64,000 nt of DNA from Gemmatimonadaceae bacterium (lineage in GTDB: Bacteria; Gemmatimonadota; Gemmatimonadetes; Gemmatimonadales; Gemmatimonadaceae). Shown piece after piece: positions 1 to 64,000 of the stretch (the first letter of the stretch is position 1; the number at the start of each line of letters is the position of its first letter). Where the stretch lies: assembly GCA_025928185.1 (NCBI GenBank), contig JAICKA010000001.1, positions 124,001 to 188,000 on the forward strand. The letters are read 5' to 3'. The position numbers and the translations under genes are program-made. A model generated the notes under the pieces. That model did no database searches and was not told the origin of the DNA. It worked only from the letters and a program-made list of their open reading frames with translations.

Positions 1-413
1 AAGCGGTCGTGGATGACGGCGGTCGACCCGTCGAGGCTCACCGCGAGTCGTGCGAGTCCCGCGTCGCGCAGCTCCGTCAACACGGCTTCGCTCATCCGCG
101 GCGTGCCGGATGGCGTCAGCGCCATGCGCAAGCCGATAGAAGTCCCATATTCAACGATGCGTACGACGTCCGGACGTTCGAGGGGATCGCCGCCGGTGAG
201 CACGACGAGCGGGTGTCCCATGGCGCGAATCTCGTCGAGCAGGCGCATCGCCTCGTCGGTCGACAACTCGGCAGAATCGCGGAACGGACGCGCCGAGGCG
301 CGACAGTGCAGGCACGCGAGCTGGCAGGCCTGCGTCATTTCCCAAATGACGATGAACGGCGTGGTCGCGAAGTCGACGTCGGCGAGGGATGGGCGCACGG
401 CAGTTGCTGGCAT
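1..413 (-). CDS. Radical SAM protein, N-terminal part (runs off window)
   Basis: The first 137 residues of a radical SAM enzyme are present; the rest lies before base 1. The cluster-binding motif CxxxCxxC is seen as CQLACLHC (Cys30, Cys34, Cys37), followed by the GGDP motif near residues 74-77, both typical of the SPASM-type enzymes related to NirJ/AhbC haem-modifying proteins. The ATG at 413 gives the usual short leader before the motif. A perfect GTGAC-N4-GTCAC dyad lies 35 bases upstream of the start. With a globin, nitrite-reductase-like proteins and a Crp/Fnr regulator nearby, a role in haem or peptide modification linked to nitrosative stress is possible, but the substrate cannot be told from this fragment. 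Confidence 0.85.
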   Translation of the reverse strand, partial: MPATAVRPSLADVDFATTPFIVIWEMTQACQLACLHCRASARPFRDSAELSTDEAMRLLDEIRAMGHPLVVLTGGDPLERPDVVRIVEYGTSIGLRMALTPSGTPRMSEAVLTELRDAGLARLAVSLDGSTAVIHDR

Positions 414-448
414 GTTGCGAACGGTCGCGCGGCCAAGCCAGCATCGGC

Positions 449-462
449 GTGACGGTTGTCAC
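449..462. promoter_or_regulatory. Perfect dyad GTGAC-GGTT-GTCAC, likely Crp/Fnr-family operator
   Basis: The 14-bp dyad has the N4 spacing used by Fnr/Dnr-type regulators. It stands 35 bases before the ATG of the radical SAM gene. The same half-sites, with N4 = TTCC, occur at 15548-15561, 34 bases before the globin gene. The regulator encoded at 14836-15540 is the obvious candidate ligand; binding itself is inference. Confidence 0.55.
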
Positions 463-494
463 TCGCGCAGGCGGCGATTCGCCCGATCGTGATG

Positions 495-509
495 TCAGCG
501 AAACCCCGA
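495..509. promoter_or_regulatory. Variant of TCAGGG-N4-CCCGA motif (TCAGCG-AAAC-CCCGA)
   Basis: One mismatch from the motif found at 11440-11452, 12253-12267, 14770-14784 and twice at 45542-45578. It lies between the divergent radical SAM and DUF2231 genes, about 100 bases before the latter. A shared, unknown regulator is inferred; chance cannot be excluded for this weaker copy. Confidence 0.3.
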
Positions 510-611
510 ACCGGGTGCGACGTTTCCCCGATTCCTCCGGAGCCGTTGCGCACGCTACTTGTCCTGCACTCAGGAATGTCGTAGAACGGCACCATTGCCA
601 GGAGGCCTGTC

Positions 612-1124
612 ATGGATTGGCCCTACGCCCATCTGCTCATCAACCACTTCCCGATCATCCTGACGGTGGCCGGCGCTGCGGCAGCCGTCGTCGGCTTGTG
701 GATGCGACGGCGGGGCCTCTGGCTGTATGCCGTCGCCACGTTGACGTTGGCCGGGCTCTCGATCTATCCGACCTTTCTCACCGGAGATGAAGCCAAGGAC
801 ACGTTCAAGCGCGTCAACCCCTGGTACATCGTGCGCGGCAGCATCGACACTCACGAAGAAGCGGCAGAAGTGACGCTCTGGGTGGTGCTCGCGGTCGGTG
901 TGATTGCCGCGTATGCCTGGTGGCGATCGGTGCGACGCGGCGGCGAGTCGCAGCCGCCGACGTGGTTGCGCGCGCTGGTCGTCGTAAGCTCGCTGGTGGG
1001 GCTCGGGTTCGTCACCTGGACGTCGCTACTTGGCGGCGAGATCGTTCACAAGTCGCCGATTCTCGAGGCACCGCAGCCGCCGGCTGTGCAAGCACCGGCG
1101 ACCGGCGTGAGCGCGCCGCCGTGA
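612..1124 (+). CDS. DUF2231-type membrane protein
   Basis: A 170-residue integral membrane protein with about four hydrophobic helices (around residues 10-30, 36-56, 84-105 and 118-138). The conserved histidines in the first helix (HLLINHFP), in THEEA before helix 3 and in GGEIVH after helix 4 match the pattern of DUF2231 proteins, which are predicted to bind haem or metal in the membrane. An AGGAGG-like site (ccaggaggc) sits 5 bases before the ATG. The C-terminus is Pro/Ala-rich. It begins a short plus-strand run with the VIT gene 22 bases downstream. The exact function is unknown. Confidence 0.75.
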   Translation: MDWPYAHLLINHFPIILTVAGAAAAVVGLWMRRRGLWLYAVATLTLAGLSIYPTFLTGDEAKDTFKRVNPWYIVRGSIDTHEEAAEVTLWVVLAVGVIAAYAWWRSVRRGGESQPPTWLRALVVVSSLVGLGFVTWTSLLGGEIVHKSPILEAPQPPAVQAPATGVSAPP

Positions 1125-1146
1125 TCGGACGAGCGTGATCTAACTC

Positions 1147-1845
1147 ATGCCCCGATCAAAGCATCTCGAACGCCACTTCACGCAGCGCATCGGCTGGCTG
1201 CGCGCCGCCGTGCTGGGAGCGAACGACGGCATCGTGTCGACGGCCGCGCTGGTCGTCGGGGTCGCCGCCGCGGAGAGTACGCGCAGCTCGATTCTCCTGG
1301 CTGGACTCGCCGGCCTCGTTGCCGGCGCGATGTCCATGGCGGCCGGCGAATATGTCTCCGTGAGCTCGCAGGCAGATACCGAAAAGGCGGACCTCACGCG
1401 CGAGCGAAGGGAGCTTTCCGAATTGCCGGAGTCCGAGCTCGACGAGCTGCAGGGCATCTACGTCCAGCGTGGACTCGATGCCGGACTCGCGCGGCGCGTC
1501 GCCGAACAACTCACGGCTCACGACGCACTCGCCGCGCACGCGCGTGACGAGCTGGGAATCACCGAGACGCAGACGGCACGCCCGATCCAGGCGGCTGTCG
1601 CGTCGGCGCTGACGTTCTCCGTGGGCGCCGCGCTGCCGCTGATCGTCGCCGTGCTTGCGCCGCCAATGCACATCATCGCGCTCGTCTCGGCCGCATCGCT
1701 CGTATCCCTCGCGGTGCTCGGCACCGTCGCGGCGCACGCGGGCGGCGCGAGCCGGCTCCGCGGCGCGGTGCGCGTCACCTTCTGGAGCGCGCTGGCCCTC
1801 GCGCTGACAGCCGCGGTCGGACGGCTGTTCGGGACACAGGTCTGA
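1147..1845 (+). CDS. VIT1/CCC1-family iron/manganese transporter
   Basis: The 232-residue product shows the family signature: LGANDGIVSTAALVVGV in helix 1, then AGAMSMAAGEYVSVSSQ in helix 2, followed by the cytoplasmic metal-binding segment rich in Glu (residues ~80-140) and three C-terminal helices. Such proteins export Fe2+ or Mn2+ from the cytosol or move it into a compartment. The spacing to the upstream DUF2231 gene suggests co-transcription. It ends 30 bases before the 3' end of the convergent acetate kinase gene. The metal specificity is not clear from sequence alone. Confidence 0.9.
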   Translation: MPRSKHLERHFTQRIGWLRAAVLGANDGIVSTAALVVGVAAAESTRSSILLAGLAGLVAGAMSMAAGEYVSVSSQADTEKADLTRERRELSELPESELDELQGIYVQRGLDAGLARRVAEQLTAHDALAAHARDELGITETQTARPIQAAVASALTFSVGAALPLIVAVLAPPMHIIALVSAASLVSLAVLGTVAAHAGGASRLRGAVRVTFWSALALALTAAVGRLFGTQV

Positions 1846-1875
1846 ATGCCCGCGGATGAGCGATGTCGATCGCGC

Positions 1876-3114
1876 TCACTCCGCCATCTTCCCGTTCACG
1901 ACGCGCCACGTGTCGCGCGCAATGAGCAATTCCTCATCGGTCGGAATGACCCACAGCTGCACGCGCGACGCGGCCGCGTCGAACCGGCCCTCGCTGCCGG
2001 TGAGCGCGACATTGCGCCCGGCGTCGGCCGACACACCGAGGCAGTCGAGTCCATCGCAGATCCGCGCGCGAATGGCCGGCGAGTGCTCGCCAATGCCGCC
2101 CGCGAAGATCACGGCATCCGCGCCGTTCATCGCCGCCAGATACGCGCCGATGTACTTGCGGACGCGGTAGCAGAACACGTCTACCGCCAGGCGTGCGCGC
2201 CGATCGCCGTTCTCGTCGATCTCGGCGAGCAGCTCGCGCATGTTGCTCGTCAGGCCCGAAATGCCGAGCAGTCCCGACTGCTTGTTGAGGAGCGAGTCCA
2301 CCTCGCGAGGAGCCAGGCCTTCCTTTTCGCCGATGAAATCCAGGATCGCCGGATCGAGGTCGCCCGAGCGTGTACCCATCACGAGTCCTTCCAGTGGCGT
2401 GAAGCCCATCGACGTATCCACGGACTGGCCGCCGACGATCGCGCAGGCCGACGCGCCGTTGCCGAGGTGCAGCGTGATGATCTTCGTTCGCTCGCGGGTG
2501 AGGCCGGTGAGCTGCCGGTATCGGTACGCGATGTATCGGTGCGACGTGCCGTGAAAGCCGTAGCGACGCACCCGATAGCGCCGATAGAACTGATACGGAA
2601 TCGCGTACAGGAATGCGGATTCCGGCAGACTGTGATGGAAGGCCGTGTCGAACACCGCGACCTGCGGCACGCCGGGGCCGAGCACGGCCCGCACGGCCTC
2701 GATGCCGCGAAGGTTGTGCGGGTTGTGCAGCGGCGCGAGATCGATCAGCTCCTCGATGCGGCGGATGACGTCGTCATCGATGAGTGTCGAGCGCGTGAAC
2801 TGCTCGCCACCGTGCACGACGCGGTGACCGACCGCGCTGATGTCGGCGACCGTCGTGATCGGCACGCCGGACTCGCTGCTCGTGAGCCACTCGATGATGT
2901 GCGTCGCCGCCGCGGCGTGGTCACGAAGTTGCGCCGTGCGCTTCACCGGCGGCTTGCCTTCGGCTTCGAGCGTCATGATGGCTTCGCCGCCGATGCGCTC
3001 GATCACGCCGCGCGCGAGTCGCCGGTCGCGCGCTTCGCTGATGGCGCGCTCGTCGGTGTCGATGAGCTGAAACTTGACCGTCGACGATCCGACGTTGAGA
3101 ACGAGAATGGGCAC
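1876..3114 (-). CDS. ackA: Acetate kinase
   Basis: The 412-residue enzyme interconverts acetyl phosphate + ADP and acetate + ATP in the cytoplasm. Family signatures are intact: LVLNVGSST at the N-terminus, [42 protein letters not shown] and [10 protein letters not shown] near the C-terminus. The start is a GTG at 3114 (Val-Pro-Ile-Leu-Val), because the conserved domain begins at the third residue; the frame is open further upstream but encodes repeat DNA there. It is divergent from the phosphoketolase gene, whose product, acetyl phosphate, is its substrate, so the two probably form one catabolic route. The intergenic region holds a 7-bp tandem repeat. Confidence 0.97.
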
Positions 3115-3130
3115 GTATGAAGCGTATCCT

Positions 3131-3160
3131 GGTCCATGGTCCATGGTCCATGGTCCATGG
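3131..3160. repeat. 7-bp tandem repeat (GGTCCAT)x4
   Basis: Four perfect copies of GGTCCAT followed by GG fill 30 bases between the divergent ackA and phosphoketolase genes. The complementary unit GGACCAT/GGACCAC occurs in at least seven other intergenic places in the window, so this is one site of a dispersed family. Its position between two divergent starts means that changes in copy number would alter promoter spacing. Confidence 0.9.
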
Positions 3161-3204
3161 TGCAGCTGCCAGACGTCACCGTGTAGTCCCCAGTCCTCGC
3201 AAGC

Positions 3205-5652
3205 ATGCTTCTCTTCGATCCAACGGTCTCGAGTGTCGTCGAATCCGACGAGGCGCCCCCGGCGCCGGAGCGCTCTGCGCAGCCGCGCGGCCCGCTCTCC
3301 GACGAACAGCTCGAGCGCATCCACCGCTACTGGTGCGCCGCGAACTACCTCACCGTGGGCCAGATCTTTCTCCAGGAGAATCCCCTGCTGCGCGAGCCGC
3401 TGCGGCCGGAGCACATCAAGCCGCGCCTGCTCGGCCACTGGGGGACGTCGCCCGGATTGAGTCTGCTCTACGTCCACCTCAATCGCCTGATCGTCGAGCA
3501 GGACGTGAACGCGATCTATCTCGCCGGTCCGGGGCACGGCGGACCGGCGGTCGTGGCGAACGTCTATCTCGAAGGCACGTACTCGGAGATCTATCCGGAG
3601 GTTTCGCCGGATACGCCGGGACTCCGGCGACTGTTTAGACAATTCTCAACACCCGGCGGCATCCCGAGCCATGTCAGCGTCCCGACGCCCGGCTCGATTC
3701 ACGAAGGCGGCGAGCTGGGGTACGTGCTCGCGCACGCGTTCGGCGCCGCGTTCGACAACCCCGACCTCGTCGTCGCCGCGGTGGTGGGCGATGGCGAAGC
3801 GGAAACCGGTCCGCTCGAAGGATCGTGGAAGAGCACGGCGTTTCTCAATGCGGCACGCGACGGCGCGGTGCTACCGATCCTCCACCTGAACGGCTACAAG
3901 ATCAGCGGCCCGACGGTCCTCGCGCGCGAGGCGGATGAAGACGTGGTCCGTCTGCTCGAGGGACACGGGTACGATGTCCACGTCGTCGCCGGCGAGGAGC
4001 CCGCGCCCGTGCACCAGGCGCTCGCCGCCGCCCTGGACGCGAGCATCGCGCGCATTCGCGACATTCAGCGCGATGCCCGCGCGCGAGGCGCGGAGCACGC
4101 GGAACGAGTGCGCTGGCCGGCGATCGTGCTCCGCACGCCAAAAGGCTGGACCGGGCCGCGCGTCGTCGACGGCGTACCAGTGGAGGGCACGTTTCGCGCG
4201 CATCAGGTACCGCTGCCGCGCGCACGCACCGATCCGGAACAACTCGCCGCACTCGAGCAATGGATGCGAAGCTATGGGCCGGAGGCGCTGTTCGACGACA
4301 GCGGTCGGTTCGTCCAGGATCTGGCATCGCTCGCACCACGTGGCGACCGGCGCATGGGCGCGAACCCGCACGCCAACGGCGGCCGGCTGCTCGTGCCGCT
4401 GCTCATGCCGAAGTTCCCGGACTACGCGATCGACGTGCCGCGACCGGCCGTCCTGCGCCGCGAATCCACGCGCCAACTCGGACAGCTGGTGCGCGACGTC
4501 TTCGTGCGAAATGCCGAAGCGTGCAACTTCCGCCTGTTCTGCCCGGACGAGACGAACTCCAACCGGCTGACGAGCGTGTTCGACGTCGAGAACCGGAACC
4601 TCGTCGAACGGCGGATCGACATCGACGACCACCTGACGGCGGACGGACGGGTGATGGAGGTCCTGAGCGAGCATCTCTGCGAGGGCTGGCTCGAAGGGTA
4701 TCTGCTCACCGGACGCCACGGTCTGTTCGTGACCTACGAATCGTTCGCCATGGTGTGTGCGTCGATGATCGTGCAGCACACCAAGTGGCTCGAGGAAGCG
4801 GCGAAGCTGCATTGGCGCGCGCCAATCGCGTCGCTCAACATCCTGCTCACGTCGACGTGCTGGCGGAACGATCACAACGGCTTCAGCCATCAAGGGCCCG
4901 GCCTGATCGACGTGATGCTCTCGAAGCGCGGCAGCGTCGCGCGAATCTATTTGCCGCCGGACGCCAATTCCCTGCTCTCCGTCGCCGACCATTGCCTGCG
5001 CTCACACAACTACGTCAACATCATCGTCATCGACAAGCAGCCGCAATTGCAGTGGTTGTCGCTGGACGATGCGTGCGTGCAAGCGGCGGCTGGTGCATCG
5101 ACGTGGGCCTGGGCGAGCACACCCGGCGAGTCCGAGCCCGACGTGGTGCTCGCGTGCGCCGGCGACACGGCGACCCTCGAGACGGTCGCGGCAGCATGGT
5201 GGCTGCGGCGGCTCGCGCCGGAGCTGAAGATCCGCGTCGTCAACGTGGTCGACCTGATGTCGCTCTTCGCGCCGTCGCTGCATCCGCACGGCATGGACGA
5301 GCACCGATTCATCGACCTGTTCACCGAACGGAAGCCGGTGGTATTCGCGTTCCATGGTTACCAGAACGCGCTGCATCAGGTCGTGCACCGCCGGCCGCAC
5401 CCCGGGCGCTTTCACGTGCGCGGCTTCATCGAGCAGGGCACCACGACGACGCCCTTCGACATGGTCGTGCTGAATGAGATGAGCCGGTTCCACCTCGCCA
5501 CGCTCGCCGTGCAGCACTCGTCGCTGCCCAGTCATCGCGCGACGGCAATCGTTGCCGAGCTGCGAACCCACATCGACGACGCCGTCCGCTACGCGCGCGA
5601 TCACTTCGAGGATCAGCCGGAGATCAGCGACTGGACGTGGACGGAGGGATGA
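3205..5652 (+). CDS. xfp: Phosphoketolase (xylulose-5-P / fructose-6-P)
   Basis: The 815-residue thiamine-diphosphate enzyme matches the usual length of bacterial phosphoketolases. It cleaves xylulose 5-phosphate and/or fructose 6-phosphate with phosphate, giving acetyl phosphate plus glyceraldehyde 3-phosphate or erythrose 4-phosphate. Visible landmarks are YWCAANYL near the N-terminus, [19 protein letters not shown], the ThDP motif [14 protein letters not shown] (about residue 195), [11 protein letters not shown], and FSHQGPG in the pyrimidine domain. The divergent ackA gene would turn the acetyl phosphate into acetate and ATP. The upstream 90 bases contain the GGTCCAT repeat. Substrate preference cannot be fixed by eye. 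Confidence 0.96.
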
Positions 5653-5656
5653 GACT

Positions 5657-6099
5657 GGTCCAGGGTCCATGGTCCAGGGTCCATGGTGGACCGTGAAAGG
5701 GCGAGATCGGGCTGCCTGAGAACTCAGATACTCACCTCCCTCTTCCCCGAGGTGGCATCACACCCGTGAAAGCCGGACCAGTTTCGAGAACTCAGATCCG
5801 AGACTGCAGACGTGAGCCTACTACGCAATCCTACTGGCTGGACGGTGCAACAGTCGTCAGACGCGAGACGCGAGATGGGCGGCTGTCGTCTGCGCTCTCG
5901 CATCTGTTGCACCCTCGACGCGGGCCGGATTGAGTGTCGGGCTGACGTCTGAGGTCTCGGAGTCTGGCGTCTCGAAACTGGTCCGGCTTTCCCGGCCGCG
6001 ATGCCACCTCGGCAAAGAGGGAAATGAGTATCTGACGTCTGAACCAGCCCGACCTCGACCTCTCACGTCTTCGGCTCACGGACCACGGACCACGGACCC
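5657..6099. repeat. Giant imperfect palindrome with 7-bp repeat ends
   Basis: This gene-free stretch is one ~443-bp inverted repeat. Its left end is GGTCCAG/GGTCCAT x4 (5657-5686) and its right end is (CACGGAC)x3 (6077-6097), the inverted counterpart. Inside, arms at about 5691-5822 and 5933-6067 pair imperfectly; shared words include GCCGGACCAGTTTCGAGA and GAGGTGGCATC. A nested inner dyad pairs GGTGCAACAG (5844-5853) with CTGTTGCACC (5904-5913). Short words of the type CAGACGTC/GAACTCAGA recur within the arms. Small open frames in it look random. It could act as a bidirectional terminator between phosphoketolase and the minus-strand operon, a structured RNA, or a miniature mobile element. 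Confidence 0.8.
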
Positions 6100-6100
6100 A

Positions 6101-6556
6101 TCACCCTTCCGTCGATGCCGCCCTCCCGACCATCTCGTCCACGTAGATCCGGAACAACTCGTTCCGGTGCGGCGTCGGATCCGTCGGCGTGAGCGCGTCG
6201 TCCTCGGACGAGCGAATCACCTCGAGCGCTGTCGCCCAGGTCTCGCGATCGCGATCGCCGCCGTTCGGCTCGAGCACGTACATTGCGCCGTGCACCACCA
6301 CGCTGCGCCAGTCGTAGCGCCCTTCCACCTCGTCCACCTCGAACGCCACCCAGTGGTGGTGCCGGATCGTGATCAGCTTGCTGCCCGGCGCGGTGCGGCC
6401 GTAGATCCAGCCGTCCGAGTAGGCGTACGAGATCGGCTCGATGTCGACGCGATCGTGAAACGTGTACGCGACGCGCCCGCTCTGATTGCGCTCCAGCAGC
6501 TCGATGCACTCTCCACCTGAGAGTTCTCTGAATCTCGGCGCATCCGTCAATGCCAT
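6101..6556 (-). CDS. Pyridoxamine 5'-phosphate oxidase-fold protein (NimA-like)
   Basis: A 151-residue split-barrel flavoprotein-type protein. The segment starting RFRELSGGECIELLERN and the following GRVAYTF and PISYAYSDGWIYGRTAPGSK are typical of the NimA-like subfamily that binds FMN or haem and includes 5-nitroimidazole reductases. The ATG at 6556 is chosen because a GGAGGGCGG site lies just upstream and because the conserved domain begins a few residues in. It is the last gene of a minus-strand run after the PAS-GAF kinase (32-base gap). Its substrate is unknown. Confidence 0.85.
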   Translation of the reverse strand: MALTDAPRFRELSGGECIELLERNQSGRVAYTFHDRVDIEPISYAYSDGWIYGRTAPGSKLITIRHHHWVAFEVDEVEGRYDWRSVVVHGAMYVLEPNGGDRDRETWATALEVIRSSEDDALTPTDPTPHRNELFRIYVDEMVGRAASTEG

Positions 6557-6588
6557 GCCGCCCTCCGTGCTCGCTTCGTTGGAACAGA

Positions 6589-8463
6589 TTAGCGACGTCC
6601 CGCCGGTGCGGCGGCGCGCCCAATGCTCACCCGGAACTCCGCTCCCTCGCCGACCGCCGATCGCACGGTGATCTCCCCGCCGTGCGCCTGCACGATGCCG
6701 CGCGCGATCGACAATCCGAGCCCGCTCCCCTTCGTGCGCGCGCCATTCGACGATTCCCAGTGCCGGTCGAAGATGCGTTCCAGGTTCTCCGCCGGAATTC
6801 CGGCGCCGCTGTCCCGCACCGAGAACGTGACGCCGCCCGCATCGTTGGGCACCGCCGAGAGCGTAATTCGCCCGCCATCCGGCGTGAACTTGATCGCGTT
6901 CCGCAGCAGGTTGCTCAATACCTGCACGAGTCGTGCGCCGTCGGCGGCAATGAGCGGAAGATTCGACGACGACGCCACCTCGAGCGTGATGCCGTGCCGA
7001 CTGGCCTCGACCTCGAACAGGTGCCGCGCCTGCAGAACGATGCGCGTCGCATCCTGCGGCTCGATGTCCAGCGACAGCTGGCCACGCTCGATGTGTGCGA
7101 CGTCCACGAGATCCTGGATGAGCCGGTCGATCCACCGCGTCGACTCCTGAATCGTCACGAGCAGCGCATCGCGTTCGGCCGCATCGGCTGGCGGTGCATC
7201 CTGCAGCGTACGCGCGCACATGGCGATCGCGCTGATCGGATTGCGCAGATCGTGCGACACGACGCCGAGCACGTCGTCGCGGGCGCGCGTGGCGTGGCGT
7301 GCAAGCTCGTACAGTCGGGCGTTGTCGATCGCCGCGGCGGCCGCTGCGGCGAACTGCGCCGCCACCGCGCGCGATTCGACGAGCGGCGCGCGCCCGCCCG
7401 TGCGGACCAGCGTCAGCGCGCCGATCGCCCGGTCGCCGCTGACGAGCGGCATCAGCAGCAGCTCGCTGGCACCGAGCGCCGTCCAGTCCGCGATCGATGT
7501 CGATTCCTCATTGGCCTCGAGCCACTCGGCATCGACTGATGCGACCGCCTCGGAGCGTTGGCGGCGGATCACGTCGATCACCGGCGACGGCGAGTCTGGT
7601 GTGAGCGGCCGCCTGGCGAGTGACGCGAGCGCCGGATGTTGCACGCCGGCGCGAGTCACCACCCGCGTAAACGTGTCGCTCCCCGACACGAGATCGAGTA
7701 CGCAAGCGTCGGCGAGGTACGGCACCGGCAAGTCGGCCGCCGCCTGCCGCGTGGCGCCGACCTCGAGCGATTGTCCGAGCTGTGCGGTCGCGCCGGCAAG
7801 AAATCGCTCGTCGGTCTCGGCGCGTTTGCGCGCGGTGATGTCGCGCAGGACGACGCTGAACAGCAGCCCGGCCGGCGTGTCGAGCTTCGAGATCGAAGCT
7901 TCCGCGGGAAACTCCGTTCCGTCGCGCCGCAGTCCGAAGATCTCGCTGCGTTCACCCATGCGGCGCGCGACAACGCTTGATGTCGCGAACCGTGCCATGT
8001 GCGCCGGATGCTCCGGACGGAAGCGTTCCGGAATGAGCACGTTCAGCTCGCACCCGATCGCCTCGCTCGCGGGCCAGCCGAAAATCACCTCGGCGCCATG
8101 GTTGAAGTGCACGATGCGCTGCCGTTCATCGACGGAGATGATCGCGTCGGCCGCGATGCTCAGAATGCCCGAGTACTGCGCCTGCGACGCGCGCAGCTCG
8201 GCGTCGAGCCGTTCCTTCTCGATCGCGCGTTGCTCGAACGCGCGCTGCCGCACGAGCGAGAGCAGCAATGCCACGAGCGCGACGGCCAGCGCCGCGAGCC
8301 GGAGCCACGCGCGCTTGTCGCCCCGCGCGAGATCGATGATCGACAGCGTGACCGGCGCGGCCAACCCGGCAACGGCGATCCAGAGCGCAACGCGAAGACG
8401 GCGAGAGTGAGCGACAGGCATGCGAGCAGGGGAGCGCTCGGGTGTCGCCGGTTTCCGCGTCAA
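6589..8463 (-). CDS. Membrane histidine kinase with PAS and GAF domains
   Basis: The 624-residue kinase has two N-terminal helices (~25-45 and ~54-72), a PAS domain (~95-210, with RRDGTEFPAEASIS and the exit motif RDITARKRAE), a GAF-like domain (~222-385), a HisKA domain with phospho-acceptor His404 in VVSHDLRNPIS, and an HATPase_c domain ending in GSGLGLSIARGIVQAHGG. The start overlaps the stop of the upstream response-regulator gene by four bases (ATGA), so translation is probably coupled. It is the second kinase of a kinase-regulator-kinase operon whose first gene is a multicopper oxidase. The PAS and GAF domains suggest a cytoplasmic redox or gas signal. Confidence 0.93.
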   Translation of the reverse strand: MTRKPATPERSPARMPVAHSRRLRVALWIAVAGLAAPVTLSIIDLARGDKRAWLRLAALAVALVALLLSLVRQRAFEQRAIEKERLDAELRASQAQYSGILSIAADAIISVDERQRIVHFNHGAEVIFGWPASEAIGCELNVLIPERFRPEHPAHMARFATSSVVARRMGERSEIFGLRRDGTEFPAEASISKLDTPAGLLFSVVLRDITARKRAETDERFLAGATAQLGQSLEVGATRQAAADLPVPYLADACVLDLVSGSDTFTRVVTRAGVQHPALASLARRPLTPDSPSPVIDVIRRQRSEAVASVDAEWLEANEESTSIADWTALGASELLLMPLVSGDRAIGALTLVRTGGRAPLVESRAVAAQFAAAAAAAIDNARLYELARHATRARDDVLGVVSHDLRNPISAIAMCARTLQDAPPADAAERDALLVTIQESTRWIDRLIQDLVDVAHIERGQLSLDIEPQDATRIVLQARHLFEVEASRHGITLEVASSSNLPLIAADGARLVQVLSNLLRNAIKFTPDGGRITLSAVPNDAGGVTFSVRDSGAGIPAENLERIFDRHWESSNGARTKGSGLGLSIARGIVQAHGGEITVRSAVGEGAEFRVSIGRAAAPAGRR

Positions 8464-9119
8464 CCGTCGGCGAGCAGTCCGAGCTTGAGGGCGAGCTGAA
8501 CATACTCGGACCGATGCGCCAATCCGAGCTTTTCCTGAATGCGCTGCTTGTACGTATCCACCGTCTTGGGACTGATGAACAGCTGCTCGCCAATCTCCGG
8601 CGCCGAGTAGCCACGCGCAACCAGCCGCAGCACGTCGCGCTCGCGCTGGGTGAGCTTGTCGAAGCGTTCCCGCTCCGCGGCCGCGGGATCCTTTTTCGTG
8701 AGCCGCTGCGCGAGCACGCGCGCCGCGGACGGCCGCACGTACATGTCACCGTGCGCCACGGCCCGCACCGCGTCGACCAGCTCGCGGTCGGCGGCGCTCT
8801 TGACGAGATAGCCCGCCGCACCGGCCTCGATGAGCGGCACGAGGTAATCCTCTTCCGTGTGCATCGTCAGCACGAGCACGCGCGTCGGCAGCTCCTTCGC
8901 CACGATCTCCTTCGTCGCGGCGGTGCCATCGAGCTCCGGCATCGAGAGATCCATGACCAGCACGTCCGGCTTGAATCGCTCGGCCATCGCAACCGCCTCG
9001 CGTCCGTTCCGCGCTTCGCCGATGACCTCGATGTCCTTCGCGGCGCCAAGCACCGCCTTGAGCCCGGCGCGCACGACGGCGTGATCGTCGGCGAGCACCA
9101 CACGTATCAGATCGTTCAT
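8460..9119 (-). CDS. NarL/FixJ-family response regulator
   Basis: A 219-residue regulator with a receiver domain (acidic pair DD11-12, phospho-acceptor Asp57 in VLVMDLSMPEL, Lys ~107 in YLVKSAADR) and a LuxR-type helix-turn-helix (~152-215, LTQRERDVLRLVARGYSAPEIGEQL). It overlaps the upstream kinase gene (stop/start within 9116-9119) and the downstream kinase gene by four bases each, so it is wedged between two kinases. Such regulators usually pair with HisKA_3 kinases, which the upstream gene encodes; whether it also takes phosphate from the PAS-GAF kinase is open. Confidence 0.95.
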   Translation of the reverse strand: MNDLIRVVLADDHAVVRAGLKAVLGAAKDIEVIGEARNGREAVAMAERFKPDVLVMDLSMPELDGTAATKEIVAKELPTRVLVLTMHTEEDYLVPLIEAGAAGYLVKSAADRELVDAVRAVAHGDMYVRPSAARVLAQRLTKKDPAAAERERFDKLTQRERDVLRLVARGYSAPEIGEQLFISPKTVDTYKQRIQEKLGLAHRSEYVQLALKLGLLADG

Positions 9120-10207
9120 TCCACTCTCCTGAAATCGATATCGTCCTCCGACGCCAGCGGCACCGTCGCCACGAGCGTGGTGCCGGAGCCTGGCGCCGTC
9201 GTGATGTGCAGCTGCCCGTCGACGAGCGCGACACGTTCGCGCATCGACAACAGGCCCATGCCGGCGCGCCGCCGGTCGGCCGCGGCGAGATCGAACCCAG
9301 CGCCGTCGTCGCGCACCTGGAGGCGCGCAGTGCGTTCGTCGACCGTGACCGCGAGCGTGATCCGGCGCGGAGCCGCGTGTCGCACCGCGTTGCGAACGGC
9401 CTCCTGCGCGACGCGATAGAGCACCGAGGCCGCACCATGCGGCAGCGAGACGCCGCGCGGCGCGTTCACGTCGATCCTGATGCCGCTGCCGTCCGCGGTG
9501 TCCCGCGCCAGCTTCTCGAGCGCCGGCACGAGGCCCAGATCGTCCAGCACGCGCGGGTGCAGGGTGTGCGAGAGGAGCCGCACCTCTTCGGTGAGCTCCG
9601 CGGCCGCGTCGCGCGCCGCCGCGAGCCGCGCCGCGAGTGCCGGATCGTGCGCGTCGCGCGCCGCCGCGGACAGCTGCATGAGCAGCGCCGCCATCCGCTG
9701 GGCCGTCGAGTCGTGCAGCTCACGCGCCAGCGCGGCCCGCTCGCGATCGCCGACGGCGATCACTTCGGTGGCCAGCGCGCGCATCTTCGCGCGATCCGAA
9801 ACGAGGCCGTCGAGCAGCGTGTTGAACATCGCGCCGACGCGCACCACGTCGCGATCGGCGAATGCCGACCGCGCGACGCGGGCGCCGAAATCGCCGTGCC
9901 AGACACGCGACGCGGCGTTTTCGAGATCTCGAATGGGCCGCAGCGCGACGAGCACGAGCACGAGGTACAGCGCGACCACGGCCGCGGCCACGCCGATGAG
10001 CGCGCCGGTCGGAACGGCGGTCCAGCGAATGAGCGCCAGCACGAGCAGCGCGACCACCAGCAGATTCGCCCCGAACAATTTCACGACGAGCGGCGCGCGG
10101 AGCGCCGCCAGCCGGATGATCGGTCCGTCCTCTGCCCCGCGCCGGCCGCGCTCGAGCGGCACCACGGTGGGTCTCGGAGTTGTGTGCACGGTCAGCGGAA
10201 TCGACAT
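9116..10207 (-). CDS. NarX-like sensor histidine kinase (HisKA_3)
   Basis: The 363-residue kinase has two hydrophobic helices (~38-60 and ~66-89) with almost no periplasmic loop, a HAMP-like segment (PIRDLENAASRVWHGDF), a HisKA_3 dimerisation domain with His164 in ALARELHDSTAQ, and an HATPase_c domain with GMGLLSMRERVALVDG. The start at 10207 (MSIPLTVHTT) is 35 bases after the multicopper oxidase stop; the frame is open upstream only as antisense sequence of that gene. It should phosphorylate the NarL-like regulator whose gene overlaps its stop. The lack of a periplasmic sensor suggests signal detection in or near the membrane. Confidence 0.92.
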   Translation of the reverse strand: MSIPLTVHTTPRPTVVPLERGRRGAEDGPIIRLAALRAPLVVKLFGANLLVVALLVLALIRWTAVPTGALIGVAAAVVALYLVLVLVALRPIRDLENAASRVWHGDFGARVARSAFADRDVVRVGAMFNTLLDGLVSDRAKMRALATEVIAVGDRERAALARELHDSTAQRMAALLMQLSAAARDAHDPALAARLAAARDAAAELTEEVRLLSHTLHPRVLDDLGLVPALEKLARDTADGSGIRIDVNAPRGVSLPHGAASVLYRVAQEAVRNAVRHAAPRRITLAVTVDERTARLQVRDDGAGFDLAAADRRRAGMGLLSMRERVALVDGQLHITTAPGSGTTLVATVPLASEDDIDFRRVE

Positions 10208-10242
10208 GGTCCGGACGGATCGGGTGGCTACGAGACGATGAA

Positions 10243-11325
10243 CTACTGCTGCACCACGAGCGCCGTGACCATGCCGAACATACCATGGTCCGACTCGGCG
10301 TGCGGCAGGATGTGACAGTGGAACGCCCAGGTGCCCGGGTTGTTGCACTCGATGATCGCGTCCCAGCGGTCGCCCGGCGCGACATTCAGCGTGTCGCATC
10401 GATACGGCGCCGGCAGCGGCCATCCGTCCTTCGTGATGATCGTCATGTGCATGCCGTGCAGGTGCATCGGATGGATCATCGTGCCTTCGTTCATGAACCG
10501 GATGCGGATCCGGTCGCCGAGCTTCGCCACGAGCGGCTCGGTGGCGGGAAAGCTCTTGCCGTTCAGCGTGTAGCCGCCCATGCCGTCGTTGAGGATCAGC
10601 ACGAAGTCCTTGTCGACGCGCTCGATCGCCATCGGCTGTTTTGGCGCCACGATGAACGCGCCGAGCAGCCCGAGTCCCACCTGTTTGGTGGAATCATGAT
10701 GCGAGTGGTACATGTGCGAGCCCGAATTCGCTGCGGTGAACTCGTACGTGTAGCTCTGGCCCGGCTTGATCGGCGGCTGCGTGACGAACGGCACTCCGTC
10801 CTGAGCGTTGGGAATCTCGAGGCCGTGAAAGTGAATCGACGTCGACTCCGGCAGCTGATTGTGCAGGACGATGCGCACCCGATCGCCTTCGCGCACGCGA
10901 AGCTGCGGACCGGGGACCTGGCCATTGTACGCCCACGCGTCGACGATCGTGCCAGGCTCCGTTTCCCACTTGATCTTCCGTGCGGTCAGCTCGAAGACCT
11001 TCACGCCGTCCTCGATGCGCGGATCCAGCACCTGGCACCCCTTGCCCGCCGTTTTCGCCGGAAACGCCTTCATGCGCGCTTCGTGCATCGCATCCATGGC
11101 ATCGGCGGCCGCACGAATGGCCGCGGCGCCGGCGACATCACCCGCCTGGGTGACCCCGGGCATTGTCGCCACCGCGGTTCGGGCGCGCTGCGCCGGCGCC
11201 GCCTTGCACGCGGTTGCGACGCCGGCCACGAGCGCCGTTACACTCGCGTCGCGCAGAAAGCGGCGCCGGCTCGTCGGCTGCTCGAGCACCGCGATGTTCG
11301 AATCGGTCAGCGATGAATCAGACAT
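10243..11325 (-). CDS. Two-domain multicopper oxidase with Tat signal
   Basis: The 360-residue product begins with a twin-arginine signal (SRRRFLRDAS, hydrophobic stretch, Cys near residue 40 that could be lipidated). All four copper motifs are visible: SIHFHGL, HMYHSHHD, HPMHLHGM and FHCHILPHAESDHGM, giving one type 1 and the type 2/3 trinuclear site. At this length it is a small laccase-like enzyme that would act outside the cytoplasmic membrane as an oligomer, oxidising Cu(I), a metal ion or a phenolic/redox partner with O2. It heads the operon with the two-component genes. A strong hairpin with TCAGGG-type half-sites lies about 80-130 bases upstream. No strong ribosome site is seen before the ATG. 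Confidence 0.9.
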   Translation of the reverse strand: MSDSSLTDSNIAVLEQPTSRRRFLRDASVTALVAGVATACKAAPAQRARTAVATMPGVTQAGDVAGAAAIRAAADAMDAMHEARMKAFPAKTAGKGCQVLDPRIEDGVKVFELTARKIKWETEPGTIVDAWAYNGQVPGPQLRVREGDRVRIVLHNQLPESTSIHFHGLEIPNAQDGVPFVTQPPIKPGQSYTYEFTAANSGSHMYHSHHDSTKQVGLGLLGAFIVAPKQPMAIERVDKDFVLILNDGMGGYTLNGKSFPATEPLVAKLGDRIRIRFMNEGTMIHPMHLHGMHMTIITKDGWPLPAPYRCDTLNVAPGDRWDAIIECNNPGTWAFHCHILPHAESDHGMFGMVTALVVQQ

Positions 11326-11405
11326 GGGAGTGGAATGCCTCGACAAGCTGCTGCATGGTGGGAAGTCTAGGCCTCGGACGTGAGCGGTTCTGTCGGTGTT
11401 GAGGT

Positions 11406-11458
11406 GGAACGGCTGACGGGGAATCCCCCGCACACTGTCAGGGATTCCCCGATGTTCC
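11406..11458. promoter_or_regulatory. Hairpin / double TCAGGG-type site before multicopper oxidase
   Basis: CGGGGAATCCC (11417-11427) and GGGATTCCCCG (11441-11451) are perfect inverted repeats with a 13-base loop; GGAAC and GTTCC extend the arms. The right arm contains TCAGGG-ATTC-CCCGA (11438-11452), the motif shared with other promoters here. Because it lies 22 bases past the yceI stop and ~80 bases before the oxidase start, it could be a terminator for the former, an operator pair for the latter, or both. Confidence 0.55.
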
Positions 11459-11479
11459 GCCAAGCCACAGCGCGGGTGA

Positions 11480-12112
11480 TCAGCGCTGGGCGCTCGCCAT
11501 GGCGATGGCTTTCGCCGAGAGCGTCAGCTCGAAGTGCACCTTCACTTCATCGCCGGTTTTGAGGCGGCCGAACAGCGCGGTCGGCGGCTTGATGCCGTAA
11601 TCCGTCATCCTGATCGGCACCGTGCCGGTCGCCTTGATGCTGCCGTCGGGCAGCCGGTCCGCTACGACGTCGAGGGTGATCGGGTTCTGTTTTCCGGAGA
11701 TCTCCAGCGTGCCGGAGGTATGCAGCGTGAAGCTGTCCTTGGTGGCGCCAGGCGCGGCATCGAACGTCGCGAGGATGTAGCTCACGTTCGGCGTCTTGTC
11801 CGCATTGAGTGCTTTATAAAGATTGTTGTCCATGGCGCCGTGGCCGCACTTGAGCGCACGCACCGGGACCTTCACCTGCACGTGCTTGAGTGCCTGCGGC
11901 GCGGAAGACGCGAGCTGCGCAACGGCAGCGGCATCGACGTCGATGGCCGCGTCGAGCGTGTCCGCCTTGCAGCTCCACTCGTGCAGGTTGGACGTGCCTT
12001 CGATCCACAGTTTGCTGCCGGGAGCGACCGCCACGCGCGCGGTCGTCTGCGCTGCGACAGCGGTTCCCATCAACGCGAGCAGGGCAAGCGCCGCGACATG
12101 TGTTCTGGTCAT
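11480..12112 (-). CDS. YceI-family periplasmic lipocalin-like protein
   Basis: The 210-residue protein has a Sec signal peptide (hydrophobic core ALALLALMGTAVA, cleavage after AAQ) and the YceI-like barrel: WIEGTSNLHEWSCKAD near the N-terminus, a middle SYILATFDAAPG strand pair and ISGKQNPITLDVVADR towards the end. YceI proteins bind isoprenoid or other amphiphilic molecules in the periplasm. A GGAGGAACGT ribosome site precedes the ATG at 12112. It is divergent from the first nitrite-reductase-like gene across a region with a structured palindrome, and lies upstream of the multicopper oxidase operon in the same direction. The ligand is unknown. Confidence 0.88.
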   Translation of the reverse strand: MTRTHVAALALLALMGTAVAAQTTARVAVAPGSKLWIEGTSNLHEWSCKADTLDAAIDVDAAAVAQLASSAPQALKHVQVKVPVRALKCGHGAMDNNLYKALNADKTPNVSYILATFDAAPGATKDSFTLHTSGTLEISGKQNPITLDVVADRLPDGSIKATGTVPIRMTDYGIKPPTALFGRLKTGDEVKVHFELTLSAKAIAMASAQR

Positions 12113-12232
12113 ACGTTCCTCCGGATCGCGATGGCGTGGAGCGTCGATCGGCGCCGCACGGTGCATCGAACTGCCCTGAAGATCGGCGTCCGGGATCGCG
12201 CACTCTGTCGGAGGCAATGCGGAACTTCTGTC

Positions 12233-12292
12233 GGCGTGATCGACCGCCCGTATCAGGGTTTGCCTGAGGGCGGCGCGCCGGTCGATCGCCGC
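12233..12292. promoter_or_regulatory. Nested palindrome with TCAGG-GTTTG-CCTGA core in a divergent promoter
   Basis: The core TCAGG-GTTTG-CCTGA (12253-12267) is a perfect dyad, flanked by CGCCC/GGGCG and further out by TGATCGACC (12237-12245) / GGTCGATCGCC (12280-12290). It sits between divergent yceI and nitrite-reductase-like genes. The core fits the TCAGGG-N4-CC(C/T)GA motif of other promoters in this window. TCTGTCGG is also repeated nearby (12213, 12227) and seen again at 11389. Confidence 0.5.
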
Positions 12293-12364
12293 CGGTACGA
12301 CGGTTGCGGCTGTGCCCGGGACCGTGCTAGCGATTCACCCATCCCCATCTCACGGAGCATTCCG

Positions 12365-13507
12365 ATGACCGATTCCGTTCGCGACCTGCCGGACGCCGAG
12401 CATCCACTCGAGTCGGTGCGGACGCGACGACGCTTTCTGCTCGAGGCGTCGCTCGCCACGGCGCTCGCCGCGTGCGGCCGGCCGGAGCAGCGCGGCGGCG
12501 GGGAGCACAAGGAGGGCGCCGAAGCGCGCGGCCGTGGCGCACCGCAGGCGAACGTCCATCAATCGCGAACCGGTGATCGCAATCCGGACAGCCAGATCGA
12601 CACGACCTTGCATCACGCGATGCCGTCGTCGTCCGCCGTCGACACGACGACGACGGCGTCGAATGTCCAGTTCCATCGCTACGATCCCGCGCTGCCGCCG
12701 GTGTCCGCCGAGCGCACGACGCGACTGCACTTCACGTCGCGCGACGCCAACATCCGCGTCAATGAGGACACTGTGATCGCCGCCTGGACGTTCGAGGGCG
12801 ACGTGCCGGGACCGATCGTCCACGTCCGGCAGGGCGACACGATCGAGTTCACCCTCACCAATCACGGCCGCATCCCGCATTCGATGGACTTTCACGCCGC
12901 GCAGATCAATCCCAAGACGGCGTTCCGCTCGATCATGCCGGGGGAGTCGCTCTCCTTCACCTTTTCGCCGAAGTACGCCGGCGTCTATCTCTATCACTGC
13001 GGCACGGCGCCGGTGCTCATGCACCTGGGTTCGGGCATGTTCGGCGCGCTCGTCGTCGATCCGCCAACGCCGCTACGCAAGGCGAAAGAGTTCGTGCTCG
13101 TACAGAACGAGTATTACCTCGGCGGCGCGCAGAACGGCATTGCACCGCTCGACTATACGAAGATGCTCGTGACGCTGCCGGATCTGTTCGCATTCAACGG
13201 CCGCCCTGGCCAGTACGACGCCGCGCCGATTCACGTCAAGCAGGGCGACCTCGTGCGCTTCTACATCGCGAACGCCGGCCCAACGCATTCCTGCGCCTTC
13301 CACGTCGTCGGGGAGCAGTTCGACACCGTCTACCTCGGCGCGCCGCCGGCCAACGCGATCCACGGCGTGCAGACCTTCGATGTGGCCGCGGGCGGCGGCA
13401 TGATCTTCGAGATGCAGGCCGACGTGGCCGGGGAATTCGTATTCGTGAATCACTCGTTCGGTCACGGCCAGAAAGGCGCGATCGGGCGGCTCATTGTTGA
13501 CGCCTGA
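12365..13507 (+). CDS. Copper nitrite reductase-like protein, Tat-exported (copy 1)
   Basis: The 380-residue product has a twin-arginine leader (RTRRRFLLEAS) ending at a Cys near residue 37 (AACG), so a lipoprotein is possible, then a ~60-residue low-complexity linker and two cupredoxin domains. By comparison with NirK, type 1 copper ligands are His172, Cys212, His220 and Met225; type 2 ligands are His177, His211 and His363; the catalytic Asp and His correspond to Asp175 (HSMDFHAA) and His313. So the full active-site set is present and nitrite-to-NO reduction is plausible, though this deep branch also holds uncharacterised oxidases. An GGAG site precedes the ATG. The stop codon lies within an 8-bp repeat array. 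Confidence 0.82.
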   Translation: MTDSVRDLPDAEHPLESVRTRRRFLLEASLATALAACGRPEQRGGGEHKEGAEARGRGAPQANVHQSRTGDRNPDSQIDTTLHHAMPSSSAVDTTTTASNVQFHRYDPALPPVSAERTTRLHFTSRDANIRVNEDTVIAAWTFEGDVPGPIVHVRQGDTIEFTLTNHGRIPHSMDFHAAQINPKTAFRSIMPGESLSFTFSPKYAGVYLYHCGTAPVLMHLGSGMFGALVVDPPTPLRKAKEFVLVQNEYYLGGAQNGIAPLDYTKMLVTLPDLFAFNGRPGQYDAAPIHVKQGDLVRFYIANAGPTHSCAFHVVGEQFDTVYLGAPPANAIHGVQTFDVAAGGGMIFEMQADVAGEFVFVNHSFGHGQKGAIGRLIVDA

Positions 13508-13620
13508 ACGCCTGAACGCCTGAACGCTGGAGCGCTGGAGCGCTGGAGCGCTGGAGCCGCGACCGAGGCGTTCAAGCGCTCAAGCGCTCAAGCGCTCAAG
13601 CGCTCCAGCGTTCCAGCGTC
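13501..13620. repeat. 8-bp periodic repeat array forming a hairpin between convergent genes
   Basis: The order is CGCCTGAA x3, CGCTGGAG x4, a 12-base spacer, CGTTCAAG, CGCTCAAG x3, CGCTCCAG, CGTTCCAG. The right half is the near-reverse-complement of the left, so the transcript folds into a long imperfect stem. The stop codon of the upstream gene is the TGA of the first unit, and the convergent gene ends 3 bases past the array. It is best read as a bidirectional terminator, with a repeat-expansion origin. Confidence 0.8.
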
Positions 13621-13622
13621 TT

Positions 13623-14657
13623 TCAATGCACCATCGTCGCGAACACCTTCGGCGTGCCGACCTGGATCACGCCCACCGCGCCCTTTTCCGCGTCGGCGAA
13701 GCTGTGCGTCACGAACGCGTACAGCCCTTCACCGCTGCCGTCCTTGCTGAACGTCGTCTCGAAGACCGCGCCGCCGCCCGCCGGGACCGTGTACGTCTGA
13801 ATGTCGCTCAGCGCGTGTGACGGATCGCCGTCGGGATACACACGGTCGAAGATCGCGCCGACGATGTGGAAGTCGCTGTTCATCGACGGTCCCGCGTTCA
13901 CGACGTAGAATCGCACCCGATCGCCGACATCCACCTTGAGCGGCGTGGTCTTGTACTGGAACGCACGACCGTTGAACACGACCTCGCTCGGATTCTTCGC
14001 CATCGCGGCCGGCCAGTCCGGCTGCACGAGTGTCGGCGCGCCCGCCTGCGTGCTGTCGCCCGGCTTCGTGTAGAACTCGCTCTGCACGAGCACGAACTCC
14101 TTGTCGGCCTTCGTGCCCCAGCCGTCGCGCGGATCGACGATGATCGGGAAGTACATGCCCTGCATCAGGTGCATGGTGATGGGCGGCGTGCCGCAGTGCA
14201 CGAGAAACGCGCCGGCATCCTTTGCTGTGAACTCGAAGGAGATCGAGTCCTTTGGCATGATCTGACGGTAGGCGACGTTCGCCGGGATGCGCGCCGCGTG
14301 AAAGTCGATCGAATGCGGCATCGCCGTCTCGTTCACGACGCGCACGCGGACGAGATCGCCGACTCGAACGTGAAGCACCGGCCCCGGCACCGTGCCGCCG
14401 AAGGTCCAGCCTTGATACGTCACGCCTTGCGCAATCTGGATCGTGGCGTCCTTGATCGGAATTCTGAATTCCTTGATGCTGGCGCGCGACACCGGCGCGA
14501 GCCGCGCGTCGTAGGCCGGCGACGTCGGGCGCACGACGTGATCGAAGTCGATGCGTTCGATCGTATCGGGTCGCCGCGCGGCCGCCATGACGACTCCACC
14601 AAGGCCGAGCGCGATCGTGATGATGAACGCCGTGGACCAGCGTGAACGGACCGACAT
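13623..14657 (-). CDS. Copper nitrite reductase-like protein (copy 2)
   Basis: A 344-residue secreted protein with an N-terminal hydrophobic signal (FIITIALGLGGVVMA) and two cupredoxin domains. NirK-equivalent residues are all present: type 1 His115, Cys155, His163, Met168; type 2 His120, His154, His318; catalytic Asp118 and His264. It differs from copy 1 by a Sec-type signal and no long linker. The divergent neighbour is the Crp/Fnr-type regulator, and the 178-base gap between them contains a TCAGGG-TTTT-CCCCG site. Two convergent paralogues with complete sites suggest different electron donors or different expression. It could be an NO-forming nitrite reductase or a related multicopper enzyme. 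Confidence 0.82.
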   Translation of the reverse strand: MSVRSRWSTAFIITIALGLGGVVMAAARRPDTIERIDFDHVVRPTSPAYDARLAPVSRASIKEFRIPIKDATIQIAQGVTYQGWTFGGTVPGPVLHVRVGDLVRVRVVNETAMPHSIDFHAARIPANVAYRQIMPKDSISFEFTAKDAGAFLVHCGTPPITMHLMQGMYFPIIVDPRDGWGTKADKEFVLVQSEFYTKPGDSTQAGAPTLVQPDWPAAMAKNPSEVVFNGRAFQYKTTPLKVDVGDRVRFYVVNAGPSMNSDFHIVGAIFDRVYPDGDPSHALSDIQTYTVPAGGGAVFETTFSKDGSGEGLYAFVTHSFADAEKGAVGVIQVGTPKVFATMVH

Positions 14658-14769
14658 GCAAGACCTCCGAAAGAGTAAGCGCTCGATTCGTGGCGGAAGA
14701 TGCCCATTCCGGATGGTCGCCTCCGTCGGAGATTGCTGGAGTTTTGCCGGGAAAAACCGGAAATCGGTG

Positions 14770-14784
14770 CGGGGAAAACCCTGA
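14770..14784 (-). promoter_or_regulatory. TCAGGG-TTTT-CCCCG site between nirK-like and crp-like genes
   Basis: Read on the minus strand the sequence is TCAGGGTTTTCCCCG, 113 bases upstream of the nitrite-reductase-like start and 51 bases upstream of the Crp/Fnr gene start on the other side. It matches the motif shared with the oxidase, yceI and SulP promoters. It may serve either gene. Confidence 0.45.
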
Positions 14785-14835
14785 CCTCGCTGCGTACGCT
14801 GGCATCACCGCAAAGGACCGCGTTATATCCCACGC

Positions 14836-15540
14836 ATGTCCGTCATCACGCTGCTTCGCAGCATTCCGATCTTCGCCGAGCTCGATCGTGCGTCGCTCGA
14901 CCGTCTCGCCGAGCGCTGTGTGGAGCGCACGTTGCCGACGGGCAGCGTGCTGTTCGTGACCGGCGAACCATGCCGTGGCCTCTACATGGTCGAGTCCGGA
15001 CGCGTGCGCATCTATCGCACGAATCCCGAAGGCAAGGAGCAGGTCCTCCACATCGAAGGGCCTGGGCGTCCGGTCGCCGAGCTGCCGCTGTTCGACGGCG
15101 GACCCTATCCCGCGTCGGCCGTCACGCTCGAGGAGACGCGCGTCGCGTTTCTGCCGCTGGCGGATTTCGAGCATCTGTACCGGACGCATCCCGATATCGC
15201 CGCGGGAGTGATTCGCGAGCTTGGCCGCAGGCTTCGCCACCTCGTGCGCGTGACGGAGACCCTCGCCTTTCGCGACGTCGCCGCGCGACTGGCGTTGCTG
15301 CTCGTGAGCTACGCCGAGCAGTCGGGACGCGAGCAGCCGAACGGCATCGAGCTCACGCTGCATCGCACCCAGGAGGAGCTGGCGCTCGAGATCGGCGCGG
15401 CGCGGGAATCGGTCTCGCGCGCATTCAAGCAGCTTCGCCGCAAGGGACTCATCGAGTCGATGGATCGCGACCGGCTCCTCATTCCAAACCTCGCGCGGCT
15501 GCGTTCGCTGCTGCCAGCCGGCACGCCGGCACCGCGCTGA
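14836..15540 (+). CDS. Crp/Fnr-family transcription regulator (Dnr-like)
   Basis: The 234-residue regulator has a cyclic-nucleotide-binding-type barrel (~10-125), a long dimerisation helix (~130-160) and a C-terminal winged helix-turn-helix with recognition helix ARESVSRAFKQL. It lacks the N-terminal cysteine cluster of Fnr; only Cys28 and Cys47 are seen, so an Fe-S cluster is unlikely. The barrel motif FDGGPYPASAV lacks the full cAMP phosphate-binding cassette, which fits Dnr/NnrR-like sensors that bind haem or an unknown ligand. The globin gene follows at 56 bases with a GTGAC-N4-GTCAC dyad between. It is probably the local regulator of the nitrite/NO genes. Confidence 0.9.
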   Translation: MSVITLLRSIPIFAELDRASLDRLAERCVERTLPTGSVLFVTGEPCRGLYMVESGRVRIYRTNPEGKEQVLHIEGPGRPVAELPLFDGGPYPASAVTLEETRVAFLPLADFEHLYRTHPDIAAGVIRELGRRLRHLVRVTETLAFRDVAARLALLLVSYAEQSGREQPNGIELTLHRTQEELALEIGAARESVSRAFKQLRRKGLIESMDRDRLLIPNLARLRSLLPAGTPAPR

Positions 15541-15547
15541 GCGGCAC

Positions 15548-15561
15548 GTGACTTCCGTCAC
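15548..15561. promoter_or_regulatory. Perfect dyad GTGAC-TTCC-GTCAC before globin gene
   Basis: Identical half-sites and spacing to 449-462. It starts 7 bases after the Crp/Fnr stop and ends 34 bases before the globin ATG. The two matching positions (34 and 35 bases from the start codon) support a real operator of the Crp/Fnr-family regulator. Confidence 0.6.
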
Positions 15562-15595
15562 GCCATGAATGCCAGCTACCGGGCGTGATTACTGA

Positions 15596-15988
15596 ATGTC
15601 GACACGCGATCTCTGCGAGGACGATCTCATCGAATTGCTGACGGCGTTCTACGCGACCGTTGCCGAGGACGAGCTCCTCGCGCCCTACTTCGCGGTGGTC
15701 GACATGCGCGAGCACATTCCGCGGATCGCGGACTTCTGGTCGACGCTGCTCTTTCATACCAATCGATATTCGGGCAACGCGTTTCGACCGCATCTCGCGA
15801 TGCCGGGGCTCACGCCCGAGCATTTCGCGCACTGGCTCGCGGTGCTCGAGGCCACCGTCGATGCGCGGTTCAGCGGCGAGCTCGCCACCCGCATGAAGGA
15901 CTTCGACCACCGCATCGCGTTCAGCATGCAGATGCGACTCGGCCTCGCGCCGTTCGTGGTGTACCCCTCGCGCGCCAAGGTGTCCTGA
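15596..15988 (+). CDS. Group III truncated haemoglobin
   Basis: A 130-residue globin. FYATVAEDELLAPYF holds the B-helix aromatic pair and the conserved D-x-x-L-x-P-x-F turn; IADFWSTLLF is the E-helix region and TPEHFAHWL carries the conserved C-terminal group III block, with the proximal histidine candidate in PHLAM just before. Group III globins are linked to NO or peroxide chemistry and are often regulated by nitrosative-stress factors. It follows the Crp/Fnr gene in the same direction with its own dyad operator. The stop is inside a short GGTGTC-CT-GACACC inverted repeat. No strong ribosome site is seen, so the transcript may be leaderless or weakly translated. Confidence 0.9.
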   Translation: MSTRDLCEDDLIELLTAFYATVAEDELLAPYFAVVDMREHIPRIADFWSTLLFHTNRYSGNAFRPHLAMPGLTPEHFAHWLAVLEATVDARFSGELATRMKDFDHRIAFSMQMRLGLAPFVVYPSRAKVS

Positions 15989-16018
15989 CACCCTGAGGCG
16001 GCCCGGGCGGTACGCGGC

Positions 16019-16495
16019 TTGCCACTTCGCAGGACAATGCATGTCCGGCCAGTGCGGCGGTGCCAACGGCGTGTCGTTCAGCGCATCCTGATCGCGCTGG
16101 TATTCGCCGTTACCGCCTGCGAACGATCGCCGGCGACACAGATCGCGGAACGGGTGCGAACCGCGGCCTCGTGGTCGGCCGCGGCGCAGATGACGGCGGA
16201 CGCATGGCTCGCCGGCTCGGTGCCGGATCAATACGCGTCGTCATCGCTCGCGATGGCGCACGGGCAGCTCGACGCGCTAGCCACCATCAGCGCTCGCGGC
16301 ACCACGTCGGCCCCATCCCCAGGCTCGCTCGACGCGATCATCGCCCGAGCGGCGCGCGATGCGTCCGCGCTCCAGCGCGCCGTCGATCGGCAGCAGCGCG
16401 ACTCGACATCAGGCGCACTCGCGTCATTGCGCGCGATTCACGCGCACTTGACGCAACTGCACGACTCGCTCGTGCGCGTCCCCGTGGCGGAATGA
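16019..16495 (+). CDS. Small predicted lipoprotein of unknown function
   Basis: The 158-residue product has a basic N-terminus, the hydrophobic stretch LIALVFAVTA and Cys34, which fits a lipobox. The mature part is Ala/Ser-rich and helical, without a family I recognise. The start is uncertain: TTG 16019, ATG 16037, or a GTG nearer the signal core are all possible. Its stop overlaps the ATG of the NRAMP-like gene (ATGA), so it is translated together with the transporter and may help it, but that is inference. Confidence 0.6.
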   Translation: MPLRRTMHVRPVRRCQRRVVQRILIALVFAVTACERSPATQIAERVRTAASWSAAAQMTADAWLAGSVPDQYASSSLAMAHGQLDALATISARGTTSAPSPGSLDAIIARAARDASALQRAVDRQQRDSTSGALASLRAIHAHLTQLHDSLVRVPVAE

Positions 16496-17712
16496 AGCCC
16501 AGCCGACTGTTCGAGATCACGCTCGGCATCATCACCAGCGTCGGCGGCTATCTCGACGTGGGCGCCATCGCGACCGCCGCGGAAGCCGGCGCGTCGTTCC
16601 GGTTCGCGCTGCTCTGGGTGATCGCGCTCGGAACCGTCTGCGTGATCTTTCTCGTCGAGATGTCCGGCCGGTTCGCCGCGGTCAGCAAGCACACCATCCG
16701 CGCGGCGATGCGCGAACGGCTCGGCGCGAACTTTTTCGTGTGGACGTACGTCGTCGAGTCGATCGTTCACATCCTGGCGCTCGCGTCGCAGATCGGCGGC
16801 ATCTGCCTCGCGCTGCAGCTCGTTACCGGAATTCCGTTTCACCGGTGGGCCATGCCTGTGGCGCTCGTCGTGTGGCTGGTGCTCTGGTGGGGCACGTTCA
16901 AGCTGATCGAGCGCTGGATCGCCCTGCTCGGCCTGATCACGATTTCGTTCGCCGTCGGCGCGGTGCGATCGCATCCGCCGCTGGCCGCGGTCGCACGTGG
17001 ATTCATCCAGTGGGCGCCGCCGCACGATCCCGCGAGCTACTGGTTCACCGCGGTCAGCATTCTCGGTGCGCTCGTGTCGCCCTACCTCTTCTATTTCTAC
17101 TCGTCGGGCGCGATCGAGGATCGCTGGGATGAGACGCACATCACCTCGAATCGCGTCATCGCCACCGTGGGCATGGGCTTCGGAAGCATCATGGCGATGA
17201 GCATTCTGATCTGCGCCGCGATGGTGTTTCACGCGCACGGGGTCGGCGTCGCGGAATACGAGCAGATCGCGCTGCTGCTCACACCGACCCTCGGTCAGTG
17301 GGGCTTCTATCTGTTCGCGGCATCGCTCGGAATTGCCTGCTTCGGCGCTTGTCTCGAATCCGCGCTCACCGTCGCGTACGAGCTGGCGCAGGGGCTCGGC
17401 TGGAATTGGGGCGAGAGCGTCGCGCCGGCAAAGGCCAGCCGATTCGCCAGCACGTACACCATCGCCATCGCGGTTGCGGCGATTCCGGCGGCGCTCGGCG
17501 TCGATCCGCTCGCGCTCACGATCTTCACCATGGCGCTGACGGCGGTGGTTCTTCCCGCGGTGCTGATTCCATTTCTCACGCTGATGAACGACGAAGATCT
17601 GCTCGGCACGCACGTCAACGGACGATTGTCGAATGGCGTGGTTCTAGCGGTGTCGGTGCTCGCGTCGGTGCTCGCGCTGGTGACCATACCGCTGGAGTTG
17701 TTCGGCGGATGA
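16492..17712 (+). CDS. Divergent NRAMP-family metal transporter
   Basis: The 406-residue protein has about eleven membrane helices and NRAMP family layout. Two metal-binding motifs are changed: helix 1 reads GGYLDVGAIAT instead of the usual DPGN, and helix 6 reads VSPYLFYFYSSGA instead of MPHNLYLHS. Loss of the Met-Pro-His triad is known to accompany altered ion choice in NRAMP relatives (for example magnesium or aluminium transporters), so Mn2+/Fe2+ transport should not be assumed. It overlaps the lipoprotein gene upstream and is followed by two PRC-like genes and a CDF exporter gene in one operon. Confidence 0.85.
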   Translation: MKPSRLFEITLGIITSVGGYLDVGAIATAAEAGASFRFALLWVIALGTVCVIFLVEMSGRFAAVSKHTIRAAMRERLGANFFVWTYVVESIVHILALASQIGGICLALQLVTGIPFHRWAMPVALVVWLVLWWGTFKLIERWIALLGLITISFAVGAVRSHPPLAAVARGFIQWAPPHDPASYWFTAVSILGALVSPYLFYFYSSGAIEDRWDETHITSNRVIATVGMGFGSIMAMSILICAAMVFHAHGVGVAEYEQIALLLTPTLGQWGFYLFAASLGIACFGACLESALTVAYELAQGLGWNWGESVAPAKASRFASTYTIAIAVAAIPAALGVDPLALTIFTMALTAVVLPAVLIPFLTLMNDEDLLGTHVNGRLSNGVVLAVSVLASVLALVTIPLELFGG

Positions 17713-17749
17713 CGTGGCCGGCCCGATTCGAGCACGGCGCGGAGACACC

Positions 17750-18127
17750 ATGACACGAACGTCGTATCACGTGATGCGGCATCTGATCGACAACGCATTG
17801 GTCGATCGAACCGACACGCCGATGGGGAGCGTCGACGATCTGACGATCGAGCTTCGCGATGGCGCGCCGCCGCGCATCACGCACATCGAGACGGGCGGCA
17901 CGGCGATGACGCGCGGACTCACATGGCCATTTGGCGCACTGTTCGGCGCGCTCGCGCTGCGCTGGGGCGCAGCGCGCGGCGAGCCGCTTCGCGTGCCCTG
18001 GTCGTGCGTGCTCGACGTCGGCGTGGATGTGCAGGTGGACGTCGACGCGTACGGCACGACCGCATTGCACTGGGAGCGCGTGTTGCGCGACCGCATCGTC
18101 GCCTACGTCCCCGGCTCACGACCGTGA
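17750..18127 (+). CDS. PRC-barrel-like protein 1
   Basis: A 125-residue cytoplasmic protein. The beginning (LIDNALVDRTDTPMGSVDDLTIEL) looks like a PRC-barrel 'property + DxxGxxxGxVDDL' strand pattern, and LRVPWSCVLDVGVDVQVDVD matches the second strand set. The ATG at 17750 has a GGAG site 6 bases before it; an upstream in-frame start at 17714 lacks one. The stop overlaps the GTG of the next gene (GTGA). PRC barrels often bind partners or tether proteins to membranes. A regulatory or accessory role for the NRAMP/CDF pair is inference. Confidence 0.6.
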   Translation: MTRTSYHVMRHLIDNALVDRTDTPMGSVDDLTIELRDGAPPRITHIETGGTAMTRGLTWPFGALFGALALRWGAARGEPLRVPWSCVLDVGVDVQVDVDAYGTTALHWERVLRDRIVAYVPGSRP

Positions 18128-18483
18128 ACCAGCGCACCGATATGCCAAACCGACTCACCGTGCGCGGATTGCTCGGCCGTGTCGTCCACGACGTCAACGG
18201 CGAACGCGTGGGCAAGATCGAGGAGATGCGCGCGGTCCAGGTCGACGAGCACCTCGAGATTCGCGAGTACGTCGTCGGCGCGCACGGAGCGCTGCTTCGC
18301 ATCGCGGCGCGGCCGGTGCTCCGCTGGATGCTCGAATATTTCGGCGTCAGCGGCTGGCGCGATCATACGATTCCGTGGGACTGGCTCGACCTGAGCGACC
18401 CGGTGCATCCGCGGCTCATTCGACCGCACGCGGCATTGCACGCGATTCACAGCGAGCCGCCGCCAGGCGACGATTCGCCGTGA
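18124..18483 (+). CDS. PRC-barrel-like protein 2
   Basis: The 119-residue product starts at a GTG that overlaps the preceding stop; an ATG six codons on (18142) is an alternative. LTVRGLLGRVVHDVNGERVGKIEEMRAV is a clear PRC-barrel opening (Gly-x-x-V-x-D-x-x-G-x-x-hGKI-E-h), and IPWDWLDLSDP near residue 90 is the closing strand seen in such proteins. It overlaps the CDF gene start by four bases. It is related in layout to the gene upstream, so the pair may form a heterodimer that senses or gates metal transport; this is untested. Confidence 0.65.
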   Translation: MNQRTDMPNRLTVRGLLGRVVHDVNGERVGKIEEMRAVQVDEHLEIREYVVGAHGALLRIAARPVLRWMLEYFGVSGWRDHTIPWDWLDLSDPVHPRLIRPHAALHAIHSEPPPGDDSP

Positions 18484-19406
18484 AGCACGAGGCGCGTGCG
18501 GCGATCATTGCCGGCCTCGCCGCCAACATCGGCATTGCCGCGACGAAATTCGTCGCGGCGGCGCACAGCGGCAGCTCCGCCATGCTCGCCGAAGGTATGC
18601 ACTCGCTCGTCGATTGCGCGGACAGTTGCCTGCTCTGGTACGGAATCCGACGCGCGAACCGTCCGGCGGACGCCACGCATCCCGTCGGCCATGGTCGCGA
18701 GATCTATTTCTGGGCTCTCATCGTCGCGCTGCTGTTCTTCTCGCTGGGCGGCGGGATGTCGTTCTACGAAGGCGGCAGACGCATTCTTCACCCGCAGCCG
18801 ATGGGCAATCTCGGATGGTCGTTCGGCGTGCTCGGCGTGTCGGCACTGTTCACGCTCGGCTCGTTCACCGTGGCGCTGCGCGGATTCCGCGCCCGCACCA
18901 TGGGGCGGAGCTACTGGACGACGTTCCGCCAGAGCACGGATCCGACATTCTTCACGCTCGTGCTCGAGGACGCCGCCGATCTCGCCGGCGTGCTGGTCGC
19001 GGCCGTCGGCATCGCCTGCAGCGAATGGCTCGGCAAGCCGGCGCTCGACGGCGTCGCATCGATGGTCATCGGCGGCGTGATGACGACCGTCGCGATTCTG
19101 CTGGCGCGCGAATCAAAGAGTCTACTCATCGGTGAAAGCGTCCGCCCAACCGAGTTGAAGGCGATCACCGCCGCCGCGCGACAGGAGCATGCAGTGCTGG
19201 ACGTGCGTCGTCCGCTCACGCTCGTGCTCGGCCCCGACTCGGTGCTGGTGGCGATGGATGTCGAGTTCCGGCCCGAGCTGACGGCGCGCGACGTGACGAC
19301 TGCGATCGAACGGCTGGAGGGCGCGATTCATCGCGAGGCGCCGAGCGTGCAGCACATCTACATCGAAGCGTCGTCCGTAAAGGAAGCCGTGCGCACGGCG
19401 CACTGA
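18480..19406 (+). CDS. Cation diffusion facilitator, SLC30A9-like
   Basis: A 308-residue transporter with six helices (~10-30, 37-57, 78-100, 112-132, 165-185, 190-205) and a C-terminal ferredoxin-like domain. Helix 2 holds MLAEGMHSLVDCAD, followed by the group hallmark THPVGHGREIYFWALIVALL, and helix 5 reads LEDAADLAGV where zinc exporters such as YiiP have HxxxD. This is the signature of the SLC30A9/ZnT9-type branch. It begins at a GTG overlapping the stop of the preceding gene. Import by the NRAMP relative and export by this CDF would balance one metal; which metal is open. Confidence 0.9.
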   Translation: MKHEARAAIIAGLAANIGIAATKFVAAAHSGSSAMLAEGMHSLVDCADSCLLWYGIRRANRPADATHPVGHGREIYFWALIVALLFFSLGGGMSFYEGGRRILHPQPMGNLGWSFGVLGVSALFTLGSFTVALRGFRARTMGRSYWTTFRQSTDPTFFTLVLEDAADLAGVLVAAVGIACSEWLGKPALDGVASMVIGGVMTTVAILLARESKSLLIGESVRPTELKAITAAARQEHAVLDVRRPLTLVLGPDSVLVAMDVEFRPELTARDVTTAIERLEGAIHREAPSVQHIYIEASSVKEAVRTAH

Positions 19407-19421
19407 CGAGCGCTACGGCGG

Positions 19422-19838
19422 CTACGCCGGCTCCGCGCGCCGCGGAACGACGGCGAGCGTGCAGCGCGAGATGCACACCAGTTTGCCCAGTTCGTCGGCG
19501 ATCTCGATGGACCAGACCTGACTCTTGCGGCCGCTGTGCACCGGCACGCCGGTCGCGCGCACCACGCCATCCGACTTGGGCCGCAGGTGATTGGCATTGA
19601 TCTCCTGCCCTACGGCGACGAATCGCTCCCGATCAATTCTCGCCGCGGCGCCGAGCGACGCGACCGTTTCGGCCAGCGCGACCGACGCGCCACCGTGCAG
19701 AATTCCGAACGGCTGCCGCGTGCGCTCGTCCACCGGCATCGTGGCGACAACGCGAGCCTCCGAGAGCTCGAGCAGCTCGATGCCGAGCGTGCCGGCCATG
19801 CCGTGGGTGCGGAGAGAGAGAAACCAGTCGGGAAGCAT
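19422..19838 (-). CDS. Hotdog-fold acyl-CoA thioesterase (PaaI/MenI-like)
   Basis: A 138-residue single hotdog domain. RQPFGILHGGASVALAETVAS is the active-site helix with the conserved HGG, and GQEINANHLRPKSDGVVRATG is the central strand of this family, which hydrolyses aryl- or acyl-CoA esters, e.g. 1,4-dihydroxy-2-naphthoyl-CoA. It is convergent with the CDF gene (15-base gap) and lies next to the lipid gene cluster, but there is no sign that it is co-transcribed. Substrate cannot be told. Confidence 0.88.
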   Translation of the reverse strand: MLPDWFLSLRTHGMAGTLGIELLELSEARVVATMPVDERTRQPFGILHGGASVALAETVASLGAAARIDRERFVAVGQEINANHLRPKSDGVVRATGVPVHSGRKSQVWSIEIADELGKLVCISRCTLAVVPRRAEPA

Positions 19839-19842
19839 GAGT

Positions 19843-20002
19843 GAGAGAGGAGAGTGGAGAGAGGAGAGTGGAGAGAACTACCGAGATTTCGGGTGCGAGT
19901 TACCAGAACTCAGAGAAGAGTAGCCATGAAGCCCAGCGCGTTCCCCCGCGCACCATGGACCTGGACAACGGACCATGGACGATAGACCACGGACCAGAAA
20001 CC
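19843..20002. repeat. 14-bp tandem repeat plus degenerate 7-bp repeat tract
   Basis: GAGAGAGGAGAGTG occurs twice and a half at 19843-19878, directly at the 5' end of the thioesterase gene. Then AGAACTCAGAG (words also found in the 5.7-kb palindrome) leads to a tract with 7-base period at about 19952-20002 (ACCATGG, ACAACGG, ACCATGG, ACGATAG, ACCACGG). The tract belongs to the GGACCAY family. Confidence 0.7.
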
Positions 20003-20055
20003 AGCGGCACGCGCTCTGCCGTCGAGAACAATGTCCCAATCACCGGAGTCGAAAC

Positions 20056-20331
20056 ATGGCCGGAAGCCGAAACAACACGAGCTCGAGCAATACCGGACGC
20101 GCACGCACGCCGCGCAATGCGAATCGTGATGTGACCACGCGTCAGGATCCGAAGTCGTCGGACCGCACCCTCGGTGCGCGCGCGACCGAGTCGGCCAGTG
20201 GGACCGGCACCCGGCAGAGCGCGGCGAAACGCCGCAGTGCGAGCAACAGCGGCACGAGGAACAGCAGCACCCGCGGCAACAGCAGCAGCGGTAGCAGCAG
20301 CACGAGCACGCGTCGGAAGCCGACGCGCTGA
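20056..20331 (+). CDS. Small Ser/Arg/Thr-rich basic protein
   Basis: A 91-residue low-complexity protein made largely of Ser, Arg, Thr, Asn and Gly, with a strongly basic C-terminal (SSGSSSTSTRRKPTR). It has a GGAG site 8 bases before the ATG and does not overlap a known gene on either strand, which makes it more believable than most low-complexity frames. It could bind nucleic acid. No family recognised; it may be non-coding. Confidence 0.4.
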   Translation: MAGSRNNTSSSNTGRARTPRNANRDVTTRQDPKSSDRTLGARATESASGTGTRQSAAKRRSASNSGTRNSSTRGNSSSGSSSTSTRRKPTR

Positions 20332-20405
20332 CTCGAAGTGTCGCGGGGCTGGCGGCGCAGCATCCAGCCCCGCGGGACGAACTACGCGATGTTGATCGAG
20401 CCCGT

Positions 20406-20861
20406 CTAGCAGCTGCTATCGGTCGACACGGTATTGGCCGGCCACGAATAGAGTTCGATGATCCACGAGCCGGCATCTCCATCGATCTCCGACGAATGGC
20501 CAGGATGCGCGCCGCCGCTCGAGCGTAGCGTGAATCCGCACCGCGACCAGGCGTACTGGACGGGCTGGCCCCACAGATCGGTTTCGAGATCTCGCATGAG
20601 GCGGGCGTTCGTCGCGTCCAGATGCGCGACGACCGAATCCAGCGCATAAGCGGGACGGTGGTACGCCCGCGCGTACGCCTCCACGCGGCGCGCGATCATC
20701 CGGAGGTACATCCGCTCGGCCGTCCGCGGTGCATCGCTGGTCGCCGGCCGCCCGCGAATGACCGCGATTCGCCAGGCGAGCACCGCGATCGCCAGCAGAA
20801 AGACGATCGCGCCGACGATCGTGCGGCGGCGTGCCGACTCGGGCGTCAACGTTTTCCCCAC
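20406..20861 (-). CDS. Membrane-anchored GspG/pseudopilin-like protein
   Basis: A 151-residue protein with one N-terminal helix (TIVGAIVFLLAIAVLAWRIAVI) and a C-terminal domain resembling the major pseudopilin head: long helix, then DLWGQPVQYAWSRCGFTLRSSG and EIDGDAGSW, like the DPWG-x-P-Y / SxGxDG pattern of GspG. The prepilin cleavage site (G-F-T-L-x-E) is not seen, so it is probably anchored, not assembled. The GTG at 20861 is preceded by a GAGAGG site. It lies 27 bases after the dehydrogenase stop and may belong to the lipid operon. Confidence 0.6.
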   Translation of the reverse strand: MGKTLTPESARRRTIVGAIVFLLAIAVLAWRIAVIRGRPATSDAPRTAERMYLRMIARRVEAYARAYHRPAYALDSVVAHLDATNARLMRDLETDLWGQPVQYAWSRCGFTLRSSGGAHPGHSSEIDGDAGSWIIELYSWPANTVSTDSSC

Positions 20862-20887
20862 CGCCTCTCGCCTCTGCTCCCTCTCCT

Positions 20888-22105
20888 CTAGTATCGGAAC
20901 GCCACCTTCACGTTCCCCTTGCCACGGTTCATCGCCGCCGCAATCGCCGCCCGGTAGTCGGCGAGGGGGAACGTCTGCGTCACCAGCGGTCCGACCGGCG
21001 CGCGGCCGCTCGCGATCAGCGCCGCGGACTCGGCGAATGCGTCCTGCGTCGCGCCGCCGTGCCCGTGCGCGCCGTAGCAGACGCTGCCGCGCACCGTCAG
21101 CTCCTTGAGCCAGAGCGGCGTCCAGTCGAGCCCATTCAGAGAACTCACATTGCCGAGCAGGACGATCGTGCCGCCGGGGCGGGTGAGGCGAAGCGCGTCG
21201 TCCATGGCCGACGTGCCACCGACGCAGACGAAGGTCATGTCGAATCCGCTGCCGGTGCCGATCGGCCGTCCGATGATCGGTTTCAGCAGCCGTGCATGCC
21301 CGATCTCGGCCAGCTCCTCGAAGTAGTCTCGGCGCGCGCGGACTACCTGCGCGGCGCCGAGCCGGGTCGCGTGCGCCGCCTGGAATTTGTGCCGCGCCAG
21401 CACGGTCACGGAACGCTCCGGCGCCAGGGCGCTGAGCGCCGCCGTCGTCAGCAGTCCGATCGAGCCGGCGCCGATCACGAGCACGCGCGCGCCCGTCGGC
21501 GGCAGATTGCTTCGCACCGCGTGCACCGAACAGGCGAGCGGCTCGATGAGCACCGCCTCCTCGTCCCGCATCGCGTCGGGGACGGGCACCAGCCGCGACT
21601 CGTGCGCCACGAATACCTCGCCCCAACTGCCGCCGGTGTCGCGCGTCGTGCCGATGAGCATGCCCGGCGAAAGCGCGCCGTCGGTGAAATGGGCGCAACG
21701 CGAATGGTCGCCGGCGGCGCACGCGGCGCACGAGGGCTGCATCTCGCGCGGCTCGCAGCAGAGGAGCGGATTCGCCACCACGCGCTGTCCCGGGCGCACG
21801 CTGCGCACCGCGCGCCCCACTTCGATCACCTCGCCCACGTTCTCGTGGCCAAGCACGAACGGGAACGACGAAAAGGGCGACGTCGCCGGACTCGCCTTGA
21901 GCATTATCACATTGAGGTCGCTGCCGCAGATGCCGCCCATCCGCGTGCGGATGCGCACCCATCGCTCATTCGGCAGCGCCGGCTCCAGCGCGTCACCGTA
22001 CGTGGTGCACGCATGCTTGCCGAGATAGAACCGGCGCGACAGGCGACCGGTGGCGCGCGTGGTGAGGTACGTCGGGATCGGCGCCGCGAAGCGGATCGCC
22101 TTCAT
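20888..22105 (-). CDS. Zinc-dependent medium-chain dehydrogenase
   Basis: The 405-residue enzyme has the catalytic-zinc elements GGICGSDLN and GHENVGEV, a structural-zinc cysteine set (CCEPREMQPSCAACAAGDHSRC) and a Rossmann motif VLVIGAGSIGLL. It would oxidise an alcohol or reduce a ketone with NAD(P). Its ATG overlaps the stop of the lipid kinase gene by four bases. In an operon with an oxoamine synthase, reduction of a 3-keto-sphingoid-like intermediate is a reasonable guess, although classical 3-ketosphinganine reductases are short-chain enzymes. Confidence 0.88.
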   Translation of the reverse strand: MKAIRFAAPIPTYLTTRATGRLSRRFYLGKHACTTYGDALEPALPNERWVRIRTRMGGICGSDLNVIMLKASPATSPFSSFPFVLGHENVGEVIEVGRAVRSVRPGQRVVANPLLCCEPREMQPSCAACAAGDHSRCAHFTDGALSPGMLIGTTRDTGGSWGEVFVAHESRLVPVPDAMRDEEAVLIEPLACSVHAVRSNLPPTGARVLVIGAGSIGLLTTAALSALAPERSVTVLARHKFQAAHATRLGAAQVVRARRDYFEELAEIGHARLLKPIIGRPIGTGSGFDMTFVCVGGTSAMDDALRLTRPGGTIVLLGNVSSLNGLDWTPLWLKELTVRGSVCYGAHGHGGATQDAFAESAALIASGRAPVGPLVTQTFPLADYRAAIAAAMNRGKGNVKVAFRY

Positions 22106-23031
22106 GCCTGCGCGGCGGTCGCGATCGGTGTCACGACGCGGAGCGCGCGAGGCACGCAGCGCACCTCCAGTGTCGGCGAGCTGGCGCGATTGTACTCGCC
22201 GTCGGTCTCGTAGGCCGGCGGCGACGGAAACGACAGCGTGAAGCTCGACGCCTGCTCGGTGCGCACTTCAGGCTGGCTGCCGTGCGTGCCGCGCGAGGCC
22301 GCGGCAAACAGGCGCATGCGTCTCAAGGGCGAAGCGGTGCGGATGGCGATCGCGTCGAGCCGTCCGTCCGTGAGGCTCGCCTCGGGCGCGATGCGAAACG
22401 CGCCGCCGAAGTTGCGCCCGTTGGCGATGATCAACATCAGGTGCTGCACCACACCGCGACGTTCCTTGAGCGTGGTGACGTCGATCGCAATGCCGGCGTA
22501 GCCGAACAGCTGGCGCAGCGCCGAGTACGCGTAGACGAGATCGCCCCGCAGCAGCGTGATCTTCTCCACGTCCTCGAGCACGGCGGTGTCGAAGCCGAAG
22601 CCGGTGACGTTGAGAAAATACTTGCCCTCGATGCGCCCGACGTCGACCGCGACATCCGGCCCGTCGATCGCGAGTCGAGCGGTGGCGACGTAATCCGTCG
22701 CCGGCACGCCGACGGTCTTGGCGAAATCATTGCCGGTCCCGGCGGCGGCGAGCCCGAGCCGCACGTCGGCGCGCGACGTGATGATCGCGTTCGCGACGTT
22801 GCTCCACGTCCCGTCGCCACCGACGGCGACGATGGTCCGCGCCCCTTCCTCGATCGCATGCAGCGCGAACACACGCTCGTCGCCGCGCGCCCGGGTCGCG
22901 CGCACGTCGGTGACGCCGACGTCGGCGAACGCACGGCGAACCTGTGCTTCCACTTTGGCGCCGCGCCCTTTGCCCGCTGCCGGGTTCAGGATGACGCAGA
23001 CGCCCGCACCTCCCCCACCACCAGCCGCCAT
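22102..23031 (-). CDS. Diacylglycerol/sphingosine kinase-family lipid kinase
   Basis: The 309-residue protein matches the YegS/DagK catalytic fold: CVILNPAAGKGRG at the N-terminus, VAVGGDGTWSNVANAI, LGLAAAGTGNDFAKTVG, NVTGFGFDTAVLEDVEK and PEASLTDGRLDAIAIRT. Such kinases phosphorylate the hydroxyl of diacylglycerol, ceramide or a sphingoid base with ATP. The start base is shared with the TGA of the preceding gene (TGATG), and the stop overlaps the dehydrogenase start, so the operon is translationally coupled. With an oxoamine synthase upstream, a sphingoid-base kinase role is attractive; diacylglycerol remains the default. Confidence 0.88.
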   Translation of the reverse strand: MAAGGGGGAGVCVILNPAAGKGRGAKVEAQVRRAFADVGVTDVRATRARGDERVFALHAIEEGARTIVAVGGDGTWSNVANAIITSRADVRLGLAAAGTGNDFAKTVGVPATDYVATARLAIDGPDVAVDVGRIEGKYFLNVTGFGFDTAVLEDVEKITLLRGDLVYAYSALRQLFGYAGIAIDVTTLKERRGVVQHLMLIIANGRNFGGAFRIAPEASLTDGRLDAIAIRTASPLRRMRLFAAASRGTHGSQPEVRTEQASSFTLSFPSPPAYETDGEYNRASSPTLEVRCVPRALRVVTPIATAAQA

Positions 23032-23729
23032 CAGCGCGGCGCGAACGACGCCAGCTGTTGCAGCGGATGGAACGTCTGCAGGCCGTTGCGCATCCACAGC
23101 TCGCGGAACGGCGTGACGTCCACCTCCCAGTCGGTGAGCAGATTGGTCATCGCCTGCGAGTGGATCACGATGCCGCCGCGCTCCTCCTCGTTCTCGCTGA
23201 ACTGGCCGGCCATCTCGATGATCGAGCTGTACGCGCCGTCGTCGTCGTTCATGAACGCCTGGTACGGATGCGATACCTTCGACCACTCGTGCTCGGTGAC
23301 CGTCATGTCGACGATCGGCTCGCCGCGATCGGTGGCGTTGATGGTGATGTGGCCGTCGCCCCGCTCCCAGGCGATCGAGATGTCCTGCATGTAGTGCGGC
23401 AGGTGCCAGCGCTCGATCGCGTGCTCGCGCGACTCCGTGGTGGTCGTGCCGAGGCGGAATGGCCAGAACGCCGAGCGCGGCCACGGCTGCCCCTGTTCGA
23501 CGCGCGGCGACACGAGAATGGAGAGGATCAGCTCCCCGTACTCACCGACCGGGCTGTCGTGGAAGTCGAACGCCATCACGGACAGCACGCTCGAGCCGTG
23601 GTGCGGTTCGATCGGCTGGAGATCGGACGGCAGGATCGCGCGCGCGTTTTCCGTCGGAAACTCGAAGAACCCGCCGATGGCGTCGCGGAAGTGATACTGG
23701 ACGAAGTCGGAATGACTGCTGCTGCTCAT
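23031..23729 (-). CDS. Acetoacetate decarboxylase-fold protein lacking catalytic Lys
   Basis: A 232-residue ADC-superfamily protein. PTENARAILPSDLQPIEP and the later SVLSVMAFDF strand fit the family, but the block that carries the Schiff-base lysine in true acetoacetate decarboxylases (PKK) reads HLPHYMQDISIAW here, with no Lys. Decarboxylation by the usual imine mechanism is therefore unlikely; a lipid-binding or different catalytic role is more probable. It overlaps the oxoamine synthase stop (ATGA) and shares one base with the kinase start. Conserved placement inside this operon would argue for a role in the same lipid. Confidence 0.75.
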   Translation of the reverse strand: MSSSSHSDFVQYHFRDAIGGFFEFPTENARAILPSDLQPIEPHHGSSVLSVMAFDFHDSPVGEYGELILSILVSPRVEQGQPWPRSAFWPFRLGTTTTESREHAIERWHLPHYMQDISIAWERGDGHITINATDRGEPIVDMTVTEHEWSKVSHPYQAFMNDDDGAYSSIIEMAGQFSENEEERGGIVIHSQAMTNLLTDWEVDVTPFRELWMRNGLQTFHPLQQLASFAPR

Positions 23730-25021
23730 ACGAGAATCCTCTCTTCACGAAGCACATGGACGAGCGTGGCGACCCCCGCGTCGAGCTGCTCGCGGGTATG
23801 GGACGCCGAGACGGAGACGCGGAAGCGCGAGCGATGCTTGGCCACCGCGGGATAGATCACGGGCTGGAGATAGATGCCGGCCCGGAGAAGCTTGTGACAG
23901 ATCTCGAACACGCGCCGGTCGTTCCGGAGCATGATCGGGATCACCTGCGACGTCGATTCGCCGACGTCCACGCCCGCCTCATCGAGCAGGCCGCGGATGT
24001 ACCGAACGTTGTCCCACAGCTGATCGCGCAGCTGCGGCTCGGCTTGCGCCAGCTCGAGCGACTTGAGCACGCCGGCCGTGACGACCGGCGACAGCGCGCA
24101 CGAGAACACGCGCGACCGCGCGAAGCCCTTGAGATAATTGTAGAGGCTGCGCGGTCCGGCGACGTACCCGCCCTGCCCGCCGAGCGCCTTCGAGAAGGTG
24201 CCGATGTGGATGTCCACTTCGTCCTCGAGCCCGTACAGCTCGGCCACGCCGCGGCCGTTCGCGCCGTAGACGAATGCCGAGTGCGCCTCGTCGAGCATGA
24301 TCCGCGCGCCGTATTTCTTGGCGACGGCGACGAGCTCCGGCAGCGGGCACACGTCGCCGTCCATCGAGTACACGCCCTCGATGGCGACGAGCTTCTTGCC
24401 GGCGGCGTGCTTGAGCTTGCGCTCGAGATCCGCCGGGTTGTTGTGCCGGAAGAAGCGCACGTTTGCCTTCGACAGGATCGCGCCGTCGACGATGCTCGCG
24501 TGCGCGTTCTGATCGGCGATCACCCAATCTCCCGGCCGCATCAGGCCGGCGATCATGCCGACGTTGGTGCTGTAGCCGGTCGGGAAGACCATCGCCGCTT
24601 CCTTGAGCTTGAACTTCGCGAGCGCCTCCTCGAGCTGCACGTGGATGTCCATCATGCCGCTCAGGATCGGCGAGCCCGCCGCGCCGAGGCCGTACCGGTC
24701 GAGCGCCGCCTTCGCCGCCGCGATCACCTCGGGGCGGAAGGACAGTCCGAGGTAATTGTACGACGACAGATTGATCAGCCGGACCTGTTTGCGCTCGAGC
24801 CCTTCGGTGAGATTGATCTCACCCTGGGGCGGCGTTGACATGGCCTGGGAGAACAGATAGTAACCCTGCGGCAGCGCACGCTCGAACCAGTCGTTGTATG
24901 GTCCGAGCACGGCGAACGGGTCGTCGCTCGTCGAGTAGAAGAAATTGCTATAGTCGTAGTCCGAGACGTTCGGGGGTTGCGCTTCGAGCGGCTCGGGCTG
25001 CGCTTCGACCGGTAAAGACAT
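23726..25021 (-). CDS. Alpha-oxoamine synthase, serine-palmitoyltransferase-like
   Basis: The 431-residue PLP enzyme belongs to the family that joins an amino acid and an acyl-CoA to give an alpha-amino ketone. Features are SSYNYLGLSFRPEV, GLGAAGSPILSG, the stacking and Asp regions LDEAHSAFVYG, and the PLP lysine in GTFSKALGGQGG. The GTFSK form (not TLGKAFG of ALA or KAPA synthases) and the ~40-residue N-terminal lead (DYDYSNFFYSTSDDPFAVLGPYNDW) favour serine palmitoyltransferase. A GGAGGT site 6 bases before the ATG at 25021 fixes the start. It is the first gene of the lipid operon. KAPA or other amino-ketone products are alternatives. Confidence 0.85.
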   Translation of the reverse strand: MSLPVEAQPEPLEAQPPNVSDYDYSNFFYSTSDDPFAVLGPYNDWFERALPQGYYLFSQAMSTPPQGEINLTEGLERKQVRLINLSSYNYLGLSFRPEVIAAAKAALDRYGLGAAGSPILSGMMDIHVQLEEALAKFKLKEAAMVFPTGYSTNVGMIAGLMRPGDWVIADQNAHASIVDGAILSKANVRFFRHNNPADLERKLKHAAGKKLVAIEGVYSMDGDVCPLPELVAVAKKYGARIMLDEAHSAFVYGANGRGVAELYGLEDEVDIHIGTFSKALGGQGGYVAGPRSLYNYLKGFARSRVFSCALSPVVTAGVLKSLELAQAEPQLRDQLWDNVRYIRGLLDEAGVDVGESTSQVIPIMLRNDRRVFEICHKLLRAGIYLQPVIYPAVAKHRSRFRVSVSASHTREQLDAGVATLVHVLREERILV

Positions 25022-25033
25022 GGTGACCTCCAT

Positions 25034-25915
25034 TTGAACGGCGATAGTCCGGGCCAGATCGACCAGCCTGCGAATCTCGACACTCACCCGGCGCAATTCG
25101 GACGGGGGCTTCGCAGCGGCGCGTTCGTCGCCCTCTTTGCGTGTTACTCACTACTGTTCATCGGCCTCGGACAACGACTCGTCGTCTGGCCGATGGTCAC
25201 GTTATTTCCACGGCGGCGAGCGGCCGTGATCCGCGTCTGGCTCCGCATGCAGGCGCACGCCACGCTCGCCCTGGCCCGCGTCGTCGCGGGCGTGCGGCTC
25301 ACGGTGCGCGGCGCCATTCCGCCGCGGAGCTGCATCGTCGTGATGAACCATCAATCGGTCCTCGACATTCCGCTCGGGGTCTGGCTCATCCGTGGACCCC
25401 AGGTGCTGATTCCAACGCGCGACCGGTACCGGCGCGGCGTGCCCGGCATCTCGCCGCTCGTGCGGCTCGCCGGCTTTCCCATCGTGTCGCAGAAGCGCAC
25501 GATCACGCGCGAGGAGCTGCAGGGGCTGACCGATGCCGCCGACCTCGTCGCGCGCGGCGAACGCACGCTGCTCATCTTTCCCGAAGGGCACCGCACTCGC
25601 GACGGCGCCATCGGGCGGTTCATGCGCAGCGGCCTCCGCATCATGCTCGGCCGCACGAACGGTCCCGTGTACTGCGTGGTCGCCGACGGCATGACGAGCG
25701 CGCGCACGACGAGCGACGCGGTCACCGGGTTCGGCGCCGCGGAGGTCCGCGTGACCATTCTCGGTCCGTTCACGTTCGGTGGACCTTCGACGCCCGAGGC
25801 CATCGACGCATTCATGGAATCGCTACGACAGCGAATGGTCGACACGCTCACCGCCATGCGCGCTGAAGCCGCCGATGCACCGATCGATGCCGCCACACCC
25901 GCCCCCGCTCGCTGA
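25034..25915 (+). CDS. PlsC-family acyltransferase
   Basis: The 293-residue membrane enzyme has an N-terminal helix (residues ~30-55) and 1-acylglycerol-3-phosphate acyltransferase motifs: NHQSVLD (HxxxxD), GFPIVSQKR, and FPEGHRTRDG. It would transfer acyl groups onto lysophosphatidate or a related amine/alcohol. The TTG at 25034 is the only start that includes the first helix; an ATG at 25192 would remove it. If right, only 12 bases separate it from the divergent synthase start. It begins a three-gene run with a Tam41-like and a CDP-alcohol transferase, so it likely makes the lipid that is then activated with CTP. Confidence 0.85.
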   Translation: MNGDSPGQIDQPANLDTHPAQFGRGLRSGAFVALFACYSLLFIGLGQRLVVWPMVTLFPRRRAAVIRVWLRMQAHATLALARVVAGVRLTVRGAIPPRSCIVVMNHQSVLDIPLGVWLIRGPQVLIPTRDRYRRGVPGISPLVRLAGFPIVSQKRTITREELQGLTDAADLVARGERTLLIFPEGHRTRDGAIGRFMRSGLRIMLGRTNGPVYCVVADGMTSARTTSDAVTGFGAAEVRVTILGPFTFGGPSTPEAIDAFMESLRQRMVDTLTAMRAEAADAPIDAATPAPAR

Positions 25916-26894
25916 TCCGGAGATGCGCCGCGTGCTGGCGACGGGGTTGGAGACCCCGGCGTCGCCACGGGCCGCACAGCTGGCCGAGTTTCTCGCCGAC
26001 GCGTTCGGTCCGACGACCGTTGGGTTGCTGCACTACGGCTCGCACGCCCACAGCGCGGATGCTCGCGCCGAAAGCGCTCACGACTTTCTCGTGATCGTTG
26101 ATGATTATCTGATGGCGTACCGCTCGCTGGCCGCACGCGTCGGCACCAGCTATCGGCCCCGCACCGCGGCGTGGCTGAATCGCGTTCTGCCGCCGAACGT
26201 GATCTCGGTGACCGATTCGAGTGCGACACCGCCGCTCCACGCCAAGTGCGCGGTGTTCTCGCTGTTTCACTTTCAGCGTGCGTGCTCGACACGGGCCCGC
26301 GATCATTTCGTTCGCGGACGATTGTTCCAGCCGGCGCAACTGCTGTGGACGCGCGATGCCGACGCCCGGCGAACGGTGACCGAGGCCGTGCTCGAAGTGC
26401 GCGCCGGCGCGTTCGAACGCCGCCGCGCTTCGCTGCCGTTGCGCTTCGACGTGGAAGCGTACTGTCGCGCGATGATCGCAACGTCGTTCGCTGCCGAGAT
26501 CCGCCCCGAACGTCCGGAGCGGGTCGAAGCGATTCTCGCGGCTCAGCGCACAGAGATCGTTCCAATGTATGCGGCGTTGCTACGGTGGCTCGGTCGCGCG
26601 GGGGTGCTCGACCCGGAAGGAGAGACGTACCGGGACCCGTACCCGAGGGGGTGGTGGGAGCGGTTCCGGCTGGCGAGATATTACCGCCGCAGCAAGCTGC
26701 GGGCGACGCTACGCTGGGTCAAGTATATCGCGTTGTACGACAATTGGCTGGATTACGTTTCAGAAAAGGTGGCCCGGCGCAGCGGTGTGGTGATCGAGCT
26801 CACCGAGCGCGAGCGGCGGTGGCCGCTCATCTTTCTGTGGCCGAAGGCCATCCGATATCTGCGGCATCGGCCACAGCGCCAGAGTGAACCCTGA
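25887..26894 (+). CDS. Tam41-like CDP-lipid synthase (nucleotidyltransferase fold)
   Basis: About 335 residues with a pattern matching mitochondrial Tam41 (PF09139): HYGS followed by HDFLVIVDDYLMAYRSL (GS...D-F-x-x-x-V-x-D of the nucleotidyltransferase core), PNVISV, HAKCAVFSLFHFQRAC (like IKYGVV...L..DL), DHFVRGRLFQPAQLLW (like YxAGRLxKPV), and a helical C-terminus ending in MYAALLRWLG. Tam41 makes CDP-diacylglycerol from CTP and phosphatidate, which fits perfectly between an acyltransferase and a CDP-alcohol phosphatidyltransferase. The start is uncertain (25875, 25887 or 25923); 25923 follows the acyltransferase stop with GGAG directly adjacent. Family assignment is by motif pattern only. 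Confidence 0.65.
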   Translation: MPPHPPPLADPEMRRVLATGLETPASPRAAQLAEFLADAFGPTTVGLLHYGSHAHSADARAESAHDFLVIVDDYLMAYRSLAARVGTSYRPRTAAWLNRVLPPNVISVTDSSATPPLHAKCAVFSLFHFQRACSTRARDHFVRGRLFQPAQLLWTRDADARRTVTEAVLEVRAGAFERRRASLPLRFDVEAYCRAMIATSFAAEIRPERPERVEAILAAQRTEIVPMYAALLRWLGRAGVLDPEGETYRDPYPRGWWERFRLARYYRRSKLRATLRWVKYIALYDNWLDYVSEKVARRSGVVIELTERERRWPLIFLWPKAIRYLRHRPQRQSEP

Positions 26895-26902
26895 AAAATT
26901 CG

Positions 26903-27637
26903 ATGACTGCCTACATCGCGCTGGTGCTTGCCGGCCTCGCTGTGCTCACGATGCCGATCTACGCCGTGGTGACGCGCGGTCGCCCGATCGATCCCGAAGT
27001 CGCTCGCCGGCCGACCACGGTTCTGCTCGGCTACTGGATTCGCGACTGGGTGATGTGGACGATTCGCCCGCTCGAGCGCGCGTTGATCGCCAGCCGGATC
27101 GATCCAGCCGTGCTCAATGTGACCGGCGCCTTGCTCGGCCTCGCTGCCGGCATCGCCTATGTCGAGCGGCAGCCCGGGGTCGCGGGCTGGTGCATTCTGC
27201 TCGGTGGGCTCGCCGACATCATGGACGGTCGGATCGCGCGAGCGCGAAACATGGTGTCGACCTTTGGCGAGTTCCTCGACTCGGTGCTCGATCGCTTCGC
27301 CGAGGTGTTCGCGTTCGTAGGACTCGCGTTCTACCTCGCGTGGTCGCCGTGGGGCGTGTTGGCGACGACGCTCGCAGCCGGCAGCTCGCTGCTCGTGAGC
27401 TACGCGCGCGCCAAAGCGGGCCAGGTCGGCGTCGACTGTCGCGGCGGCGTGATGCAGCGCGCCGAACGCCTCGTGCTGCTCGCCCTTGCGTCACTCCTCG
27501 ACGGGCCGCTCGCGGCCGCAACAGACTGGCCGGAAGGTGCGGTGCTGCTGGCAGTGGTCGCGCTGATCGGTATTGGCGCGTTCGGCACGGCGGTATTTCG
27601 CACGGTCGTCGTTGCGCGGGTGTTGCGCCGGTCCTGA
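26903..27637 (+). CDS. CDP-alcohol phosphatidyltransferase
   Basis: The 244-residue membrane enzyme carries the complete class-I signature DG-x2-AR-x8-G-x3-D-x3-D as DGRIARARNMVSTFGEFLDSVLD (about residues 109-131 including the preceding Asp), with six or so helices. It moves a phospholipid moiety from a CDP-lipid onto an alcohol such as inositol phosphate, glycerol phosphate or serine, releasing CMP. It starts 8 bases after the Tam41-like gene, so the two act in sequence. The head group cannot be read from the sequence; presence of a long pre-domain helix (residues 1-60) is notable. Confidence 0.9.
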   Translation: MTAYIALVLAGLAVLTMPIYAVVTRGRPIDPEVARRPTTVLLGYWIRDWVMWTIRPLERALIASRIDPAVLNVTGALLGLAAGIAYVERQPGVAGWCILLGGLADIMDGRIARARNMVSTFGEFLDSVLDRFAEVFAFVGLAFYLAWSPWGVLATTLAAGSSLLVSYARAKAGQVGVDCRGGVMQRAERLVLLALASLLDGPLAAATDWPEGAVLLAVVALIGIGAFGTAVFRTVVVARVLRRS

Positions 27638-28036
27638 GGCTTTCAAAACACTCGGCCGGCGATCGCGATCGGCGCGTGAACACGGCGGCGGAGCAGAGGC
27701 TTCACCTGCATGAGACGCGGGCAGCGTCCACTGGTGCAGCGCCGCCCTCGTCCTTGTAGCCCGTCGTCCCCCACCCCACACCGCCTTCCCCGCACCGATA
27801 TAAAGCAGATCGCGGGCCATCGCGCGGCCGCAGGGCTCGCCGAACTTCCGCACGCACGCCAACTTGGAGAACGTGGGTCCCCCATTTTGGGGACAGCGCC
27901 GCGCCAGCCAAAATGCCATCATTGGCGCGGTCGGATTCACCCCCTGAATCCGGCGCTCACTGACTTCGTATTGCTCGGACCAGACTCATCCACGTTTCAC
28001 CCCCATGCGGCGCGCGAATGCGCTGGAGGATCCGGA
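27638..28036. other. 399-bp gene-free region with a GTCCCC/GGGGAC hairpin
   Basis: No convincing gene is seen on either strand; a minus-strand frame runs through it but continues antisense into the phosphatidyltransferase gene. A short stem, GTCCCC at 27877-27882 and GGGGAC at 27889-27894 around an A/T-rich loop, may be a terminator. The last 100 bases should hold the promoter of the cupredoxin gene. Confidence 0.4.
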
Positions 28037-28870
28037 ATGTTCGTTCAGACTTTCGCACTGCTGGCGATTGCCGCGGCACCGGGACTGGTCGGTGGTCCGG
28101 CGCCGCACCCGACCAGCGCCAAGGCGACGCCGGTCACCGTCGTGGCAACTGACTTCAGCTTCAGCCTGCCCGCGACGCTCAAGGCTGGCCCGACGGCGTT
28201 CACGCTCGTCAATCACGGCAAACAGGCGCATCACTTTTTTCTCATTCGGCTCGAAGGCGGCCACACCACCGAAGAGTTGGTCGCCGGAATGAAATCGCCT
28301 GGTCCGCCGCCGCCGTGGGCCGTGTTCGCCGGCGGTCCGAACGCCGTCGATCCCGGTGGAACGTCCTTCCCCACCATCGTCGATCTGCGCCCGGGCAACT
28401 ACGCGGTCATCTGCATCATTCCGGGTCCGGACGGTGTGCCGCACGTGATGAAAGGCATGTCGCGCTCGCTGCACGTCGCGGGCGCCGCCGCGCGGCCCGC
28501 CTCGCTCGTCACGACGCGTGACACGATCACGCTCAACGACTACGCGTTCGGCATTCCGTGGACGATGCACGCCGGCACCACACGGCTGACGGTGCGCGAC
28601 GCTGGCGCGCAGCCGCACGAGCTGGTCGTCGTGCGTCTCGAGCCGGGCAAGTCGCCCCAGGATGTAGCCAGCTGGGTCGAGAAGATGGCCGGTCCACCCC
28701 CGGGACATTTTCTCGGCGGCGTGAGTCCGATCGCACCCGGGCAGGTGAACGAGCTCGTAATGACGCTGGCGCCTGGTCGCTATGCGCTGATGTGCTTCGT
28801 GCCCGATGCAAAAGATGGAAAGCCGCACGCTGCGCATGGCATGATGCGCGAGGTGACGATCACGCGCTGA
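28037..28870 (+). CDS. Secreted tandem cupredoxin (two type-1 copper domains)
   Basis: A 277-residue protein with a signal peptide (~1-22) and two homologous cupredoxin-like domains (about 30-148 and 160-277). Each keeps a His...Cys...His...Met set: His65/66, Cys126, His136, Met141 in the first and His194, Cys253, His264/267, Met269 in the second. So it could hold two blue-copper centres and act as a periplasmic electron carrier or copper store. GGAGG lies 8 bases before the ATG. The next gene downstream is a GAF histidine kinase. I do not recognise a named family for the tandem arrangement. Confidence 0.8.
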   Translation: MFVQTFALLAIAAAPGLVGGPAPHPTSAKATPVTVVATDFSFSLPATLKAGPTAFTLVNHGKQAHHFFLIRLEGGHTTEELVAGMKSPGPPPPWAVFAGGPNAVDPGGTSFPTIVDLRPGNYAVICIIPGPDGVPHVMKGMSRSLHVAGAAARPASLVTTRDTITLNDYAFGIPWTMHAGTTRLTVRDAGAQPHELVVVRLEPGKSPQDVASWVEKMAGPPPGHFLGGVSPIAPGQVNELVMTLAPGRYALMCFVPDAKDGKPHAAHGMMREVTITR

Positions 28871-29005
28871 ACAGGCTGCCCTGCCGGGCAATCGGGAACC
28901 GTGCTTCCCGATTGCCTGACAGCGCCACGTCCGACATTTCGTTCTCTTGCTGATGCCGATGCTGGCGACTGGTGAGATCGGACGAGTGGAGGGAGGGTGG
29001 CGCTC

Positions 29006-30742
29006 ATGCAACGGAATCGGATACAACACCGCGCAGGCGAGCTCGCGACGAGCGGGCGAATCGACCATGACCGGTGCGCGCGAGATCTCATCGGACTCGC
29101 GCAGGCGAATCTCACATGGCTCGGACAATCGCCCGACGCAATCGTGCGCGGGCTCGGCGATCTGTTCGCGACGCTGGTACACGCAAACCTGCTCGAAGCG
29201 CGATTCACCGATGACGGACCCACGTCCGCGCCGCCGCCGGTCGAGACGGAGGCGTCCGCGCAGGCACGGTCGCGCTGGCGCCGACTTGCGCGGGTGGACA
29301 TCGGCGAAGGCGGCGAGCTGGGACAAGTCGTACTCGGCGCCAATCGACCGGACTTTCCGGATGCGCTGGAGCTGGCGATCATCCGCGCCGCGGCCAGTCA
29401 CGCGGCAGGCGCCGTGCGCCATGCCCGCACGGCGAGCCGATATGAGAACACGAAACTCCGCCTCGCGGATCAGGCGGCGCGCCAGTCCGCCGTCGCGCGC
29501 CTCGGAACGCGCTTTCTGGGGCTCGACAGCGTGGACGAGATTCTCGCTGCCGCCGTCGGCGGACTGCGCGAGGCACTGCGCGTCGACTACTGCGAGGTGT
29601 TCGAGCTCTGTGACGATCGATCGAGCCTCGTGCTTCGCGCCGGCGAGGGACTGTCCGGCGAGCACCTCGGACAGTACCGCCTCGAGGCAACCGCCGACTG
29701 CGAGGCGGGCTTCGCGCTTCGCGCGGCTGAACCGCTGATCGTCACCGACAGCAGCACGGAAACGCGCTTTCACGTCGCGTCACTCCCGACCGGACTGGCC
29801 GCTCGCTGCGGCGTGACGGTGCAGATCCCCGGTCGCGCGGCGCCGCTCGGCGTCCTCGGCGTGCACGCCCGGAGCCTGCGCGAGTTCACGCGCGAAGACG
29901 TGTATTTCCAGCAGTCCGTGGCCACGCTCGTCGGCTCGGCGATGGTGCGGCGGCTCGCGGTGTCCGAGCGCGAGTCGCTGATCGAGCGAACCACGGCCGC
30001 CCGCGAAGCCGCCGAAGCGGCGAGCGAGGCGAAGACGAAATTTCTCGGCATGATGAGCCACGAGCTGCGCACACCGCTCAATGCGATCGGCGGATACGTC
30101 GAGCTGTTGCAGGCGGGCACCCGTGGCGCGGTCACGGACGAGCAGCGGATCGACCTCACGCGCATCGCGCGCAACCAGCGGTATCTCGTGAGTCTCATCG
30201 ACAACGCGCTGAGTTATCTCAAGCTCGAGAACGGCAAGGTGCGCTACGACATCGCCGACGTGCAGGTGAGCACGCTCGTCGCGTCGCTCGATGACGTCAT
30301 TCGCCCGTTGATCGACGCCAAGGCGCTGTCGTACGTGCGGCACCTGCCGCCGGCGGATCTGCACGTCTCCGCGGATCGCGGCAAGCTTCAGCAAATCATC
30401 ATCAATCTCCTGTCGAACGCCGTCAAGTTCACCGAGACCGGAGGCACGCTCACGCTGGAGTGCAGTGTGGGCGATCAGACCGTGCGCATTCACGTTCGAG
30501 ATTCGGGCATGGGGATCCCGGCCGATCGCCTGCATGGCCTGTTCGAGCCGTTCGCGCAGGTACGCGAAAACGACGGCCTGCACGGGTCCGGCACCGGGCT
30601 CGGACTCTCGATCAGCCGCGAGTTTGCGCTCGGCATGGGCGGAAATCTCGTGGCGTGCAGCGAGCCGGGTCGCGGCTCGGTATTCACGCTGGTGTTGCCG
30701 CGCTGCGCGGCGGATCCACGCGGGTCCGCCGCCTCGAACTAG
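29006..30742 (+). CDS. Cytosolic GAF histidine kinase
   Basis: A 578-residue kinase without membrane helices: an N-terminal helical/GAF-like part (~20-150), a GAF domain (~160-310), a short coiled coil, a HisKA domain with MMSHELRTPLNAIGGY and an HATPase_c domain ending GTGLGLSISREFALGMGG. The ATG at 29006 fits a GGAGGGAGGG site 8 bases upstream; a GTG at 28997 is too close to it. The gene ends tail-to-tail with the response regulator, the two stop codons overlapping within one CTAG. Its C-terminal half is clearly paralogous to the kinase at 48156-49463. No receiver gene is attached in the same direction. Confidence 0.92.
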   Translation: MQRNRIQHRAGELATSGRIDHDRCARDLIGLAQANLTWLGQSPDAIVRGLGDLFATLVHANLLEARFTDDGPTSAPPPVETEASAQARSRWRRLARVDIGEGGELGQVVLGANRPDFPDALELAIIRAAASHAAGAVRHARTASRYENTKLRLADQAARQSAVARLGTRFLGLDSVDEILAAAVGGLREALRVDYCEVFELCDDRSSLVLRAGEGLSGEHLGQYRLEATADCEAGFALRAAEPLIVTDSSTETRFHVASLPTGLAARCGVTVQIPGRAAPLGVLGVHARSLREFTREDVYFQQSVATLVGSAMVRRLAVSERESLIERTTAAREAAEAASEAKTKFLGMMSHELRTPLNAIGGYVELLQAGTRGAVTDEQRIDLTRIARNQRYLVSLIDNALSYLKLENGKVRYDIADVQVSTLVASLDDVIRPLIDAKALSYVRHLPPADLHVSADRGKLQQIIINLLSNAVKFTETGGTLTLECSVGDQTVRIHVRDSGMGIPADRLHGLFEPFAQVRENDGLHGSGTGLGLSISREFALGMGGNLVACSEPGRGSVFTLVLPRCAADPRGSAASN

Positions 30743-31530
30743 CGCTCGCCCTCCAGCTGCGAGGCGCCGGCGCCGAGCAGCCCGGCCTCGACGGCGAAGC
30801 GGACGAAATCGCTTCGATGTACGAGGCCGAGCTTGTCGCGGATGCGCCGCTTGTAGGCGTCGACGGTCTTGCTGCTCACGCCGAGCTCGCGCGCGATCTC
30901 CGCGCCGCTGTAGCCGCTGGCGATGCGACGCAACGTGATCTGCTCGCGGTCGCTCAGCAGATCGAAGCGCGTGCGGTGCACCGGCTTGAGGACCGGTGAC
31001 GCGACGGCGGTCGCGAGCGCGCGCGCTGCGGACGGCCGCACGTACACCTCGCCCGCCGCGACGACGCGAATGGCGTCGACGAGCTCGCGGACTGCGGCAT
31101 CCTTGGTGAGGTATCCGCACGCGCCAAGCTCGAGTACCGGCAGCAACGACGCATGCTCCGGATAGACCGTGAGTACCAGCACGCGCGCCGACGGCGCATT
31201 GGTGCGCAGGCCGCGGATCGCCGTCGCGCCATCGCTCCCCGGCATGTCGAGATCGAGCACGACGACGTCCGGCGCCAGGCGCGCCGCGGCGGCAACCGCA
31301 TGATCGCCGTTTTCCGCTTCACCGACCACTTCGATTTCCGGCGCGGCTCGCAGCAGCATGCGCAGCCCGGCGCGAAACAACGTGTGATCGTCGGCGAGCA
31401 GCACCGTGATGCGATCCGTGCTCACCGGCACGCCGCGGTGAACGTGCGGCTGTGCGAGCAGCGCCGCACTCAGGTCGGCCGGTTTGCCGGCGGGTCCAAA
31501 TTCGGTCCCTGCGTTCGCCAGCTTCATCAT
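30739..31530 (-). CDS. NarL/FixJ-family response regulator with N-terminal extension
   Basis: A 263-residue regulator. Receiver: ADDHTLF, phospho-acceptor Asp in VVVLDLDMPGSDG and Lys in GYLTKDAAV; output: LuxR-type helix-turn-helix (LLSDREQITLRRIASGYSGAEIARELG). The ATG at 31530 overlaps the stop of the upstream kinase (ATGATGA), adding ~37 residues before the receiver; a GTG nearer the receiver is possible. It resembles the regulator at 8460-9119 in the linker (VYVRPSAARAL) and in the helix-turn-helix, so the two systems are paralogous. The upstream kinase is the likely partner. Confidence 0.92.
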   Translation of the reverse strand: MMKLANAGTEFGPAGKPADLSAALLAQPHVHRGVPVSTDRITVLLADDHTLFRAGLRMLLRAAPEIEVVGEAENGDHAVAAAARLAPDVVVLDLDMPGSDGATAIRGLRTNAPSARVLVLTVYPEHASLLPVLELGACGYLTKDAAVRELVDAIRVVAAGEVYVRPSAARALATAVASPVLKPVHRTRFDLLSDREQITLRRIASGYSGAEIARELGVSSKTVDAYKRRIRDKLGLVHRSDFVRFAVEAGLLGAGASQLEGER

Positions 31531-33209
31531 GGCGCGCTCCGCTCGTTGCCCTCTGCAGCCACGAACTCGGGCAACTCGAACCAGAACGTCGTGCCCTGGC
31601 CGGGGATGCTTTCGACTTCGAGCTCGGACCCGTGTGCGGCCACGAGCGCGTGTGCGATCGCGAGCCCCAGTCCGGTTCCACCCCGCGCGGCATCGCGCGA
31701 ATGCCAGAACCATTCGAACACGTGCGGCAGATCCTCGGCGGGAATGCCGGCGCCCGTATCCTGCACGGCAAATCGAACCAGCCGGCCAGCCACACCGCCG
31801 CCGACGTCTGCACCGGCTTTCGTCTGCACGCTTCGCACCGAAAGCTCGACCCGTCCGCGTGGCGGCGTGAACTTGATCGCGTTCGCGACGAGGTTGAACA
31901 GCACCTGGAGCAAGCGCTCCGGATCAGCGTCGACGCGCGGCGTATCGGCGGGACTGCTGCATACGAACAGGATCTGCCGCTCCTCCGCCAGCCGCGCAAG
32001 GTTGTCGTGCACGGATTCGATGACCTCCTCGATGAGCGTCGGTTGGCGAGCCAGTCGCAGTTCGCCCGCGTCGAGGCTGGCCTGGTCGAGGAGATCGTGC
32101 AGGATCTGCTGCATCAACGTCGCCGAGCGTTCGATGAGCTCGGCCGCATGCCGCGTGAAGCTGGCGTTCAGCGGGTCCGTTCTGAGCAGCGCCGAGGCGC
32201 CCATCTGGATCGTGGTGAGCGGGGTGACGAGATCGTGCGACACGATGCTGATCGCGCGATCCCGCGCGGCGACGGCCTCGCGCGCACGGCGCAGCGTCGT
32301 TCCGGCCTCGAGCGCGGCCGCAATGCGATGGGCGGCCGCGCGCGCGAGCGACCCGCCGGCGTCGTGCGCCACCCGTGCGTTCGAGCCGAGGACGAGCACG
32401 CCGCGCGCCTCGCCGGCAATGCGAATCGTCGCCGGGCGGGCGATGATGATTCCGGCATTCGATAGGTCGTGCACGATCGCCGCGCGCAGCTCGTCGACGC
32501 TCGGCACGGAGTCGCTCGGTCCTTCCTCGTCAGTCGCGGGACCGATGTCGAGGATCTGCTCGATGCGCGCGCGAATGTCCGTTTCGAGCGTGCGATCGAC
32601 ATGCCGGAGCGCGAGCGATGCGCGGCCGTCGTCCTCGTTCGACAGCCAGATCAAGGCGCAATCGGCGGCCACCGGGACGAGCAATTGCGTGACGCCGTTC
32701 ATCGCGTCGGATGTCGTCGCGGCCGCGGCGACGATGCGAGAAATGTCATCGAGCAACGGCCAGTGCTCGGCGGCAACGCCCATGTGGCGCATCGAAGCGA
32801 GGAGCTCGCGCGCCCATGTCTGCCGGGCGATCGCGTCGCGCAGCACGCGCGCGAGCTCCGCTGCGTCGGATGGCACCGCCGGCAGGATCTCCTGCGCGCC
32901 CGCGTGCAACAGATCGGTATGAGCCAGAGGCTCGGTCGGCGATCCGATCGCGACCACGGCCATCGTCGGCGCGGCGCGCCGCAGGTCACGTACGACATCG
33001 GCGAGATCAGCCGGGTCCGCGTCGACGACCGCGACGTCGATCGCGTTCTGACGGGCGATTGCGGGCGCGGCGGCGCACGTCGCCGTCGACACTGACCACG
33101 ATGCCGCCGAATCGGCGCGCTCCGCCGCCAGGCACATTTCGAGACTCGCCGCGGCGCTCGGGTCGTCCGCGACCAGCAATACGACCGAGGGCGTGGGTCG
33201 ATCGCTCAT
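31527..33209 (-). CDS. Hybrid-type histidine kinase: degenerate receiver, GAF, HisKA, HATPase
   Basis: The 560-residue protein begins with a receiver-like fold (VVLLVADDPSAAASL ... VAVVDADPADL ... AGAQEILPAVPSD) in which the usual Lys is replaced, so phosphorylation there is doubtful. A GAF-like domain (~165-310) follows, then HisKA with IVSHDLVTPLTT and HATPase_c with GGTGLGLAIAHALVAAHG. No membrane helices are seen. It is the first gene of a two-gene operon with the NarL-like regulator. The pseudo-receiver may bind a partner kinase, such as that encoded by the convergent gene. Confidence 0.9.
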   Translation of the reverse strand: MSDRPTPSVVLLVADDPSAAASLEMCLAAERADSAASWSVSTATCAAAPAIARQNAIDVAVVDADPADLADVVRDLRRAAPTMAVVAIGSPTEPLAHTDLLHAGAQEILPAVPSDAAELARVLRDAIARQTWARELLASMRHMGVAAEHWPLLDDISRIVAAAATTSDAMNGVTQLLVPVAADCALIWLSNEDDGRASLALRHVDRTLETDIRARIEQILDIGPATDEEGPSDSVPSVDELRAAIVHDLSNAGIIIARPATIRIAGEARGVLVLGSNARVAHDAGGSLARAAAHRIAAALEAGTTLRRAREAVAARDRAISIVSHDLVTPLTTIQMGASALLRTDPLNASFTRHAAELIERSATLMQQILHDLLDQASLDAGELRLARQPTLIEEVIESVHDNLARLAEERQILFVCSSPADTPRVDADPERLLQVLFNLVANAIKFTPPRGRVELSVRSVQTKAGADVGGGVAGRLVRFAVQDTGAGIPAEDLPHVFEWFWHSRDAARGGTGLGLAIAHALVAAHGSELEVESIPGQGTTFWFELPEFVAAEGNERSAP

Positions 33210-33401
33210 TGTGAATCACGCAGGGGCATCGGTGCGTCCGAACCGGTCGAGCAACGTCGCATCGATGATGCGCGACTGACCCCGGTCGCCGCGCGAGTTC
33301 ACGGTCGCCAATAGTGATCCACAACCCCCGGCGCCGCAAGCGAAGCCGCGAGCCCACTCCGGCGCGCCGCACTCCGGTGCCTGGATAGTTTTCGCCTCAC
33401 G

Positions 33402-34730
33402 ATGCCCACCGAACGCGAACCGGGACCGAGGGACGCCGTCGCACCGCGCGCCCGCGGGCCGGGTCGCAGACGGCCGGACTGGCTGACTCGCGACATTGCC
33501 CTGCTACTCGGCGGTCGCGGGTTACGGAGCCTGTCGCAAGGCTTTCTGTCCGTGATCGTGCCGATCTACCTCGCACGATCCGGTTACACCGCCACGCGCG
33601 TCGGTATCGTGTTCACCGCCGGCGCCATCGGCAGCATTCTCCTGACGGCGTCCGTTGGACTGTTCGCCGATCGCATCGGTCGCAAGCCGCTGCTTATCGC
33701 GCTCGGATTGCTGAGCGGCACGGCGGCGCTCACATTCGCGCTCACCGCACGATTTGCAATTCTCCTCATCGCGGCGGCGATCGGTACGATCGGACGCGGC
33801 GGAGGCGCGGGGTCGAGCGGCGCGTACGGACCGTTCTACCCGGCGGAGCAACCCCTCATCACCGAACAGGTGCAGGACCGGCATCGCACGCACGTGTTCG
33901 GACTGGTGGCCGTGGTCGGCGTGCTCGCCGGCGCGCTCGGCTCACTCATCGCCGCAGTGCCGACGCTGTTGCAGCGATGGTTCGGCGTGTCGATCGTCGC
34001 CGGCGACCGTGCGCTGTTCCTCTGCGCGGCCGTGCTGGGAGTGGCGACGGCGGCGATCATCGTGCCGGTTCATGAAACTCCAATATCGCCGCGCACGCCG
34101 GGCCAGCGGCTCCATCCGGCGACGCGCCACGTGCTCTGGCGTTTTCTCATCACCAACGCGACCAACGGACTCGCCGTCGGCATGCTCGGGCCGGTTCTCG
34201 TGTACTGGTTTCACGTGCGCTTCGGCGCCAGCGCCGCGCAGCTCGGCACCCTGTACTTTCTCGCCAACGTGCTCGCCGCGCCGTCAAATCTGGCCGCGGG
34301 TCGCGTGGCGCGACGATTCGGCACCGTCCGCGCGGTCGTCGCGCTGCGGTTCATCGCGGTCTCACTCATGGCGGCGATGGCGCTGATGCCGACGTTCATT
34401 CTCGCCGGAGGACTCTTTCTCGTCCGCACGATGGTGAACACGATGGCCAATCCGATGCGGCAGTCCTTCTTGATGGGCATCGTCGCGCCAGCGGACCGCA
34501 GCACCGCTGCCGGCTTTTCGAACCTGCCGCTGCAGGTGCTGTCGAGCGCCGGTCCAACGATCGCCGGCCAGCTCATGGAGAGCGTGTGGGTGAGTCTGCC
34601 GCTCGAGATCGCGGCGGCGCTCCAGGCCGTGAACGCGACGCTCTATCACGTGTTCTTCCATCGCATGCGGCTGCCCGAGGAGCGTGTGGTCGTCGAGACC
34701 GAGTCGGAGTCGGAGTCGGGCGAGGAGTGA
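33402..34730 (+). CDS. MFS transporter
   Basis: A 442-residue, 12-helix transporter with a basic cytoplasmic N-terminus. The loop after helix 2 reads GLFADRIGRKPLLI, the MFS signature G-x3-D-R-x-G-R-K. A glycine-rich helix (TIGRGGGAGSSGAYGP) and a central loop follow. The C-terminus is a short acidic tail (ETESESESGEE). Substrate unknown; drug or metabolite export is a guess. It stands alone, 192 bases after the kinase start on the other strand. Confidence 0.88.
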   Translation: MPTEREPGPRDAVAPRARGPGRRRPDWLTRDIALLLGGRGLRSLSQGFLSVIVPIYLARSGYTATRVGIVFTAGAIGSILLTASVGLFADRIGRKPLLIALGLLSGTAALTFALTARFAILLIAAAIGTIGRGGGAGSSGAYGPFYPAEQPLITEQVQDRHRTHVFGLVAVVGVLAGALGSLIAAVPTLLQRWFGVSIVAGDRALFLCAAVLGVATAAIIVPVHETPISPRTPGQRLHPATRHVLWRFLITNATNGLAVGMLGPVLVYWFHVRFGASAAQLGTLYFLANVLAAPSNLAAGRVARRFGTVRAVVALRFIAVSLMAAMALMPTFILAGGLFLVRTMVNTMANPMRQSFLMGIVAPADRSTAAGFSNLPLQVLSSAGPTIAGQLMESVWVSLPLEIAAALQAVNATLYHVFFHRMRLPEERVVVETESESESGEE

Positions 34731-34838
34731 ATCGGCTGGCCGCCCTCTGCGCGCGTCGCGCCGCCTCGAATCCGAGGCTTTCAACCCTTCGAGCAATCGA
34801 TCTGTCTATTCGACGGACCTTCGCCTGGAGATCGCCCC

Positions 34839-35684
34839 ATGTCGCGCATACGCCGGCCCGTCTCGTTCGCCGTTCCATTCCTGATGCTGGTCGCGGCCGC
34901 AACCGCCGGCGCACAGCGTCCCACGTCGTCCGTTCCCGCGCAAGGCAAGGCGCGCCAATTCATGGATGACTGCAGCCATCGCTGGGGCGGTGACGACGAG
35001 CACTTTTGCGAGGTGCGCGACTACACGCTGCCCGCCACGCACTCGCTCGATATCGATGCGGGCCAGAATGGGAGCGTGACGGTGCATGGCCGCGACGGCA
35101 ACGACATTCTGGTCGTGGCCATGATCGACGCACACGCCAACGACTCCGCCGAAGCGCAGCGCCTGGCGAAGGGCGCGCAGGTGCACACGGACGGCGGCCG
35201 CGTTCGCGCCGATCTCCCGGACGACATGCGCCGCCACGAGTCGGTCGCCGTGAGCTACGAGGTGTGGCTGCCGCGGGGCACCGATCTGGATCTCGAGGCG
35301 GAGAATGGTGGCATCGCCGTCGACAATGTGAGCTCGCACATCCGAATGGAGACCACGAACGGCAGCGTTCGACTGCGCGACGTCGGTGGCGACGTGCACG
35401 GCGGCACGACGAACGGCAGCGTCGGCGTGGAGCTGAGCGGCGATCGATGGAACGGCGAGGGTCTCGACCTGCGCACGACGAACGGCAGCGTGAGGCTGAC
35501 GCTGCCGACGAACTATTCGGCCCACCTCACGACGGGCACGGTGAACGGCGGCATGAACATCGATTTCCCGATCACAGTGCAAGGCCGAATCAGCCGCGAG
35601 ATCAGCGCGGACATCGGAAAAGGCGGTGCGCCGATTCGCGTCGTCACGACCAACGGCGGCGTGAGCATCCGCAGGCAGCCATAG
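34839..35684 (+). CDS. Secreted DUF4097-type beta-helix protein
   Basis: A 281-residue exported protein with a signal peptide (cleavage after TAGAQ). From about residue 75 it has repeated beta rungs; the segment TTNGSVRL or a near variant occurs four times (ETTNGSVRL, GTTNGSVGV, RTTNGSVRL, VTTNGGVSI), as in DUF4097 putative adhesin/auto-transporter-like proteins. The sequence before contains DDCSHRWGGDDEHFCEVRDY, common at the N-terminus of the Gemmatimonadota/Acidobacteriota type. Function unknown; often near ECF sigma or anti-sigma genes, which are absent here. Confidence 0.85.
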   Translation: MSRIRRPVSFAVPFLMLVAAATAGAQRPTSSVPAQGKARQFMDDCSHRWGGDDEHFCEVRDYTLPATHSLDIDAGQNGSVTVHGRDGNDILVVAMIDAHANDSAEAQRLAKGAQVHTDGGRVRADLPDDMRRHESVAVSYEVWLPRGTDLDLEAENGGIAVDNVSSHIRMETTNGSVRLRDVGGDVHGGTTNGSVGVELSGDRWNGEGLDLRTTNGSVRLTLPTNYSAHLTTGTVNGGMNIDFPITVQGRISREISADIGKGGAPIRVVTTNGGVSIRRQP

Positions 35685-35719
35685 ACTGCCTGCGGATGTC
35701 CGTCTCACTATCTGCCGTC

Positions 35720-36472
35720 TTACTGCGCCACGCCTGTGCCGAGCGCTTCGTCAAATAATTCGAACAGCGTCTCCCAGTGCTTCGCCGCCGCGACCGGATC
35801 GTGCACCGGCGTGTCGGTTGGCACCCATCCGTGGCGCGCGGCGTACATCTCGAGCGTGTAGTCGACGCCGGCATCGTCGAGCGCCTTGCTCAGTCGATCC
35901 TGCGCGTTTTGATCGAACCCGGCATCTTCCATGGCGCCGCCGATGTACATCTTCGCCCGAATCCGCGGCGCGAGCAGGTGTGGGCTGTCCGGTGCGTCCG
36001 TCGCCACGCCGCCCGCGTGATACAGGGCAGCGGCCGCGATGCGATCGCCGAAGTTGCCCGCCACGTACAGCGCGAGCCGTCCGCCCATGCAGTAGCCGAC
36101 GATGCCGATCTTGTCGTGCATGACGTCCGGCTGCGCGTCCAGATACTCGAGGAATGCCTGCGTGTCGCGCACGACGTTCCCCGGACTCGCCGACGGCATC
36201 ACGCGCTTCATCATGTCTTCGCGCACCGCGGGATCGCTGAAGAGCTTGAGGCCGTTCGACACGTCGAACTCGACGCGATAAAACAAATCGGGAAGCAGCA
36301 CGAAGTAGCCCGCGTTCGCGATCCGCTCGGCGATCTCCATCATCGCCGGCCGCCAGCCGATCGCGTCCATGTAGACGATCACGCCGGGCCACGGACCCGC
36401 ACCGTCGGGATGATAGACGTGCGTGGGACAGCGGCCGTCCGGCGTCTTCAGCTGAATTTCCTGATGCTGCAT
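35720..36472 (-). CDS. Dienelactone hydrolase-family protein
   Basis: The 250-residue alpha/beta hydrolase has the nucleophile elbow GYCMGGRL (Cys as in dienelactone hydrolase), an acid near residue 190 (MEDAGFDQNAQ) and the final histidine in ARHGWVP. It would hydrolyse a dienelactone or similar ester. The ATG at 36472 is chosen for the GGAGGG site upstream; another ATG four codons earlier lacks spacing. It lies 27 bases after the DHA2 efflux gene and may be the third gene of the TetR operon, in which case its substrate could be related to the exported compound. Confidence 0.9.
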   Translation of the reverse strand: MQHQEIQLKTPDGRCPTHVYHPDGAGPWPGVIVYMDAIGWRPAMMEIAERIANAGYFVLLPDLFYRVEFDVSNGLKLFSDPAVREDMMKRVMPSASPGNVVRDTQAFLEYLDAQPDVMHDKIGIVGYCMGGRLALYVAGNFGDRIAAAALYHAGGVATDAPDSPHLLAPRIRAKMYIGGAMEDAGFDQNAQDRLSKALDDAGVDYTLEMYAARHGWVPTDTPVHDPVAAAKHWETLFELFDEALGTGVAQ

Positions 36473-36499
36473 CCAACCCTCCACGTGCTGAGGTGAGGA

Positions 36500-38062
36500 C
36501 TAATCGATCGCGATCTCCATGTCGGCGCTCGGCGTGCCCCGGCGCAGCAGGAACACGAGCGGGAAGCCGATGAAGAACAGCGATGCAACGAACACGAACA
36601 CATGATTGTACGCGAGCACGGCCGCCTGCTTGCCGATCAGCCCATCGATGATGCGCATCGCCTGCTCCTTGGCGGTGAACGCGTCGGCGCCCTTGGCCAT
36701 CATGCCGCCGGTGATCTGCTGGAGCAACTGCCGCGCGTGACCCGATGCGCCCGCGTCCTCCGAGAGAATGGCGTGGTAGCGCACGGTACTCGACACGAGC
36801 ATCGTCGCGGAAATGGCGATGCCGACGCTGCCCATCACCTGGCGCACGACGTTGTACAGACCGGTGGCCGCCGTCATGCGCGGCTTGGAGATCGTCGACA
36901 ACGCCGCCGTGCTCAACGAGACGAAGATCAGGCTGAAGCCCACACCCTGCCAGAGCTGTGGCCAGAACAGATCCCAGAAGCCGACGACGGTGGTGAGCGT
37001 CGACATCGTGTAGAAGCCATAGCCGGCGACGATCAGGCCGCCGCCGACCATCATGCGCGGCCCGAGTCGGTTGTAGAATCGGCCGGCGATCGGCATCAGC
37101 ACGCCCATCGCAATGCTGCGCGGCAGCATCGTGATGCCCGATTGCATGGCGTTGAAGCCAAGCAGGTTCTGCAGGAAGACTGGCAGGAGAAACAGGCTGC
37201 CGTTGAGCGCCAGCCCAAGCACGCCGCCGAGCGCGGTGGCCGAGCTGAACGACATGTTCTTGAGAATTCTCAGATTGACCGCCGGCTTCTCGGCCCTGAG
37301 CTCGCGCCAGATGAAAAGGAGCAGCCCGACGGCCGCGATCACCGCCAGCTTCATGACGTAGGTCGACTGGAACCAGTCGTTCTTCTGCCCGTCCTCGAGC
37401 ATGAGTTGCAGCGCGCCAAGCCCGACGACGAGCAAACCCAGCCCGGGCCAGTCGATGTAGCCTTTCTCGCGGACGAGGTAGTGCGGATCCTCGATGAACC
37501 GCTGCACGAGCATCAGGTTCAGCATGCCAATCGGCACGTTGATGAAGAAGATCCACGGCCACGAATACTGATCGGTGATCCAGCCGCCGAGCGTCGGGCC
37601 GAACGCCGGCGCGAGCACCGCGCCGAGTCCATAGAGGCCCATCGCGATGCCCTGCTCTTCCGCCGGAAAGCTCTCGCGCAGAATCGCCTGGGAGACGGTG
37701 AGCAGCACGCCGCCGCCAAAGCCCTGAATGACGCGGAAGATGACCATCGTGCCGAGACTGCCGGACAGTCCGCACGCCATCGAGGCGCCGGTGAACAGCA
37801 CGACGCTCGTCATGTAGAAGCGCTTGCGACCGAATCGCGCCGAGAGCAGACCGGTGATCGGCATGACGATCACCTGCGCGAGGATGTACGACGTCACGAC
37901 CCACGTGATCTCTTCGATCGTGACGCCGAGCGTGCCGGACATGTCCGGCAGCGCGACGTTGACGATGCTCGAGTCGAGCACGGCCATGATCGTGCCGGTG
38001 AGCACGGTACAGGCGATGATCCACTTGTGATTGGCGCCGTGCTGCGCGGTGGGCGCGGTCAT
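36500..38062 (-). CDS. DHA2-family (EmrB/QacA) drug efflux transporter
   Basis: The 520-residue protein has 14 predicted helices. Motif D1 LDSSIVNVALPDM in helix 1, the loop GLLSARFGRKRFYM after helix 2, and motif C-like GAVLAPAFGPTLGGWI in helix 5 identify the proton-driven DHA2 family. Its ATG overlaps the TetR stop (ATGA), so it is under control of that repressor. There is no adjacent membrane-fusion gene of the EmrA type, so it may act alone or with a distant partner. The substrate is unknown. Confidence 0.94.
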   Translation of the reverse strand: MTAPTAQHGANHKWIIACTVLTGTIMAVLDSSIVNVALPDMSGTLGVTIEEITWVVTSYILAQVIVMPITGLLSARFGRKRFYMTSVVLFTGASMACGLSGSLGTMVIFRVIQGFGGGVLLTVSQAILRESFPAEEQGIAMGLYGLGAVLAPAFGPTLGGWITDQYSWPWIFFINVPIGMLNLMLVQRFIEDPHYLVREKGYIDWPGLGLLVVGLGALQLMLEDGQKNDWFQSTYVMKLAVIAAVGLLLFIWRELRAEKPAVNLRILKNMSFSSATALGGVLGLALNGSLFLLPVFLQNLLGFNAMQSGITMLPRSIAMGVLMPIAGRFYNRLGPRMMVGGGLIVAGYGFYTMSTLTTVVGFWDLFWPQLWQGVGFSLIFVSLSTAALSTISKPRMTAATGLYNVVRQVMGSVGIAISATMLVSSTVRYHAILSEDAGASGHARQLLQQITGGMMAKGADAFTAKEQAMRIIDGLIGKQAAVLAYNHVFVFVASLFFIGFPLVFLLRRGTPSADMEIAID

Positions 38063-38700
38063 GTCGAAGCAGCCGGTTGCAATCCGGCGAGACACAGATC
38101 GATCGCCGACTGGATCAGCCGGCGATGGCCGATGCGGATGCCGGGAACGTCGCCGGCGTGGTACTGCCAGACGAGCTGCGTGACGAGGCCGGACACGAGC
38201 AGGCGCGCCGCGACTTCGCTGTCCGCATCGGCGCGGAACTCACCGGACTTCTTTCCGTCCTCGATGATTGCGGCAATGAGACGCCACGCTTTCATCGGAC
38301 CGGTCGCGAGCCATTCGCGGTAGACCTCGGGCACGGCGTGCGCCAGGCCATTGAGGAGCAGCAGGACGTCGCGCCGTGCGTCGTCGTTGCCGCTGAACGC
38401 GCTCTCGACCATGCGGCGCAGACGCGCGGACGCCGGTCCGCGCTCGCCGCGCATCGCCTCCTCCATGCGACCGAACGCCCGCGCCTGATAGTGTTGAATG
38501 GCGCGCAGCAGCAGCTCTTCCTTGTTCTCGAAATAGTGATAGAGCGCGCCCTTCGTCACGCCGGCCTCGGCCGCGACTTCCTCGAGCCGAGTGTTCCGGT
38601 ACCCCCGCGTGGCGAACACACGCAACGCGGCGTCGAGCAACTCCTGCGGCCGAGCCTCGGGCCGCCGCTCCCATTTCAGTGTGCGTTTGGTGGAGCTCAT
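38059..38700 (-). CDS. TetR-family repressor
   Basis: A 213-residue regulator with the N-terminal helix-turn-helix (AALRVFATRGYRNTRLEEVAAEAGVTKGALYHYFENKEELL) and a ligand-binding C-terminal part (TetR_C-like, ~80-205). It is the first gene of the efflux operon and overlaps the transporter start. A strong 26-bp dyad lies 10 bases before its ATG, so it almost surely represses its own operon until the exported compound binds. Confidence 0.95.
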   Translation of the reverse strand: MSSTKRTLKWERRPEARPQELLDAALRVFATRGYRNTRLEEVAAEAGVTKGALYHYFENKEELLLRAIQHYQARAFGRMEEAMRGERGPASARLRRMVESAFSGNDDARRDVLLLLNGLAHAVPEVYREWLATGPMKAWRLIAAIIEDGKKSGEFRADADSEVAARLLVSGLVTQLVWQYHAGDVPGIRIGHRRLIQSAIDLCLAGLQPAAST

Positions 38701-38709
38701 TGTCGGACG

Positions 38710-38735
38710 AGTAACATACTGGCGAGTATATTACT
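38710..38735. promoter_or_regulatory. TetR operator: AGTAACATACT-GGCG-AGTATATTACT
   Basis: Two 11-bp arms, AGTAACATACT (38710-38720) and AGTATATTACT (38725-38735), are inverted repeats with one mismatch around GGCG. The A/T-rich dyad stands out from the high-GC surroundings and starts 10 bases before the TetR ATG, where it could overlap the promoter. Confidence 0.75.
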
Positions 38736-38765
38736 GACGGCCGACGCGCGAGGCAAGTTGTTGGT

Positions 38766-39347
38766 CGGGTCATCCATGGTCCGTCGAGGTCGTCGCGCGG
38801 GGTGAGTGGCGTGCGCCGAATCGGGTTGGACTGAGTGCGGGACGCGGATTTGGCGGAAACCGGCGGACGAGGCGCGAATTCGGCCCCGGCGGCGCGAGAG
38901 ACCATCGCACCATAGAGACGGCAAATCCGGCTACACCGGCGACCTCGCAGCGAGAGGAAAGGGGCTGCGGAGCACTGCGGAGCACGGCGGAGCACTGCGG
39001 AGAGGCGCGGAGGGGCGTTGCTGGAGTGTTGATGAATGAAGCCCGCTCAGTCGTTCTCCGCGGTTCTCCGCGGTTCTCCGCGGCTTCGCGACGCTCTGCA
39101 TTGAAATGATGCGGGTCCAGCCGCAACAGGTGGAACACCGATGACACGGAAAGGACGAATTGAACGAATAGAAAAACCAAATGCTCTTTTGAGGTGTGGC
39201 GCGACGGACTCGGCGCGCCAGTAGCCGCCAGTCCTTGCCTCGTCCGCCAGTTTCCGCAAAATCCGCGTCCACCAATTCAGTCCAACCCGATTCGGCGCAC
39301 CACACTCGACCCGCGCGACCGCCACGGACTACGAACTACGGACCACC
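38766..39347. repeat. Giant imperfect palindromic element (~580 bp) with heptamer ends
   Basis: The outer arms pair ~38766-38890 with ~39225-39345: the left arm contains GTGCGCCGAATCGGGTTGG and GGCGGACGAGGC, and the right arm contains their complements (39283-39302 region and CGTCCGCC at 39241). The left end has CCATGGTCCGTCGAGG, the right end CCACGGACTACGAACTACGG (7-base period). Inside, GCGGAG-C-ACT units (38969-39010) face CTCCGCGGTT units (39055-39085). The right inner part (39052-39230) is repeated at 45742-45906. Open frames within it encode Arg/Ala-rich repeats and look non-genic. Confidence 0.8.
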
Positions 39348-39857
39348 TCACGCCGTCGCTGCTGCCCCAGCCGTCTTGCGACGCATCGCGAGATTCCCCA
39401 ACCCGAGCAGCACCGCGATTCCGATCACGATCCACGTCGCGCCGTCGCCCCAGTGCGGCGCGGTGCCGAGTGCGGCATCCAGCGACCACGCGCCAAAGCC
39501 CTCGAACGCGAACAGCAGTGCGGCCGCGATGTTCGTCAGCGGCAGCTCGTAGCCGTTGGCGGTGTTGAAGAATCCATTCGGCCAGTGCACCGAGCCGATC
39601 GCCACGATCATCACGACGATCAATAGTGCCGGGCCGATCGGGCCGAAGAGGCCGAGTGCGATCAGCAGTCCGCCGAGGAGCTCGCCGCAGCCGGCGAGAA
39701 ACGCGAAGACGTGGCCGGGCCGATAGCCGAGCGTCTCCATGTATCCGCCCGTGCCGCGAACGCCGTAGCCGCCGAACCAGCCGAACAACTTCTGCGCACC
39801 GTGCGCCGCAACTCCCAGCCCGACGATCAACCGTGCGATTAACAGTGCAATGGCCAT
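39348..39857 (-). CDS. DoxX-family membrane protein
   Basis: The 169-residue, four-helix protein has the DoxX pattern: IARLIVGLGVAAHGAQKLFGWFGGYG in helix 1, GCGELLGGLLIALG in helix 2, IVAIGSVHWPNGFFNTANGYELPL and a C-terminal helix. DoxX proteins are linked to redox balance or quinol-related functions, without a settled role. The stop codon lies directly at the end of the 580-bp palindromic element. It may be transcribed with the two small membrane proteins upstream (36-base gap). Confidence 0.92.
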   Translation of the reverse strand: MAIALLIARLIVGLGVAAHGAQKLFGWFGGYGVRGTGGYMETLGYRPGHVFAFLAGCGELLGGLLIALGLFGPIGPALLIVVMIVAIGSVHWPNGFFNTANGYELPLTNIAAALLFAFEGFGAWSLDAALGTAPHWGDGATWIVIGIAVLLGLGNLAMRRKTAGAAATA

Positions 39858-39893
39858 GGTTCGCGCTCCGTTGCAGGTGGAAATTTTCCGGCG

Positions 39894-40277
39894 CTACGCG
39901 TACCTCGCTACAGTGAACGCGATCAGCACCGGCACATGCACAGCATAGACGACGATCGACAGCGTCAACACCACGAGCGGGCCGCCGCTCAATCCATCGC
40001 GCAGAAACGCGTACTCGATCAATCCCGCCGTGATCACGTACGCGAGCAGCGCCCACTTGCCGACCAGGAAGAAGGTGCCCCACGCGAAGTCACGCACTCG
40101 GGCGAGCAGCACGAGATTGATCGCGAGCACCAGCGCGGATGCAATCAGCAGCACCACCGCCGGCGCGAGCGGCACCTGTCGCGGCAGATGCGCGGCGAGA
40201 TAGATGCCGCCAGCGAGAATCAACGCCAGCGACGCCATGCCCAGCGCGGTGACCGGCGGAAGCGCACGCTCGCTCAT
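39894..40277 (-). CDS. Four-helix membrane protein, unknown
   Basis: The 127-residue product has four hydrophobic helices (~12-28, 38-58, 65-87, 98-120) with few polar residues. I do not recognise a family. The start overlaps the stop of the next gene upstream (ATGA), so the two membrane proteins are likely made together and may form a complex. Confidence 0.65.
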   Translation of the reverse strand: MSERALPPVTALGMASLALILAGGIYLAAHLPRQVPLAPAVVLLIASALVLAINLVLLARVRDFAWGTFFLVGKWALLAYVITAGLIEYAFLRDGLSGGPLVVLTLSIVVYAVHVPVLIAFTVARYA

Positions 40278-40891
40278 CCGACACGAATCCGCGTCATGAT
40301 CACCAGGATCCCGAGCTGCAGCGCGCCGGTGAAGCCGGCCGCGTAGATGAAGCGCTTCATCAATTTCTGAATGATCGCCGGGTTCGGATGCGGTTTCTTC
40401 AGCTCGAACAGCACGGCGATGTTCGCCGGCGACAGCAAGCCGAGCGCGATCACGGCCATGCACGCCACGACGATGTAGCTCGCGACGATCCAGCCGTGAT
40501 GGAAGTACGCGCTGTCGACCGTACCCATCACCGTGCCGAGCTGCCAGCCCGCGGCGAGCGTCACCGTCACCAGCGTCGGCATGAGCAGCACGGTCTTCGG
40601 CATCAGATTCATCGTCAGCTCGATGCGCGCCGGCACGGGCAGGCGCCGCATGATCGGACCAATGATGAAGCCGAGAAAGAGATCGACGATCGTCCACGCG
40701 GCGCCGAACGCCACATGAAGAAACATGAGCGGCCACAGCCTGTTGGCGGCGATCGCCCAGACGAGCAGCGCGAACACGATGGCAACCGCGGGCAGCGCGC
40801 GCGTCGGAACGATCTGCAAGTCCGCGCGGCCCGTCGGTCCCGGGCGGCCACTCTCGCCACTGCGCAACGGCTCGGCGACGACGTCAGTCAT
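40274..40891 (-). CDS. Membrane protein, CopD/DUF2269-like
   Basis: A 205-residue protein with about five helices. PLMFLHVAFGAAWTIVDLF resembles the heme-coordinating His helix of CopD/DUF2269-type proteins, and SAYFHHGWIVASYIV has a His pair in a later helix, so a bis-His haem or copper site is possible. It is coupled to the smaller membrane protein downstream. The assignment is tentative. Confidence 0.55.
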   Translation of the reverse strand: MTDVVAEPLRSGESGRPGPTGRADLQIVPTRALPAVAIVFALLVWAIAANRLWPLMFLHVAFGAAWTIVDLFLGFIIGPIMRRLPVPARIELTMNLMPKTVLLMPTLVTVTLAAGWQLGTVMGTVDSAYFHHGWIVASYIVVACMAVIALGLLSPANIAVLFELKKPHPNPAIIQKLMKRFIYAAGFTGALQLGILVIMTRIRVG

Positions 40892-40931
40892 GTCGCAACT
40901 CTATGAAGACCCAGAGGTCCCGTCAACACGA

Positions 40932-40963
40932 AGGCCGGCCGTCCCATGCGGGACGGCCGGCCT
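40932..40963 (-). terminator. Perfect 14-bp stem with ATGC loop
   Basis: AGGCCGGCCGTCCC (40932-40945) and its exact complement (40950-40963) with a 4-base loop lie 21 bases past the stop of the LVIVD gene. A short T-containing stretch follows on the minus strand. It also insulates the next minus-strand gene. Best read as a Rho-independent terminator. Confidence 0.85.
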
Positions 40964-40983
40964 GTCGTACGAGCCAGACGGTG

Positions 40984-42939
40984 CTACTTCGCCAGCGACG
41001 CCACCGCGCGCGCGAGCAGCTTGACCTTCGCTGCGTCGCTGGAGCTGCGGGCTTCCGCATCGAGCTGCGTGGCGAGTTTCGACAAATCACCCTTCCGCGC
41101 CGTGCCACTCGCCTGCTCGGCCGCGGTCAGCACATTGCGCGCGCTGCTGATTTGCGACGACGACAATCCGTTCGACCGCTCCAGCTGGTCGACGTACGCG
41201 CGAGCCAGCGAGAAGCTCGCCGGCCACGTGTAGTGCGGCTGATCCTGGACGTTCAGATAGTCCAGATGCGCCGTCTTCGCCGCGTCGATCTCGTTCTGCG
41301 ACAGCTGCGCGCTCGGCGAGAGCTCCAGCACGTCGAGGCCGCGGGCGATCTCGGAGCTGACGATCACGCCGTTGTACCAGTACGCCGACCACGTACCGCC
41401 CGACACCATGTGCGTTGCGTCGATCGGACCACGATCGAAATACGCGATCTCGTGCGGGTGCCTGGCGTCCGTCCAGTCGAACACCGAGATGCCGCCCTGA
41501 TACCACGACTGCACCATGACGTCGCGGCCCGGAACCGGAATGAGCGAGCCGTTGTGCGCGACGCAGTTCTCTTCCGGCGTCTGCACGGCGGGCAGCTTGT
41601 AGTAGCTCTGGAAGTGCAGCTTGTGATTCTCGATGCTGAAGATCGCGTCGGCACCCCAGTCGCGCGGATCGGTCGCGCGGCACTTCGGCTGGCCTCCGCC
41701 GCCCCACTCGTCGCTGAACAACACCTTCGTGCCGTCGTTGTTGAACGTGGCCGAGTGCCAGTACGAGAAGTTCTTGTCGTCCACCGCGTCCAGGCGAATC
41801 GGGTGCGCCGGATCGCGAATGTCGAGCAGCAGGCCGTGGCCTTCGCACGCGCCGCCGGCCAGGCCGAGCGACGGATCGAGCGTGATGTCGTGGCACTGAC
41901 GATACTGAATCGTGCTCCGAAGCGGATTTCCGCCGCCCATCATCTTGTCGATCATTTCCTGAATGCCGGCGTGCAGCGCGGCGCTGTCCGCTGCCGTCGG
42001 CTCGCCCGATCCACCGCGCGCCTTGACGATGCTGTCGAGCATCGGCTTGACGCGAGCCGGCGGCATCACGCGCTCCTGGCCGTTCATCTTCACGATGAAG
42101 CCGCCTTCTGCGCGGGCCTTCGCCAGCGCCTGCGCGGCCGCGTCGATATCGGTCTGCGTCTCACCGTGTACCGGCGGATTCGTCAGCCCTTCGAAGATGC
42201 GCGCACCGCTCACCACGGCTGCCCGCTCCGGATGCGCGACGGGGATCTTGATGATCTCGATCCGCATGAGCGGCGAGTTCGGATCTTCGGGCGACGTCAC
42301 CGCGCAGCGCGGCAATTCCGAAGGCGAGCGCAGCCCGGCCGAACCGGAGATGTAGATGTAGACGTTTGCCGGATCCTTCGGATCGACGAGCATCGAGTGC
42401 GTGTGCGACCCGCGGCAGGTCTGCACGTTCGTGATGTACTTCGGATGATCGAGATCGCTGATGTCGAAGATGCGGATGCCGCGAATGCGCTCGCTGCTGA
42501 CGGTGTCCTTGACGCCCTCGTCGCCGCAGTCGAGGCGGCCCGAGTTCGACTCCGACGACACGACGAGCAGGTTCTTATAGACGGATACGTCGCTCTGTGA
42601 CGCCGGGCAGAAGTAGGACGTGCGCAGCGTGGGATGCGCGGGATTGCTGATGTCCCAGATCTGATAGCCGTTGTAATTGCCCTGAATCGCGTAGTGGCCG
42701 AAGAACGCGAGATCGGAGTTCGTGCTGTGCATGAACTTGTCGCTCGGCTTCGTCGTCGACGCGAGCTTCATGTTCCACAGCGCCTCGCCGGCGTCGAACA
42801 GGCCGGCGCTCAGTCCGACGCGCGAGTCCGGCTGCGGCTCGCCCGCGGGCGTGACGCCCTGCGCGAACATGGATCGTGGTGTCGGCGCAACGGCCAACAG
42901 GCCGACGGCGACCGACGCGAACACCGCGTGGCGTGACAT
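40984..42939 (-). CDS. Secreted LVIVD-repeat (beta-propeller) protein
   Basis: The 651-residue exported protein has a signal peptide (~1-27) and repeated blades with patterns such as YNGYQIWDISNPAHPTL, GIRIFDISDLDHPKYI, GLLLDIRDPAHPIRL and GISVFDWTDARHPHEI, which are LVIVD repeats. An ~120-residue insertion rich in Ala/Lys/Glu interrupts the propeller (~260-370), and the C-terminal ~110 residues are helical. A GGAG site precedes the ATG. The downstream perfect terminator suggests a single or two-gene transcript with the DUF305 gene just upstream. Function is unknown; extracellular sensing or binding is typical for such proteins. Confidence 0.88.
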   Translation of the reverse strand: MSRHAVFASVAVGLLAVAPTPRSMFAQGVTPAGEPQPDSRVGLSAGLFDAGEALWNMKLASTTKPSDKFMHSTNSDLAFFGHYAIQGNYNGYQIWDISNPAHPTLRTSYFCPASQSDVSVYKNLLVVSSESNSGRLDCGDEGVKDTVSSERIRGIRIFDISDLDHPKYITNVQTCRGSHTHSMLVDPKDPANVYIYISGSAGLRSPSELPRCAVTSPEDPNSPLMRIEIIKIPVAHPERAAVVSGARIFEGLTNPPVHGETQTDIDAAAQALAKARAEGGFIVKMNGQERVMPPARVKPMLDSIVKARGGSGEPTAADSAALHAGIQEMIDKMMGGGNPLRSTIQYRQCHDITLDPSLGLAGGACEGHGLLLDIRDPAHPIRLDAVDDKNFSYWHSATFNNDGTKVLFSDEWGGGGQPKCRATDPRDWGADAIFSIENHKLHFQSYYKLPAVQTPEENCVAHNGSLIPVPGRDVMVQSWYQGGISVFDWTDARHPHEIAYFDRGPIDATHMVSGGTWSAYWYNGVIVSSEIARGLDVLELSPSAQLSQNEIDAAKTAHLDYLNVQDQPHYTWPASFSLARAYVDQLERSNGLSSSQISSARNVLTAAEQASGTARKGDLSKLATQLDAEARSSSDAAKVKLLARAVASLAK

Positions 42940-42998
42940 AGGGAGACTCCTCGAGAGGTTGGGAACGCGAAACAACGTTGGGTGGAACCCGAACGAAT

Positions 42999-43724
42999 TC
43001 AGTAGGAGATGCCGAGCGTCGCCTCGACGAGCATCTTGCGCATGCGGTTGATCTCGGTCGTCTGATCGACGTTGATGTCCGTCGCGAGCTTGAAGATGAT
43101 CTCGTCCTGCCCCGCGCCCTCCGTGGCGAACAGTGTCTTCACCATGCCGACAGCGCCGGTGTGATGCTGGATCATGAAGCGCAGAAAGTCCCGATCGAAT
43201 TCCTCACCGCGCGCGTGGTCGAGCGTATCGAGCTGTGCGGGCGTGAGCATGCCCGGCATCAGCGTGTGGTCGGCCGTGCCATGCATGTCCATGCCCGGCA
43301 TGTCCATGCCTGCCATCGAGCCGTGGCCGCCCTTTGCGGGCATGATCACCTCGCCGCTCTGCGTGACTTCCGGAACGGGTTGCCCCCGGTCGAGCAGCCA
43401 TTGCTGCATGAAGTGGATCTCGTCCTGCTGCGCGTTGATGATACGCGCGCAGAGCGTGCGCACCGATTCGCTCGCGCCGTGCGACGGCGCCATGTGCGCC
43501 ATGACGAGCGCCTGCGCGTGGTGATGGATCATGCCGTCCATGAACGCGATGTCCGCTGCCGTGTACGGACGACGCAGGCTGTCGGCGCGCGCCTGGGCAA
43601 TCGCGGTGGAGTCGGTGCGGACAGGAGCCAGGGTCTGCGCATGCAGTGCTGGCGCGCACGCGATGAGGGCCGCGGCGGCGATCGTCGCGCCGCGGAGCGT
43701 CGACACGAATCCGGCGTATTTCAT
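42999..43724 (-). CDS. Exported DUF305 protein with His/Met-rich copper-type segment
   Basis: The 241-residue product has a signal peptide (~1-30). The DUF305 motifs FMDGMIHHHAQALVMAH and FLRFMIQHHTGAVGMVK occur once each, giving a duplicated His-rich ferritin-like helix arrangement. Between them lies a Met/His-rich stretch (GHGSMAGMDMPGMDMHGT) expected to bind copper. DUF305 proteins are often found with copper oxidases and resistance genes. It is followed on the same strand by the LVIVD protein (59-base gap), so both may be co-expressed in copper handling. Confidence 0.92.
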   Translation of the reverse strand: MKYAGFVSTLRGATIAAAALIACAPALHAQTLAPVRTDSTAIAQARADSLRRPYTAADIAFMDGMIHHHAQALVMAHMAPSHGASESVRTLCARIINAQQDEIHFMQQWLLDRGQPVPEVTQSGEVIMPAKGGHGSMAGMDMPGMDMHGTADHTLMPGMLTPAQLDTLDHARGEEFDRDFLRFMIQHHTGAVGMVKTLFATEGAGQDEIIFKLATDINVDQTTEINRMRKMLVEATLGISY

Positions 43725-43777
43725 GGGAGGAACCCTCGCGATGGCACGATCGGCCGGTCCACCCGGACCGGCCGCGG

Positions 43778-45442
43778 TCACCCAATGTACGTCAGGGGCC
43801 GCTCGGGGGCGAGGAGGGCGCGCGCCGCATCCAGGGCATCTTCGATGCTCTCGAACAGGACATTCGGGCCAAGCTCGTCCATCACGCTCGAGCCCATGAT
43901 CGCGGCGAGCGGCTGCTCGCGCAGGTCGGCGAACAGGACCGCGGCTCCGTTCCGCCGCAATCGACGGACGACGTCCTTCAAGGCATGCATCCCGGTCGAA
44001 TCCAGCGCGCCGACGTGCCGCATCCGGATGATCAGCACGCGCGGGCGCTCGGAAATCTGGCCAAGCGTCTCCTTGAACGTTTCGACGGCGCCGAAGAAGA
44101 ACGGACCGTCGATCTCGAACACCAGCACACCGCGCGGAATGCTCCGTCGCCAAGGCGCGAGCGGCTCGTCATCCTCGTCGTCGACGCCGACGAGGCCGAC
44201 GTTCGTCACGACCGCCATCCGGCGAATGAACAGGAACGCGGCGAGCACCATGCCCACGGCGATCGCCACCGTGAGATCGACGAGCACCGTGAGGCCGAAC
44301 GTCGTGAGCAGCACCGCCACGTCGCTCTTCGGCGACCGCAGCTCGGCCAGGAACGTACGCCACTCGCTCATGTTGTAGGCGACGATCGCGAGAATCGCCG
44401 CCAGGGTCGCGAGCGGAATGCTCGCCGCGTACCTGCCGAAGAACAACGTGATGAGCAGCAGCGTCATCGCATGCGTGATGCCCGCGATCGGCGTGCGGCC
44501 GCCGTTCTTGACGTTGGTCGCCGTGCGGGCGATCGCGCCGGTAGCCGGAATACCGCCGAACAAGGGCGACGCGATGTTCGCCACGCCTTGCGCCACGAGT
44601 TCCATGTTCGAGCGATGCCGCCCGCCGATCATGCCGTCGGACACCACGGCCGAGAGCAGCGATTCGATCGCCGCCAGCATCGCGATCGTGAACGCCGGCG
44701 CCACGAGACCGGTCACCTGCGCCAGCGAGAGGTGCGGCACCTGCGGGTGCGGCAGCGAGGGATTCAACGGTCCGAAATGCGAGCCGATCGTCTCGACGTC
44801 GAGATGCGCCGCATGCGCGACGACCGTCGCCACGATGAGCGCGACGAACGGGCCGGGAATGCGGTGGTTGACTCGCGGCCAGACGAGAATGATCGCGAGC
44901 GTGAGCGCCGAAACGAGGATCGCGGCCGGCGTGAACGCGCCGGCGTGCGACGCGAACGCCGCCCACTTCGGCAGGAACGCCGCGGGGACGGCGCCCATGC
45001 GCAAACCGAACAGGTCCTTCACCTCGCTGGAGAAGATGATCACCGCGATGCCGCTCGTGAAACCGGTGATCACTGGATGCGGCACGAACTTGATCGCCGA
45101 GCCAAGCTTCGCGACGCCCATGACGATGAGCAGCACGCCGGCCATCAGCGTTGCGACCGTCAGGCCATCGATGCCGTACTTCTGGACGATTCCATATACG
45201 ATGACGACGAACGCTCCGGTCGGCCCGCCGATCTGCACGCGCGAGCCACCCAGCGCCGAGATGATGAATCCGGCGACGATCGCGGTCCACAGACCGCGAC
45301 CGGGTGTGACGCCCGACGCGATGGCGAACGCGATGGCCAGCGGAATGGCGACGATGCCAACGATGACACCGGCCGTGAGATCGGCCAGGAACTGTCGACG
45401 GTCGTATGTCTGGAGCGTGGTGACGAGCTTGGGGACGAGCAC
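43778..45442 (-). CDS. SulP-family anion transporter with STAS domain
   Basis: The 554-residue protein has about 12-14 helices; ADLTAGVIVGIVAIPLAIAFAIASGV opens the SulP domain and GPTGAFVVI is the conserved helix-3 motif. The C-terminal STAS domain runs from ~440 (VLVFEIDGPFFFG ... DSTGMHALKDV). SulP carriers move sulfate, bicarbonate or dicarboxylates. The 5' region carries two TCAGGG-type sites. Without a carbonic anhydrase gene next to it, the anion cannot be named. Confidence 0.94.
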   Translation of the reverse strand: MLVPKLVTTLQTYDRRQFLADLTAGVIVGIVAIPLAIAFAIASGVTPGRGLWTAIVAGFIISALGGSRVQIGGPTGAFVVIVYGIVQKYGIDGLTVATLMAGVLLIVMGVAKLGSAIKFVPHPVITGFTSGIAVIIFSSEVKDLFGLRMGAVPAAFLPKWAAFASHAGAFTPAAILVSALTLAIILVWPRVNHRIPGPFVALIVATVVAHAAHLDVETIGSHFGPLNPSLPHPQVPHLSLAQVTGLVAPAFTIAMLAAIESLLSAVVSDGMIGGRHRSNMELVAQGVANIASPLFGGIPATGAIARTATNVKNGGRTPIAGITHAMTLLLITLFFGRYAASIPLATLAAILAIVAYNMSEWRTFLAELRSPKSDVAVLLTTFGLTVLVDLTVAIAVGMVLAAFLFIRRMAVVTNVGLVGVDDEDDEPLAPWRRSIPRGVLVFEIDGPFFFGAVETFKETLGQISERPRVLIIRMRHVGALDSTGMHALKDVVRRLRRNGAAVLFADLREQPLAAIMGSSVMDELGPNVLFESIEDALDAARALLAPERPLTYIG

Positions 45443-45541
45443 TGGCGGGGTGGCGAGTGGCGCCGACCGCGGGGAGGAGGAAGGTCGACGAATTGCGCTG
45501 CGGCGGCAGCGAAAGAACGCGGTGGAAGGCGCCGAGCGGTG

Positions 45542-45578
45542 TCAGGGAATTGCCGCATGGGTGTCAGGGAAAACCCGG
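45542..45578. promoter_or_regulatory. Two TCAGGG-type sites upstream of the SulP gene
   Basis: GGTGTCAGGG-AATT-GCCG at 45539-45555 and GGTGTCAGGG-AAAA-CCCGG at 45561-45578 are 22 bases apart, i.e. two helix turns, 100-136 bases before the SulP start. They match the motif in the copper/NO promoters around 11.4, 12.3 and 14.8 kb. Confidence 0.5.
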
Positions 45579-45741
45579 TCCGCGGGCCGTGCAAACCGTT
45601 GGGCTCTCGAGGCGCGAGGGGGTATCGCGCCTGATGAACAACCATCGAGCCGCGCGTGATGCACGAACGTCTCGATGCTTTCGGAAGTGCCATCGCTGAT
45701 CGGCGGTTGGTTCTCGACCCCTCGCAATTCAACTTCAAGCC

Positions 45742-45943
45742 GTCTCCGCTGTTCTCCGCCATTCTCCGCGACTTCGCGACACTTTCCCAGGCAATGATGC
45801 TGACCCAGCCGCAACGGGTTGAACTGCGATGACACGGATGGGACGAATGGAACGGATGAAAAACCAAAGGCTTTGTGGGTGTGGCGCGAGAGACTCGGCG
45901 CGCCAGACCAGCACCGGGCGACGACCATGGAACACGGACGATC
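45742..45943. repeat. Second copy of the intergenic repeat at 39.05-39.23 kb
   Basis: Bases 45742-45906 resemble 39052-39230 on the same strand: shared blocks are CCGCGNNTTCGCGAC, GATGACACGGA, GGACGAAT, AAAAACCAAA and ACTCGGCGCGCCAG. It ends, like the first copy, with a 7-base-period tract (CGACCATGGAACACGGACG, 45921-45940) touching the 3' end of the next gene. The left part of the palindrome is missing, so this is a truncated copy. The rest of 45443-45741 holds the SulP promoter region. Confidence 0.75.
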
Positions 45944-46863
45944 TATTCCTCCCGTAGCACCAGCGGCGGCACCTCGACGATCGCTTGCGTTTCCGATGCA
46001 ATCCCGATCTTCGCCCGCTCCAGCTCCGTGAGCATCTCACGTGACATCGCGTTCTTGAGGCTGCGCACGTCGTGGTCGCGCGCGAGGAATCGTACCGACA
46101 GCGCGATCCAGTTGTCGGTGAGCTGCAGGTACACCGCCGGCTCGAGGTTCACGCCATCGCGGAGGAAATACGTCTCCTGCAGCCTGGCGCAGGCCGGCTC
46201 CGCCTCGCGCACGATCTGCTCCGTGTGCCGCCGCGCGACATCGAGCATGATCCGCTCGACGGTGTGATAGTCGTCGGCGTAGCGGATCGGCAGCATGATC
46301 TCGTCCCAGATGAATGGAAACTCGCGCGTGTAGTTGTAGATCGGCTTGTCGAAGATCTTGTCGTTCGTTACGCGCACCAGACGGCCGGAGTATTGTCGGC
46401 CGTGGATCCACATCGACGGGTCGTCACCCCGCTCGCCTGGCGCTTCGCCCATCTCCATCACGGTCGTCTGCATGAAGCCGAGTGCGACGACGTCGCCGCG
46501 CACGCCGCCGATGGTGATCCGGTCGCCGACGGTGAAAATCTTGCCGCGCAGAATGATCAGATACCCGGCGAAGGCGGTGACGACGCGCTGCAGGGCAATG
46601 GCGAGTCCGGCGGCGAGCCAACCGCCGAACGTCGCGAGCCCGCGGCCCTGATCCGACCACTCGACGACGACCGCGACGATCACGCCCGCGAGCGTCAGCA
46701 GGTGCAGCGTCTGCGATGTCCAGAATTTGGCGCGTCCGCGCTGACTCGTGCCGAGCGCCGCATTGCTCAGCGCGCGCAGCAACGCGCCGACGATGAGCAC
46801 ACCGGCGATCAGCGCAACGGTGATCGCCAGTCGCCCGACGAGCTGGTGTGCCGGAGTTGCCAT
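45943..46863 (-). CDS. MscS-family mechanosensitive channel
   Basis: The 306-residue protein has helices at ~10-30, 57-75 and 82-110; the last reads GGWLAAGLAIALQRVVTAFAGYLIILRG, the Gly/Ala-rich pore helix TM3 of MscS, followed by VGDRITIGGVRGDVVALGFMQT of the beta domain and an alpha/beta C-terminal part. The ATG at 46863 has a GGAGAA site. It would open under membrane tension to release solutes. No operon partner is seen. Confidence 0.9.
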   Translation of the reverse strand: MATPAHQLVGRLAITVALIAGVLIVGALLRALSNAALGTSQRGRAKFWTSQTLHLLTLAGVIVAVVVEWSDQGRGLATFGGWLAAGLAIALQRVVTAFAGYLIILRGKIFTVGDRITIGGVRGDVVALGFMQTTVMEMGEAPGERGDDPSMWIHGRQYSGRLVRVTNDKIFDKPIYNYTREFPFIWDEIMLPIRYADDYHTVERIMLDVARRHTEQIVREAEPACARLQETYFLRDGVNLEPAVYLQLTDNWIALSVRFLARDHDVRSLKNAMSREMLTELERAKIGIASETQAIVEVPPLVLREE

Positions 46864-47020
46864 GAAGTTCTCCCTGACCGGCCAGAGCAGAGGAAATAAC
46901 AATGCCATGGCGTCCTGAGCCGACGGGCCGGCGCTTCCCGGCCCGGCTTTCTTTCCGCTGAAGCCTCGGGTCCCGGCGCCTCGTGACGGGCCGCTGACGA
47001 CTGGCAACTGACACCCGAAG

Positions 47021-47044
47021 ACGGACCACGGACCACGGACCATG
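47021..47044. repeat. 7-bp repeat (ACGGACC)x3 touching a start codon
   Basis: Three perfect units at 47021-47041 end in ACC-ATG, so the start codon of the aldo/keto reductase is part of the GGACCATG repeat unit. No ribosome site lies in the repeat, so translation start there is unusual. Confidence 0.8.
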
Positions 47045-48070
47045 AATCACCGCCCCCTCGGCCGCACCGGCGTGCAGGTCACCCCGCTCTGCCTCGGCAC
47101 GATGATGTTCGGCGCCTGGGGCAATCGCGACCACGATGAGAGTATTCGCATCATCCATCGCGCGCTCGACGCGGGCATCAACTTCGTCGATACCGCCGAC
47201 GTCTACTCCCACGGCGAGTCCGAGGAGATCGTTGGCGCGGCGCTCAAGGGACGTCGCGCCAATGTGGTGCTCGCCACGAAAGTCCATGCGAGCATGGGCG
47301 ACGAGCCGAATCAGCGCGGCAACTCGCGCCGCTGGATCATGCGAGAAGTCGAATCGTCGCTCAAACGGCTCGGAACCGACTGGATCGATCTGTACCAGAT
47401 CCATCGCTTCGATCCGGCGACCGATCTCGACGAGACGCTCCGCGCGCTCGATGACCTGATCACGCAAGGCAAGATTCGCTACGCCGGCTCCTCGACCTTT
47501 CCGGCAACTCGCATCGTCGAGGCGCAGTGGTGCGCGCGCGAGCGCAATCTCGCGCGCTTCGTGACCGAGCAGCCGCCGTATTCGCTGCTCGTGCGCGGTA
47601 TCGAGCGCGACGTCCTGCCAACCTGCCGACGCTACGGCATGGGCGTGCTCACGTGGAGCCCGCTCGCCGGCGGCTGGCTGTCCGGGCGGTGGCGAAAGAA
47701 CGCCGCGACGCCTGCCCTCAATAGCGCGCGCGCCGAGCGCACGCCGCAGCGCTACGATTTGTCGCGCCCCGAGAATCAGCGAAAGCTCGACGCCGCGGAC
47801 GCCCTCGCGCACGTCGCCGACGAGGCCGGCATCCCGCTCGTGCAGCTTGCGCTGGCGTTCGTGCTCGAGCACCCCGCCGTCACGTCGGTCATCATCGGTC
47901 CGCGTACCATGGAACAGCTCGAGTCGCAGCTCGGCGCGGAGACGATTCGATTGGATCGCGCCGTGCTCGACCGCATTGACGAGATCGTGGCGCCGGGCAC
48001 CACGATCGCGTCGGCCGACATGGGCTGGCAGGATCCTGATCTCGCAGCCGCGGCCCGCCGGCGAAGCTGA
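47042..48070 (+). CDS. Aldo/keto reductase
   Basis: The 342-residue TIM-barrel oxidoreductase has the AKR motifs AGINFVDTADVYSHGESEEIVG with catalytic Asp/Tyr, LATKVHASMG with the Lys, and DLYQIHRFDP with the His; the NADPH-binding end reads SVIIGPRTMEQLE. It matches the YajO/Gcy-like group acting on aldehydes or ketones. The ATG is placed directly after a 7-bp repeat tract and lacks a clear ribosome site; no better start is seen downstream before the conserved LGRTGVQV. Confidence 0.93.
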   Translation: MNHRPLGRTGVQVTPLCLGTMMFGAWGNRDHDESIRIIHRALDAGINFVDTADVYSHGESEEIVGAALKGRRANVVLATKVHASMGDEPNQRGNSRRWIMREVESSLKRLGTDWIDLYQIHRFDPATDLDETLRALDDLITQGKIRYAGSSTFPATRIVEAQWCARERNLARFVTEQPPYSLLVRGIERDVLPTCRRYGMGVLTWSPLAGGWLSGRWRKNAATPALNSARAERTPQRYDLSRPENQRKLDAADALAHVADEAGIPLVQLALAFVLEHPAVTSVIIGPRTMEQLESQLGAETIRLDRAVLDRIDEIVAPGTTIASADMGWQDPDLAAAARRRS

Positions 48071-48155
48071 AGTTCCGTCGACGGCTCGCGGCGACATGGC
48101 GATGTTCGGCGCAATCCTTGCCCCGCCCGGCAGTAGCTGCCCCCCGGAGATGGCA

Positions 48156-49463
48156 ATGGACTCGCATCCGAAGACCACGCCGGGCTTTGGCGAGATGCTC
48201 GAGTCGCTCGTCCGACTGATCGAGCACCGCACCCCCGGTATGCGCTGCTCAATCTTGCTGCTCGATCACGACGGTCAGGCCCTGCGCCATGGCGCGGCGC
48301 CGAATCTGCCCGCGTCGTACTGTGCCTCGATCGACGGGCTTGGCATCGGACCAAAGGCCGGTTCGTGCGGCACCGCCGCCTACACGCGCCGCACGACGAT
48401 CGTCAGCGACATCGCGTCCGACCCGTTGTGGACCGACTACCGTCATCTCGCCCTGCCCGCCGGACTCCGCGCCTGCTGGTCGACACCGATCCTGGGCGCA
48501 GCCGGCGACTGTCTCGGCACGTTCGCGATGTACTACGACGAGCCGCGGTCGCCGTCGGATTCCGACATCGAGCTGATCACGACGGCCGCGGTTCTCGCCG
48601 GCGCGCTGATCGAGCGCGAGTACCTGCTCGCCTCGAGCCAGGCCGATCGCGAGGCGCTGTCCGATGCGAACGCGGAGCTCGAGATGCAGGCCGACGAGCT
48701 CGAAACCGCCAATCGCGCCAAGAGCGACTTCCTCGCGACGATGAGTCACGAGCTGCGCACGCCCCTCAACGCGATCGCCGGCTACGCCGATCTCCTGCTC
48801 GCCGGCGTTCGCGGCGAGATGACCGCGCCGCAACGCGGTGACGTCGAGCGCATGAAGCGCAGCGGCCAGCACCTGCTCGGCCTCATCAACGACATTTTGA
48901 ATTTCGCAAAGCTCGAGGCAGGCCGCGTGGAGTTCCACCTTGCCGATCTGCGCGTCGGTCCGATGATGCAGAGTCTCGAGGAGCTCGTGCGCCCGCAGGT
49001 CGACGCGAAGGAGCTCGCGTACTCGCAGCGCATTCCCGACGCCGAGCTGGCGATCCGGGGCGACGCGGAAAAGGTGCGTCAGATCCTGATCAATCTCGTG
49101 ACGAACGCGGTGAAGTTCACCGAGCCGGGCGGGCGCATCTCCATCGAATCCGACGCCACCGACTCGCGGGTTCAGATTCACGTGCACGACACCGGCCGCG
49201 GGATTCCGGCAGAGCATCTGGCGCGAATCTTCGATCCGTTCATTCAAATCGATCGCGAGCGAACGCCGAAAAGTCAGCAAGGTGTGGGATTGGGCCTCTC
49301 GATCAGCCGCGATCTCGCGCACGGCATGGGCGGCACCCTCAGCGCGGAGAGCACGGTGGGTGAGGGGAGCAGGTTCACGCTGACGCTGCCCCGAGTGCGG
49401 CGCGTCGAGCGCGAGTCGCACGTGGCCGCGGGCACGGCGGCGGAGTCGACGATCAGCGCCTGA
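48156..49463 (+). CDS. GAF histidine kinase
   Basis: The 435-residue cytosolic kinase has a GAF domain (~5-160; RCSILLLD, GSCGTAAYTRRTTIVSDI and CWSTPILG are typical of GAF_2), a coiled coil, HisKA with TMSHELRTPLNAIAGY and HATPase_c ending GVGLGLSISRDLAHGMGG. The ATG at 48156 is 6 bases after GGAG; in-frame ATGs at 48096 and 48150 are less well placed. It is a paralogue of 29006-30742. No response regulator is adjacent, so it is an orphan kinase. Confidence 0.9.
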   Translation: MDSHPKTTPGFGEMLESLVRLIEHRTPGMRCSILLLDHDGQALRHGAAPNLPASYCASIDGLGIGPKAGSCGTAAYTRRTTIVSDIASDPLWTDYRHLALPAGLRACWSTPILGAAGDCLGTFAMYYDEPRSPSDSDIELITTAAVLAGALIEREYLLASSQADREALSDANAELEMQADELETANRAKSDFLATMSHELRTPLNAIAGYADLLLAGVRGEMTAPQRGDVERMKRSGQHLLGLINDILNFAKLEAGRVEFHLADLRVGPMMQSLEELVRPQVDAKELAYSQRIPDAELAIRGDAEKVRQILINLVTNAVKFTEPGGRISIESDATDSRVQIHVHDTGRGIPAEHLARIFDPFIQIDRERTPKSQQGVGLGLSISRDLAHGMGGTLSAESTVGEGSRFTLTLPRVRRVERESHVAAGTAAESTISA

Positions 49464-49494
49464 CCGCGGGCAATGCCCGCGCCGACGGTCGTGG

Positions 49495-50658
49495 TCAGCC
49501 AGCGGCGCTGACGACGCGGCTTCCGTTCGTGCCGTAGTACCGGCGCAGCAGCGCGAACATTGGTCCGATCGCGGCGAGCGGCAGCAGCAGCGCGATCGAG
49601 ATCGGCACGCCGAGATGCAGCAGCGCCGCGGCGAGCAGACTCCCGCTCGCCGCGCCGGCGTCCCAGCCACCCTCGGTCGCGACGTGAAAGCGCAGTGGAC
49701 ACGGCGAGCGCCGCGCGCTGTTGTACACTGCCGTCATCGACGTCGGCACGTAGAGGCAGACGGCGATCGACGCCACCGCATTGGCCGTCACGGCAAGGAT
49801 CGGATGGCCGGGTGACGCGGCGCGCAGCAGGATGACGATCGTCATCGCCGTGAGCGCAACGATCACAGCGCGCCCGCCGCCGCCGGCGTCGATGTGCCGG
49901 CCGAGCAGCATGCCCGCGACCGCGCCGACCATCGCCGCCAGTGCGAGCGCGCCGCCATAATTCACAAAACTCTGATCGAGCGACAGAAACAGCGCGAGCT
50001 GCCAGACGAACAGGAATCCCGCGCCGATCCACCCATCCAGCATGAACATCATGATCCCGAACCGCGCGGCCCGCATCGTCCCCGACGTGTGCGGCACGAC
50101 GGGGATGTTCGGCGTCCACAGCAGCGGAATCGCGGCGCCGACGAGAACGACGGTCGCCGCTCCGAATGCCACCATCGGCCCGGCGATCACCAGCAGCCAC
50201 GCGGTGACGACGGGCGCGGTAATGCCGGCGATCGCCGCACCCGCCTCGCGCGCGCCGATCTGATGCCCGCGATGTTCCGGATCGCCGAGCGAGGCGAAGT
50301 AGGCGTGATATCCGGACCAATAGACGGCATCGCCAATCGCCGAGACGACGATGAGCGCGTACAGGGCCGCGTTCGCGCCGTGCACGTAAGCGAGAAGCGG
50401 AAATTGCGTGGCGACGATCAGCGTGCCGGCGACGACCAGCGGCTGCAGACCGACGCGAATAGCCGCCGGCACCACCAGCGGGCGCACGACGAATCGCAGC
50501 CCGATGATGCCCGTCATCACGAGCAGCACGCCGGAGAGCGTCAGCCCGGCGCGCAACAGATACACGCCGATGAACGCGCCGGCGCCGTTCGACACCAGCG
50601 CAGTGATGCCGTAATGCAGGTTCAGCAGATTGACGGCGGCGTTCCGGAAATAGGCCAC
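49495..50658 (-). CDS. MFS-type membrane transporter
   Basis: A 387-residue, 12-helix protein with weak MFS features. The GTG at 50658 (Val-Ala-Tyr-Phe-Arg-Asn-Ala) gives a normal start right before helix 1 and keeps a 53-base space to the divergent LLM gene; a longer start at 50727 would overlap that gene. A DxxxW-like YWSGYHAYFASLGDPEHRG loop suggests sugar/drug antiporter relatives. Substrate unknown. Confidence 0.75.
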   Translation of the reverse strand: MAYFRNAAVNLLNLHYGITALVSNGAGAFIGVYLLRAGLTLSGVLLVMTGIIGLRFVVRPLVVPAAIRVGLQPLVVAGTLIVATQFPLLAYVHGANAALYALIVVSAIGDAVYWSGYHAYFASLGDPEHRGHQIGAREAGAAIAGITAPVVTAWLLVIAGPMVAFGAATVVLVGAAIPLLWTPNIPVVPHTSGTMRAARFGIMMFMLDGWIGAGFLFVWQLALFLSLDQSFVNYGGALALAAMVGAVAGMLLGRHIDAGGGGRAVIVALTAMTIVILLRAASPGHPILAVTANAVASIAVCLYVPTSMTAVYNSARRSPCPLRFHVATEGGWDAGAASGSLLAAALLHLGVPISIALLLPLAAIGPMFALLRRYYGTNGSRVVSAAG

Positions 50659-50711
50659 GGGATGGCGCGAAAGCGGCGTTGCGGGACTCAGTAGTGTTCG
50701 ACGACTCAAAC

Positions 50712-51770
50712 ATGCACGACATGCCAACGCTTCTCGAACTCGGCCTCGATACCTTCGGCGACGTCACCGCCGGACCCGACGACACGCTGCTGCCCCAGGC
50801 ACAAGTCATCCGCAACGTCGTCGCACAGGCCACGCTCGCCGACGAGGTCGGCGTCGACTTCATCGGACTCGGCGAGCACCACCGCGAGGACTTCTCCATC
50901 TCCGCGCCGGACGTCGTTCTTGCCGCAATCGCCGGCCGAACGAAGCGCATTCACCTCGGATCCGCCGTGACGGTACTCAGCTCCGACGATCCCGTGCGCG
51001 TCTACGAACGCTTCTCCACGCTCGATGCGGTGTCTGGCGGACGCGCCGAGCTCATTCTCGGACGCGGTTCGTTCACCGAGTCGTTTCCGCTGTTCGGCTT
51101 CTCGCTCGAGCAGTACGAGGAGCTGTTCGAGGAGAAGCTCGAGCTGTTCGCCGCCCTCCTCGACTACGATCGAACCCACGAGCCGGTGTCATGGCGAGGC
51201 ACGGTACGCGCGCCCCTCGAGCATCAGCGCGTCTATCCGACGACCGAATCCGGGCGTCTGAAGACGTGGATCGGCGTCGGCGGCAGCATTCAGTCGGTGG
51301 TGCGCGCCGCGCGATACGGCATGCCGCTGATGCTGGCGATCATCGGCGGCGACCCACGCCGCTTCGCGCCCTACGTGAGCGCGTACCAGCGGGCGCTCGA
51401 GCAATTCGGGACGCCGCCGTTGCCGATCGGGGTGCACTCACCCGGTCACGTTGCGGATACCGACGAGCAGGCGCGCGAAGAGGTGTGGCCGTCGTTCAAG
51501 CGGATGCACGACCGGATCGGACGCGAGCGCGGCTGGCCTCCCGTGCACCGCGCAATGTTCGATCAGGAAGTCGAAGTCGGCTCACTGTATGTCGGCTCGG
51601 CCGAAACCGTCGCGCAAAAGATTGCCGCGACCGCGCGTGCGCTCGGACTTTCGAGATTCGACATGAAGTACAGCTCCGGTCCGCTGCCGCACGAAAAGCT
51701 CATGCGCAGCGTGGAGCTGTACGGACGCAGGGTGATTCCGCGCGTGCGGGAGCTGTTGGTCGGCGATTGA
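50712..51770 (+). CDS. LLM-class flavin-dependent oxidoreductase
   Basis: The 352-residue bacterial-luciferase-like protein has LELGLDTFGDV at the start, GLGEHHREDFSISAPD, HLGSAVTVLSSDDPVRVYERFSTLD and GRGSFTESFPLFG, which match the Atu2307-type LLM subgroup. Such enzymes use FMN or F420. The ATG at 50712 is followed by another at 50721; a GTG/ATG at 50679 is possible but would approach the divergent gene. Possible partners include the F420/NADP-type reductase at 59673-60329. Substrate unknown. Confidence 0.9.
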   Translation: MHDMPTLLELGLDTFGDVTAGPDDTLLPQAQVIRNVVAQATLADEVGVDFIGLGEHHREDFSISAPDVVLAAIAGRTKRIHLGSAVTVLSSDDPVRVYERFSTLDAVSGGRAELILGRGSFTESFPLFGFSLEQYEELFEEKLELFAALLDYDRTHEPVSWRGTVRAPLEHQRVYPTTESGRLKTWIGVGGSIQSVVRAARYGMPLMLAIIGGDPRRFAPYVSAYQRALEQFGTPPLPIGVHSPGHVADTDEQAREEVWPSFKRMHDRIGRERGWPPVHRAMFDQEVEVGSLYVGSAETVAQKIAATARALGLSRFDMKYSSGPLPHEKLMRSVELYGRRVIPRVRELLVGD

Positions 51771-51811
51771 GGGCCCCATCGCACCGGCCCCGCTCGCACT
51801 GAGGATTCGCC

Positions 51812-54472
51812 TCACTCACTTCGCAGCGCGACGAGGGGATCGCTCCGCGACGCACGCAATGCGGGCACGAGGCAGACGAGCACCGACACGACCAACGCGC
51901 CGCCAACCAGCAAAGCATACAGGCGTGGATCGGTGGGGCTCACGCCGGACAGGAGTGCCTTCAGTGAACGCGTCGCCAGCAGCCCAGCCGCGACTCCCAC
52001 CAGCACGCCGGCGAACGCGAGCGTCAATCCGTCGCGTACGACGAGCCACGCGAGTCTAGATGGCGCCGCACCGATAGCCAATCGGACGCCGAACTCGCGA
52101 CGCCGGCTCGTCACCCGGAGTGACAACACGCCGTAGAGTCCGAGGCTGGCCAGCAGCAGCGCGACGGCGGCAAAGCCGCCGAGCAGCAATTCAGCGACCC
52201 GCCGGCTGGCGAGTGAATGACCGATCGCATCGTCTAGCGGATGGACGTTGTCGAGCGGAACTTCTCGATCCAGGCGGGTGACCATGCGCCGCAGCGCATC
52301 AGCCACCGGTGGTGTCCCCGCCGCGGTTCGCACCACGAGCGTGGGACGGCTTCCCGGCCACTGCGAGTACGGGAAGTACATGTGCGCACGAGGCGGATCC
52401 GACACGCGCTCGTCGCGCACGTCGCCCACCACGCCGACGATCGTCATCCAGGTGGTATCACCCGTCGTACGAATCCGGTGACCGACGACGCTCCCATCGG
52501 CCCAATATCGCCGGGCGAGCACCTCGTCGATGATGACCACCGGCACGGACGTCGCGCGGTCCGCCGCGGAAAAGATCCGGCCCGCGCGCAGCGGAATGCC
52601 GAGCGTGGCGAACACGTCCGGGCTCACGGAGATCTGGACCGCCTGCGCGTCGCTCCCGGTGGCGGCCGCCGTATGGCCTTCGACGATGTATCCGTCCGTG
52701 TTCTCGTCGTTCGCGTAGATCGCCGGAAACATGATGGCGGCCGATCGGACGCCCCGAAGCGCTCGCGCCTGCTCGACCACGCTCTGCGCGAACGCCACAT
52801 TGCGCGCCGAGCCGCTGTCGCTCATGGCGTAGCGCTGAGGTGGCAGCGCCATCGTCGCCATGACGACATGGTCGGGGTCGATGCCGAGGTTGGTATTCAA
52901 GAGTTGTCGCAAGCTGGCGAGCACGAGCCCGGCGGAGAGCAGCAGCACGAGCGACAACCCGATCTGCGCGACGACGAGCAGGCTCGTCGTGCGGCGCGTT
53001 CGGGCGTCGCCGCTCGACCGGTTGTTCGACAACCCAATTGTCGATCGGCGGCGCACCGCATCGAGCGCCGGCGCCACGCCGAACAGCACACCGGCAACGC
53101 AGCTCGTCGTCAGCGTGACCGCCAGCACGCGCCAGCTCACCGTCACTTCGCCGATCCGCGGCAACGACAGCAGGCTCGAATGCGCGAAGGTGCGCACGAG
53201 CACGACTGCCAGCACGACGCCGAGCGCGCCGCCGAGCAGCGCGAGCAACACGCTTTCGGTAAGCAGCTGCTGAACGAGGCGCCCGCGCGACGCGCCGAGC
53301 GCCGTTCGCATCGCCATCTCGGGTCCGCGCGATGAAGCGCGCGCCGAGAGCAGCGTGGCAACGTTGGCGATGGCGATGAGGAGAATCACGAGCACCGCCG
53401 CCTGTAGCATGGCCATCGGGCGCGCGACGTTGCCAGTAAGCGCGGTGCGCAGCGGCGTCACGAGCGCGGCCATGTGCGTGTCGCGCGGCTCCTTGCCCGC
53501 GGGTACGTAGCCCGTCCGAAGGCCCCAGGCCCACATCGCGGCTGTGGCTTGATGGGTGACCCGTGCGAGTGTGGCGTCGGGGCGCATTCGCGCGACGCCG
53601 TGCAGGCCGAATGGATGCGACATCGATGGATCGATCACGATCGGCAGGAACACCTGCACGTCGGGCCGTGGAAACGCGAAGTCCGGCGTGGTGATGCCGA
53701 CGATTCGCGTCGGTTGGCCGTCGAGCACGAGCGTTCTGCCAAGGATTGCGGGATCGCCGCCGAATCGTGCTTGCCAGAACCCATATGCGAGTATTCCAAC
53801 AGCATCCGCCCCGGCCTGGCCCTCGGCCGGCGCGAACGACCGCCCGAGCGAGATGCCCGTGCCCAACACGTCGAAGAAGTTCGCGGTGACGTCTTCCGCC
53901 ACGAGCCGCTCGGCGCCCCCGGCATCGTCGAGCGTTGCGCCGGCGCGTTCGTAGGCCGCCAGCGACTGAAAGCCCGGTACGCCATCGCGGTACGCGGCGA
54001 CGTTGGCCGGCGACATCGACCACCGCGCGAGTCCGCGCTCGGGATAGCTCTGCAGGACGTCCACGAGCCGGTCGGGATGCGGGTACGGGAGCGGCCGCAG
54101 GAGAATGCCGTCCACGAGACTGAACATCGCCGCACTCCCGCCGATGCCGAGCGCCAGCGTCAGCGCGGCCACGAGCGTGAACAGTGGACGGCGCGACAGC
54201 GTGCGAACCGCGAATCGGAGATCGCGAATGGCCGTCTCCAGCATGGCCGTGCCGCGGCCATCGCGGCTTCGCTCTTTCGCCGAATCCACGCCGCCGAATG
54301 CCACGCGCGCGCGGCGCCACGCTTCCGCGCGGGGAACGCCGGCCCGCTCGTAGCGACGGGCTTCGTGCTCGAGATGAAAGCGCAGCTCGTCGTCGAGCTC
54401 GTGTTCAATACGGCCCCGATGGACGAGCGCGCGGACGCGGTAGCGGACATCGCTCCAGAGGTCACTCAGCAT
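51812..54472 (-). CDS. ADOP-type MacB/FtsX permease 1
   Basis: The 886-residue protein has the PadR-associated N-terminal domain (ELDDELRFHLEHEARRYERAGV), helix LFTLVAALTLALGIG, a periplasmic MacB_PCD domain, FtsX helices, a second MacB_PCD domain and four-helix FtsX end (DPLVALRSE). It belongs to the ABC permeases that lack an attached ATPase gene and are abundant in Acidobacteriota and Gemmatimonadota. The PadR gene ends 21 bases upstream, so it is controlled by that regulator. Export or mechanotransmission of an unknown substrate is likely. Confidence 0.93.
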   Translation of the reverse strand: MLSDLWSDVRYRVRALVHRGRIEHELDDELRFHLEHEARRYERAGVPRAEAWRRARVAFGGVDSAKERSRDGRGTAMLETAIRDLRFAVRTLSRRPLFTLVAALTLALGIGGSAAMFSLVDGILLRPLPYPHPDRLVDVLQSYPERGLARWSMSPANVAAYRDGVPGFQSLAAYERAGATLDDAGGAERLVAEDVTANFFDVLGTGISLGRSFAPAEGQAGADAVGILAYGFWQARFGGDPAILGRTLVLDGQPTRIVGITTPDFAFPRPDVQVFLPIVIDPSMSHPFGLHGVARMRPDATLARVTHQATAAMWAWGLRTGYVPAGKEPRDTHMAALVTPLRTALTGNVARPMAMLQAAVLVILLIAIANVATLLSARASSRGPEMAMRTALGASRGRLVQQLLTESVLLALLGGALGVVLAVVLVRTFAHSSLLSLPRIGEVTVSWRVLAVTLTTSCVAGVLFGVAPALDAVRRRSTIGLSNNRSSGDARTRRTTSLLVVAQIGLSLVLLLSAGLVLASLRQLLNTNLGIDPDHVVMATMALPPQRYAMSDSGSARNVAFAQSVVEQARALRGVRSAAIMFPAIYANDENTDGYIVEGHTAAATGSDAQAVQISVSPDVFATLGIPLRAGRIFSAADRATSVPVVIIDEVLARRYWADGSVVGHRIRTTGDTTWMTIVGVVGDVRDERVSDPPRAHMYFPYSQWPGSRPTLVVRTAAGTPPVADALRRMVTRLDREVPLDNVHPLDDAIGHSLASRRVAELLLGGFAAVALLLASLGLYGVLSLRVTSRRREFGVRLAIGAAPSRLAWLVVRDGLTLAFAGVLVGVAAGLLATRSLKALLSGVSPTDPRLYALLVGGALVVSVLVCLVPALRASRSDPLVALRSE

Positions 54473-54493
54473 CGCCAGGCTCCCAGGTGAACG

Positions 54494-54826
54494 TCAGCTC
54501 ATTCCCATCACGAGGGCGACGGCCGCCGTCAGCCGCTCCCATTGTTTCGCTTCGGCGGCGAGCTGGCGCCGGCCGCTGCGTGTGAGCTCGTAGTACTTCG
54601 CACGGCGGTTGTTGTCGGACGCGCCCCATTCGGCGCGAATCCATCCGCGCCGCTCGAGGCGATGCAGCGCCGGGTAGAGCGAGCCCTGTGGAATCTGGAC
54701 GGCGGCGCGCGAGACCTGCCGAATGCGTTCCGAGATCGCCCAGCCGTGCATCGGCTCGAGCGACACGGCTTTGAGGATGAGCAGGTCGAGCGTGCCCTGG
54801 GGCATGTCGAGCGGCGGATCGGCCAT
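54494..54826 (-). CDS. PadR-family regulator 1
   Basis: The 110-residue winged-helix protein reads GTLDLLILKAVSLEPMHGWAISERI, then QIPQGSLYPALHRLERRGWI and [21 protein letters not shown], the full PadR N-terminal domain, with a short C-terminal helix. The ATG at 54826 follows AAAGGT. It precedes the permease and lies just behind a long dyad (54838-54878), so self-repression is probable. Confidence 0.95.
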   Translation of the reverse strand: MADPPLDMPQGTLDLLILKAVSLEPMHGWAISERIRQVSRAAVQIPQGSLYPALHRLERRGWIRAEWGASDNNRRAKYYELTRSGRRQLAAEAKQWERLTAAVALVMGMS

Positions 54827-54837
54827 CTTACCTTTCG

Positions 54838-54878
54838 CTTCTACAGGAGAGCACAGAATACGACCGTCCTTGTAGAAG
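54838..54878. promoter_or_regulatory. PadR operator dyad: CTTCTACAGGA...TCCTTGTAGAAG
   Basis: Arms at 54838-54848 and 54867-54878 are inverted with one mismatch, around 18 bases. They include TACA...TGTA, a form known in PadR operators. The dyad starts 12 bases before the PadR ATG. Confidence 0.65.
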
Positions 54879-54916
54879 TGCAAGGGGGAATCCGTCGGCG
54901 GCGCTTCCTCCGTTCG

Positions 54917-55987
54917 TCAGGGGCGCCGCGACCGCCCCGTATCCGCCACGACGTCGCCGTTCGCGCTCATCGTGCGCTGGCCGGCGGTCATCTTCGCCAG
55001 GTCCGGCATGTACACGAGCAAACCGTCGTCCGGAAGCGTCAGGTGGTGGCCGGCGACGAGCTGCTCGTGATACTGGCCCAGATCGAAATCGAACGCGTCG
55101 GCGGGTGCAAGATCGACCACTTCCATGTCCGCGTGCACCATGAACAGCTTGCCGAACTGCAGCGTGCCGCCGCGAAACAGCATGTAGTTCGCGGCGGCGC
55201 TGTCCGGGACCATATTGCGGCCGTTCGCGGCCACGCCGCCGGCCGATCCGAAGTACTGCACCAGTCGTCCCGGCTCGAGCGCGACGCTCGCGAGATGGCC
55301 GGCGATCGCCGGCGGCGGCATCAGCCGCGTCGGATCGAGGAACAGGTCATTGCCCTCGATGCGCACGCCTTTCGCCTGGCGCACGTCGATCAGCTTCTGG
55401 AGCGTGACGCCGAGCGCCGCCATCAGGCCTTTGCCGGGAATCGAGCAGATCTTCATCGACACCGGGTGCACGCGGATCTCGCCAGCCGGCGTGACGCTCA
55501 CCGCGCCGACCATCTCGAACGGAATGTCGACGATCTTGTGGAGCACGCCGCGCTGCACGAGGTGACCGCCGTCGACGCTGAATGAGAGATCTCTCAACGG
55601 CGCGCCGCGGTACGCGAACACGTACGTGTTCATGAGCCGCGACAGGTCGCCGACCGCCAGGCCGACAGTGCCCGTGTCGATCGCCAGCACGAACGACTGC
55701 TTGTCGTCGAACGAGACGACGTGATCTGCGCGCAGGCTGTGCATGCGGCCGCGCAGGTCGTCGAGGTCGAGCGCGACGCCCGGCCACATGTGGAAGTGGA
55801 CGTTGCGGAATCGCGCGCTGACGACGCTGTCGGACGCTGCGGCGCTCAACACGGGCGGCGTGGCGTCAGGCGCCGGCCGTCCGGGATCGACCGCGATGTA
55901 CGCGGTCGGCCCGGGGCGACACGCCGCAACCGCAAGCACGATCACGATCGCGGCATGGCGCAACAGATCTGGAACACGGAGGCTCAT
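54917..55987 (-). CDS. Predicted lipoprotein of unknown function
   Basis: The 356-residue product has a lipobox-like AVAAC at residue 23. The mature part alternates beta strands (VVSARFRNVHFHMWPGVALDLDDLRGRM ... FVLAIDTGTVGLAVGDLSRLMNTYVF) in a way reminiscent of DUF2993/LmeA-like phospholipid-binding proteins, but this is weak. The ATG at 55987 lies 58 bases from the stop of the next minus-strand gene. It ends 38 bases before the PadR dyad. Confidence 0.6.
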   Translation of the reverse strand: MSLRVPDLLRHAAIVIVLAVAACRPGPTAYIAVDPGRPAPDATPPVLSAAASDSVVSARFRNVHFHMWPGVALDLDDLRGRMHSLRADHVVSFDDKQSFVLAIDTGTVGLAVGDLSRLMNTYVFAYRGAPLRDLSFSVDGGHLVQRGVLHKIVDIPFEMVGAVSVTPAGEIRVHPVSMKICSIPGKGLMAALGVTLQKLIDVRQAKGVRIEGNDLFLDPTRLMPPPAIAGHLASVALEPGRLVQYFGSAGGVAANGRNMVPDSAAANYMLFRGGTLQFGKLFMVHADMEVVDLAPADAFDFDLGQYHEQLVAGHHLTLPDDGLLVYMPDLAKMTAGQRTMSANGDVVADTGRSRRP

Positions 55988-56046
55988 CCAGCAGAAAGCC
56001 GCCGGAGCCGGCGTGAAGTTCCTCCAGCCGAGGCCGTTCCAGCCGA

Positions 56047-56352
56047 TCAGCGATCCGGCGTGCGGTCGTCCCGGTTGTGTGCTTCCGCCTCGAGCGCATC
56101 AGGGTTCCCGTTCACCTGCCCGAGCACCTTCGCGTTCGGATCACCCGCCGAACCGGCGTAATCGCCTTCCGGACCGAATCCGCCGTCCCCTGCTCCACTC
56201 GGCGCGCCTTCCGCGCCCGTCACGGCACCGCCTTTCGGTCCGTCGGTCCGTCGCTCGGCCCCCCAGTTCCCCTGCGGATTGTACGACGCGCCACTTTCGC
56301 TTTCTCTGAACGGTTCGTCGGCGTCAGGCTGCCGCTTGCGCTCGTCTGCCAT
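56047..56352 (-). CDS. Small hydrophilic Gly/Asp-rich protein
   Basis: A 101-residue disordered-looking protein (SGASYNPQGNWGAERRTDG, GGFGPEGDYAGSAGDPNAKVLGQVN) with no helix or cysteine. A GGAG site 5 bases before the ATG and no competing gene support it. The 211-base gap to the YihY gene upstream is non-coding. Similar stress-type hydrophilic proteins exist, but I cannot name a family. Confidence 0.55.
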   Translation of the reverse strand: MADERKRQPDADEPFRESESGASYNPQGNWGAERRTDGPKGGAVTGAEGAPSGAGDGGFGPEGDYAGSAGDPNAKVLGQVNGNPDALEAEAHNRDDRTPDR

Positions 56353-56563
56353 GGTGCTCTCCGGTTGCGGGATGTGCGCGTGCATCACGAACGCCATTCG
56401 AATCCTGTGATGCCCGCTCATCCGTGACGGGCAAGCGGGGGGCCAGCGGCTGCTGGAACTTCGAGCGGCTCGCTTACGCTGGCATGAGAGCGGCACTATG
56501 ACGGCCCCATGACGATCTCGACCGGCCTCCAGCGCGCAAGCGCCGCTCCGCCAACCAACGTCC

Positions 56564-57733
56564 ATGCACACTGACCCCGGCTCCCGCAGTCTCGCGCAGA
56601 TCGTGAAAGCGGCCGCGAAGGATTTCTCCCGGGACCAATGCGGACTACGTGCGGCCAGTCTCAGCTACTACACGGTCTTCGCGCTGCCGCCGCTCCTGAT
56701 TCTGCTCATCAAGATCGCCGGTGCGATCTGGGATCCACAGCAAGTGCAGTCGACGCTCGAGTCCCAGTTCTCCGGACTCGTCGGCGGCGGCGGCGCGACC
56801 ACCGTGAGTCAGATGGTCAGCAGCGGCCAGCACAGTGGACATGGCACCTTCGCCACGATCGCCAGCATCGTCGGGCTCCTGGTCGGCGCAACTGGTGCGT
56901 TCCTCGCACTTCAGAACGCACTCAATGCGGCATGGGAGGTCGGACCCGATCCGAAGCACGGCGGCATCAAGCGACTGCTCACGAAGCGTCTCTTGTCGCT
57001 CGGCATGGTGATGGGACTCGCGTTCCTGCTGATCGTGTCGCTCGCGGTCAGTGCCGCACTCGGGGCGCTCGGCAAGGCGATCGGCAACACCGGGATCATC
57101 ATGCAGATCATCAACATCGTGATCTCGCTCGTGATCCTCGCCATCCTGTTCGGCGCGATCTTCAAGTTCCTGCCCGACGCGACGATCCGATGGCGCACGG
57201 TGTGGATCGGCGGCATCTCGACGGCGATTCTATTCGAGATCGGGAAATTCCTCATCGGTCTCTATCTCGGCCATAGCAACCCCGGCAACGCGTTTGGCGC
57301 GGCCAGCGCCCTGGCGGTGATTCTCGTCTGGCTGTACTACGCCGGCATGATCGTGCTGTTCGGCGCCGAGTTCACGCAGCAGTTCGCAAAGTCGCGCGGC
57401 CACGGCGTTCGTCCAAAGAAGGGCGCGGTGTGCATCCGACGCGAAGAGCGCATCGTCCGCGACGACGGCACAACGGAGCCGCTGCACGGCGACACGCCCT
57501 CGAGCGAGAAGAGAAAGCCGCCGCGGAGTGACGACGGTCAGCCCACAACGGCAGCCGCGACGACGCGGCACGCGCGGAGCGAAGATCGTCTCCTGCCGGT
57601 GCCGCGTGAGTCGGCCGCGACGGGCACGCCGGACGGCGACGGCCGCGGAGAAGCCAGCGGGCGAGTCACGCTGCTGGTGGTCGCGGCGCTGACGGCAAAG
57701 CGGATCATCGGCGCGTTCAGGTCGCGCAAGTAA
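56564..57733 (+). CDS. YihY/BrkB-family membrane protein with long basic tail
   Basis: The 389-residue protein has six or more helices and the family motifs DQCGLRAASLSYYTVFALPPLLIL, LVGATGAFLALQNALNAAW, WRTVWIGGISTAILFEIGKFLIGLYL and AVILVWLYYAGMIVLFGAEF. YihY proteins were once called ribonuclease BN but are membrane proteins of unclear role. After residue ~290 there is a ~100-residue charged, disordered tail with a final hydrophobic bit (RVTLLVVAALTAKRII), which is unusual. It is convergent with the BTAD regulator gene (16-base gap). Confidence 0.9.
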   Translation: MHTDPGSRSLAQIVKAAAKDFSRDQCGLRAASLSYYTVFALPPLLILLIKIAGAIWDPQQVQSTLESQFSGLVGGGGATTVSQMVSSGQHSGHGTFATIASIVGLLVGATGAFLALQNALNAAWEVGPDPKHGGIKRLLTKRLLSLGMVMGLAFLLIVSLAVSAALGALGKAIGNTGIIMQIINIVISLVILAILFGAIFKFLPDATIRWRTVWIGGISTAILFEIGKFLIGLYLGHSNPGNAFGAASALAVILVWLYYAGMIVLFGAEFTQQFAKSRGHGVRPKKGAVCIRREERIVRDDGTTEPLHGDTPSSEKRKPPRSDDGQPTTAAATTRHARSEDRLLPVPRESAATGTPDGDGRGEASGRVTLLVVAALTAKRIIGAFRSRK

Positions 57734-57749
57734 TCGCGCTCATTGCGGA

Positions 57750-58520
57750 TCAAAGCGACTGCAGCACCTGCTCGTAGACGGCCTTCGTTTGTCGCGATGG
57801 ATCGACGCCGAGCTGATCGGCGATTCGCTGGCGACACTGTTCGTACGCCCACAGTGCCTCTGCACTGTTGCCGCCCGCGGCAAGCGCACGAATCAGCAGA
57901 CGGTGCCCGCTCTCACGCAGCGGCTCGAGCAGCGTCAGATCGCGCGCCGCCTCGACCGCGAGCGAACATTCATGGTTCCACAGATACACCTCGGCGCGAC
58001 ACTCCAGCGCGCGGAGCAGAATTCCGCGCAGCCGCGCGCGGCGTGCATCGATCCACGTCGCGTCTTCGCCAGGCAGAAACGGGCGACGCGCGATATGGTG
58101 CGCCACGGCGGATGGCCCATAGGCGGCTTCGGGATCACCGGCCCGCAACGCCGACTCCGCGTCGTGAATCGCGTCGGATGCCGCTTCCAGATCCACCCAT
58201 GCGTCCGGCGGAAAGCGCAGCTCGTAGCAACCGGGGCCGCTCAGCAGGACATCGGAGCCGGTCAGACCCGCTCGGCCAAGCAGTGATCGGAGTTTGCTGA
58301 TGATCGCGTTGAGCGCCGTATCCACGGAAGGCGGGATCTCACTGCGCCAGAGCGCCTCCGTGAGCTCGGCGCGGCTGACCGGTCGGCTGCGCTCACACAC
58401 GAGGTAGGCGAATGCCACCCGGCCCTGCTGACCTGGAAACGCAGACTGCTCGAGCAGGCGGCCGTTCACCTCGATCGATACGCGGCCAGCAAGGTGCACA
58501 CGAACGCTTCCGGTCTCCAA
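57750..58520 (-). CDS. Stand-alone BTAD (SARP-like) transcription activator
   Basis: The 256-residue product has an OmpR-like winged helix (~10-95; VHLAGRVSIEVNGRLL ... VSRAELTEALW ... ALNAIISKLRSLLG) and a bacterial transcriptional activation domain with TPR-like helices (~100-256; VDLEAASDAIHDAESAL, LLEPLRESGHRLLIRALAAGGNSAEALWAYEQCRQRI). No ATPase module follows. The start is taken as TTG 58520, since upstream in-frame sequence is not conserved and the ATG at 58531 is in another frame. SARP-type regulators often control secondary metabolism, but no such cluster is visible here. Confidence 0.85.
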   Translation of the reverse strand: METGSVRVHLAGRVSIEVNGRLLEQSAFPGQQGRVAFAYLVCERSRPVSRAELTEALWRSEIPPSVDTALNAIISKLRSLLGRAGLTGSDVLLSGPGCYELRFPPDAWVDLEAASDAIHDAESALRAGDPEAAYGPSAVAHHIARRPFLPGEDATWIDARRARLRGILLRALECRAEVYLWNHECSLAVEAARDLTLLEPLRESGHRLLIRALAAGGNSAEALWAYEQCRQRIADQLGVDPSRQTKAVYEQVLQSL

Positions 58521-58622
58521 GGTGCCGCCATGCCTCCGCCAACAAGGTGACAAGCTGCCCCATTTATACTCGCCGGTGACTGCACCACGCAATACGACTT
58601 CAACCAAACGAGGCTGAGACCA

Positions 58623-58775
58623 ATGGCGGAAAAAAAGGTGTCCTGCGATTGCGGCAAGGTCATCCGCGAATCGACCGATGACCAGCTCGTGAACGCCGTG
58701 CAGAAGCACGCGCGCGAGGCGCACAACATGAAGCTCACGCGCGAGCAGGTCCTCGCAATGTCGGAGCCGGTATGA
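58623..58775 (+). CDS. DUF1059 small protein
   Basis: This 50-residue protein (short, but clear) begins MAEKKVSCDCGKVIREST and contains DDQLVNAVQKHAREAH and LTREQVLAM, the whole DUF1059 consensus. The CxC pair and the His residues (H-x-x-x-x-H) suggest metal binding. The gene is divergent from the BTAD regulator; its stop codon directly abuts the stop of the convergent lipoprotein gene with no gap. Confidence 0.9.
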   Translation: MAEKKVSCDCGKVIRESTDDQLVNAVQKHAREAHNMKLTREQVLAMSEPV

Positions 58776-59534
58776 TCAGCGCCCGATGAGCAGCGCCCCG
58801 GTCGCCAGCAACTTCCCGTCGGAGCTTCGTTTGGTCAGCACGAACACGTTCTCTCCTGGTGCCAGAGATTTCGAGCTCTGCTTGATGGCGGTGACCGGGG
58901 TGTTGGGCGGCACAGTGACGTGCTGCGACCCTCCGGAATAGGTGACGACGAACGACGATCCCGTAGCGCCCGCGACGCTGCCATTCGACATGCGCGACGG
59001 CGGTGCCGCTGTCGCCGATCCATTTGTCATTCGCGACCCGGCTACTGCGCCGTTCGTCATGCGGCTCCCACTGCCGCCCGCGGCGCTCGCGGCGCCAGCA
59101 CTCGGCGTCATCATCCGGCTGCCTTCGCCGAGCCCGCGCAAGGCTTCGGGAAAGATGTGAATCTCGGTCGCCTGCTCGGCGCCGTCCGGCTGCTTCACGG
59201 TGGTAACGCCGATGAACGTGCTGTCCTTGACGTCGGCGAGCGTCGCCGGTTCCCGGTCATAGACGTGAAATGGCTGCGCGAGCGCGAGCGTGGCGGTGCC
59301 TGTGTCGACCTTGATGACGAGATCCGTTGGCGACACGCTCACGACGGTGCCGCGGAGCCTCGTCGACGTGTCCGCGGAAGAGCCGGCCGATGCGGCAGTC
59401 CCGGCTGCGGTTGGCGTCGACATGGTGTCGCGCGCGTTCGAGTTGGAGCTCTTGCTGCACGCAGCGGCGATGGATGTCATCACGGCGAGAAGCGCGAATC
59501 GATGAGCAAACCGAGGGCAGAACGCGATACGCAT
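58776..59534 (-). CDS. Exported DUF5666-like lipoprotein with internal repeats
   Basis: A 252-residue predicted lipoprotein (signal ending in IAAACSKSS, Cys26). The central domain (RGTVVSVSPTDLVIKVDTGTATLAL) is OB-like as in DUF5666. A repeat block follows: SRMMTPSAG, SRMTNGAVA, SRMTNGSAT, SRMSNGSVA, i.e. four copies of a ~12-residue SRM(T/S)NG unit. The C-terminal half shows another strand set (FVVTYSGGSQHVTVPPNTPVT). Function unknown. Confidence 0.7.
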   Translation of the reverse strand: MRIAFCPRFAHRFALLAVMTSIAAACSKSSNSNARDTMSTPTAAGTAASAGSSADTSTRLRGTVVSVSPTDLVIKVDTGTATLALAQPFHVYDREPATLADVKDSTFIGVTTVKQPDGAEQATEIHIFPEALRGLGEGSRMMTPSAGAASAAGGSGSRMTNGAVAGSRMTNGSATAAPPSRMSNGSVAGATGSSFVVTYSGGSQHVTVPPNTPVTAIKQSSKSLAPGENVFVLTKRSSDGKLLATGALLIGR

Positions 59535-59672
59535 GTGTGGTTCTCGACGAAAGGTGTGAGCGACGGTCGGCAGCCCTACAACGCGCTCCCGCCGGCGTGA
59601 GTTCCGCAAGCTGCGGCTGCGCACGCTTGCCGCGGTGAATACGCTTCGAGCATCACCGCACTGGAGCAACGC

Positions 59673-60329
59673 ATGAACATCGGCATCATCGGTGCCGGCC
59701 ATATCGGTGGCACCCTGACGAAACGCCTCTCGAAGCTCGGTCATCACGTTTCGGTCGCGAATTCGCGCGGGCCCGACACGCTCCGCGATCTCGCGCGCGA
59801 GTCCGGCGCCACGCCCGTCACGATCGAGCAGGCCGTGCGCGACAAGGATCTCGTCATCGTCACGATTCCGGAAAAGGCCATCCCCACGCTTCCGAAGAGC
59901 CTGTTCGCTGCCGCGCGGCCCGACACGGTCGTCGTGGACACCGGCAATTACTACCCGCAGCGCGACGGCCGCATCGAGCCGATCGAGAGCGGCATGGCCG
60001 AAAGCCGCTGGGTGGCGACGCAGGTCGGACGGCCGGTGATCAAGGCGTTCAACAACATTCATGCAAAGGATCTCATGGAGCGCGGCCAACCTGTGGGCTC
60101 GCCCGGACGCATCGCGCTCCCGGTCGCAGGCGACGATTCGCGCGCCAAGCGCATCGTCATGGACTTGGTCGAGCAGCTCGGGTTCACGGCGATCGACGCT
60201 GGGCCGCTCGACGAGTCGTGGCGGCAGCAGCCCGGCTCCCCGGTGTACGGCACGAATCGCGACGCCGCGGGCGTCCGCGACGATCTGAAGGCGGCGTCGA
60301 ACGAACGCGCTCCGAATTGGAAGGCCTGA
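59673..60329 (+). CDS. NADPH-dependent F420 reductase-like oxidoreductase
   Basis: The 218-residue Rossmann protein starts MNIGIIGAGHIGGTLTKRLSKLGHHV and contains KDLVIVTIPEKAI and VIKAFNNIHAKDL, typical of the F420-dependent NADP oxidoreductase / ketol-acid reductoisomerase-like family. In organisms without F420, these act on other substrates. There is no F420 biosynthesis gene in this window. An LLM-class enzyme is coded at 50712. Confidence 0.9.
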   Translation: MNIGIIGAGHIGGTLTKRLSKLGHHVSVANSRGPDTLRDLARESGATPVTIEQAVRDKDLVIVTIPEKAIPTLPKSLFAAARPDTVVVDTGNYYPQRDGRIEPIESGMAESRWVATQVGRPVIKAFNNIHAKDLMERGQPVGSPGRIALPVAGDDSRAKRIVMDLVEQLGFTAIDAGPLDESWRQQPGSPVYGTNRDAAGVRDDLKAASNERAPNWKA

Positions 60330-60366
60330 CCCCTCCGCCGCCAGCGAGGCGAACTACCCCTGGCGC

Positions 60367-60399
60367 ATCTAAGGGACGGAGTGCAGTATTCCCTTAGAT
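60367..60399. promoter_or_regulatory. PadR operator dyad: ATCTAAGGG-N15-CCCTTAGAT
   Basis: Perfect 9-bp inverted arms at 60367-60375 and 60391-60399 around 15 bases, 61 bases before the second PadR gene. The arms differ from those of the first PadR operator, so each regulator likely reads its own site. Confidence 0.65.
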
Positions 60400-60459
60400 C
60401 GGCATAGGAAGCAAGCCGCCGCACCTCCCGCGGCGGCTGCGCCCGATGCCACCTACCGC

Positions 60460-60825
60460 ATGGATGGGCGCATGTTCGCGAAGGATTCCGGCCTGTTGCA
60501 AGGCACGGTCGAGCTGCTCGTGCTCAAGACACTCTCGTGGGGACCGATGCACGGCTATGGCATCGCGAGCTGGATCGAGTCCGCCACCGGCGACGTCCTC
60601 CGCGTCGAGGAAGGATCGCTCTACCCCGCACTCTATCGCATGGCGCGCAAAGGGTGGATCACCGCCGAATGGGGACTGTCGGAAAACAATCGCCGGGCGA
60701 AGTACTACCGGCTCACGGCGGAGGGCCGCAAGCAATTCCGCGAGCAGACCTCCGGCTGGCAGCGGCTGACCGCCGCGGTCAATCAGGCGATCGCCACGCG
60801 CAACGCTCCCTCGTGGGCGAGGTGA
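60460..60825 (+). CDS. PadR-family regulator 2
   Basis: The 121-residue regulator shows the PadR domain: [45 protein letters not shown] and [21 protein letters not shown]. It is 4 bases before the permease start and so is co-translated with it. An in-frame earlier ATG (MFAKDSG at 60472) is an alternative start. Confidence 0.95.
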
Positions 60826-60828
60826 ATC

Positions 60829-63483
60829 ATGGGCGAGCATCGTGACCGTGATTATCGCGTCATTCCGACAAAGCCGCGGGCCGAAGTCGACGACGAGCTG
60901 CACTTCCATCTCGAGCGCCGCATCCAGCAGAACATCGCCAACGGCATGTCGCCCGATGAAGCGCGCCGCGCCGCGTACGAGCGGTTCGGTGACGTGAACG
61001 ACGTCCGCGACGAGTGCGAACAGATTCTCGTGGAAGAACGTCGCGCCGAAACGCGGCGCAACTGGTTCGAGGATCTGAGCCAGGATCTGCGATTCGCGGT
61101 GCGCTCCGCCGTCCGCGCGCCGCTGTTCTCGCTGCTCGCGATCGCGACCCTCGCGCTCGGCGTGGGCGCCAATGCGGCCGTGTTCGGCGTCGTGAAGTCG
61201 GTGCTGCTGAATCCATTGCCGTATGCGGACGCGGGGCGGCTGATGCGCATCTATACACCGTTTCGCAACGGCAACGAGCCGCACGGATCGCTCAGCGCCG
61301 GAACAGTCAGCGACGTTCGCGAACGCCAGCACTCCTTCAGCAGCCTCGGTGCATTCAGAGGACCACGCGACGTCGTCTACTCCGGCGAGGTGCCGCAAGT
61401 CCTGAAGGCCACGTGGGCCGAGCCGGCCTTCTTTCGTACGCTTGGCGTGTCACTCGCGCGCGGCGGCGGTTTCCGCGACGAAGACGGCCTGCACGACACG
61501 ACCACAGTCGTGATAATCTCTGACGGTGCCTGGCAGCGATTGTTCGGCGGCGATCCGAAGGTGATCGGCCGCGTCATTCGCTTGAACGGGCTGCCGCGCA
61601 CCATCGTCGGCGTGCTGCCGCGCGGCTTCGTCGCTCCGGAAGGCGCTCCGGACTTCTATCTGCCGCTCGGCATGCCGCTGTTCATGCGCGATCCGATCAC
61701 GGTGCGCGGCTCTCACGGTTTCGGCTTCGTGGGACGACTGAAGCCCGGCGTCTCGCAAGCGACCGCGCAACACGAGCTGGAGACGATCGGCGATCAGCTG
61801 GAGCGACTCTACCCGAAGGACAACCTCGGCATCGGTCTCGCCGGTGTGCCGCTGCGCGACGCGATGGTGGGCGACACGCGTACGCCGCTGCTCATCCTGC
61901 TCGCGAGCGCGGCCCTCGTGCTGCTGATCATGTGCGCCAATCTCGCCGGCGCGCTGCTCTCGCGGACAATCTCACGCCGCAGGGAATTTGCGGTGCGCGT
62001 CGCGCTGGGCGCCGGCCGCAGCCGACTCGTGCGGCAGTTGCTCACGGAGAGCGTGCTGCTCGCGGTGTTCGGCGGAGTCGTTGGACTGGTGCTGGCGGAG
62101 CTCGGGCTCGGTCTGCTCCGCGGGCTCGCGCTCACTGCCCTTCCCTCATACGCCGATCTGTCGCTCGATGCCGTGGCGATCGCGGTGATGATGCTGTTGT
62201 CGCTCATCGCCGGCGTCGCATTCGGCGTCGGTCCGGCGCTGTCAGTTGGGCGCTCCGATCCGCAGCAGACGCTGCGCGAACAGACGCGCGGCACAAGCGA
62301 GAGCCGGCGCACTCGGCGCGCCCGAGGCGTGCTCGTCGCCGGCCAGATCGCGCTCTGCGTCAGTCTGCTCGCGGCAGCCGGTCTGCTGGCGAGAAGCTTG
62401 TGGGCGATGACGACGGCTCCCGCGGGCTTCACCGCCGACGGCCTGCTCACGTTCACCGTTCACCTGCCGAGTCCGCGATGGACGACGGCCGATCAGCAAT
62501 TACAGTTCTATGATCAGTTCCTCGCCAAGCTGCACGCGCTACCGGGCGTGAGGGATGCCGCTGTCGCATCCGCGCTGCCGATGCACGTGGACAACAGCAA
62601 CGGGTTGTTCATTCGCACCGCGCCGTGGGCTCCGAACCAGCCCGTGCCGTTCATTCTGACGAATGTCGTCTCCGAGGATTACTTCCACACGCTGGGCATT
62701 CCGCTCATCGAAGGCCGCACGTTCACGACGGCCGATCGCCCCACCACCGGCACGGTGATGGTGATCAACAAGGCAATGGCGGATCGGTACTGGCCGAAGG
62801 GCGGCGCGGTTGGCGCGCAGGTTCACATCGGCCCGCCGAATCCAACCGCGCCGTGGATCACGATCGTCGGAATCGTCGGCGACGTGCGCAACGATCCAAC
62901 GAGCCTGCGCGCAGACCCGATGATGTTTCTCCCGACACGCCAGGACATGTCGGGCAATCAGTTCATCGTTCGCACGGCGCGGGATCCACTCGCGGTCGCG
63001 CCGGCCGTTCATCGCCTCCTGAAAGAGCTCGATCCGACGCTGCCGATCACGGACGTCGCCACGATGACGTCGGTCATCGGCGACCGGTACGCCGCGCGTC
63101 GGTTGCCGGTCGTGCTGATGGGCGGTTTCGGTGCGCTCGCGCTGCTGCTGGCGTCCGTCGGCGTCTACGCGATGTTCGCGAACATGGCCGCGTCGCGCGA
63201 GCACGAGTTCGGCGTGCGCGCTGCGCTCGGCTCGACGCGCGGCAACATCGCCGCGCTCGTGCTGCGGCAGGGCGGCTTCTGGATGGCGATCGGCCTTGGC
63301 GTGGGCGCCGTGGGCGTGATCGCCGCGGCTCGATTGCTTCGCACGCAATTGTTCGGCGTGCCGGAGTTCGATCCGCTGGCAATCGGCGCCTCGGTGCTCG
63401 TGCTCATACTGTGTGCCGGCATCGCGCTGCTCGGGCCCGTGCGCCGCGCCAGCCGCGTGGATCCGATTACCGTGTTGCGCTGA
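60829..63483 (+). CDS. ADOP-type MacB/FtsX permease 2
   Basis: An 884-residue protein with the same domain order as permease 1: N-terminal PadR-linked domain (EVDDELHFHLERRIQQN), helix LFSLLAIATLALGVGANAAVFG, MacB_PCD, FtsX, MacB_PCD, FtsX. The final residues RRASRVDPITVLR are typical. It lies three bases after PadR 2. It is convergent with the third permease (13-base gap). No ATPase gene is near, as in other ADOP loci. Confidence 0.94.
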   Translation: MGEHRDRDYRVIPTKPRAEVDDELHFHLERRIQQNIANGMSPDEARRAAYERFGDVNDVRDECEQILVEERRAETRRNWFEDLSQDLRFAVRSAVRAPLFSLLAIATLALGVGANAAVFGVVKSVLLNPLPYADAGRLMRIYTPFRNGNEPHGSLSAGTVSDVRERQHSFSSLGAFRGPRDVVYSGEVPQVLKATWAEPAFFRTLGVSLARGGGFRDEDGLHDTTTVVIISDGAWQRLFGGDPKVIGRVIRLNGLPRTIVGVLPRGFVAPEGAPDFYLPLGMPLFMRDPITVRGSHGFGFVGRLKPGVSQATAQHELETIGDQLERLYPKDNLGIGLAGVPLRDAMVGDTRTPLLILLASAALVLLIMCANLAGALLSRTISRRREFAVRVALGAGRSRLVRQLLTESVLLAVFGGVVGLVLAELGLGLLRGLALTALPSYADLSLDAVAIAVMMLLSLIAGVAFGVGPALSVGRSDPQQTLREQTRGTSESRRTRRARGVLVAGQIALCVSLLAAAGLLARSLWAMTTAPAGFTADGLLTFTVHLPSPRWTTADQQLQFYDQFLAKLHALPGVRDAAVASALPMHVDNSNGLFIRTAPWAPNQPVPFILTNVVSEDYFHTLGIPLIEGRTFTTADRPTTGTVMVINKAMADRYWPKGGAVGAQVHIGPPNPTAPWITIVGIVGDVRNDPTSLRADPMMFLPTRQDMSGNQFIVRTARDPLAVAPAVHRLLKELDPTLPITDVATMTSVIGDRYAARRLPVVLMGGFGALALLLASVGVYAMFANMAASREHEFGVRAALGSTRGNIAALVLRQGGFWMAIGLGVGAVGVIAAARLLRTQLFGVPEFDPLAIGASVLVLILCAGIALLGPVRRASRVDPITVLR

Positions 63484-63495
63484 GCGACGGCGCCG

Positions 63496-64000
63496 TCACT
63501 CGGCGCGCATCGCAAGTACCGGATCCGCCTTCGACGCACGCACCGCCGGCACCATGGTGGCAACCGCCGTCGGCACGAGCAGACTGAGCGCCGCCAGCAC
63601 CCACGTGCGCGCGTCGAGGGGACTCACGCCGTAGAGCATCGATGTCATCAGCCGCGTGAGGCCGAAGCTCCCGACGAAGCCGATCACGATGCCCGTGACG
63701 ACGAGCGCCATGCCTTCTGCGGTGACGAGTCGAACGAGTCGCTCGCGCGAGCTGCCGAGCGCAATGCGAATGCCCAGATCGCGCGTCCGCTGCGCGACGG
63801 CGTAGCTGAGGATGCCGTACAGCCCGGCGATCGTGAGCACGAGCGCGATGCCGGCAAAGCTCATGAGCATGCTCAAATAGAAGCGCGGCTGGCCGAGACT
63901 GTGCGCGATCAGCTCCGGCATCGGTGCGACGTCGGCCACCGCGGCGGTCGGATCGACGGCGTGCACCGCCGTGCGAACCGCGTTGACCACATCGGACGGC
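63496..64000 (-). CDS. ADOP-type permease 3, C-terminal part
   Basis: The last ~168 codons of a further permease run in from the right edge. Motifs GLYGILSYAVAQRTRDLGIRIALGSS and MLYGVSPLDARTWVLAALSLLVPTAVA with the end VRASKADPVLAMRAE fit the FtsX C-terminus of ADOP proteins. Start and N-terminal part lie beyond the window. Confidence 0.9.
   Translation of the reverse strand, partial: PSDVVNAVRTAVHAVDPTAAVADVAPMPELIAHSLGQPRFYLSMLMSFAGIALVLTIAGLYGILSYAVAQRTRDLGIRIALGSSRERLVRLVTAEGMALVVTGIVIGFVGSFGLTRLMTSMLYGVSPLDARTWVLAALSLLVPTAVATMVPAVRASKADPVLAMRAE

Follow-up and report, generated by a model that had tools for sequence, protein, structure and literature searches.

In the routes described for sphingolipids, the head group of a ceramide is either transferred from a completed phospholipid or supplied in activated form. 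In Bacteroides thetaiotaomicron, BT_1523 makes PIP-DAG, and the IPC synthase BT_1522 moves phosphoinositol from PI-DAG to dihydroceramide; these genes belong to the BT_1522–1526 cluster, and the SPT (BT_0870) is encoded at a separate locus (PMC9246714). According to excerpts of the reports on it, the ceramide phosphoglycerate pathway of Caulobacter (spt, cerR, bcerS, cpgA-D) includes CpgB, a kinase of the DagK family, and CpgD, a nucleotidyltransferase that uses CTP, activates the head group (phosphoglycerate) and not the lipid, and is likened to TagD-type cytidylyltransferases; those excerpts name no Tam41-like, PlsC, ADC-fold or CDP-alcohol gene (PMC12275187, PMC11324152). The characterised Tam41 proteins act on phosphatidic acid (PMC7018664). 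In actinobacterial PIP synthase (PgsA1/RsPIPS), residues S132, K135, R155 and R195 contact inositol phosphate, and P153 lines the acyl groove for CDP-DAG (PMC4634129).

The locus analyzed here lies in a window of 64,000 nucleotides, the whole stretch of DNA that was studied, from a soil bacterium of the Gemmatimonadota. Like the Bacteroides system, it has an SPT-like enzyme, proposed to make the backbone, and a class I CDP-alcohol transferase, probably using inositol phosphate, which scores 111 bits on the BT1523-type model. Unlike that system, a CTP transferase, a lipid kinase and an acyltransferase are encoded beside the synthase, and no IPC synthase was seen. A DagK-family kinase and a CTP-using nucleotidyltransferase are also found in the Caulobacter pathway. 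With a probability of about 0.52, the genes of the locus specify a sphingoid counterpart of the glycerophospholipid pathway that proceeds via CDP-ceramide, a compound for which a literature search covering 5.39 million open-licence papers returned no match.

Organization and Distribution of the Locus

The seven genes form two back-to-back operons (Table 1). The observations below establish their families, the fold and catalytic residues of their products, their linkage and their co-inheritance. In the minus-strand operon, the synthase and ADC-fold genes overlap by 4 bases, the ADC-fold and DagK genes by 1 base (TGATG), and the DagK and dehydrogenase genes by 4 bases. An earlier note on this DNA had described head-to-head operons carrying these genes with overlaps of 1–4 bases in the minus set, and all seven genes were found where that note had placed them. 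The start of the synthase gene is uncertain, with a TTG at 25033 and GTG or TTG options as far as 25096.

Table 1. Genes of the locus, with positions in the window
Gene product	Position	Strand	Match or remark
Zinc medium-chain dehydrogenase	20888..22105	-	ADH_N/ADH_zinc_N; accessory
DagK/YegS-type lipid kinase	22102..23031	-	DAGK_cat PF00781 + YegS_C PF19279 (2.6e-25)
ADC-fold protein	23031..23729	-	PF06314 (ADC) 2.8e-7
SPT-like oxoamine synthase	23726..25021	-	ATG start; Aminotran_1_2 2.8e-58
PlsC-family acyltransferase	25034..25915	+	PF01553 (Acyltransferase) 3.3e-12
Tam41-like nucleotidyltransferase	25887..26894 (start 25875 or 25887)	+	Fold and relatives
CDP-alcohol transferase, PIP-synthase-like	26903..27637	+	PF01066 (CDP-OH_P_transf) 9.9e-15

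In searches that included a scan of contigs with the ADC-fold alignment, a six-gene core, which excludes the dehydrogenase, was found to recur in Gemmatimonadota, Acidobacteriota, Krumholzibacteriota and one Latescibacterota genome, and hence in at least three phyla beyond Gemmatimonadota. The arrangement is kept in dozens of loci at protein identities down to about 35%, which is not a matter of chance, and the core is a real unit. The genes stay clustered in relatives, where the earlier note had suggested looking for a conserved order, and in some of these they form one operon: seven loci of Vicinamibacteria (L126, L127, L130, L131, L136, L143, L144) carry the genes for SPT, ADC-fold protein, DagK, PlsC, Tam41-like enzyme and CDP-alcohol transferase on one strand in that sequence, which is a plausible biochemical order. 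An SDR gene lies directly upstream of this single operon, whereas the Gemmatimonadaceae locus has the zinc dehydrogenase.

Among 298 Gemmatimonadota genomes, the synthase is present in 47 of the 50 that carry the Tam41-like gene, compared with 58 overall (Fisher 2e-40, with genomes that are not independent of one another), and at the genus level in 21 of 22 genera (1e-17). The two genes are patchy together inside genera g1 and g62, and they often lie on different contigs, where the co-occurrence also holds. The ADC-fold gene was found in all 58 synthase-positive genomes and is a constant partner of the synthase. Viral contigs scanned with the Tam41-like protein gave no match.

Predicted Lipid Activation and Head-Group Transfer

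The AlphaFold model of the Tam41-like protein (pLDDT 88.9) is most similar to a bacterial Tam41 in complex with CTP-Mg (7ecd; Z 20.5 over 246 residues), followed by Schizosaccharomyces pombe Tam41 (6ig4; Z 16.4), with the next unrelated structure at 9.4, and it has the Tam41 architecture of an NTase domain plus a helical C-terminal part. Gly31, Ser32, Asp46, Lys100, Arg125, Glu184 and Arg186 are invariant in sets of 37 and 29 Tam41-like sequences and align with S. pombe Tam41 (6ig2), in which Asp replaces Glu184; the G-S..D..K..R pattern is common to the locus protein and the mitochondrial and bacterial Tam41 CDP-DAG synthases (6ig2, 6ig4, 7ecd), although their identity is 13%. The Tam41 match proposed in the earlier note is upheld by the fold and through relatives, whereas the profile that it had named, PF09139, gave no match to the window protein in a Pfam search. 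This profile matches 11 of 37 relatives at E ≤ 1 (best, 4.6e-6) and 2 of 29 in a wider set at E ≤ 0.01, and a wider cross-phyla Tam41 profile did not improve the match to the solved Tam41 (E 0.16). The probable assignment of the protein is based on relatives and fold. As modeled, it is probably a CTP:lipid-phosphate cytidylyltransferase, and formation of a CDP-lipid is predicted. These proteins differ from Tam41 CDP-DAG synthase in belonging to a lipid operon that is mostly linked to an oxoamine synthase, in genomes that also have CdsA. Substitution for a missing CdsA was rejected, as housekeeping CdsA is present in all 50 Tam41-carrying genomes.

The CDP-alcohol transferase carries D2DG2AR x8-9 G3D3D, the motif of class I CDP-alcohol phosphotransferases. 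In a MAFFT alignment, 18 relatives keep this motif and the equivalents of the four inositol-phosphate contacts of PIP synthase (Ser132, Lys135 as Arg or Lys, Arg155 and Arg195; SYxR/K, QRxER, xRTV), and PgsA1/RsPIPS is alike in both respects. Unlike that enzyme, the aligned relatives have Ala or Gly throughout at the position of Pro153, and the locus protein scores below all curated NCBIfam cut-offs (NF045883, 83.9 of 170; NF040950, 127.4 of 180, 5.8e-37; NF052561, 111.4 of 350, 5.4e-32). Of the inositol- or glycerol-type head groups envisaged earlier, the conserved residues agree with the former and disfavour the glycerol type.

A somewhat unlikely alternative is that PlsC, the Tam41-like enzyme and the CDP-alcohol transferase would make an ordinary or ether glycerophospholipid, constituting a second PIP pool from CDP-DAG, and that a sphingolipid made by the synthase, the ADC-fold protein and DagK would later take its head group from this pool. 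Such a transfer has a precedent in Bacteroides (PMC9246714), and phosphatidic acid is the substrate of characterised Tam41s (PMC7018664). The half-operons are also separable: 11 Gemmatimonadota genomes have the synthase without the Tam41-like gene, and two (G127, G075) have the Tam41-like and CDP-alcohol transferase genes without synthase or ADC-fold genes, which indicates that this pair is able to act on something else. In G127, the pair adjoins ether-lipid-type genes for an alkyl-DHAP-synthase-type FAD oxidase and a fatty-acyl reductase/acyltransferase. However, no IPC-synthase (AUR1/BT_1522)-like gene recurs in the loci, co-inheritance with the synthase is nearly complete, and DagK and the ADC-fold protein remain with PlsC, the Tam41-like enzyme and the CDP-alcohol transferase even when the synthase is on a separate contig. 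In addition, CdsA is universal among the 50 genomes and the source genome has a separate PIP synthase gene adjoining that for myo-inositol-1-phosphate synthase, which would make another CDP-DAG line superfluous. Myo-inositol-1-phosphate synthase is found in 278 of the 298 Gemmatimonadota genomes, so its co-occurrence is uninformative, indicating simply that the acceptor is available.

Oxoamine Synthase and Its ADC-Fold Partner

The best solved relative of the synthase is the SPT of Sphingobacterium multivorum (295.6 bits; next family, 255.2). In the tree, the synthase falls in a clade of its own (100/100) apart from KBL, BioF and ALAS, which rules out a KBL, KAPA or ALA synthase, and this clade lies on the SPT side at a weak support of 68/79. 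The description of the enzyme as SPT-like thus stands with respect to the KBL, KAPA and ALA groups, but it is placed only weakly beside characterised SPTs. In an alignment with 3a2b and 2w8t, the PLP-site residues are kept (Schiff-base Lys, Asp and His of DEAHS, and the stacking His). Scores are under the NCBIfam cut-offs for SPT equivalogs (NF047600, 361.8 of 640 bits; NF047599, 345.8 of 500; NF047603, 288.8 of 670).

The ADC-fold protein (AlphaFold pLDDT 90.3) matches acetoacetate decarboxylase 3bgt in Foldseek (5e-11), and PF06314 matches 27 of 29 members, so the fold ascribed to it earlier is upheld. It is not a canonical decarboxylase, however: in the alignment, the position of the Schiff-base lysine, (L/Y)PK in ADC-family references, is an invariant LPH in all 29 members, the histidine being His112. 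To our knowledge, such a partner belongs to no known SPT system.

This strictly associated partner with its invariant histidine, the separate clade not resolved with SPT and the scores below every cut-off would suit an oxoamine synthase of new specificity, using another amino acid or acyl donor, with the ADC-fold protein modifying the α-amino ketone and the product being a phosphorylated, CDP-activated lipid but not a strict sphingolipid. This is improbable, given that the closest solved relative is an SPT by a clear margin and that a candidate 3-keto reductase, of zinc or SDR type, recurs. Furthermore, DagK, Tam41 and CDP-alcohol transferase require a 1-hydroxyl, a group that is present in a base made from serine, and the presence of these enzymes downstream implies a free hydroxyl of this kind.

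A Proposed Route through CDP-Ceramide

DagK passes the subfamily cut-off of TIGR00147 (2e-44; 151.8 bits versus 118.65), carries GGDGT and GTGNDF motifs, and is proposed to be a long-chain-base kinase. The zinc dehydrogenase, whose best NCBIfam relative is L-threonine 3-dehydrogenase (1.8e-34, far under the cut-off), is a candidate accessory 3-keto reductase; the earlier note was right to list it in this locus, but it is not part of the core: among 80 loci, 22 have it after DagK, and an SDR is found instead in Vicinamibacteria. PlsC has NHx4D and FPEG motifs and is proposed to N-acylate the phosphorylated long-chain base, an activity for which we know of no precedent. A second, stronger PlsC is encoded elsewhere in the source genome.

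In the CDP-ceramide route, the synthase and its ADC-fold partner would condense serine with an acyl thioester to give a 3-keto long-chain base, which the dehydrogenase (zinc-type here, SDR in Vicinamibacteria) would reduce. DagK would phosphorylate the 1-hydroxyl, yielding a product akin to lysophosphatidic acid, and PlsC would acylate the 2-amine to form ceramide-1-phosphate, akin to phosphatidic acid. The Tam41-like enzyme would convert this with CTP to CDP-ceramide, and the PIP-synthase-like enzyme would exchange CMP for L-myo-inositol-1-phosphate. The resulting ceramide-phosphoinositol-phosphate would be dephosphorylated by a phosphatase encoded outside the locus, within which no PIP phosphatase was found. 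It is highly improbable that ceramide is instead made first by a ceramide synthase encoded elsewhere, with DagK as a CpgB-like ceramide kinase and PlsC as an O-acylating enzyme: CpgB is a DagK-family ceramide kinase within a sphingolipid operon (PMC10331486) and acylation precedes reduction in Caulobacter (PMC11087976), but no GNAT-type ceramide synthase was seen recurring in the loci, and the kinase stands ahead of the acyltransferase in the Vicinamibacteria operon, which is suggestive only.

The presence of CdsA in all 50 genomes, and of the second PlsC and the PIP synthase with myo-inositol-1-phosphate synthase in the source genome, indicates that the locus duplicates the glycerolipid line and does not replace it. 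The sequence envisaged earlier, in which a long-chain base is phosphorylated, acylated, converted to a CDP-lipid and given a head group, best accounts for every gene, although we infer each substrate and the order of the steps. The broader proposition has even odds: that several phyla make phosphosphingolipids via CDP-ceramide, with a PlsC-type enzyme N-acylating at the phosphate stage, a Tam41-type enzyme activating the lipid and a CDP-alcohol transferase adding the head group.

Sphingolipid enzymes have hardly been studied in Gemmatimonadota, Vicinamibacteria, Krumholzibacteriota and Latescibacterota, and the CDP-ceramide route, if true, would predict inositol-phosphate sphingolipids in all four. 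For sphingolipids this would be a new logic, with glycerophospholipid synthesis paralleled in full on a sphingoid backbone, unlike the head-group routes described to date, and it would give bacterial Tam41 relatives a role alongside CdsA. It also raises the question of whether mitochondrial Tam41 derived from a family that accepts a broader range of lipids.

Layout and conservation of the gene unit

The locus comprises two operons lying back to back, with seven genes altogether, in a draft assembly of 3.7 Mb and 288 contigs. Pfam and NCBIfam confirm the family assignments of the locus genes except that of the Tam41-like protein, and the minus-strand overlaps, read earlier as 1–4 bases, measure 4, 1 and 4 bases. 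At this locus, the closest named relatives are Gemmatimonas sp. and Gemmatimonadaceae metagenome-assembled genomes (MAGs), in which the ADC-fold protein is 87–89% identical. Window positions 28997–33209 hold an apparent sensor-kinase and LuxR-type response-regulator cluster (translations read by eye only).

Genes of the two operons, in window coordinates
Gene	Position	Strand
Zn-dehydrogenase	20888-22105	minus
DagK	22102-23031	minus
ADC-fold	23031-23729	minus
Synthase	23726-25021	minus
PlsC	25034-25915	plus
Tam41-like	25887-26894	plus
CDP-alcohol transferase (CDPOH)	26903-27637	plus

The Tam41-like gene (33–60% protein identity) occurs in 50 of the 298 sampled Gemmatimonadota genomes, nearly always with PlsC before it, the CDP-alcohol gene after it and ADC-DagK facing it; the synthase sits between the two halves in about half of these loci. 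Scanning 84,980 species genomes with an ADC-fold alignment yields 80 loci from Gemmatimonadota, Acidobacteriota, Krumholzibacteriota and Latescibacterota, which include DagK (74), Tam41-like (69), PlsC (65), CDP-alcohol (63–64) and synthase (60) genes, several loci ending at contig edges. In Vicinamibacteria (loci L126, L127, L130, L131, L136, L143 and L144), all six genes share a strand and run synthase-ADC-DagK-PlsC-Tam41-CDPOH, with a short-chain dehydrogenase (SDR) immediately upstream. The six core genes are kept together in relatives both as facing operons and on a single strand, and they form a real unit; two differing arrangements of the same six genes are hard to explain other than by a shared pathway.

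Among the 80 loci are also some from MAGs labelled Gammaproteobacteria or Acidimicrobiia, labels that look wrong. Those titled Gammaproteobacteria (L125, L128, L172, L176, L177, L179) resemble Gemmatimonadota or Krumholzibacteriota loci, and the MAGs are probably misnamed.

Properties of the encoded proteins

The AlphaFold model of the Tam41-like protein is confident (pLDDT 88.9) and, by Foldseek and VIA-align, matches bacterial Tam41 with CTP-Mg (7ecd) at Z 20.5 across 246 residues; S. pombe Tam41 gives Z 16.4, and the next fold, an aminoglycoside nucleotidyltransferase, Z 9.4 for the N-terminal domain only. The earlier note's assignment survives through the fold and through relatives, 11 of 37 of which hit PF09139 at E<=1 (best 4.6e-6); the window's own protein matches no Pfam family. 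The best solved match of the Tam41-like profile is S. pombe Tam41 (E 0.058), and G31, S32, D46, K100, R125, E184 and R186, aligned with Tam41, are invariant in the 37 Tam41-like sequences. A role as stand-in for CdsA is ruled out, as CdsA is present in all 50 Tam41-positive genomes.

The synthase was described earlier as serine palmitoyltransferase (SPT)-like. Among its solved relatives, Sphingobacterium multivorum SPT scores highest, at 295.6 bits (Thermus KBL/AONS, 255.2; Sphingomonas SPT, 253), and the PLP-site residues of the synthase align with those of solved SPTs, but it falls below the curated NCBIfam cut-offs for SPT; on sequence, it is graded SPT-like, not SPT. In a 46-row tree, all locus synthases form one 100/100 clade outside KBL, BioF and ALAS, which separates them from KAPA and ALA synthases; the clade lies on the SPT side at 68/79, a weak placement with long-branch warnings.

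The ADC-fold model (pLDDT 90) has acetoacetate decarboxylases as its top fold matches. All 29 members carry Pro111-His112, whereas ADC-family references have proline-lysine, and this replacement of the lysine excludes a Schiff-base decarboxylase role. The window protein represents an uncharacterised ADC subfamily that accompanies the oxoamine synthase wherever the latter occurs among the sampled genomes.

CDPOH carries the D2DG2AR..G3D3D motif, and its best models, archaetidylinositol-phosphate synthase and BT1523 PIP synthase, all score below cut-off. Four other CDP-alcohol transferases are encoded in the same genome; one of them, on contig C114 (L231:4229-6257), is of the housekeeping PIP-synthase type, and its gene has that for myo-inositol-1-phosphate synthase directly after it. 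In PIP synthase, S132, K/R135, R155 and R195 contact inositol phosphate and P153 lines the CDP-DAG acyl groove (PMC4634129). CDPOH shares the equivalents of these inositol-phosphate contacts but differs at P153, which is Ala or Gly in all 18 relatives shown; the C114 enzyme retains Pro. This pattern fits an inositol-phosphate acceptor and an altered lipid donor.

Co-inheritance and variant loci

Synthase orthologues (E<=1e-125) occur in 58 of the 298 Gemmatimonadota genomes and in 47 of the 50 that are Tam41-positive (Fisher 2e-40), or by genus in 21 of 22 Tam41-positive genera vs 26 of 119 (1e-17), p-values that overstate the strength because genomes are not independent. Despite this kinship caveat, the two genes are patchily distributed in step inside genera; of the sampled members of genus g1, the window's genome has both and the three others have neither. 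In family f5, synthase and Tam41 co-occur although on different contigs in many genomes; a second ADC-fold paralogue lies directly behind the synthase (L180-L193), and the first remains with DagK/PlsC/Tam41/CDPOH. All 58 synthase genomes carry the ADC-fold gene, as does just one other genome (85% complete), so that synthase and ADC-fold form a constant pair in Gemmatimonadota; as such a partner, the protein may, at a guess, bind or tautomerise a 3-keto base.

Several genomes weigh against the sphingoid reading proposed below. G127 and G075, the latter consisting of one contig, keep Tam41 and CDPOH but lack synthase and ADC. In G127, the pair adjoins genes for a FAD oxidase of the alkyl-DHAP-synthase type and for a fusion of fatty-acyl reductase and acyltransferase (contig C3, L037:8344-14780), so these two head-group enzymes can act on a different non-standard backbone; ether lipids may be a further product, and glycerolipid substrates are possible. 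Conversely, 11 synthase-positive genomes are without Tam41. Genus g9 (L194:2590-12288, L195, L196) has synthase-ADC-DagK with neighbouring genes for a UDP-sugar dehydrogenase, an epimerase, a DegT aminotransferase and a Gfo/Idh protein, a set that suggests glycosylated rather than phospho-sphingolipids. Tam41 and CDPOH are also absent from the family f6 synthase loci of G251 and G273.

In these f6 loci, a different, stronger PlsC-family acyltransferase lies upstream of the synthase (L198:9429-10337 in G251, PF01553 1.9e-26; L199:9202-10116 in G273). In G188, a lysine-2,3-aminomutase-type radical SAM gene adjoins the synthase (L200:9451-10710).

Proposed phospholipid assembly on a sphingoid backbone

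As an analogue of lysophosphatidic acid, sphinganine-1-phosphate bears an amine instead of the sn-2 hydroxyl, and this reading gives every locus gene a place. A long-chain base would be made by the synthase, ADC-fold protein and dehydrogenase, phosphorylated by DagK and N-acylated by PlsC to ceramide-1-phosphate, which the Tam41-like enzyme would convert to CDP-ceramide for attachment of inositol phosphate by CDPOH. The nearest model of the Zn-dehydrogenase is L-threonine 3-dehydrogenase, which partners KBL in a short-chain version of the same chemistry; tdh adjoins kbl in E. coli, and the Vicinamibacteria SDR occupies the matching position. Bacterial DagK-family kinases acting on ceramide and dihydrosphingosine exist (PMC10331486, PMC9045371).

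The presence of sphingolipid genes in phyla of this kind is not novel by itself, since Black Sea metagenomes have brought the range of Spt-like proteins to 38 phyla (PMC11334938). Within the 5.39 million open-licence papers covered, the term CDP-ceramide is unmatched, and neither it nor related terms led to a pathway with the six-gene assembly, its Tam41-type enzyme, the ADC-fold partner or the implied CDP-ceramide. Myo-inositol-1-phosphate synthase is present in 278 of the 298 sampled Gemmatimonadota genomes, and inositol lipids are therefore probably widespread in this phylum.

Follow-up and report, generated by a model that had tools for sequence, protein, structure and literature searches.

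The window analysed here, a stretch of 64,000 nucleotides from a Gemmatimonadaceae bacterium, contains a seven-gene cassette. A zinc dehydrogenase, a YegS kinase, an acetoacetate-decarboxylase (ADC)-like protein and a serine-palmitoyltransferase-like synthase are encoded on one strand, and a PlsC-type acyltransferase, a Tam41-like protein and a CDP-alcohol transferase run divergently from them. The features, in window coordinates, are as follows:

20888..22105, minus strand: zinc-type medium-chain dehydrogenase (PF08240/PF00107)
22102..23070, minus strand: YegS/DAGK-type lipid kinase (PF00781, E 2.6e-25; TIGR00147 above cut-off; GGDGT motif); the interval runs slightly past the gene at its 5' end
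23031..23729, minus strand: ADC-family protein (PF06314, E 2.8e-7, 30.7 bits against a cut-off of 29.8)
23726..25096, minus strand: alpha-oxoamine synthase of the serine-palmitoyltransferase/BioF/Kbl superfamily (PF00155; PLP lysine in TFSK; start uncertain)
25034..25915, plus strand: PlsC-family acyltransferase (PF01553, E 3.3e-12; HX4D and FPEG motifs; start codon uncertain)
25887..26894, plus strand: Tam41-like (CpgC-like) nucleotidyltransferase of 335 amino acids, proposed CTP:lipid-phosphate cytidylyltransferase (start codon approximate)
26903..27637, plus strand: CDP-alcohol phosphatidyltransferase (PF01066, E 9.9e-15; intact D-x2-DG-x2-AR-x8-G-x3-D-x3-D)

The Tam41-like frame is open for 335 codons without interruption and encodes the nucleotidyltransferase core HYGSHAHSADARAESAHDFLVIVDDY. 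Together with the homologues found in several phyla, this shows that the frame is a real gene; the GS...HDFLVIVDDY core read in the initial annotation is present, and the Pfam matches of its neighbours confirm its placement between PlsC and a CDP-alcohol transferase. The start of the gene overlaps the 3' end of the PlsC-family gene (stop at 25915), and the CDP-alcohol phosphatidyltransferase gene begins 8 bases 3' of its end, so that these three genes look like one operon. The window's kinase, synthase, PlsC and CDP-alcohol transferase all retain their catalytic motifs.

The nearest solved structures to the CDP-alcohol transferase are phosphatidylinositol-phosphate synthases (PDB 6h53, E 4e-13), and its NCBIfam scores lie below cut-off for both NF040950 (archaetidylinositol phosphate synthase; 127 vs 180 bits) and NF045883 (84 vs 170 bits). 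An inositol-1-phosphate synthase, considered as a pointer to an inositol-based head group, proved uninformative, being found in 19/19 carriers of the Tam41-like gene but also in 106/118 family genomes. The cassette synthase likewise misses the NCBIfam cut-offs for serine palmitoyltransferase, with 361.8 vs 640 bits for NF047600 and 345.8 vs 500 for NF047599. In a tree with long branches it forms a clade of its own and does not group with serine palmitoyltransferase, Kbl or BioF. No cassette gene was recognised as a ceramide synthase of the bacterial kind known so far.

Conservation of the cassette across phyla

Carriers of the Tam41-like gene make up 16 of the 118 sampled Gemmatimonadaceae genomes, at 50-63% identity to the query. 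Around 50 full-length members were found in 298 Gemmatimonadota genomes, most of them from another family of the same class, with further full-length relatives in Acidobacteriota, Eisenbacteria and Krumholzibacteriota. The cassette recurs in all four phyla with its order and strands kept. An all-versus-all comparison of 45 neighbourhoods recovered the Tam41-like gene in 45/45, the CDP-alcohol transferase in at least 44, PlsC in at least 43, the ADC-like gene in at least 41, the lipid kinase in at least 39, the synthase in at least 32 and the dehydrogenase in at least 20; these are lower bounds, as contigs sometimes end within the cassette. The ADC-family protein, which sits in place wherever counted, is itself a near-constant member. 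Dehydrogenase genes belong to the cassettes of Gemmatimonadaceae, Acidobacteriota, Eisenbacteria and Krumholzibacteriota, and none was seen in Gemmatimonadota family f5. No eighth conserved gene occupies a fixed place across phyla in the 45 neighbourhoods, the other recurrent groups of reading frames resembling either out-of-frame shadows of cassette genes or lineage-local neighbours. We found no description of the cassette in the literature searched.

The association between the Tam41-like gene and the synthase extends beyond adjacency. All nine genomes tested in which the synthase is not adjacent have an orthologue elsewhere (57-61% identity), and among the 118 family genomes a synthase orthologue is present in 15 of 16 carriers compared with 3 of 102 non-carriers. 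The corresponding Fisher p of 3.5e-15 counts related genomes as independent and therefore overstates the evidence.

Several observations concern the distribution of individual genes. In the five genomes sampled from the same genus, neither the Tam41-like gene (0/5) nor the cassette synthase (0/5) was found, and a phosphoketolase-like gene at 3247-5646 of the window is missing from both same-genus genomes tested (0/2); these absences may reflect horizontal transfer, loss or a binning error. The cassette synthases of an 'Acidimicrobiia' MAG (L072) and a Vicinamibacterales MAG (L073) differ very little, so that L072 is probably misassigned or its synthase recently transferred. Apart from the cassette synthase, some family f5 Gemmatimonadota (L111, L112 and L114) encode an additional serine-palmitoyltransferase-like gene, which in L111 and L114 reaches 463 and 454 bits with NF047600 and so falls short of the cut-off of 640.

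Relationship to Tam41 in sequence and predicted fold

As a single query the Tam41-like protein matched no Pfam family at E<=1, PF09139 and PF01148 included, and single-sequence searches of NCBIfam, PHROGs and the PDB gave no useful match. The PF09139 profile found nothing in the protein's own genome, nor did it in control genomes, and a search for Tam41 on plasmids returned none. When 47 relatives were scanned, 19 matched PF09139 at E<1 (best 2.5e-6), and one of them, L085, passed the gathering score with 26.6 bits against 24. The PF09139 search suggested in the initial annotation thus fails for the protein itself and gives matches, one of them above the cut-off, for a part of its relatives.

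Comparison of profiles gave a clearer picture. The family profile matched SpTam41 (6ig2/6ig4) weakly in the PDB (E 0.07), and hhalign of the family against two solved Tam41s produced a colinear match at E 3e-6 over 189 columns; the control, an alignment of the neighbouring transferase, gave 0.8% probability over 19 columns. The earlier reading of sequence blocks in the same order as in Tam41 is therefore upheld.

The residues conserved within the family fall at positions shared with Tam41. G51, S52 and D66 are invariant in 47/47 rows of alignment A3 and 19/19 of alignment A1, and position 68 is hydrophobic or aromatic among the residues tallied in both, the Asp that normally closes DxD being absent. 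K120, R145, E204 and R206, also invariant in A1 (n=19) and A3 (n=47) and found in practically every member, align with the Lys of KYG, the Arg of GRFQKP and the [DE]xR of Tam41, so that the YGS, single Asp, Lys, Arg and [DE]xR positions are common to the Tam41-like protein and Tam41/TAMM41. At its active-site Asp, Tam41 reads D-F-I or D-L-I, likewise with a single Asp, and of the three acidic residues normally present it has been reported to retain only one (PMC11646218). Judged from these alignments, the putative reduced active site, with GS, one acidic residue and no DxD, matches the Tam41 type. The C-terminal region (251-335) carries a net charge of +13, with a hydrophobic moment of about 0.43 at 314-331, and is possibly a counterpart of the C-terminal amphipathic membrane-binding helix of Tam41. 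Its conserved part (R276, K279, Y290, K294 and RRWP) falls outside the hhalign match to Tam41.

An AlphaFold2 model built from alignment A3 (47 sequences) has a mean pLDDT of 91.1 and a pTM of 0.89. The best Foldseek matches to this model are FbTam41 from Firmicutes (7ecd; E 7e-8), followed by SpTam41 (6ig4). VIA comparison gave Z 19.6 with 7ecd over 246 aligned residues (rmsd 3.3 Å) and Z 17.4 and 17.1 with SpTam41, the Tam41 matches spanning model residues 23-284, 6-262 and 10-262; the next family, the aminoglycoside nucleotidyltransferases, reached Z 7.1. Both programs place a Tam41-type second domain after the nucleotidyltransferase domain, and the fold is common to the model and Tam41/TAMM41 (6ig2, 6ig4, 7ecd) through both domains at only about 14% structural identity.

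The nucleotidyltransferase superfamily is highly diverse, and with aminoglycoside nucleotidyltransferases as the next structural match it is conceivable that the protein belongs to the same superfamily and acts on a non-lipid substrate, for example as a small-molecule or protein nucleotidyl modifier. We consider this very improbable, given the wide gap in Z between Tam41 and the next family across the whole nucleotidyltransferase and second domain, the lipid enzymes that surround the gene in the cassette, and a C-terminus that is conserved, cationic and hydrophobic. The predicted fold, the profile comparison and the PF09139 matches of relatives all agree on a Tam41-like identity, as originally suggested. 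On this evidence, the protein is best described as a divergent sister clade of Tam41; by the curated cut-off it falls outside PF09139.

Proteobacterial relatives and the CpgC step

Relatives of the Tam41-like protein annotated as 'hypothetical' occur on proteobacterial plasmids, at 24-30% identity by alignment. Alignment A3 matches this plasmid group over residues 11-328 (hhalign 100%, E 3e-40), and the plasmid CpgC-like group alone gives a weak, colinear match to Tam41 (3%, E 0.014). Of the five plasmid loci read, four have the relative immediately next to a lipid kinase gene; in the remaining one, from Diaphorobacter, it lies three genes from such a kinase. In Roseomonas (L021, L023) the gene order is LptG, LptF, HIT, metallophosphoesterase, CDP-alcohol transferase, ceramide-kinase-like lipid kinase, Tam41-like relative, serine palmitoyltransferase and acyl carrier protein, with a synthase that scores above the NCBIfam threshold for serine palmitoyltransferase. 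Plasmids of Diaphorobacter (L019, pDCB2), Pseudomonas (L020, pPNP1) and Roseomonas (L021, L023) carry phosphosphingolipid-type clusters that include LptF/LptG-like permeases, and among these plasmids pDCB2 is typed as conjugative IncP.

The order in Caulobacter is CC_1159 (CDP-alcohol transferase), CC_1160 (the ceramide kinase CpgB), CC_1161 (CpgC) and CC_1162 (spt) (PMC11324152). The place of CpgC (CC_1161, ccna_01219) is held in the same-order Roseomonas clusters by homologues of the Tam41-like protein, and gene order thus suggests that these relatives are CpgC orthologues. CpgC is needed for the conversion of ceramide-1-phosphate to ceramide phosphoglycerate by a mechanism 'yet unidentified' (PMC12275187), and reports from 2025 and 2026 still describe it in this way (PMC12275187, PMC13228409). 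The authors of PMC11324152 noted that the InterPro domain of CC_1161 suggests a CDP-DAG synthase and proposed an NDP-activated ceramide. The idea of CDP-ceramide as the product of CpgC is therefore theirs; the present analysis adds independent fold evidence for the family and widens the scope to further phyla and backbones. In the literature searched we found no papers on CDP-ceramide. In Caulobacter the head groups are glycerate and are made by CpgD and CpgA, whereas no CpgD-like gene was seen in the cassette.

CdsA and the candidate lipid substrate

Tam41 is already known in bacteria, and the unusual feature here is the gene context. The Firmicutes Tam41 (crystal structure 7ecd) is reported to have CDP-DAG synthase activity (PMC11646218, citing Kimura et al. 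2022). Unlike the mitochondrial and Firmicutes CDP-DAG synthases, the Tam41-like protein is encoded within a cassette for what seems to be a special lipid, and its hosts retain CdsA. This unrelated integral membrane protein, with which the Tam41-like enzyme would share its type of reaction (CTP plus a lipid phosphate), has a gene of its own in this genome (PF01148, contig C164) and in 18/18 other carriers tested. With CdsA present in 19/19 carriers, the Tam41-like enzyme is unnecessary for ordinary CDP-diacylglycerol, and the proposal that the gene fills the place of CdsA was rejected.

It could still be argued that the protein serves as an additional CDP-diacylglycerol synthase, independent of CdsA and with ordinary phosphatidic acid as its substrate, the kinase and PlsC doing no more than supply phosphatidate. 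Such a role would be consistent with the predicted Tam41 fold and with the CDP-DAG product reported for the characterised bacterial Tam41 (PMC11646218); by family function PlsC and the YegS-type kinase can each give phosphatidate, and the CDP-alcohol transferase resembles phosphatidylinositol-phosphate synthase. We nevertheless regard it as unlikely, as CdsA is never missing from the carriers tested, the gene co-occurs tightly with the serine-palmitoyltransferase-like synthase, and the genetics of CpgC in Caulobacter deal with ceramide phosphate (PMC11324152). The label of CDP-diacylglycerol synthase in the initial annotation is for this reason not retained: the content of the cassette and the proteobacterial sphingolipid clusters favour a different lipid phosphate.

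The single sampled carrier without the synthase, G092, offers a glycerol-based context. Here the Tam41-like gene and CDP-alcohol transferase are retained as a pair (L097:8341-14783) that adjoins an alkyl-dihydroxyacetonephosphate synthase (PDB 4bby, E 6e-148) and a fatty acyl reductase/acyltransferase fusion, in what is a probable bacterial ether-lipid locus. Because the pair sits with ether-lipid genes, the substrate of the Tam41-like enzyme may be a glycerol-based phosphatidic acid, a point in favour of the CDP-diacylglycerol role. The same context makes the pair look like a portable module that activates whichever special lipid its neighbours provide. Tentatively, and with somewhat more doubt than conviction, we propose that the Tam41-fold enzyme and the CDP-alcohol transferase form a portable CDP-activation module, deployed with the synthase cassette in several phyla, with ether-lipid genes in a single lineage or with a proteobacterial ceramide kinase, and that CDP-ceramide-type intermediates really exist and are widespread among bacteria.

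For the protein in the window, we favour a putative membrane-associated Tam41-fold CTP:lipid-phosphate cytidylyltransferase that makes a CDP-ceramide-like product for head-group transfer, and place the probability of this reading at roughly 70%. The cassette as a whole appears to make a membrane lipid that is unusual and may resemble sphingolipids. In this model, the serine-palmitoyltransferase-like synthase would form the backbone of the special lipid, the PlsC-type acyltransferase would add its second chain and the YegS-type kinase would phosphorylate it to a lipid phosphate. The Tam41-like enzyme would then transfer CMP from CTP onto the lipid phosphate, releasing pyrophosphate and generating a CDP-lipid that would be CDP-ceramide-like rather than CDP-diacylglycerol, before the CDP-alcohol phosphatidyltransferase put a head group, which might be inositol phosphate, in the place of CMP. 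The result would be a pool of CDP-lipid apart from that made by CdsA. A sphingoid backbone for this lipid is a guess, because the clade of the synthase lies apart from serine palmitoyltransferases of proven type and the synthase misses the NCBIfam cut-offs.

Relatives of the Tam41-like protein may account for a step of bacterial sphingolipid synthesis that has so far resisted explanation, that of CpgC, and the fold evidence makes this step directly testable as the conversion of CTP and ceramide-1-phosphate to CDP-ceramide. More broadly, the cassette points to a CDP-lipid route parallel to CdsA in Gemmatimonadota, Acidobacteriota and their relatives, and indicates that the Tam41 fold may reach beyond CDP-diacylglycerol.

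Follow-up and report, generated by a model that had tools for sequence, protein, structure and literature searches.

What is a giant palindrome doing between two protein genes of a Gemmatimonadaceae genome, and did it arise there or arrive from elsewhere? The element (38766..39347, strandless, ~580 bp) lies in the window, by which we mean the whole stretch of 64,000 nucleotides that was analyzed, and it is intergenic: on one side is a gene that, by eye, we take to encode a TetR-type regulator (38059..38700, minus strand) and on the other what is, likewise by eye, presumably a DoxX-type membrane protein gene (39348..39857, minus strand). An earlier note on this DNA had claimed a palindrome of this size, and the alignment bears it out: the arms (38768-38893 and 39224-39347) are reverse complements with 100 identities in 131 columns (76%), scoring 67.5 where 500 shuffles reach at most 24.5, and they include gap-free stretches, one of 50 nt matching at 86%, another of 34 nt at 94%. 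Comparing the window with itself likewise gave a continuous inverted match (88% across 83 columns, E 6.7e-22).

Read along the plus strand, the element begins with a left end (38773..38787) of heptamer-like TCCATGG/TCCGTCG units, which have period 7 in the family consensus, followed by the left arm (38788..38893), of a type that also bounds two GxxExxY genes discussed below (loci L118 and L100). Inside lie a left decamer array, CTGCGGAGCA (38965..39002), a right decamer array that faces it, GTTCTCCGCG (39053..39083), and a decayed period-9 array (39133..39181) that reads GAACACCGATGACACGGATGGGACGGATCGAACGGAT in the family consensus and is of a type found at the ends of GxxExxY elements in other phyla. 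The right arm (39224..39320), the reverse complement of the left, and a right end (39321..39347) of CCACGGA/CTACGGA heptamers, in inverse orientation to those of the left end, complete the element. The heptamer-like tracts outside the arms (left TCCATGGTCCGTCG, right CCACGGACTACGAACTACGGACCAC) and the facing units inside them had both been described in the note, and both are present, the inside units being the decamer arrays. In the consensus, the two ends have lag-7 identities of 0.69 and 0.77 and the two inner arrays period-10 identities of 0.77 and 0.86, while one inner stretch has period 9 (identity 0.54).

A dispersed family of palindromes

A search of the source genome (G000, 3.7 Mb in 288 contigs) with the window element gave at least 153 matches, grouped into 40 places, and a fuller family copy used as query added 8 more; the element's sequence thus occurs at ~48 places among the matches listed, an approximate figure in that some places abut the end of a contig, where a single copy may have been counted twice, once for each half. 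The flanks are unrelated from copy to copy. The nearest relative of the window copy is on the same contig, 28 kb off and 93% identical, and most other copies are 73-86% identical to it; because one pair is 93% identical, we read the spread as recent. The family consensus (29 copies) is ~760 bp between its ends, so the window copy is a shortened one; internal deletions are frequent and truncated copies are present. The window itself holds a second, partial copy (45596..45943, plus strand) that covers consensus 398-500, a part that goes back to a GxxExxY gene start. Within the 70 bp beyond the left arm, 10 of 27 copies have two or more TCCRYSG units, and beyond the right arm 18 of 36 have two matching heptamer units (against ~1.5% of random 70-mers); four copies have heptamer units outside both arms. 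Among 40 genomes searched, four, its own included, had a family match and 36 had none; the same-genus genome G001 has one family copy and G005 has diverged arms.

The note had further held that the layout, not the sequence, is conserved. This stands for the comparison that it made, between the window palindrome and a 5.7-kb palindrome (5656..6098, strandless), which belongs to another family with the same heptamer type at its ends and has, as the note had said of the arms, no match to the window element except the heptamers. It does not stand within the window element's own family, where one sequence recurs at the ~48 places. Of the 5.7-kb family, the genome has three complete copies (C134, C1:647-1059 and C249:6969-7381), ~87% identical.

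Other short-repeat structures were seen in passing. Lone heptamer arrays at window positions 3128-3164, 19952-19996 and 47020-47044 (TGGTCCA, ACCATGG and ACGGACC types) resemble palindrome ends, and a 1.45-kb region (12872-14321), a 63% match to its own reverse complement, contains three octamer arrays (ACGCCTGA, CGCTGGAG and GCGCTCAA). Three loci of other Gemmatimonadota (L077, L080, L086) have ~80-bp hairpins built from CACGCGGAG-type units, which look like the smallest form of this class of palindrome.

Genes between inverted repeats

The family arms also bound a GxxExxY gene (PF13366/TIGR04256), both in the source genome (L118) and in G005, of the same genus (L100; 1876-2322, minus strand; TIGR04256 108.5 bits against a cut-off of 35). 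The L118 region scores 114.8 bits in a PF13366 profile search (curated cut-off 22), and its arms form an inverted repeat of 80% over 70 bp and match the family consensus at 88% (E 3.6e-26). Both genes adjoin what we presume to be a methionine aminopeptidase gene. Four PF13366 matches were found in the source genome (L117 to L120). L119 starts within family sequence (consensus 305-482 at 73%, E 2.7e-25), and with the decamers left out, consensus 375-500 matches the start of this gene at 72% over 102 columns (E 2e-13); L117 and L120 (broken gene) are, by eye, surrounded by short repeats of other kinds, with an inverted-repeat score of 27 at L117. Among the matches listed the genome thus holds ~48 palindromes, yet only one complete gene with family arms. 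A decayed GxxExxY gene start scores above its own shuffles in 15 of 29 aligned copies; in the remaining 14, which include the window copy, it does not. Because the same arms bound GxxExxY genes and this remnant is present in 15 of 29 copies, the family palindromes look like internally deleted, gene-less derivatives of GxxExxY elements.

What the gene encodes can be approached through its predicted structure (mean pLDDT 92.8), whose best match among solved folds is SSO0001 (4ic1; E 2.1e-4, TM 0.54), which we take to be a Cas4-type nuclease; tRNA splicing endonuclease and lambda-type exonucleases are weaker fold matches, and no sequence relative with a solved structure was found at E up to 1. 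Across 35 proteins, residues E35, D74, E84, K86 and Q98 (L118 numbering) do not vary. With conserved acidic and lysine residues and a nuclease-type fold in the model, the protein classifies as PD-(D/E)XK type by prediction and is likely to be a metal-dependent nuclease.

The association of this gene with inverted repeats is general. Four GxxExxY proteins compared with 84,980 species genomes gave 508 relatives; the best 80 were kept, so that the sample leans to the query, and by record title they come from Bacteroidota, Chloroflexi, Planctomycetes, Ignavibacteria, Acidobacteria and other groups. Two of the 80 loci were left out for too short a flank. With a local score of at least 30 within 500 bp taken as an inverted repeat, such repeats bound 61 of the remaining 78 genes (from the best 80 of 508) against 4 of 261 shifted intervals. 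When 30 Gemmatimonadota loci were added, 17 of them with inverted repeats, the count became 78 of 108 GxxExxY genes against 11 of 327 other ORFs of the same loci (Fisher 1.7e-48); at 30 of the 108 genes no such repeat was found, 13 of these being among the 30 Gemmatimonadota loci. The arms are alike across phyla, with AATAGAAC followed by ACGGAT-like units every ~9 bases, and 9 is the best period in 94 of 156 arms; the period-9 stretch of the window-family consensus is of this kind. A phage origin was considered and rejected, no GxxExxY relative having been found in viral contigs. At a Flavobacterium odoriferum locus (L126), a 110-bp AT-rich palindrome with GGAACACAGATT ends (2829-2937) immediately precedes the GxxExxY gene, and its right end occurs twice downstream of that gene.

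A parallel class is formed by 23S-IVP/four-helix-bundle genes (PF05635), which were found in 80 of 98 genomes searched, with up to 14 per genome. Thirty loci were taken and one (L320) was dropped at a contig edge; with gene positions from tblastn, 26 of the 29 genes have inverted-repeat bounds against 1 of 25 control intervals. The arms are mostly heptamer arrays, different ones at different loci, with a best period of 7 or 14 in 42 of 50. Plasmid genes (11 cyanobacterial and 1 from Azospirillum, from 12 of 42 records with a match) are bounded likewise in 10 of 12 cases, against 0 of 24 controls. Where annotated, these plasmid loci adjoin protein genes such as cas, nrd and traM, not rRNA, and several of the genes are within operons (cas6/cas4, cas10/cmr3, nrdB/nrdA).

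Matching sites with and without the insert can be compared on these plasmids. The TraM site is empty on two plasmids of Nostoc C057, carries the gene with heptamers in C052 and CCNP1411, and on plasmid pNsp_c of Nostoc sp. ATCC 53789 (L357) has a gene-less pair of related heptamer arrays, inversely oriented. Calothrix NIES-4105 has an empty nrd site, and the cas site of Dolichospermum UHCC 0315A lacks the gene and has another insert. At three loci on cyanobacterial plasmids, four-helix-bundle genes sit inside CRISPR-cas operons (L342, L348 and L350; cas6/cas4 twice and cas10/cmr3).

The heptamer ends of the window family resemble the ends of these IVP elements, and we read the window element as a gene-less composite, with arms and inside of GxxExxY type and ends of IVP type. 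CCGTGGT arrays were at none of the 3 IVP loci read, of 6 in the source genome. The window element is not itself an insertion in a 23S rRNA helix: it sits between two protein genes, and Rfam gave no match at gathering score anywhere in the 64-kb window, rRNA included.

Proposed movement of the palindromes

Taken together, we think it probable that the palindrome is a non-autonomous, dispersed element of the mobile type, a gene-less and internally deleted relative of an element that carries a GxxExxY gene, whose nuclease would move the copies. The inverted repeat arrays, possibly folded into hairpins or cruciforms, may be what the nuclease recognizes, and it would cut the element; repair or replication would then copy it into new intergenic sites. 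Copies that bear the gene would move in cis and gene-less palindromes in trans, in the manner supposed for the spread of REPs by TnpA_REP (RAYT). RAYT belongs to the HUH/Y1 proteins; the partner here, unlike it, is a gene of predicted PD-(D/E)XK type (PF13366). Against this reading stand the 30 of 108 GxxExxY genes with no such inverted repeat, the single complete gene with family arms beside ~48 listed palindromes, the missing gene remnant in the window copy, the lack of CCGTGGT arrays at the IVP loci read and, as described below, the lack of target duplication in G086 and the separate occurrence of gene and palindromes in genus g13.

The main rival would make the GxxExxY and IVP genes “guests” of palindromes that are spread by some other activity, the genes inserting or persisting inside them, either through homing-like insertion into hairpins or as cargo. 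A second family of palindromes bears on this. In G086, a GxxExxY gene adjoins a gene that we take to be pyrE-like and is flanked by ~170-bp palindromes, which recur at 26 other G086 places among the matches listed and many times in G017, G311, G190, G242 and G143. Palindromes come and go at the pyrE-like site while the gene stays, much as a guest gene would have it: G380 has the gene alone, G017, G311 and G242 have the gene and one palindrome, and G086 has the gene and two, with neither gene nor palindrome in G134. The two parts also occur separately in genus g13, where G190 has many palindromes and no PF13366 match and where G134 and G380 have the gene and, among the matches listed, no dispersed palindromes; at five GxxExxY genes (L206, L210, L220, L221, L229), moreover, whole palindromes rather than half-arms stand on both sides. 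Against guest genes count the decayed gene start in 15 of 29 gene-less copies, the arms common to coding and gene-less forms in two species, and the fact that two unrelated gene families each have an arm period of their own. We hold this rival to be unlikely, and prefer the nuclease-driven element.

Less likely again is that the family are the MITEs of some conventional insertion sequence, whose DDE or HUH transposase would move them in trans. The family does have features of a MITE, with dispersed gene-less copies, long inverted ends, and ends in common with a gene-bearing partner (L118, L100). Its heptamer ends mask any target duplication, and the check was made on 14 G086 palindromes with sharp common ends, where no duplication was found (shared word mean 3.3 against 3.4 for mismatched pairs), an absence that would fit a single-strand HUH transposase. 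The ends, however, are short-repeat arrays, and GxxExxY is the only gene found between family arms among the gene families searched (PF13366/TIGR04256 and PF05635).

The note had proposed that the palindromes form a class with short-repeat ends and insides, which is supported, and that inverted duplication of short-repeat seeds had built them on the spot, which is not. Short-repeat units are indeed central to the class: the ends and insides of the family are short tandem repeats, and related genomes have simpler hairpins made of these decamers, both of which in-place duplication would lead one to expect. Its arms would not, however, be one sequence family at ~48 places among the matches listed, and the two arms of a copy should resemble each other most. 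In 22 copies with both arms, left-right identity is 0.848 within a copy and 0.847 between copies (p = 0.89), with left-left identity at 0.844 and right-right at 0.851. Arms within a copy are no more alike than arms between copies, and the palindrome was therefore preformed in an ancestor and then copied to new places; for the window family, this comparison rules out de novo inverted duplication at each site, and as a general account we give it very little credence.

It is just as hard to credit a conserved function of the structure, for instance as a bidirectional terminator or a regulatory RNA, which the intergenic position of the window copy and its strong self-complementarity might suggest, given the lack of Rfam matches in the window, the differing flanks, frequent internal deletions and truncated copies, a family match in only 4 of 40 genomes searched (its own included), and a tetR-doxX neighborhood that is not kept in relatives. 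In G003, G004 and G005 the TetR homologues adjoin the same MFS gene and DoxX is not adjacent, so these genomes offer no orthologous empty site for comparison with the window copy.

Known systems and wider meaning

The closest analogue is the REP/REPIN and RAYT (TnpA_REP) system, in which, as here, a low-copy single gene lies between inverted palindromes and many gene-less palindromes are spread across the genome (PMC8266576, PMC3116915). REPs are reported to be 20-40 bp long (PMC3733652); unlike REPs with their GTAG/CGTC-type tag, the window element is ~580 bp and its consensus ~760 bp, with arrays of periods 7, 9 and 10. BrickBuilt, a MITE of Porphyromonas gingivalis, is also similar, being gene-less and intergenic, with inverted ends, internal tandem repeats (a minisatellite) and tens of copies (PMC4596501). 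The window family differs from BrickBuilt and other bacterial MITEs in its long arms with short-repeat arrays at the ends and inside, in the nuclease-type gene of its relative, and in the absence of target duplication in the 14 G086 copies.

For the IVP elements, the nearest likeness is the 23S intervening sequence of Coxiella burnetii, a small element with one four-helix-bundle gene and inverted ends in which GACAGAT heptamers stand beside S23p, and for which earlier proposals of mobility are cited (PMC4990558). The plasmid IVP loci differ in that they lie outside rRNA and mostly have a heptamer array on either side, the two inversely oriented. Intergenic heptamer arrays, often in close inverted pairs, have been described in Xanthomonas and Nostoc in a report that knew of no earlier detailed account of heptamer repeats and saw no general association between them and mobile elements (PMC4692102). 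Here, by contrast, heptamer arrays bound IVP genes on plasmids of Nostoc and other cyanobacteria. In the literature searched, which mostly did not extend to subscription journals and preprints, GxxExxY received one passing mention in each of two papers, PF13366/PDDEXK_3 was named in one, and among the matches listed there was no report of IVP/S23/four-helix-bundle genes generally lying between inverted heptamer arrays.

A broader reading, which we put forward tentatively and with rather less confidence than that of the window element, is that GxxExxY and IVP genes may be the engines of two unrecognized classes of very small mobile element, each defined by inverted short-repeat arrays with a period of its own, 9 and 7 bp, respectively; most intergenic short-repeat hairpins, giant palindromes and inverted heptamer pairs would then be their gene-less relatives, and the window element a composite of both. 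In both classes, we infer that the encoded proteins cause the movement. If true, this would give a testable role to two very common protein families of “function unknown” and a testable origin to a long-noticed puzzle, the short-repeat hairpins and heptamer repeats of bacterial intergenic DNA; small elements that carry a gene of their own may thus explain the source of many of the hairpin and heptamer repeats of bacteria.
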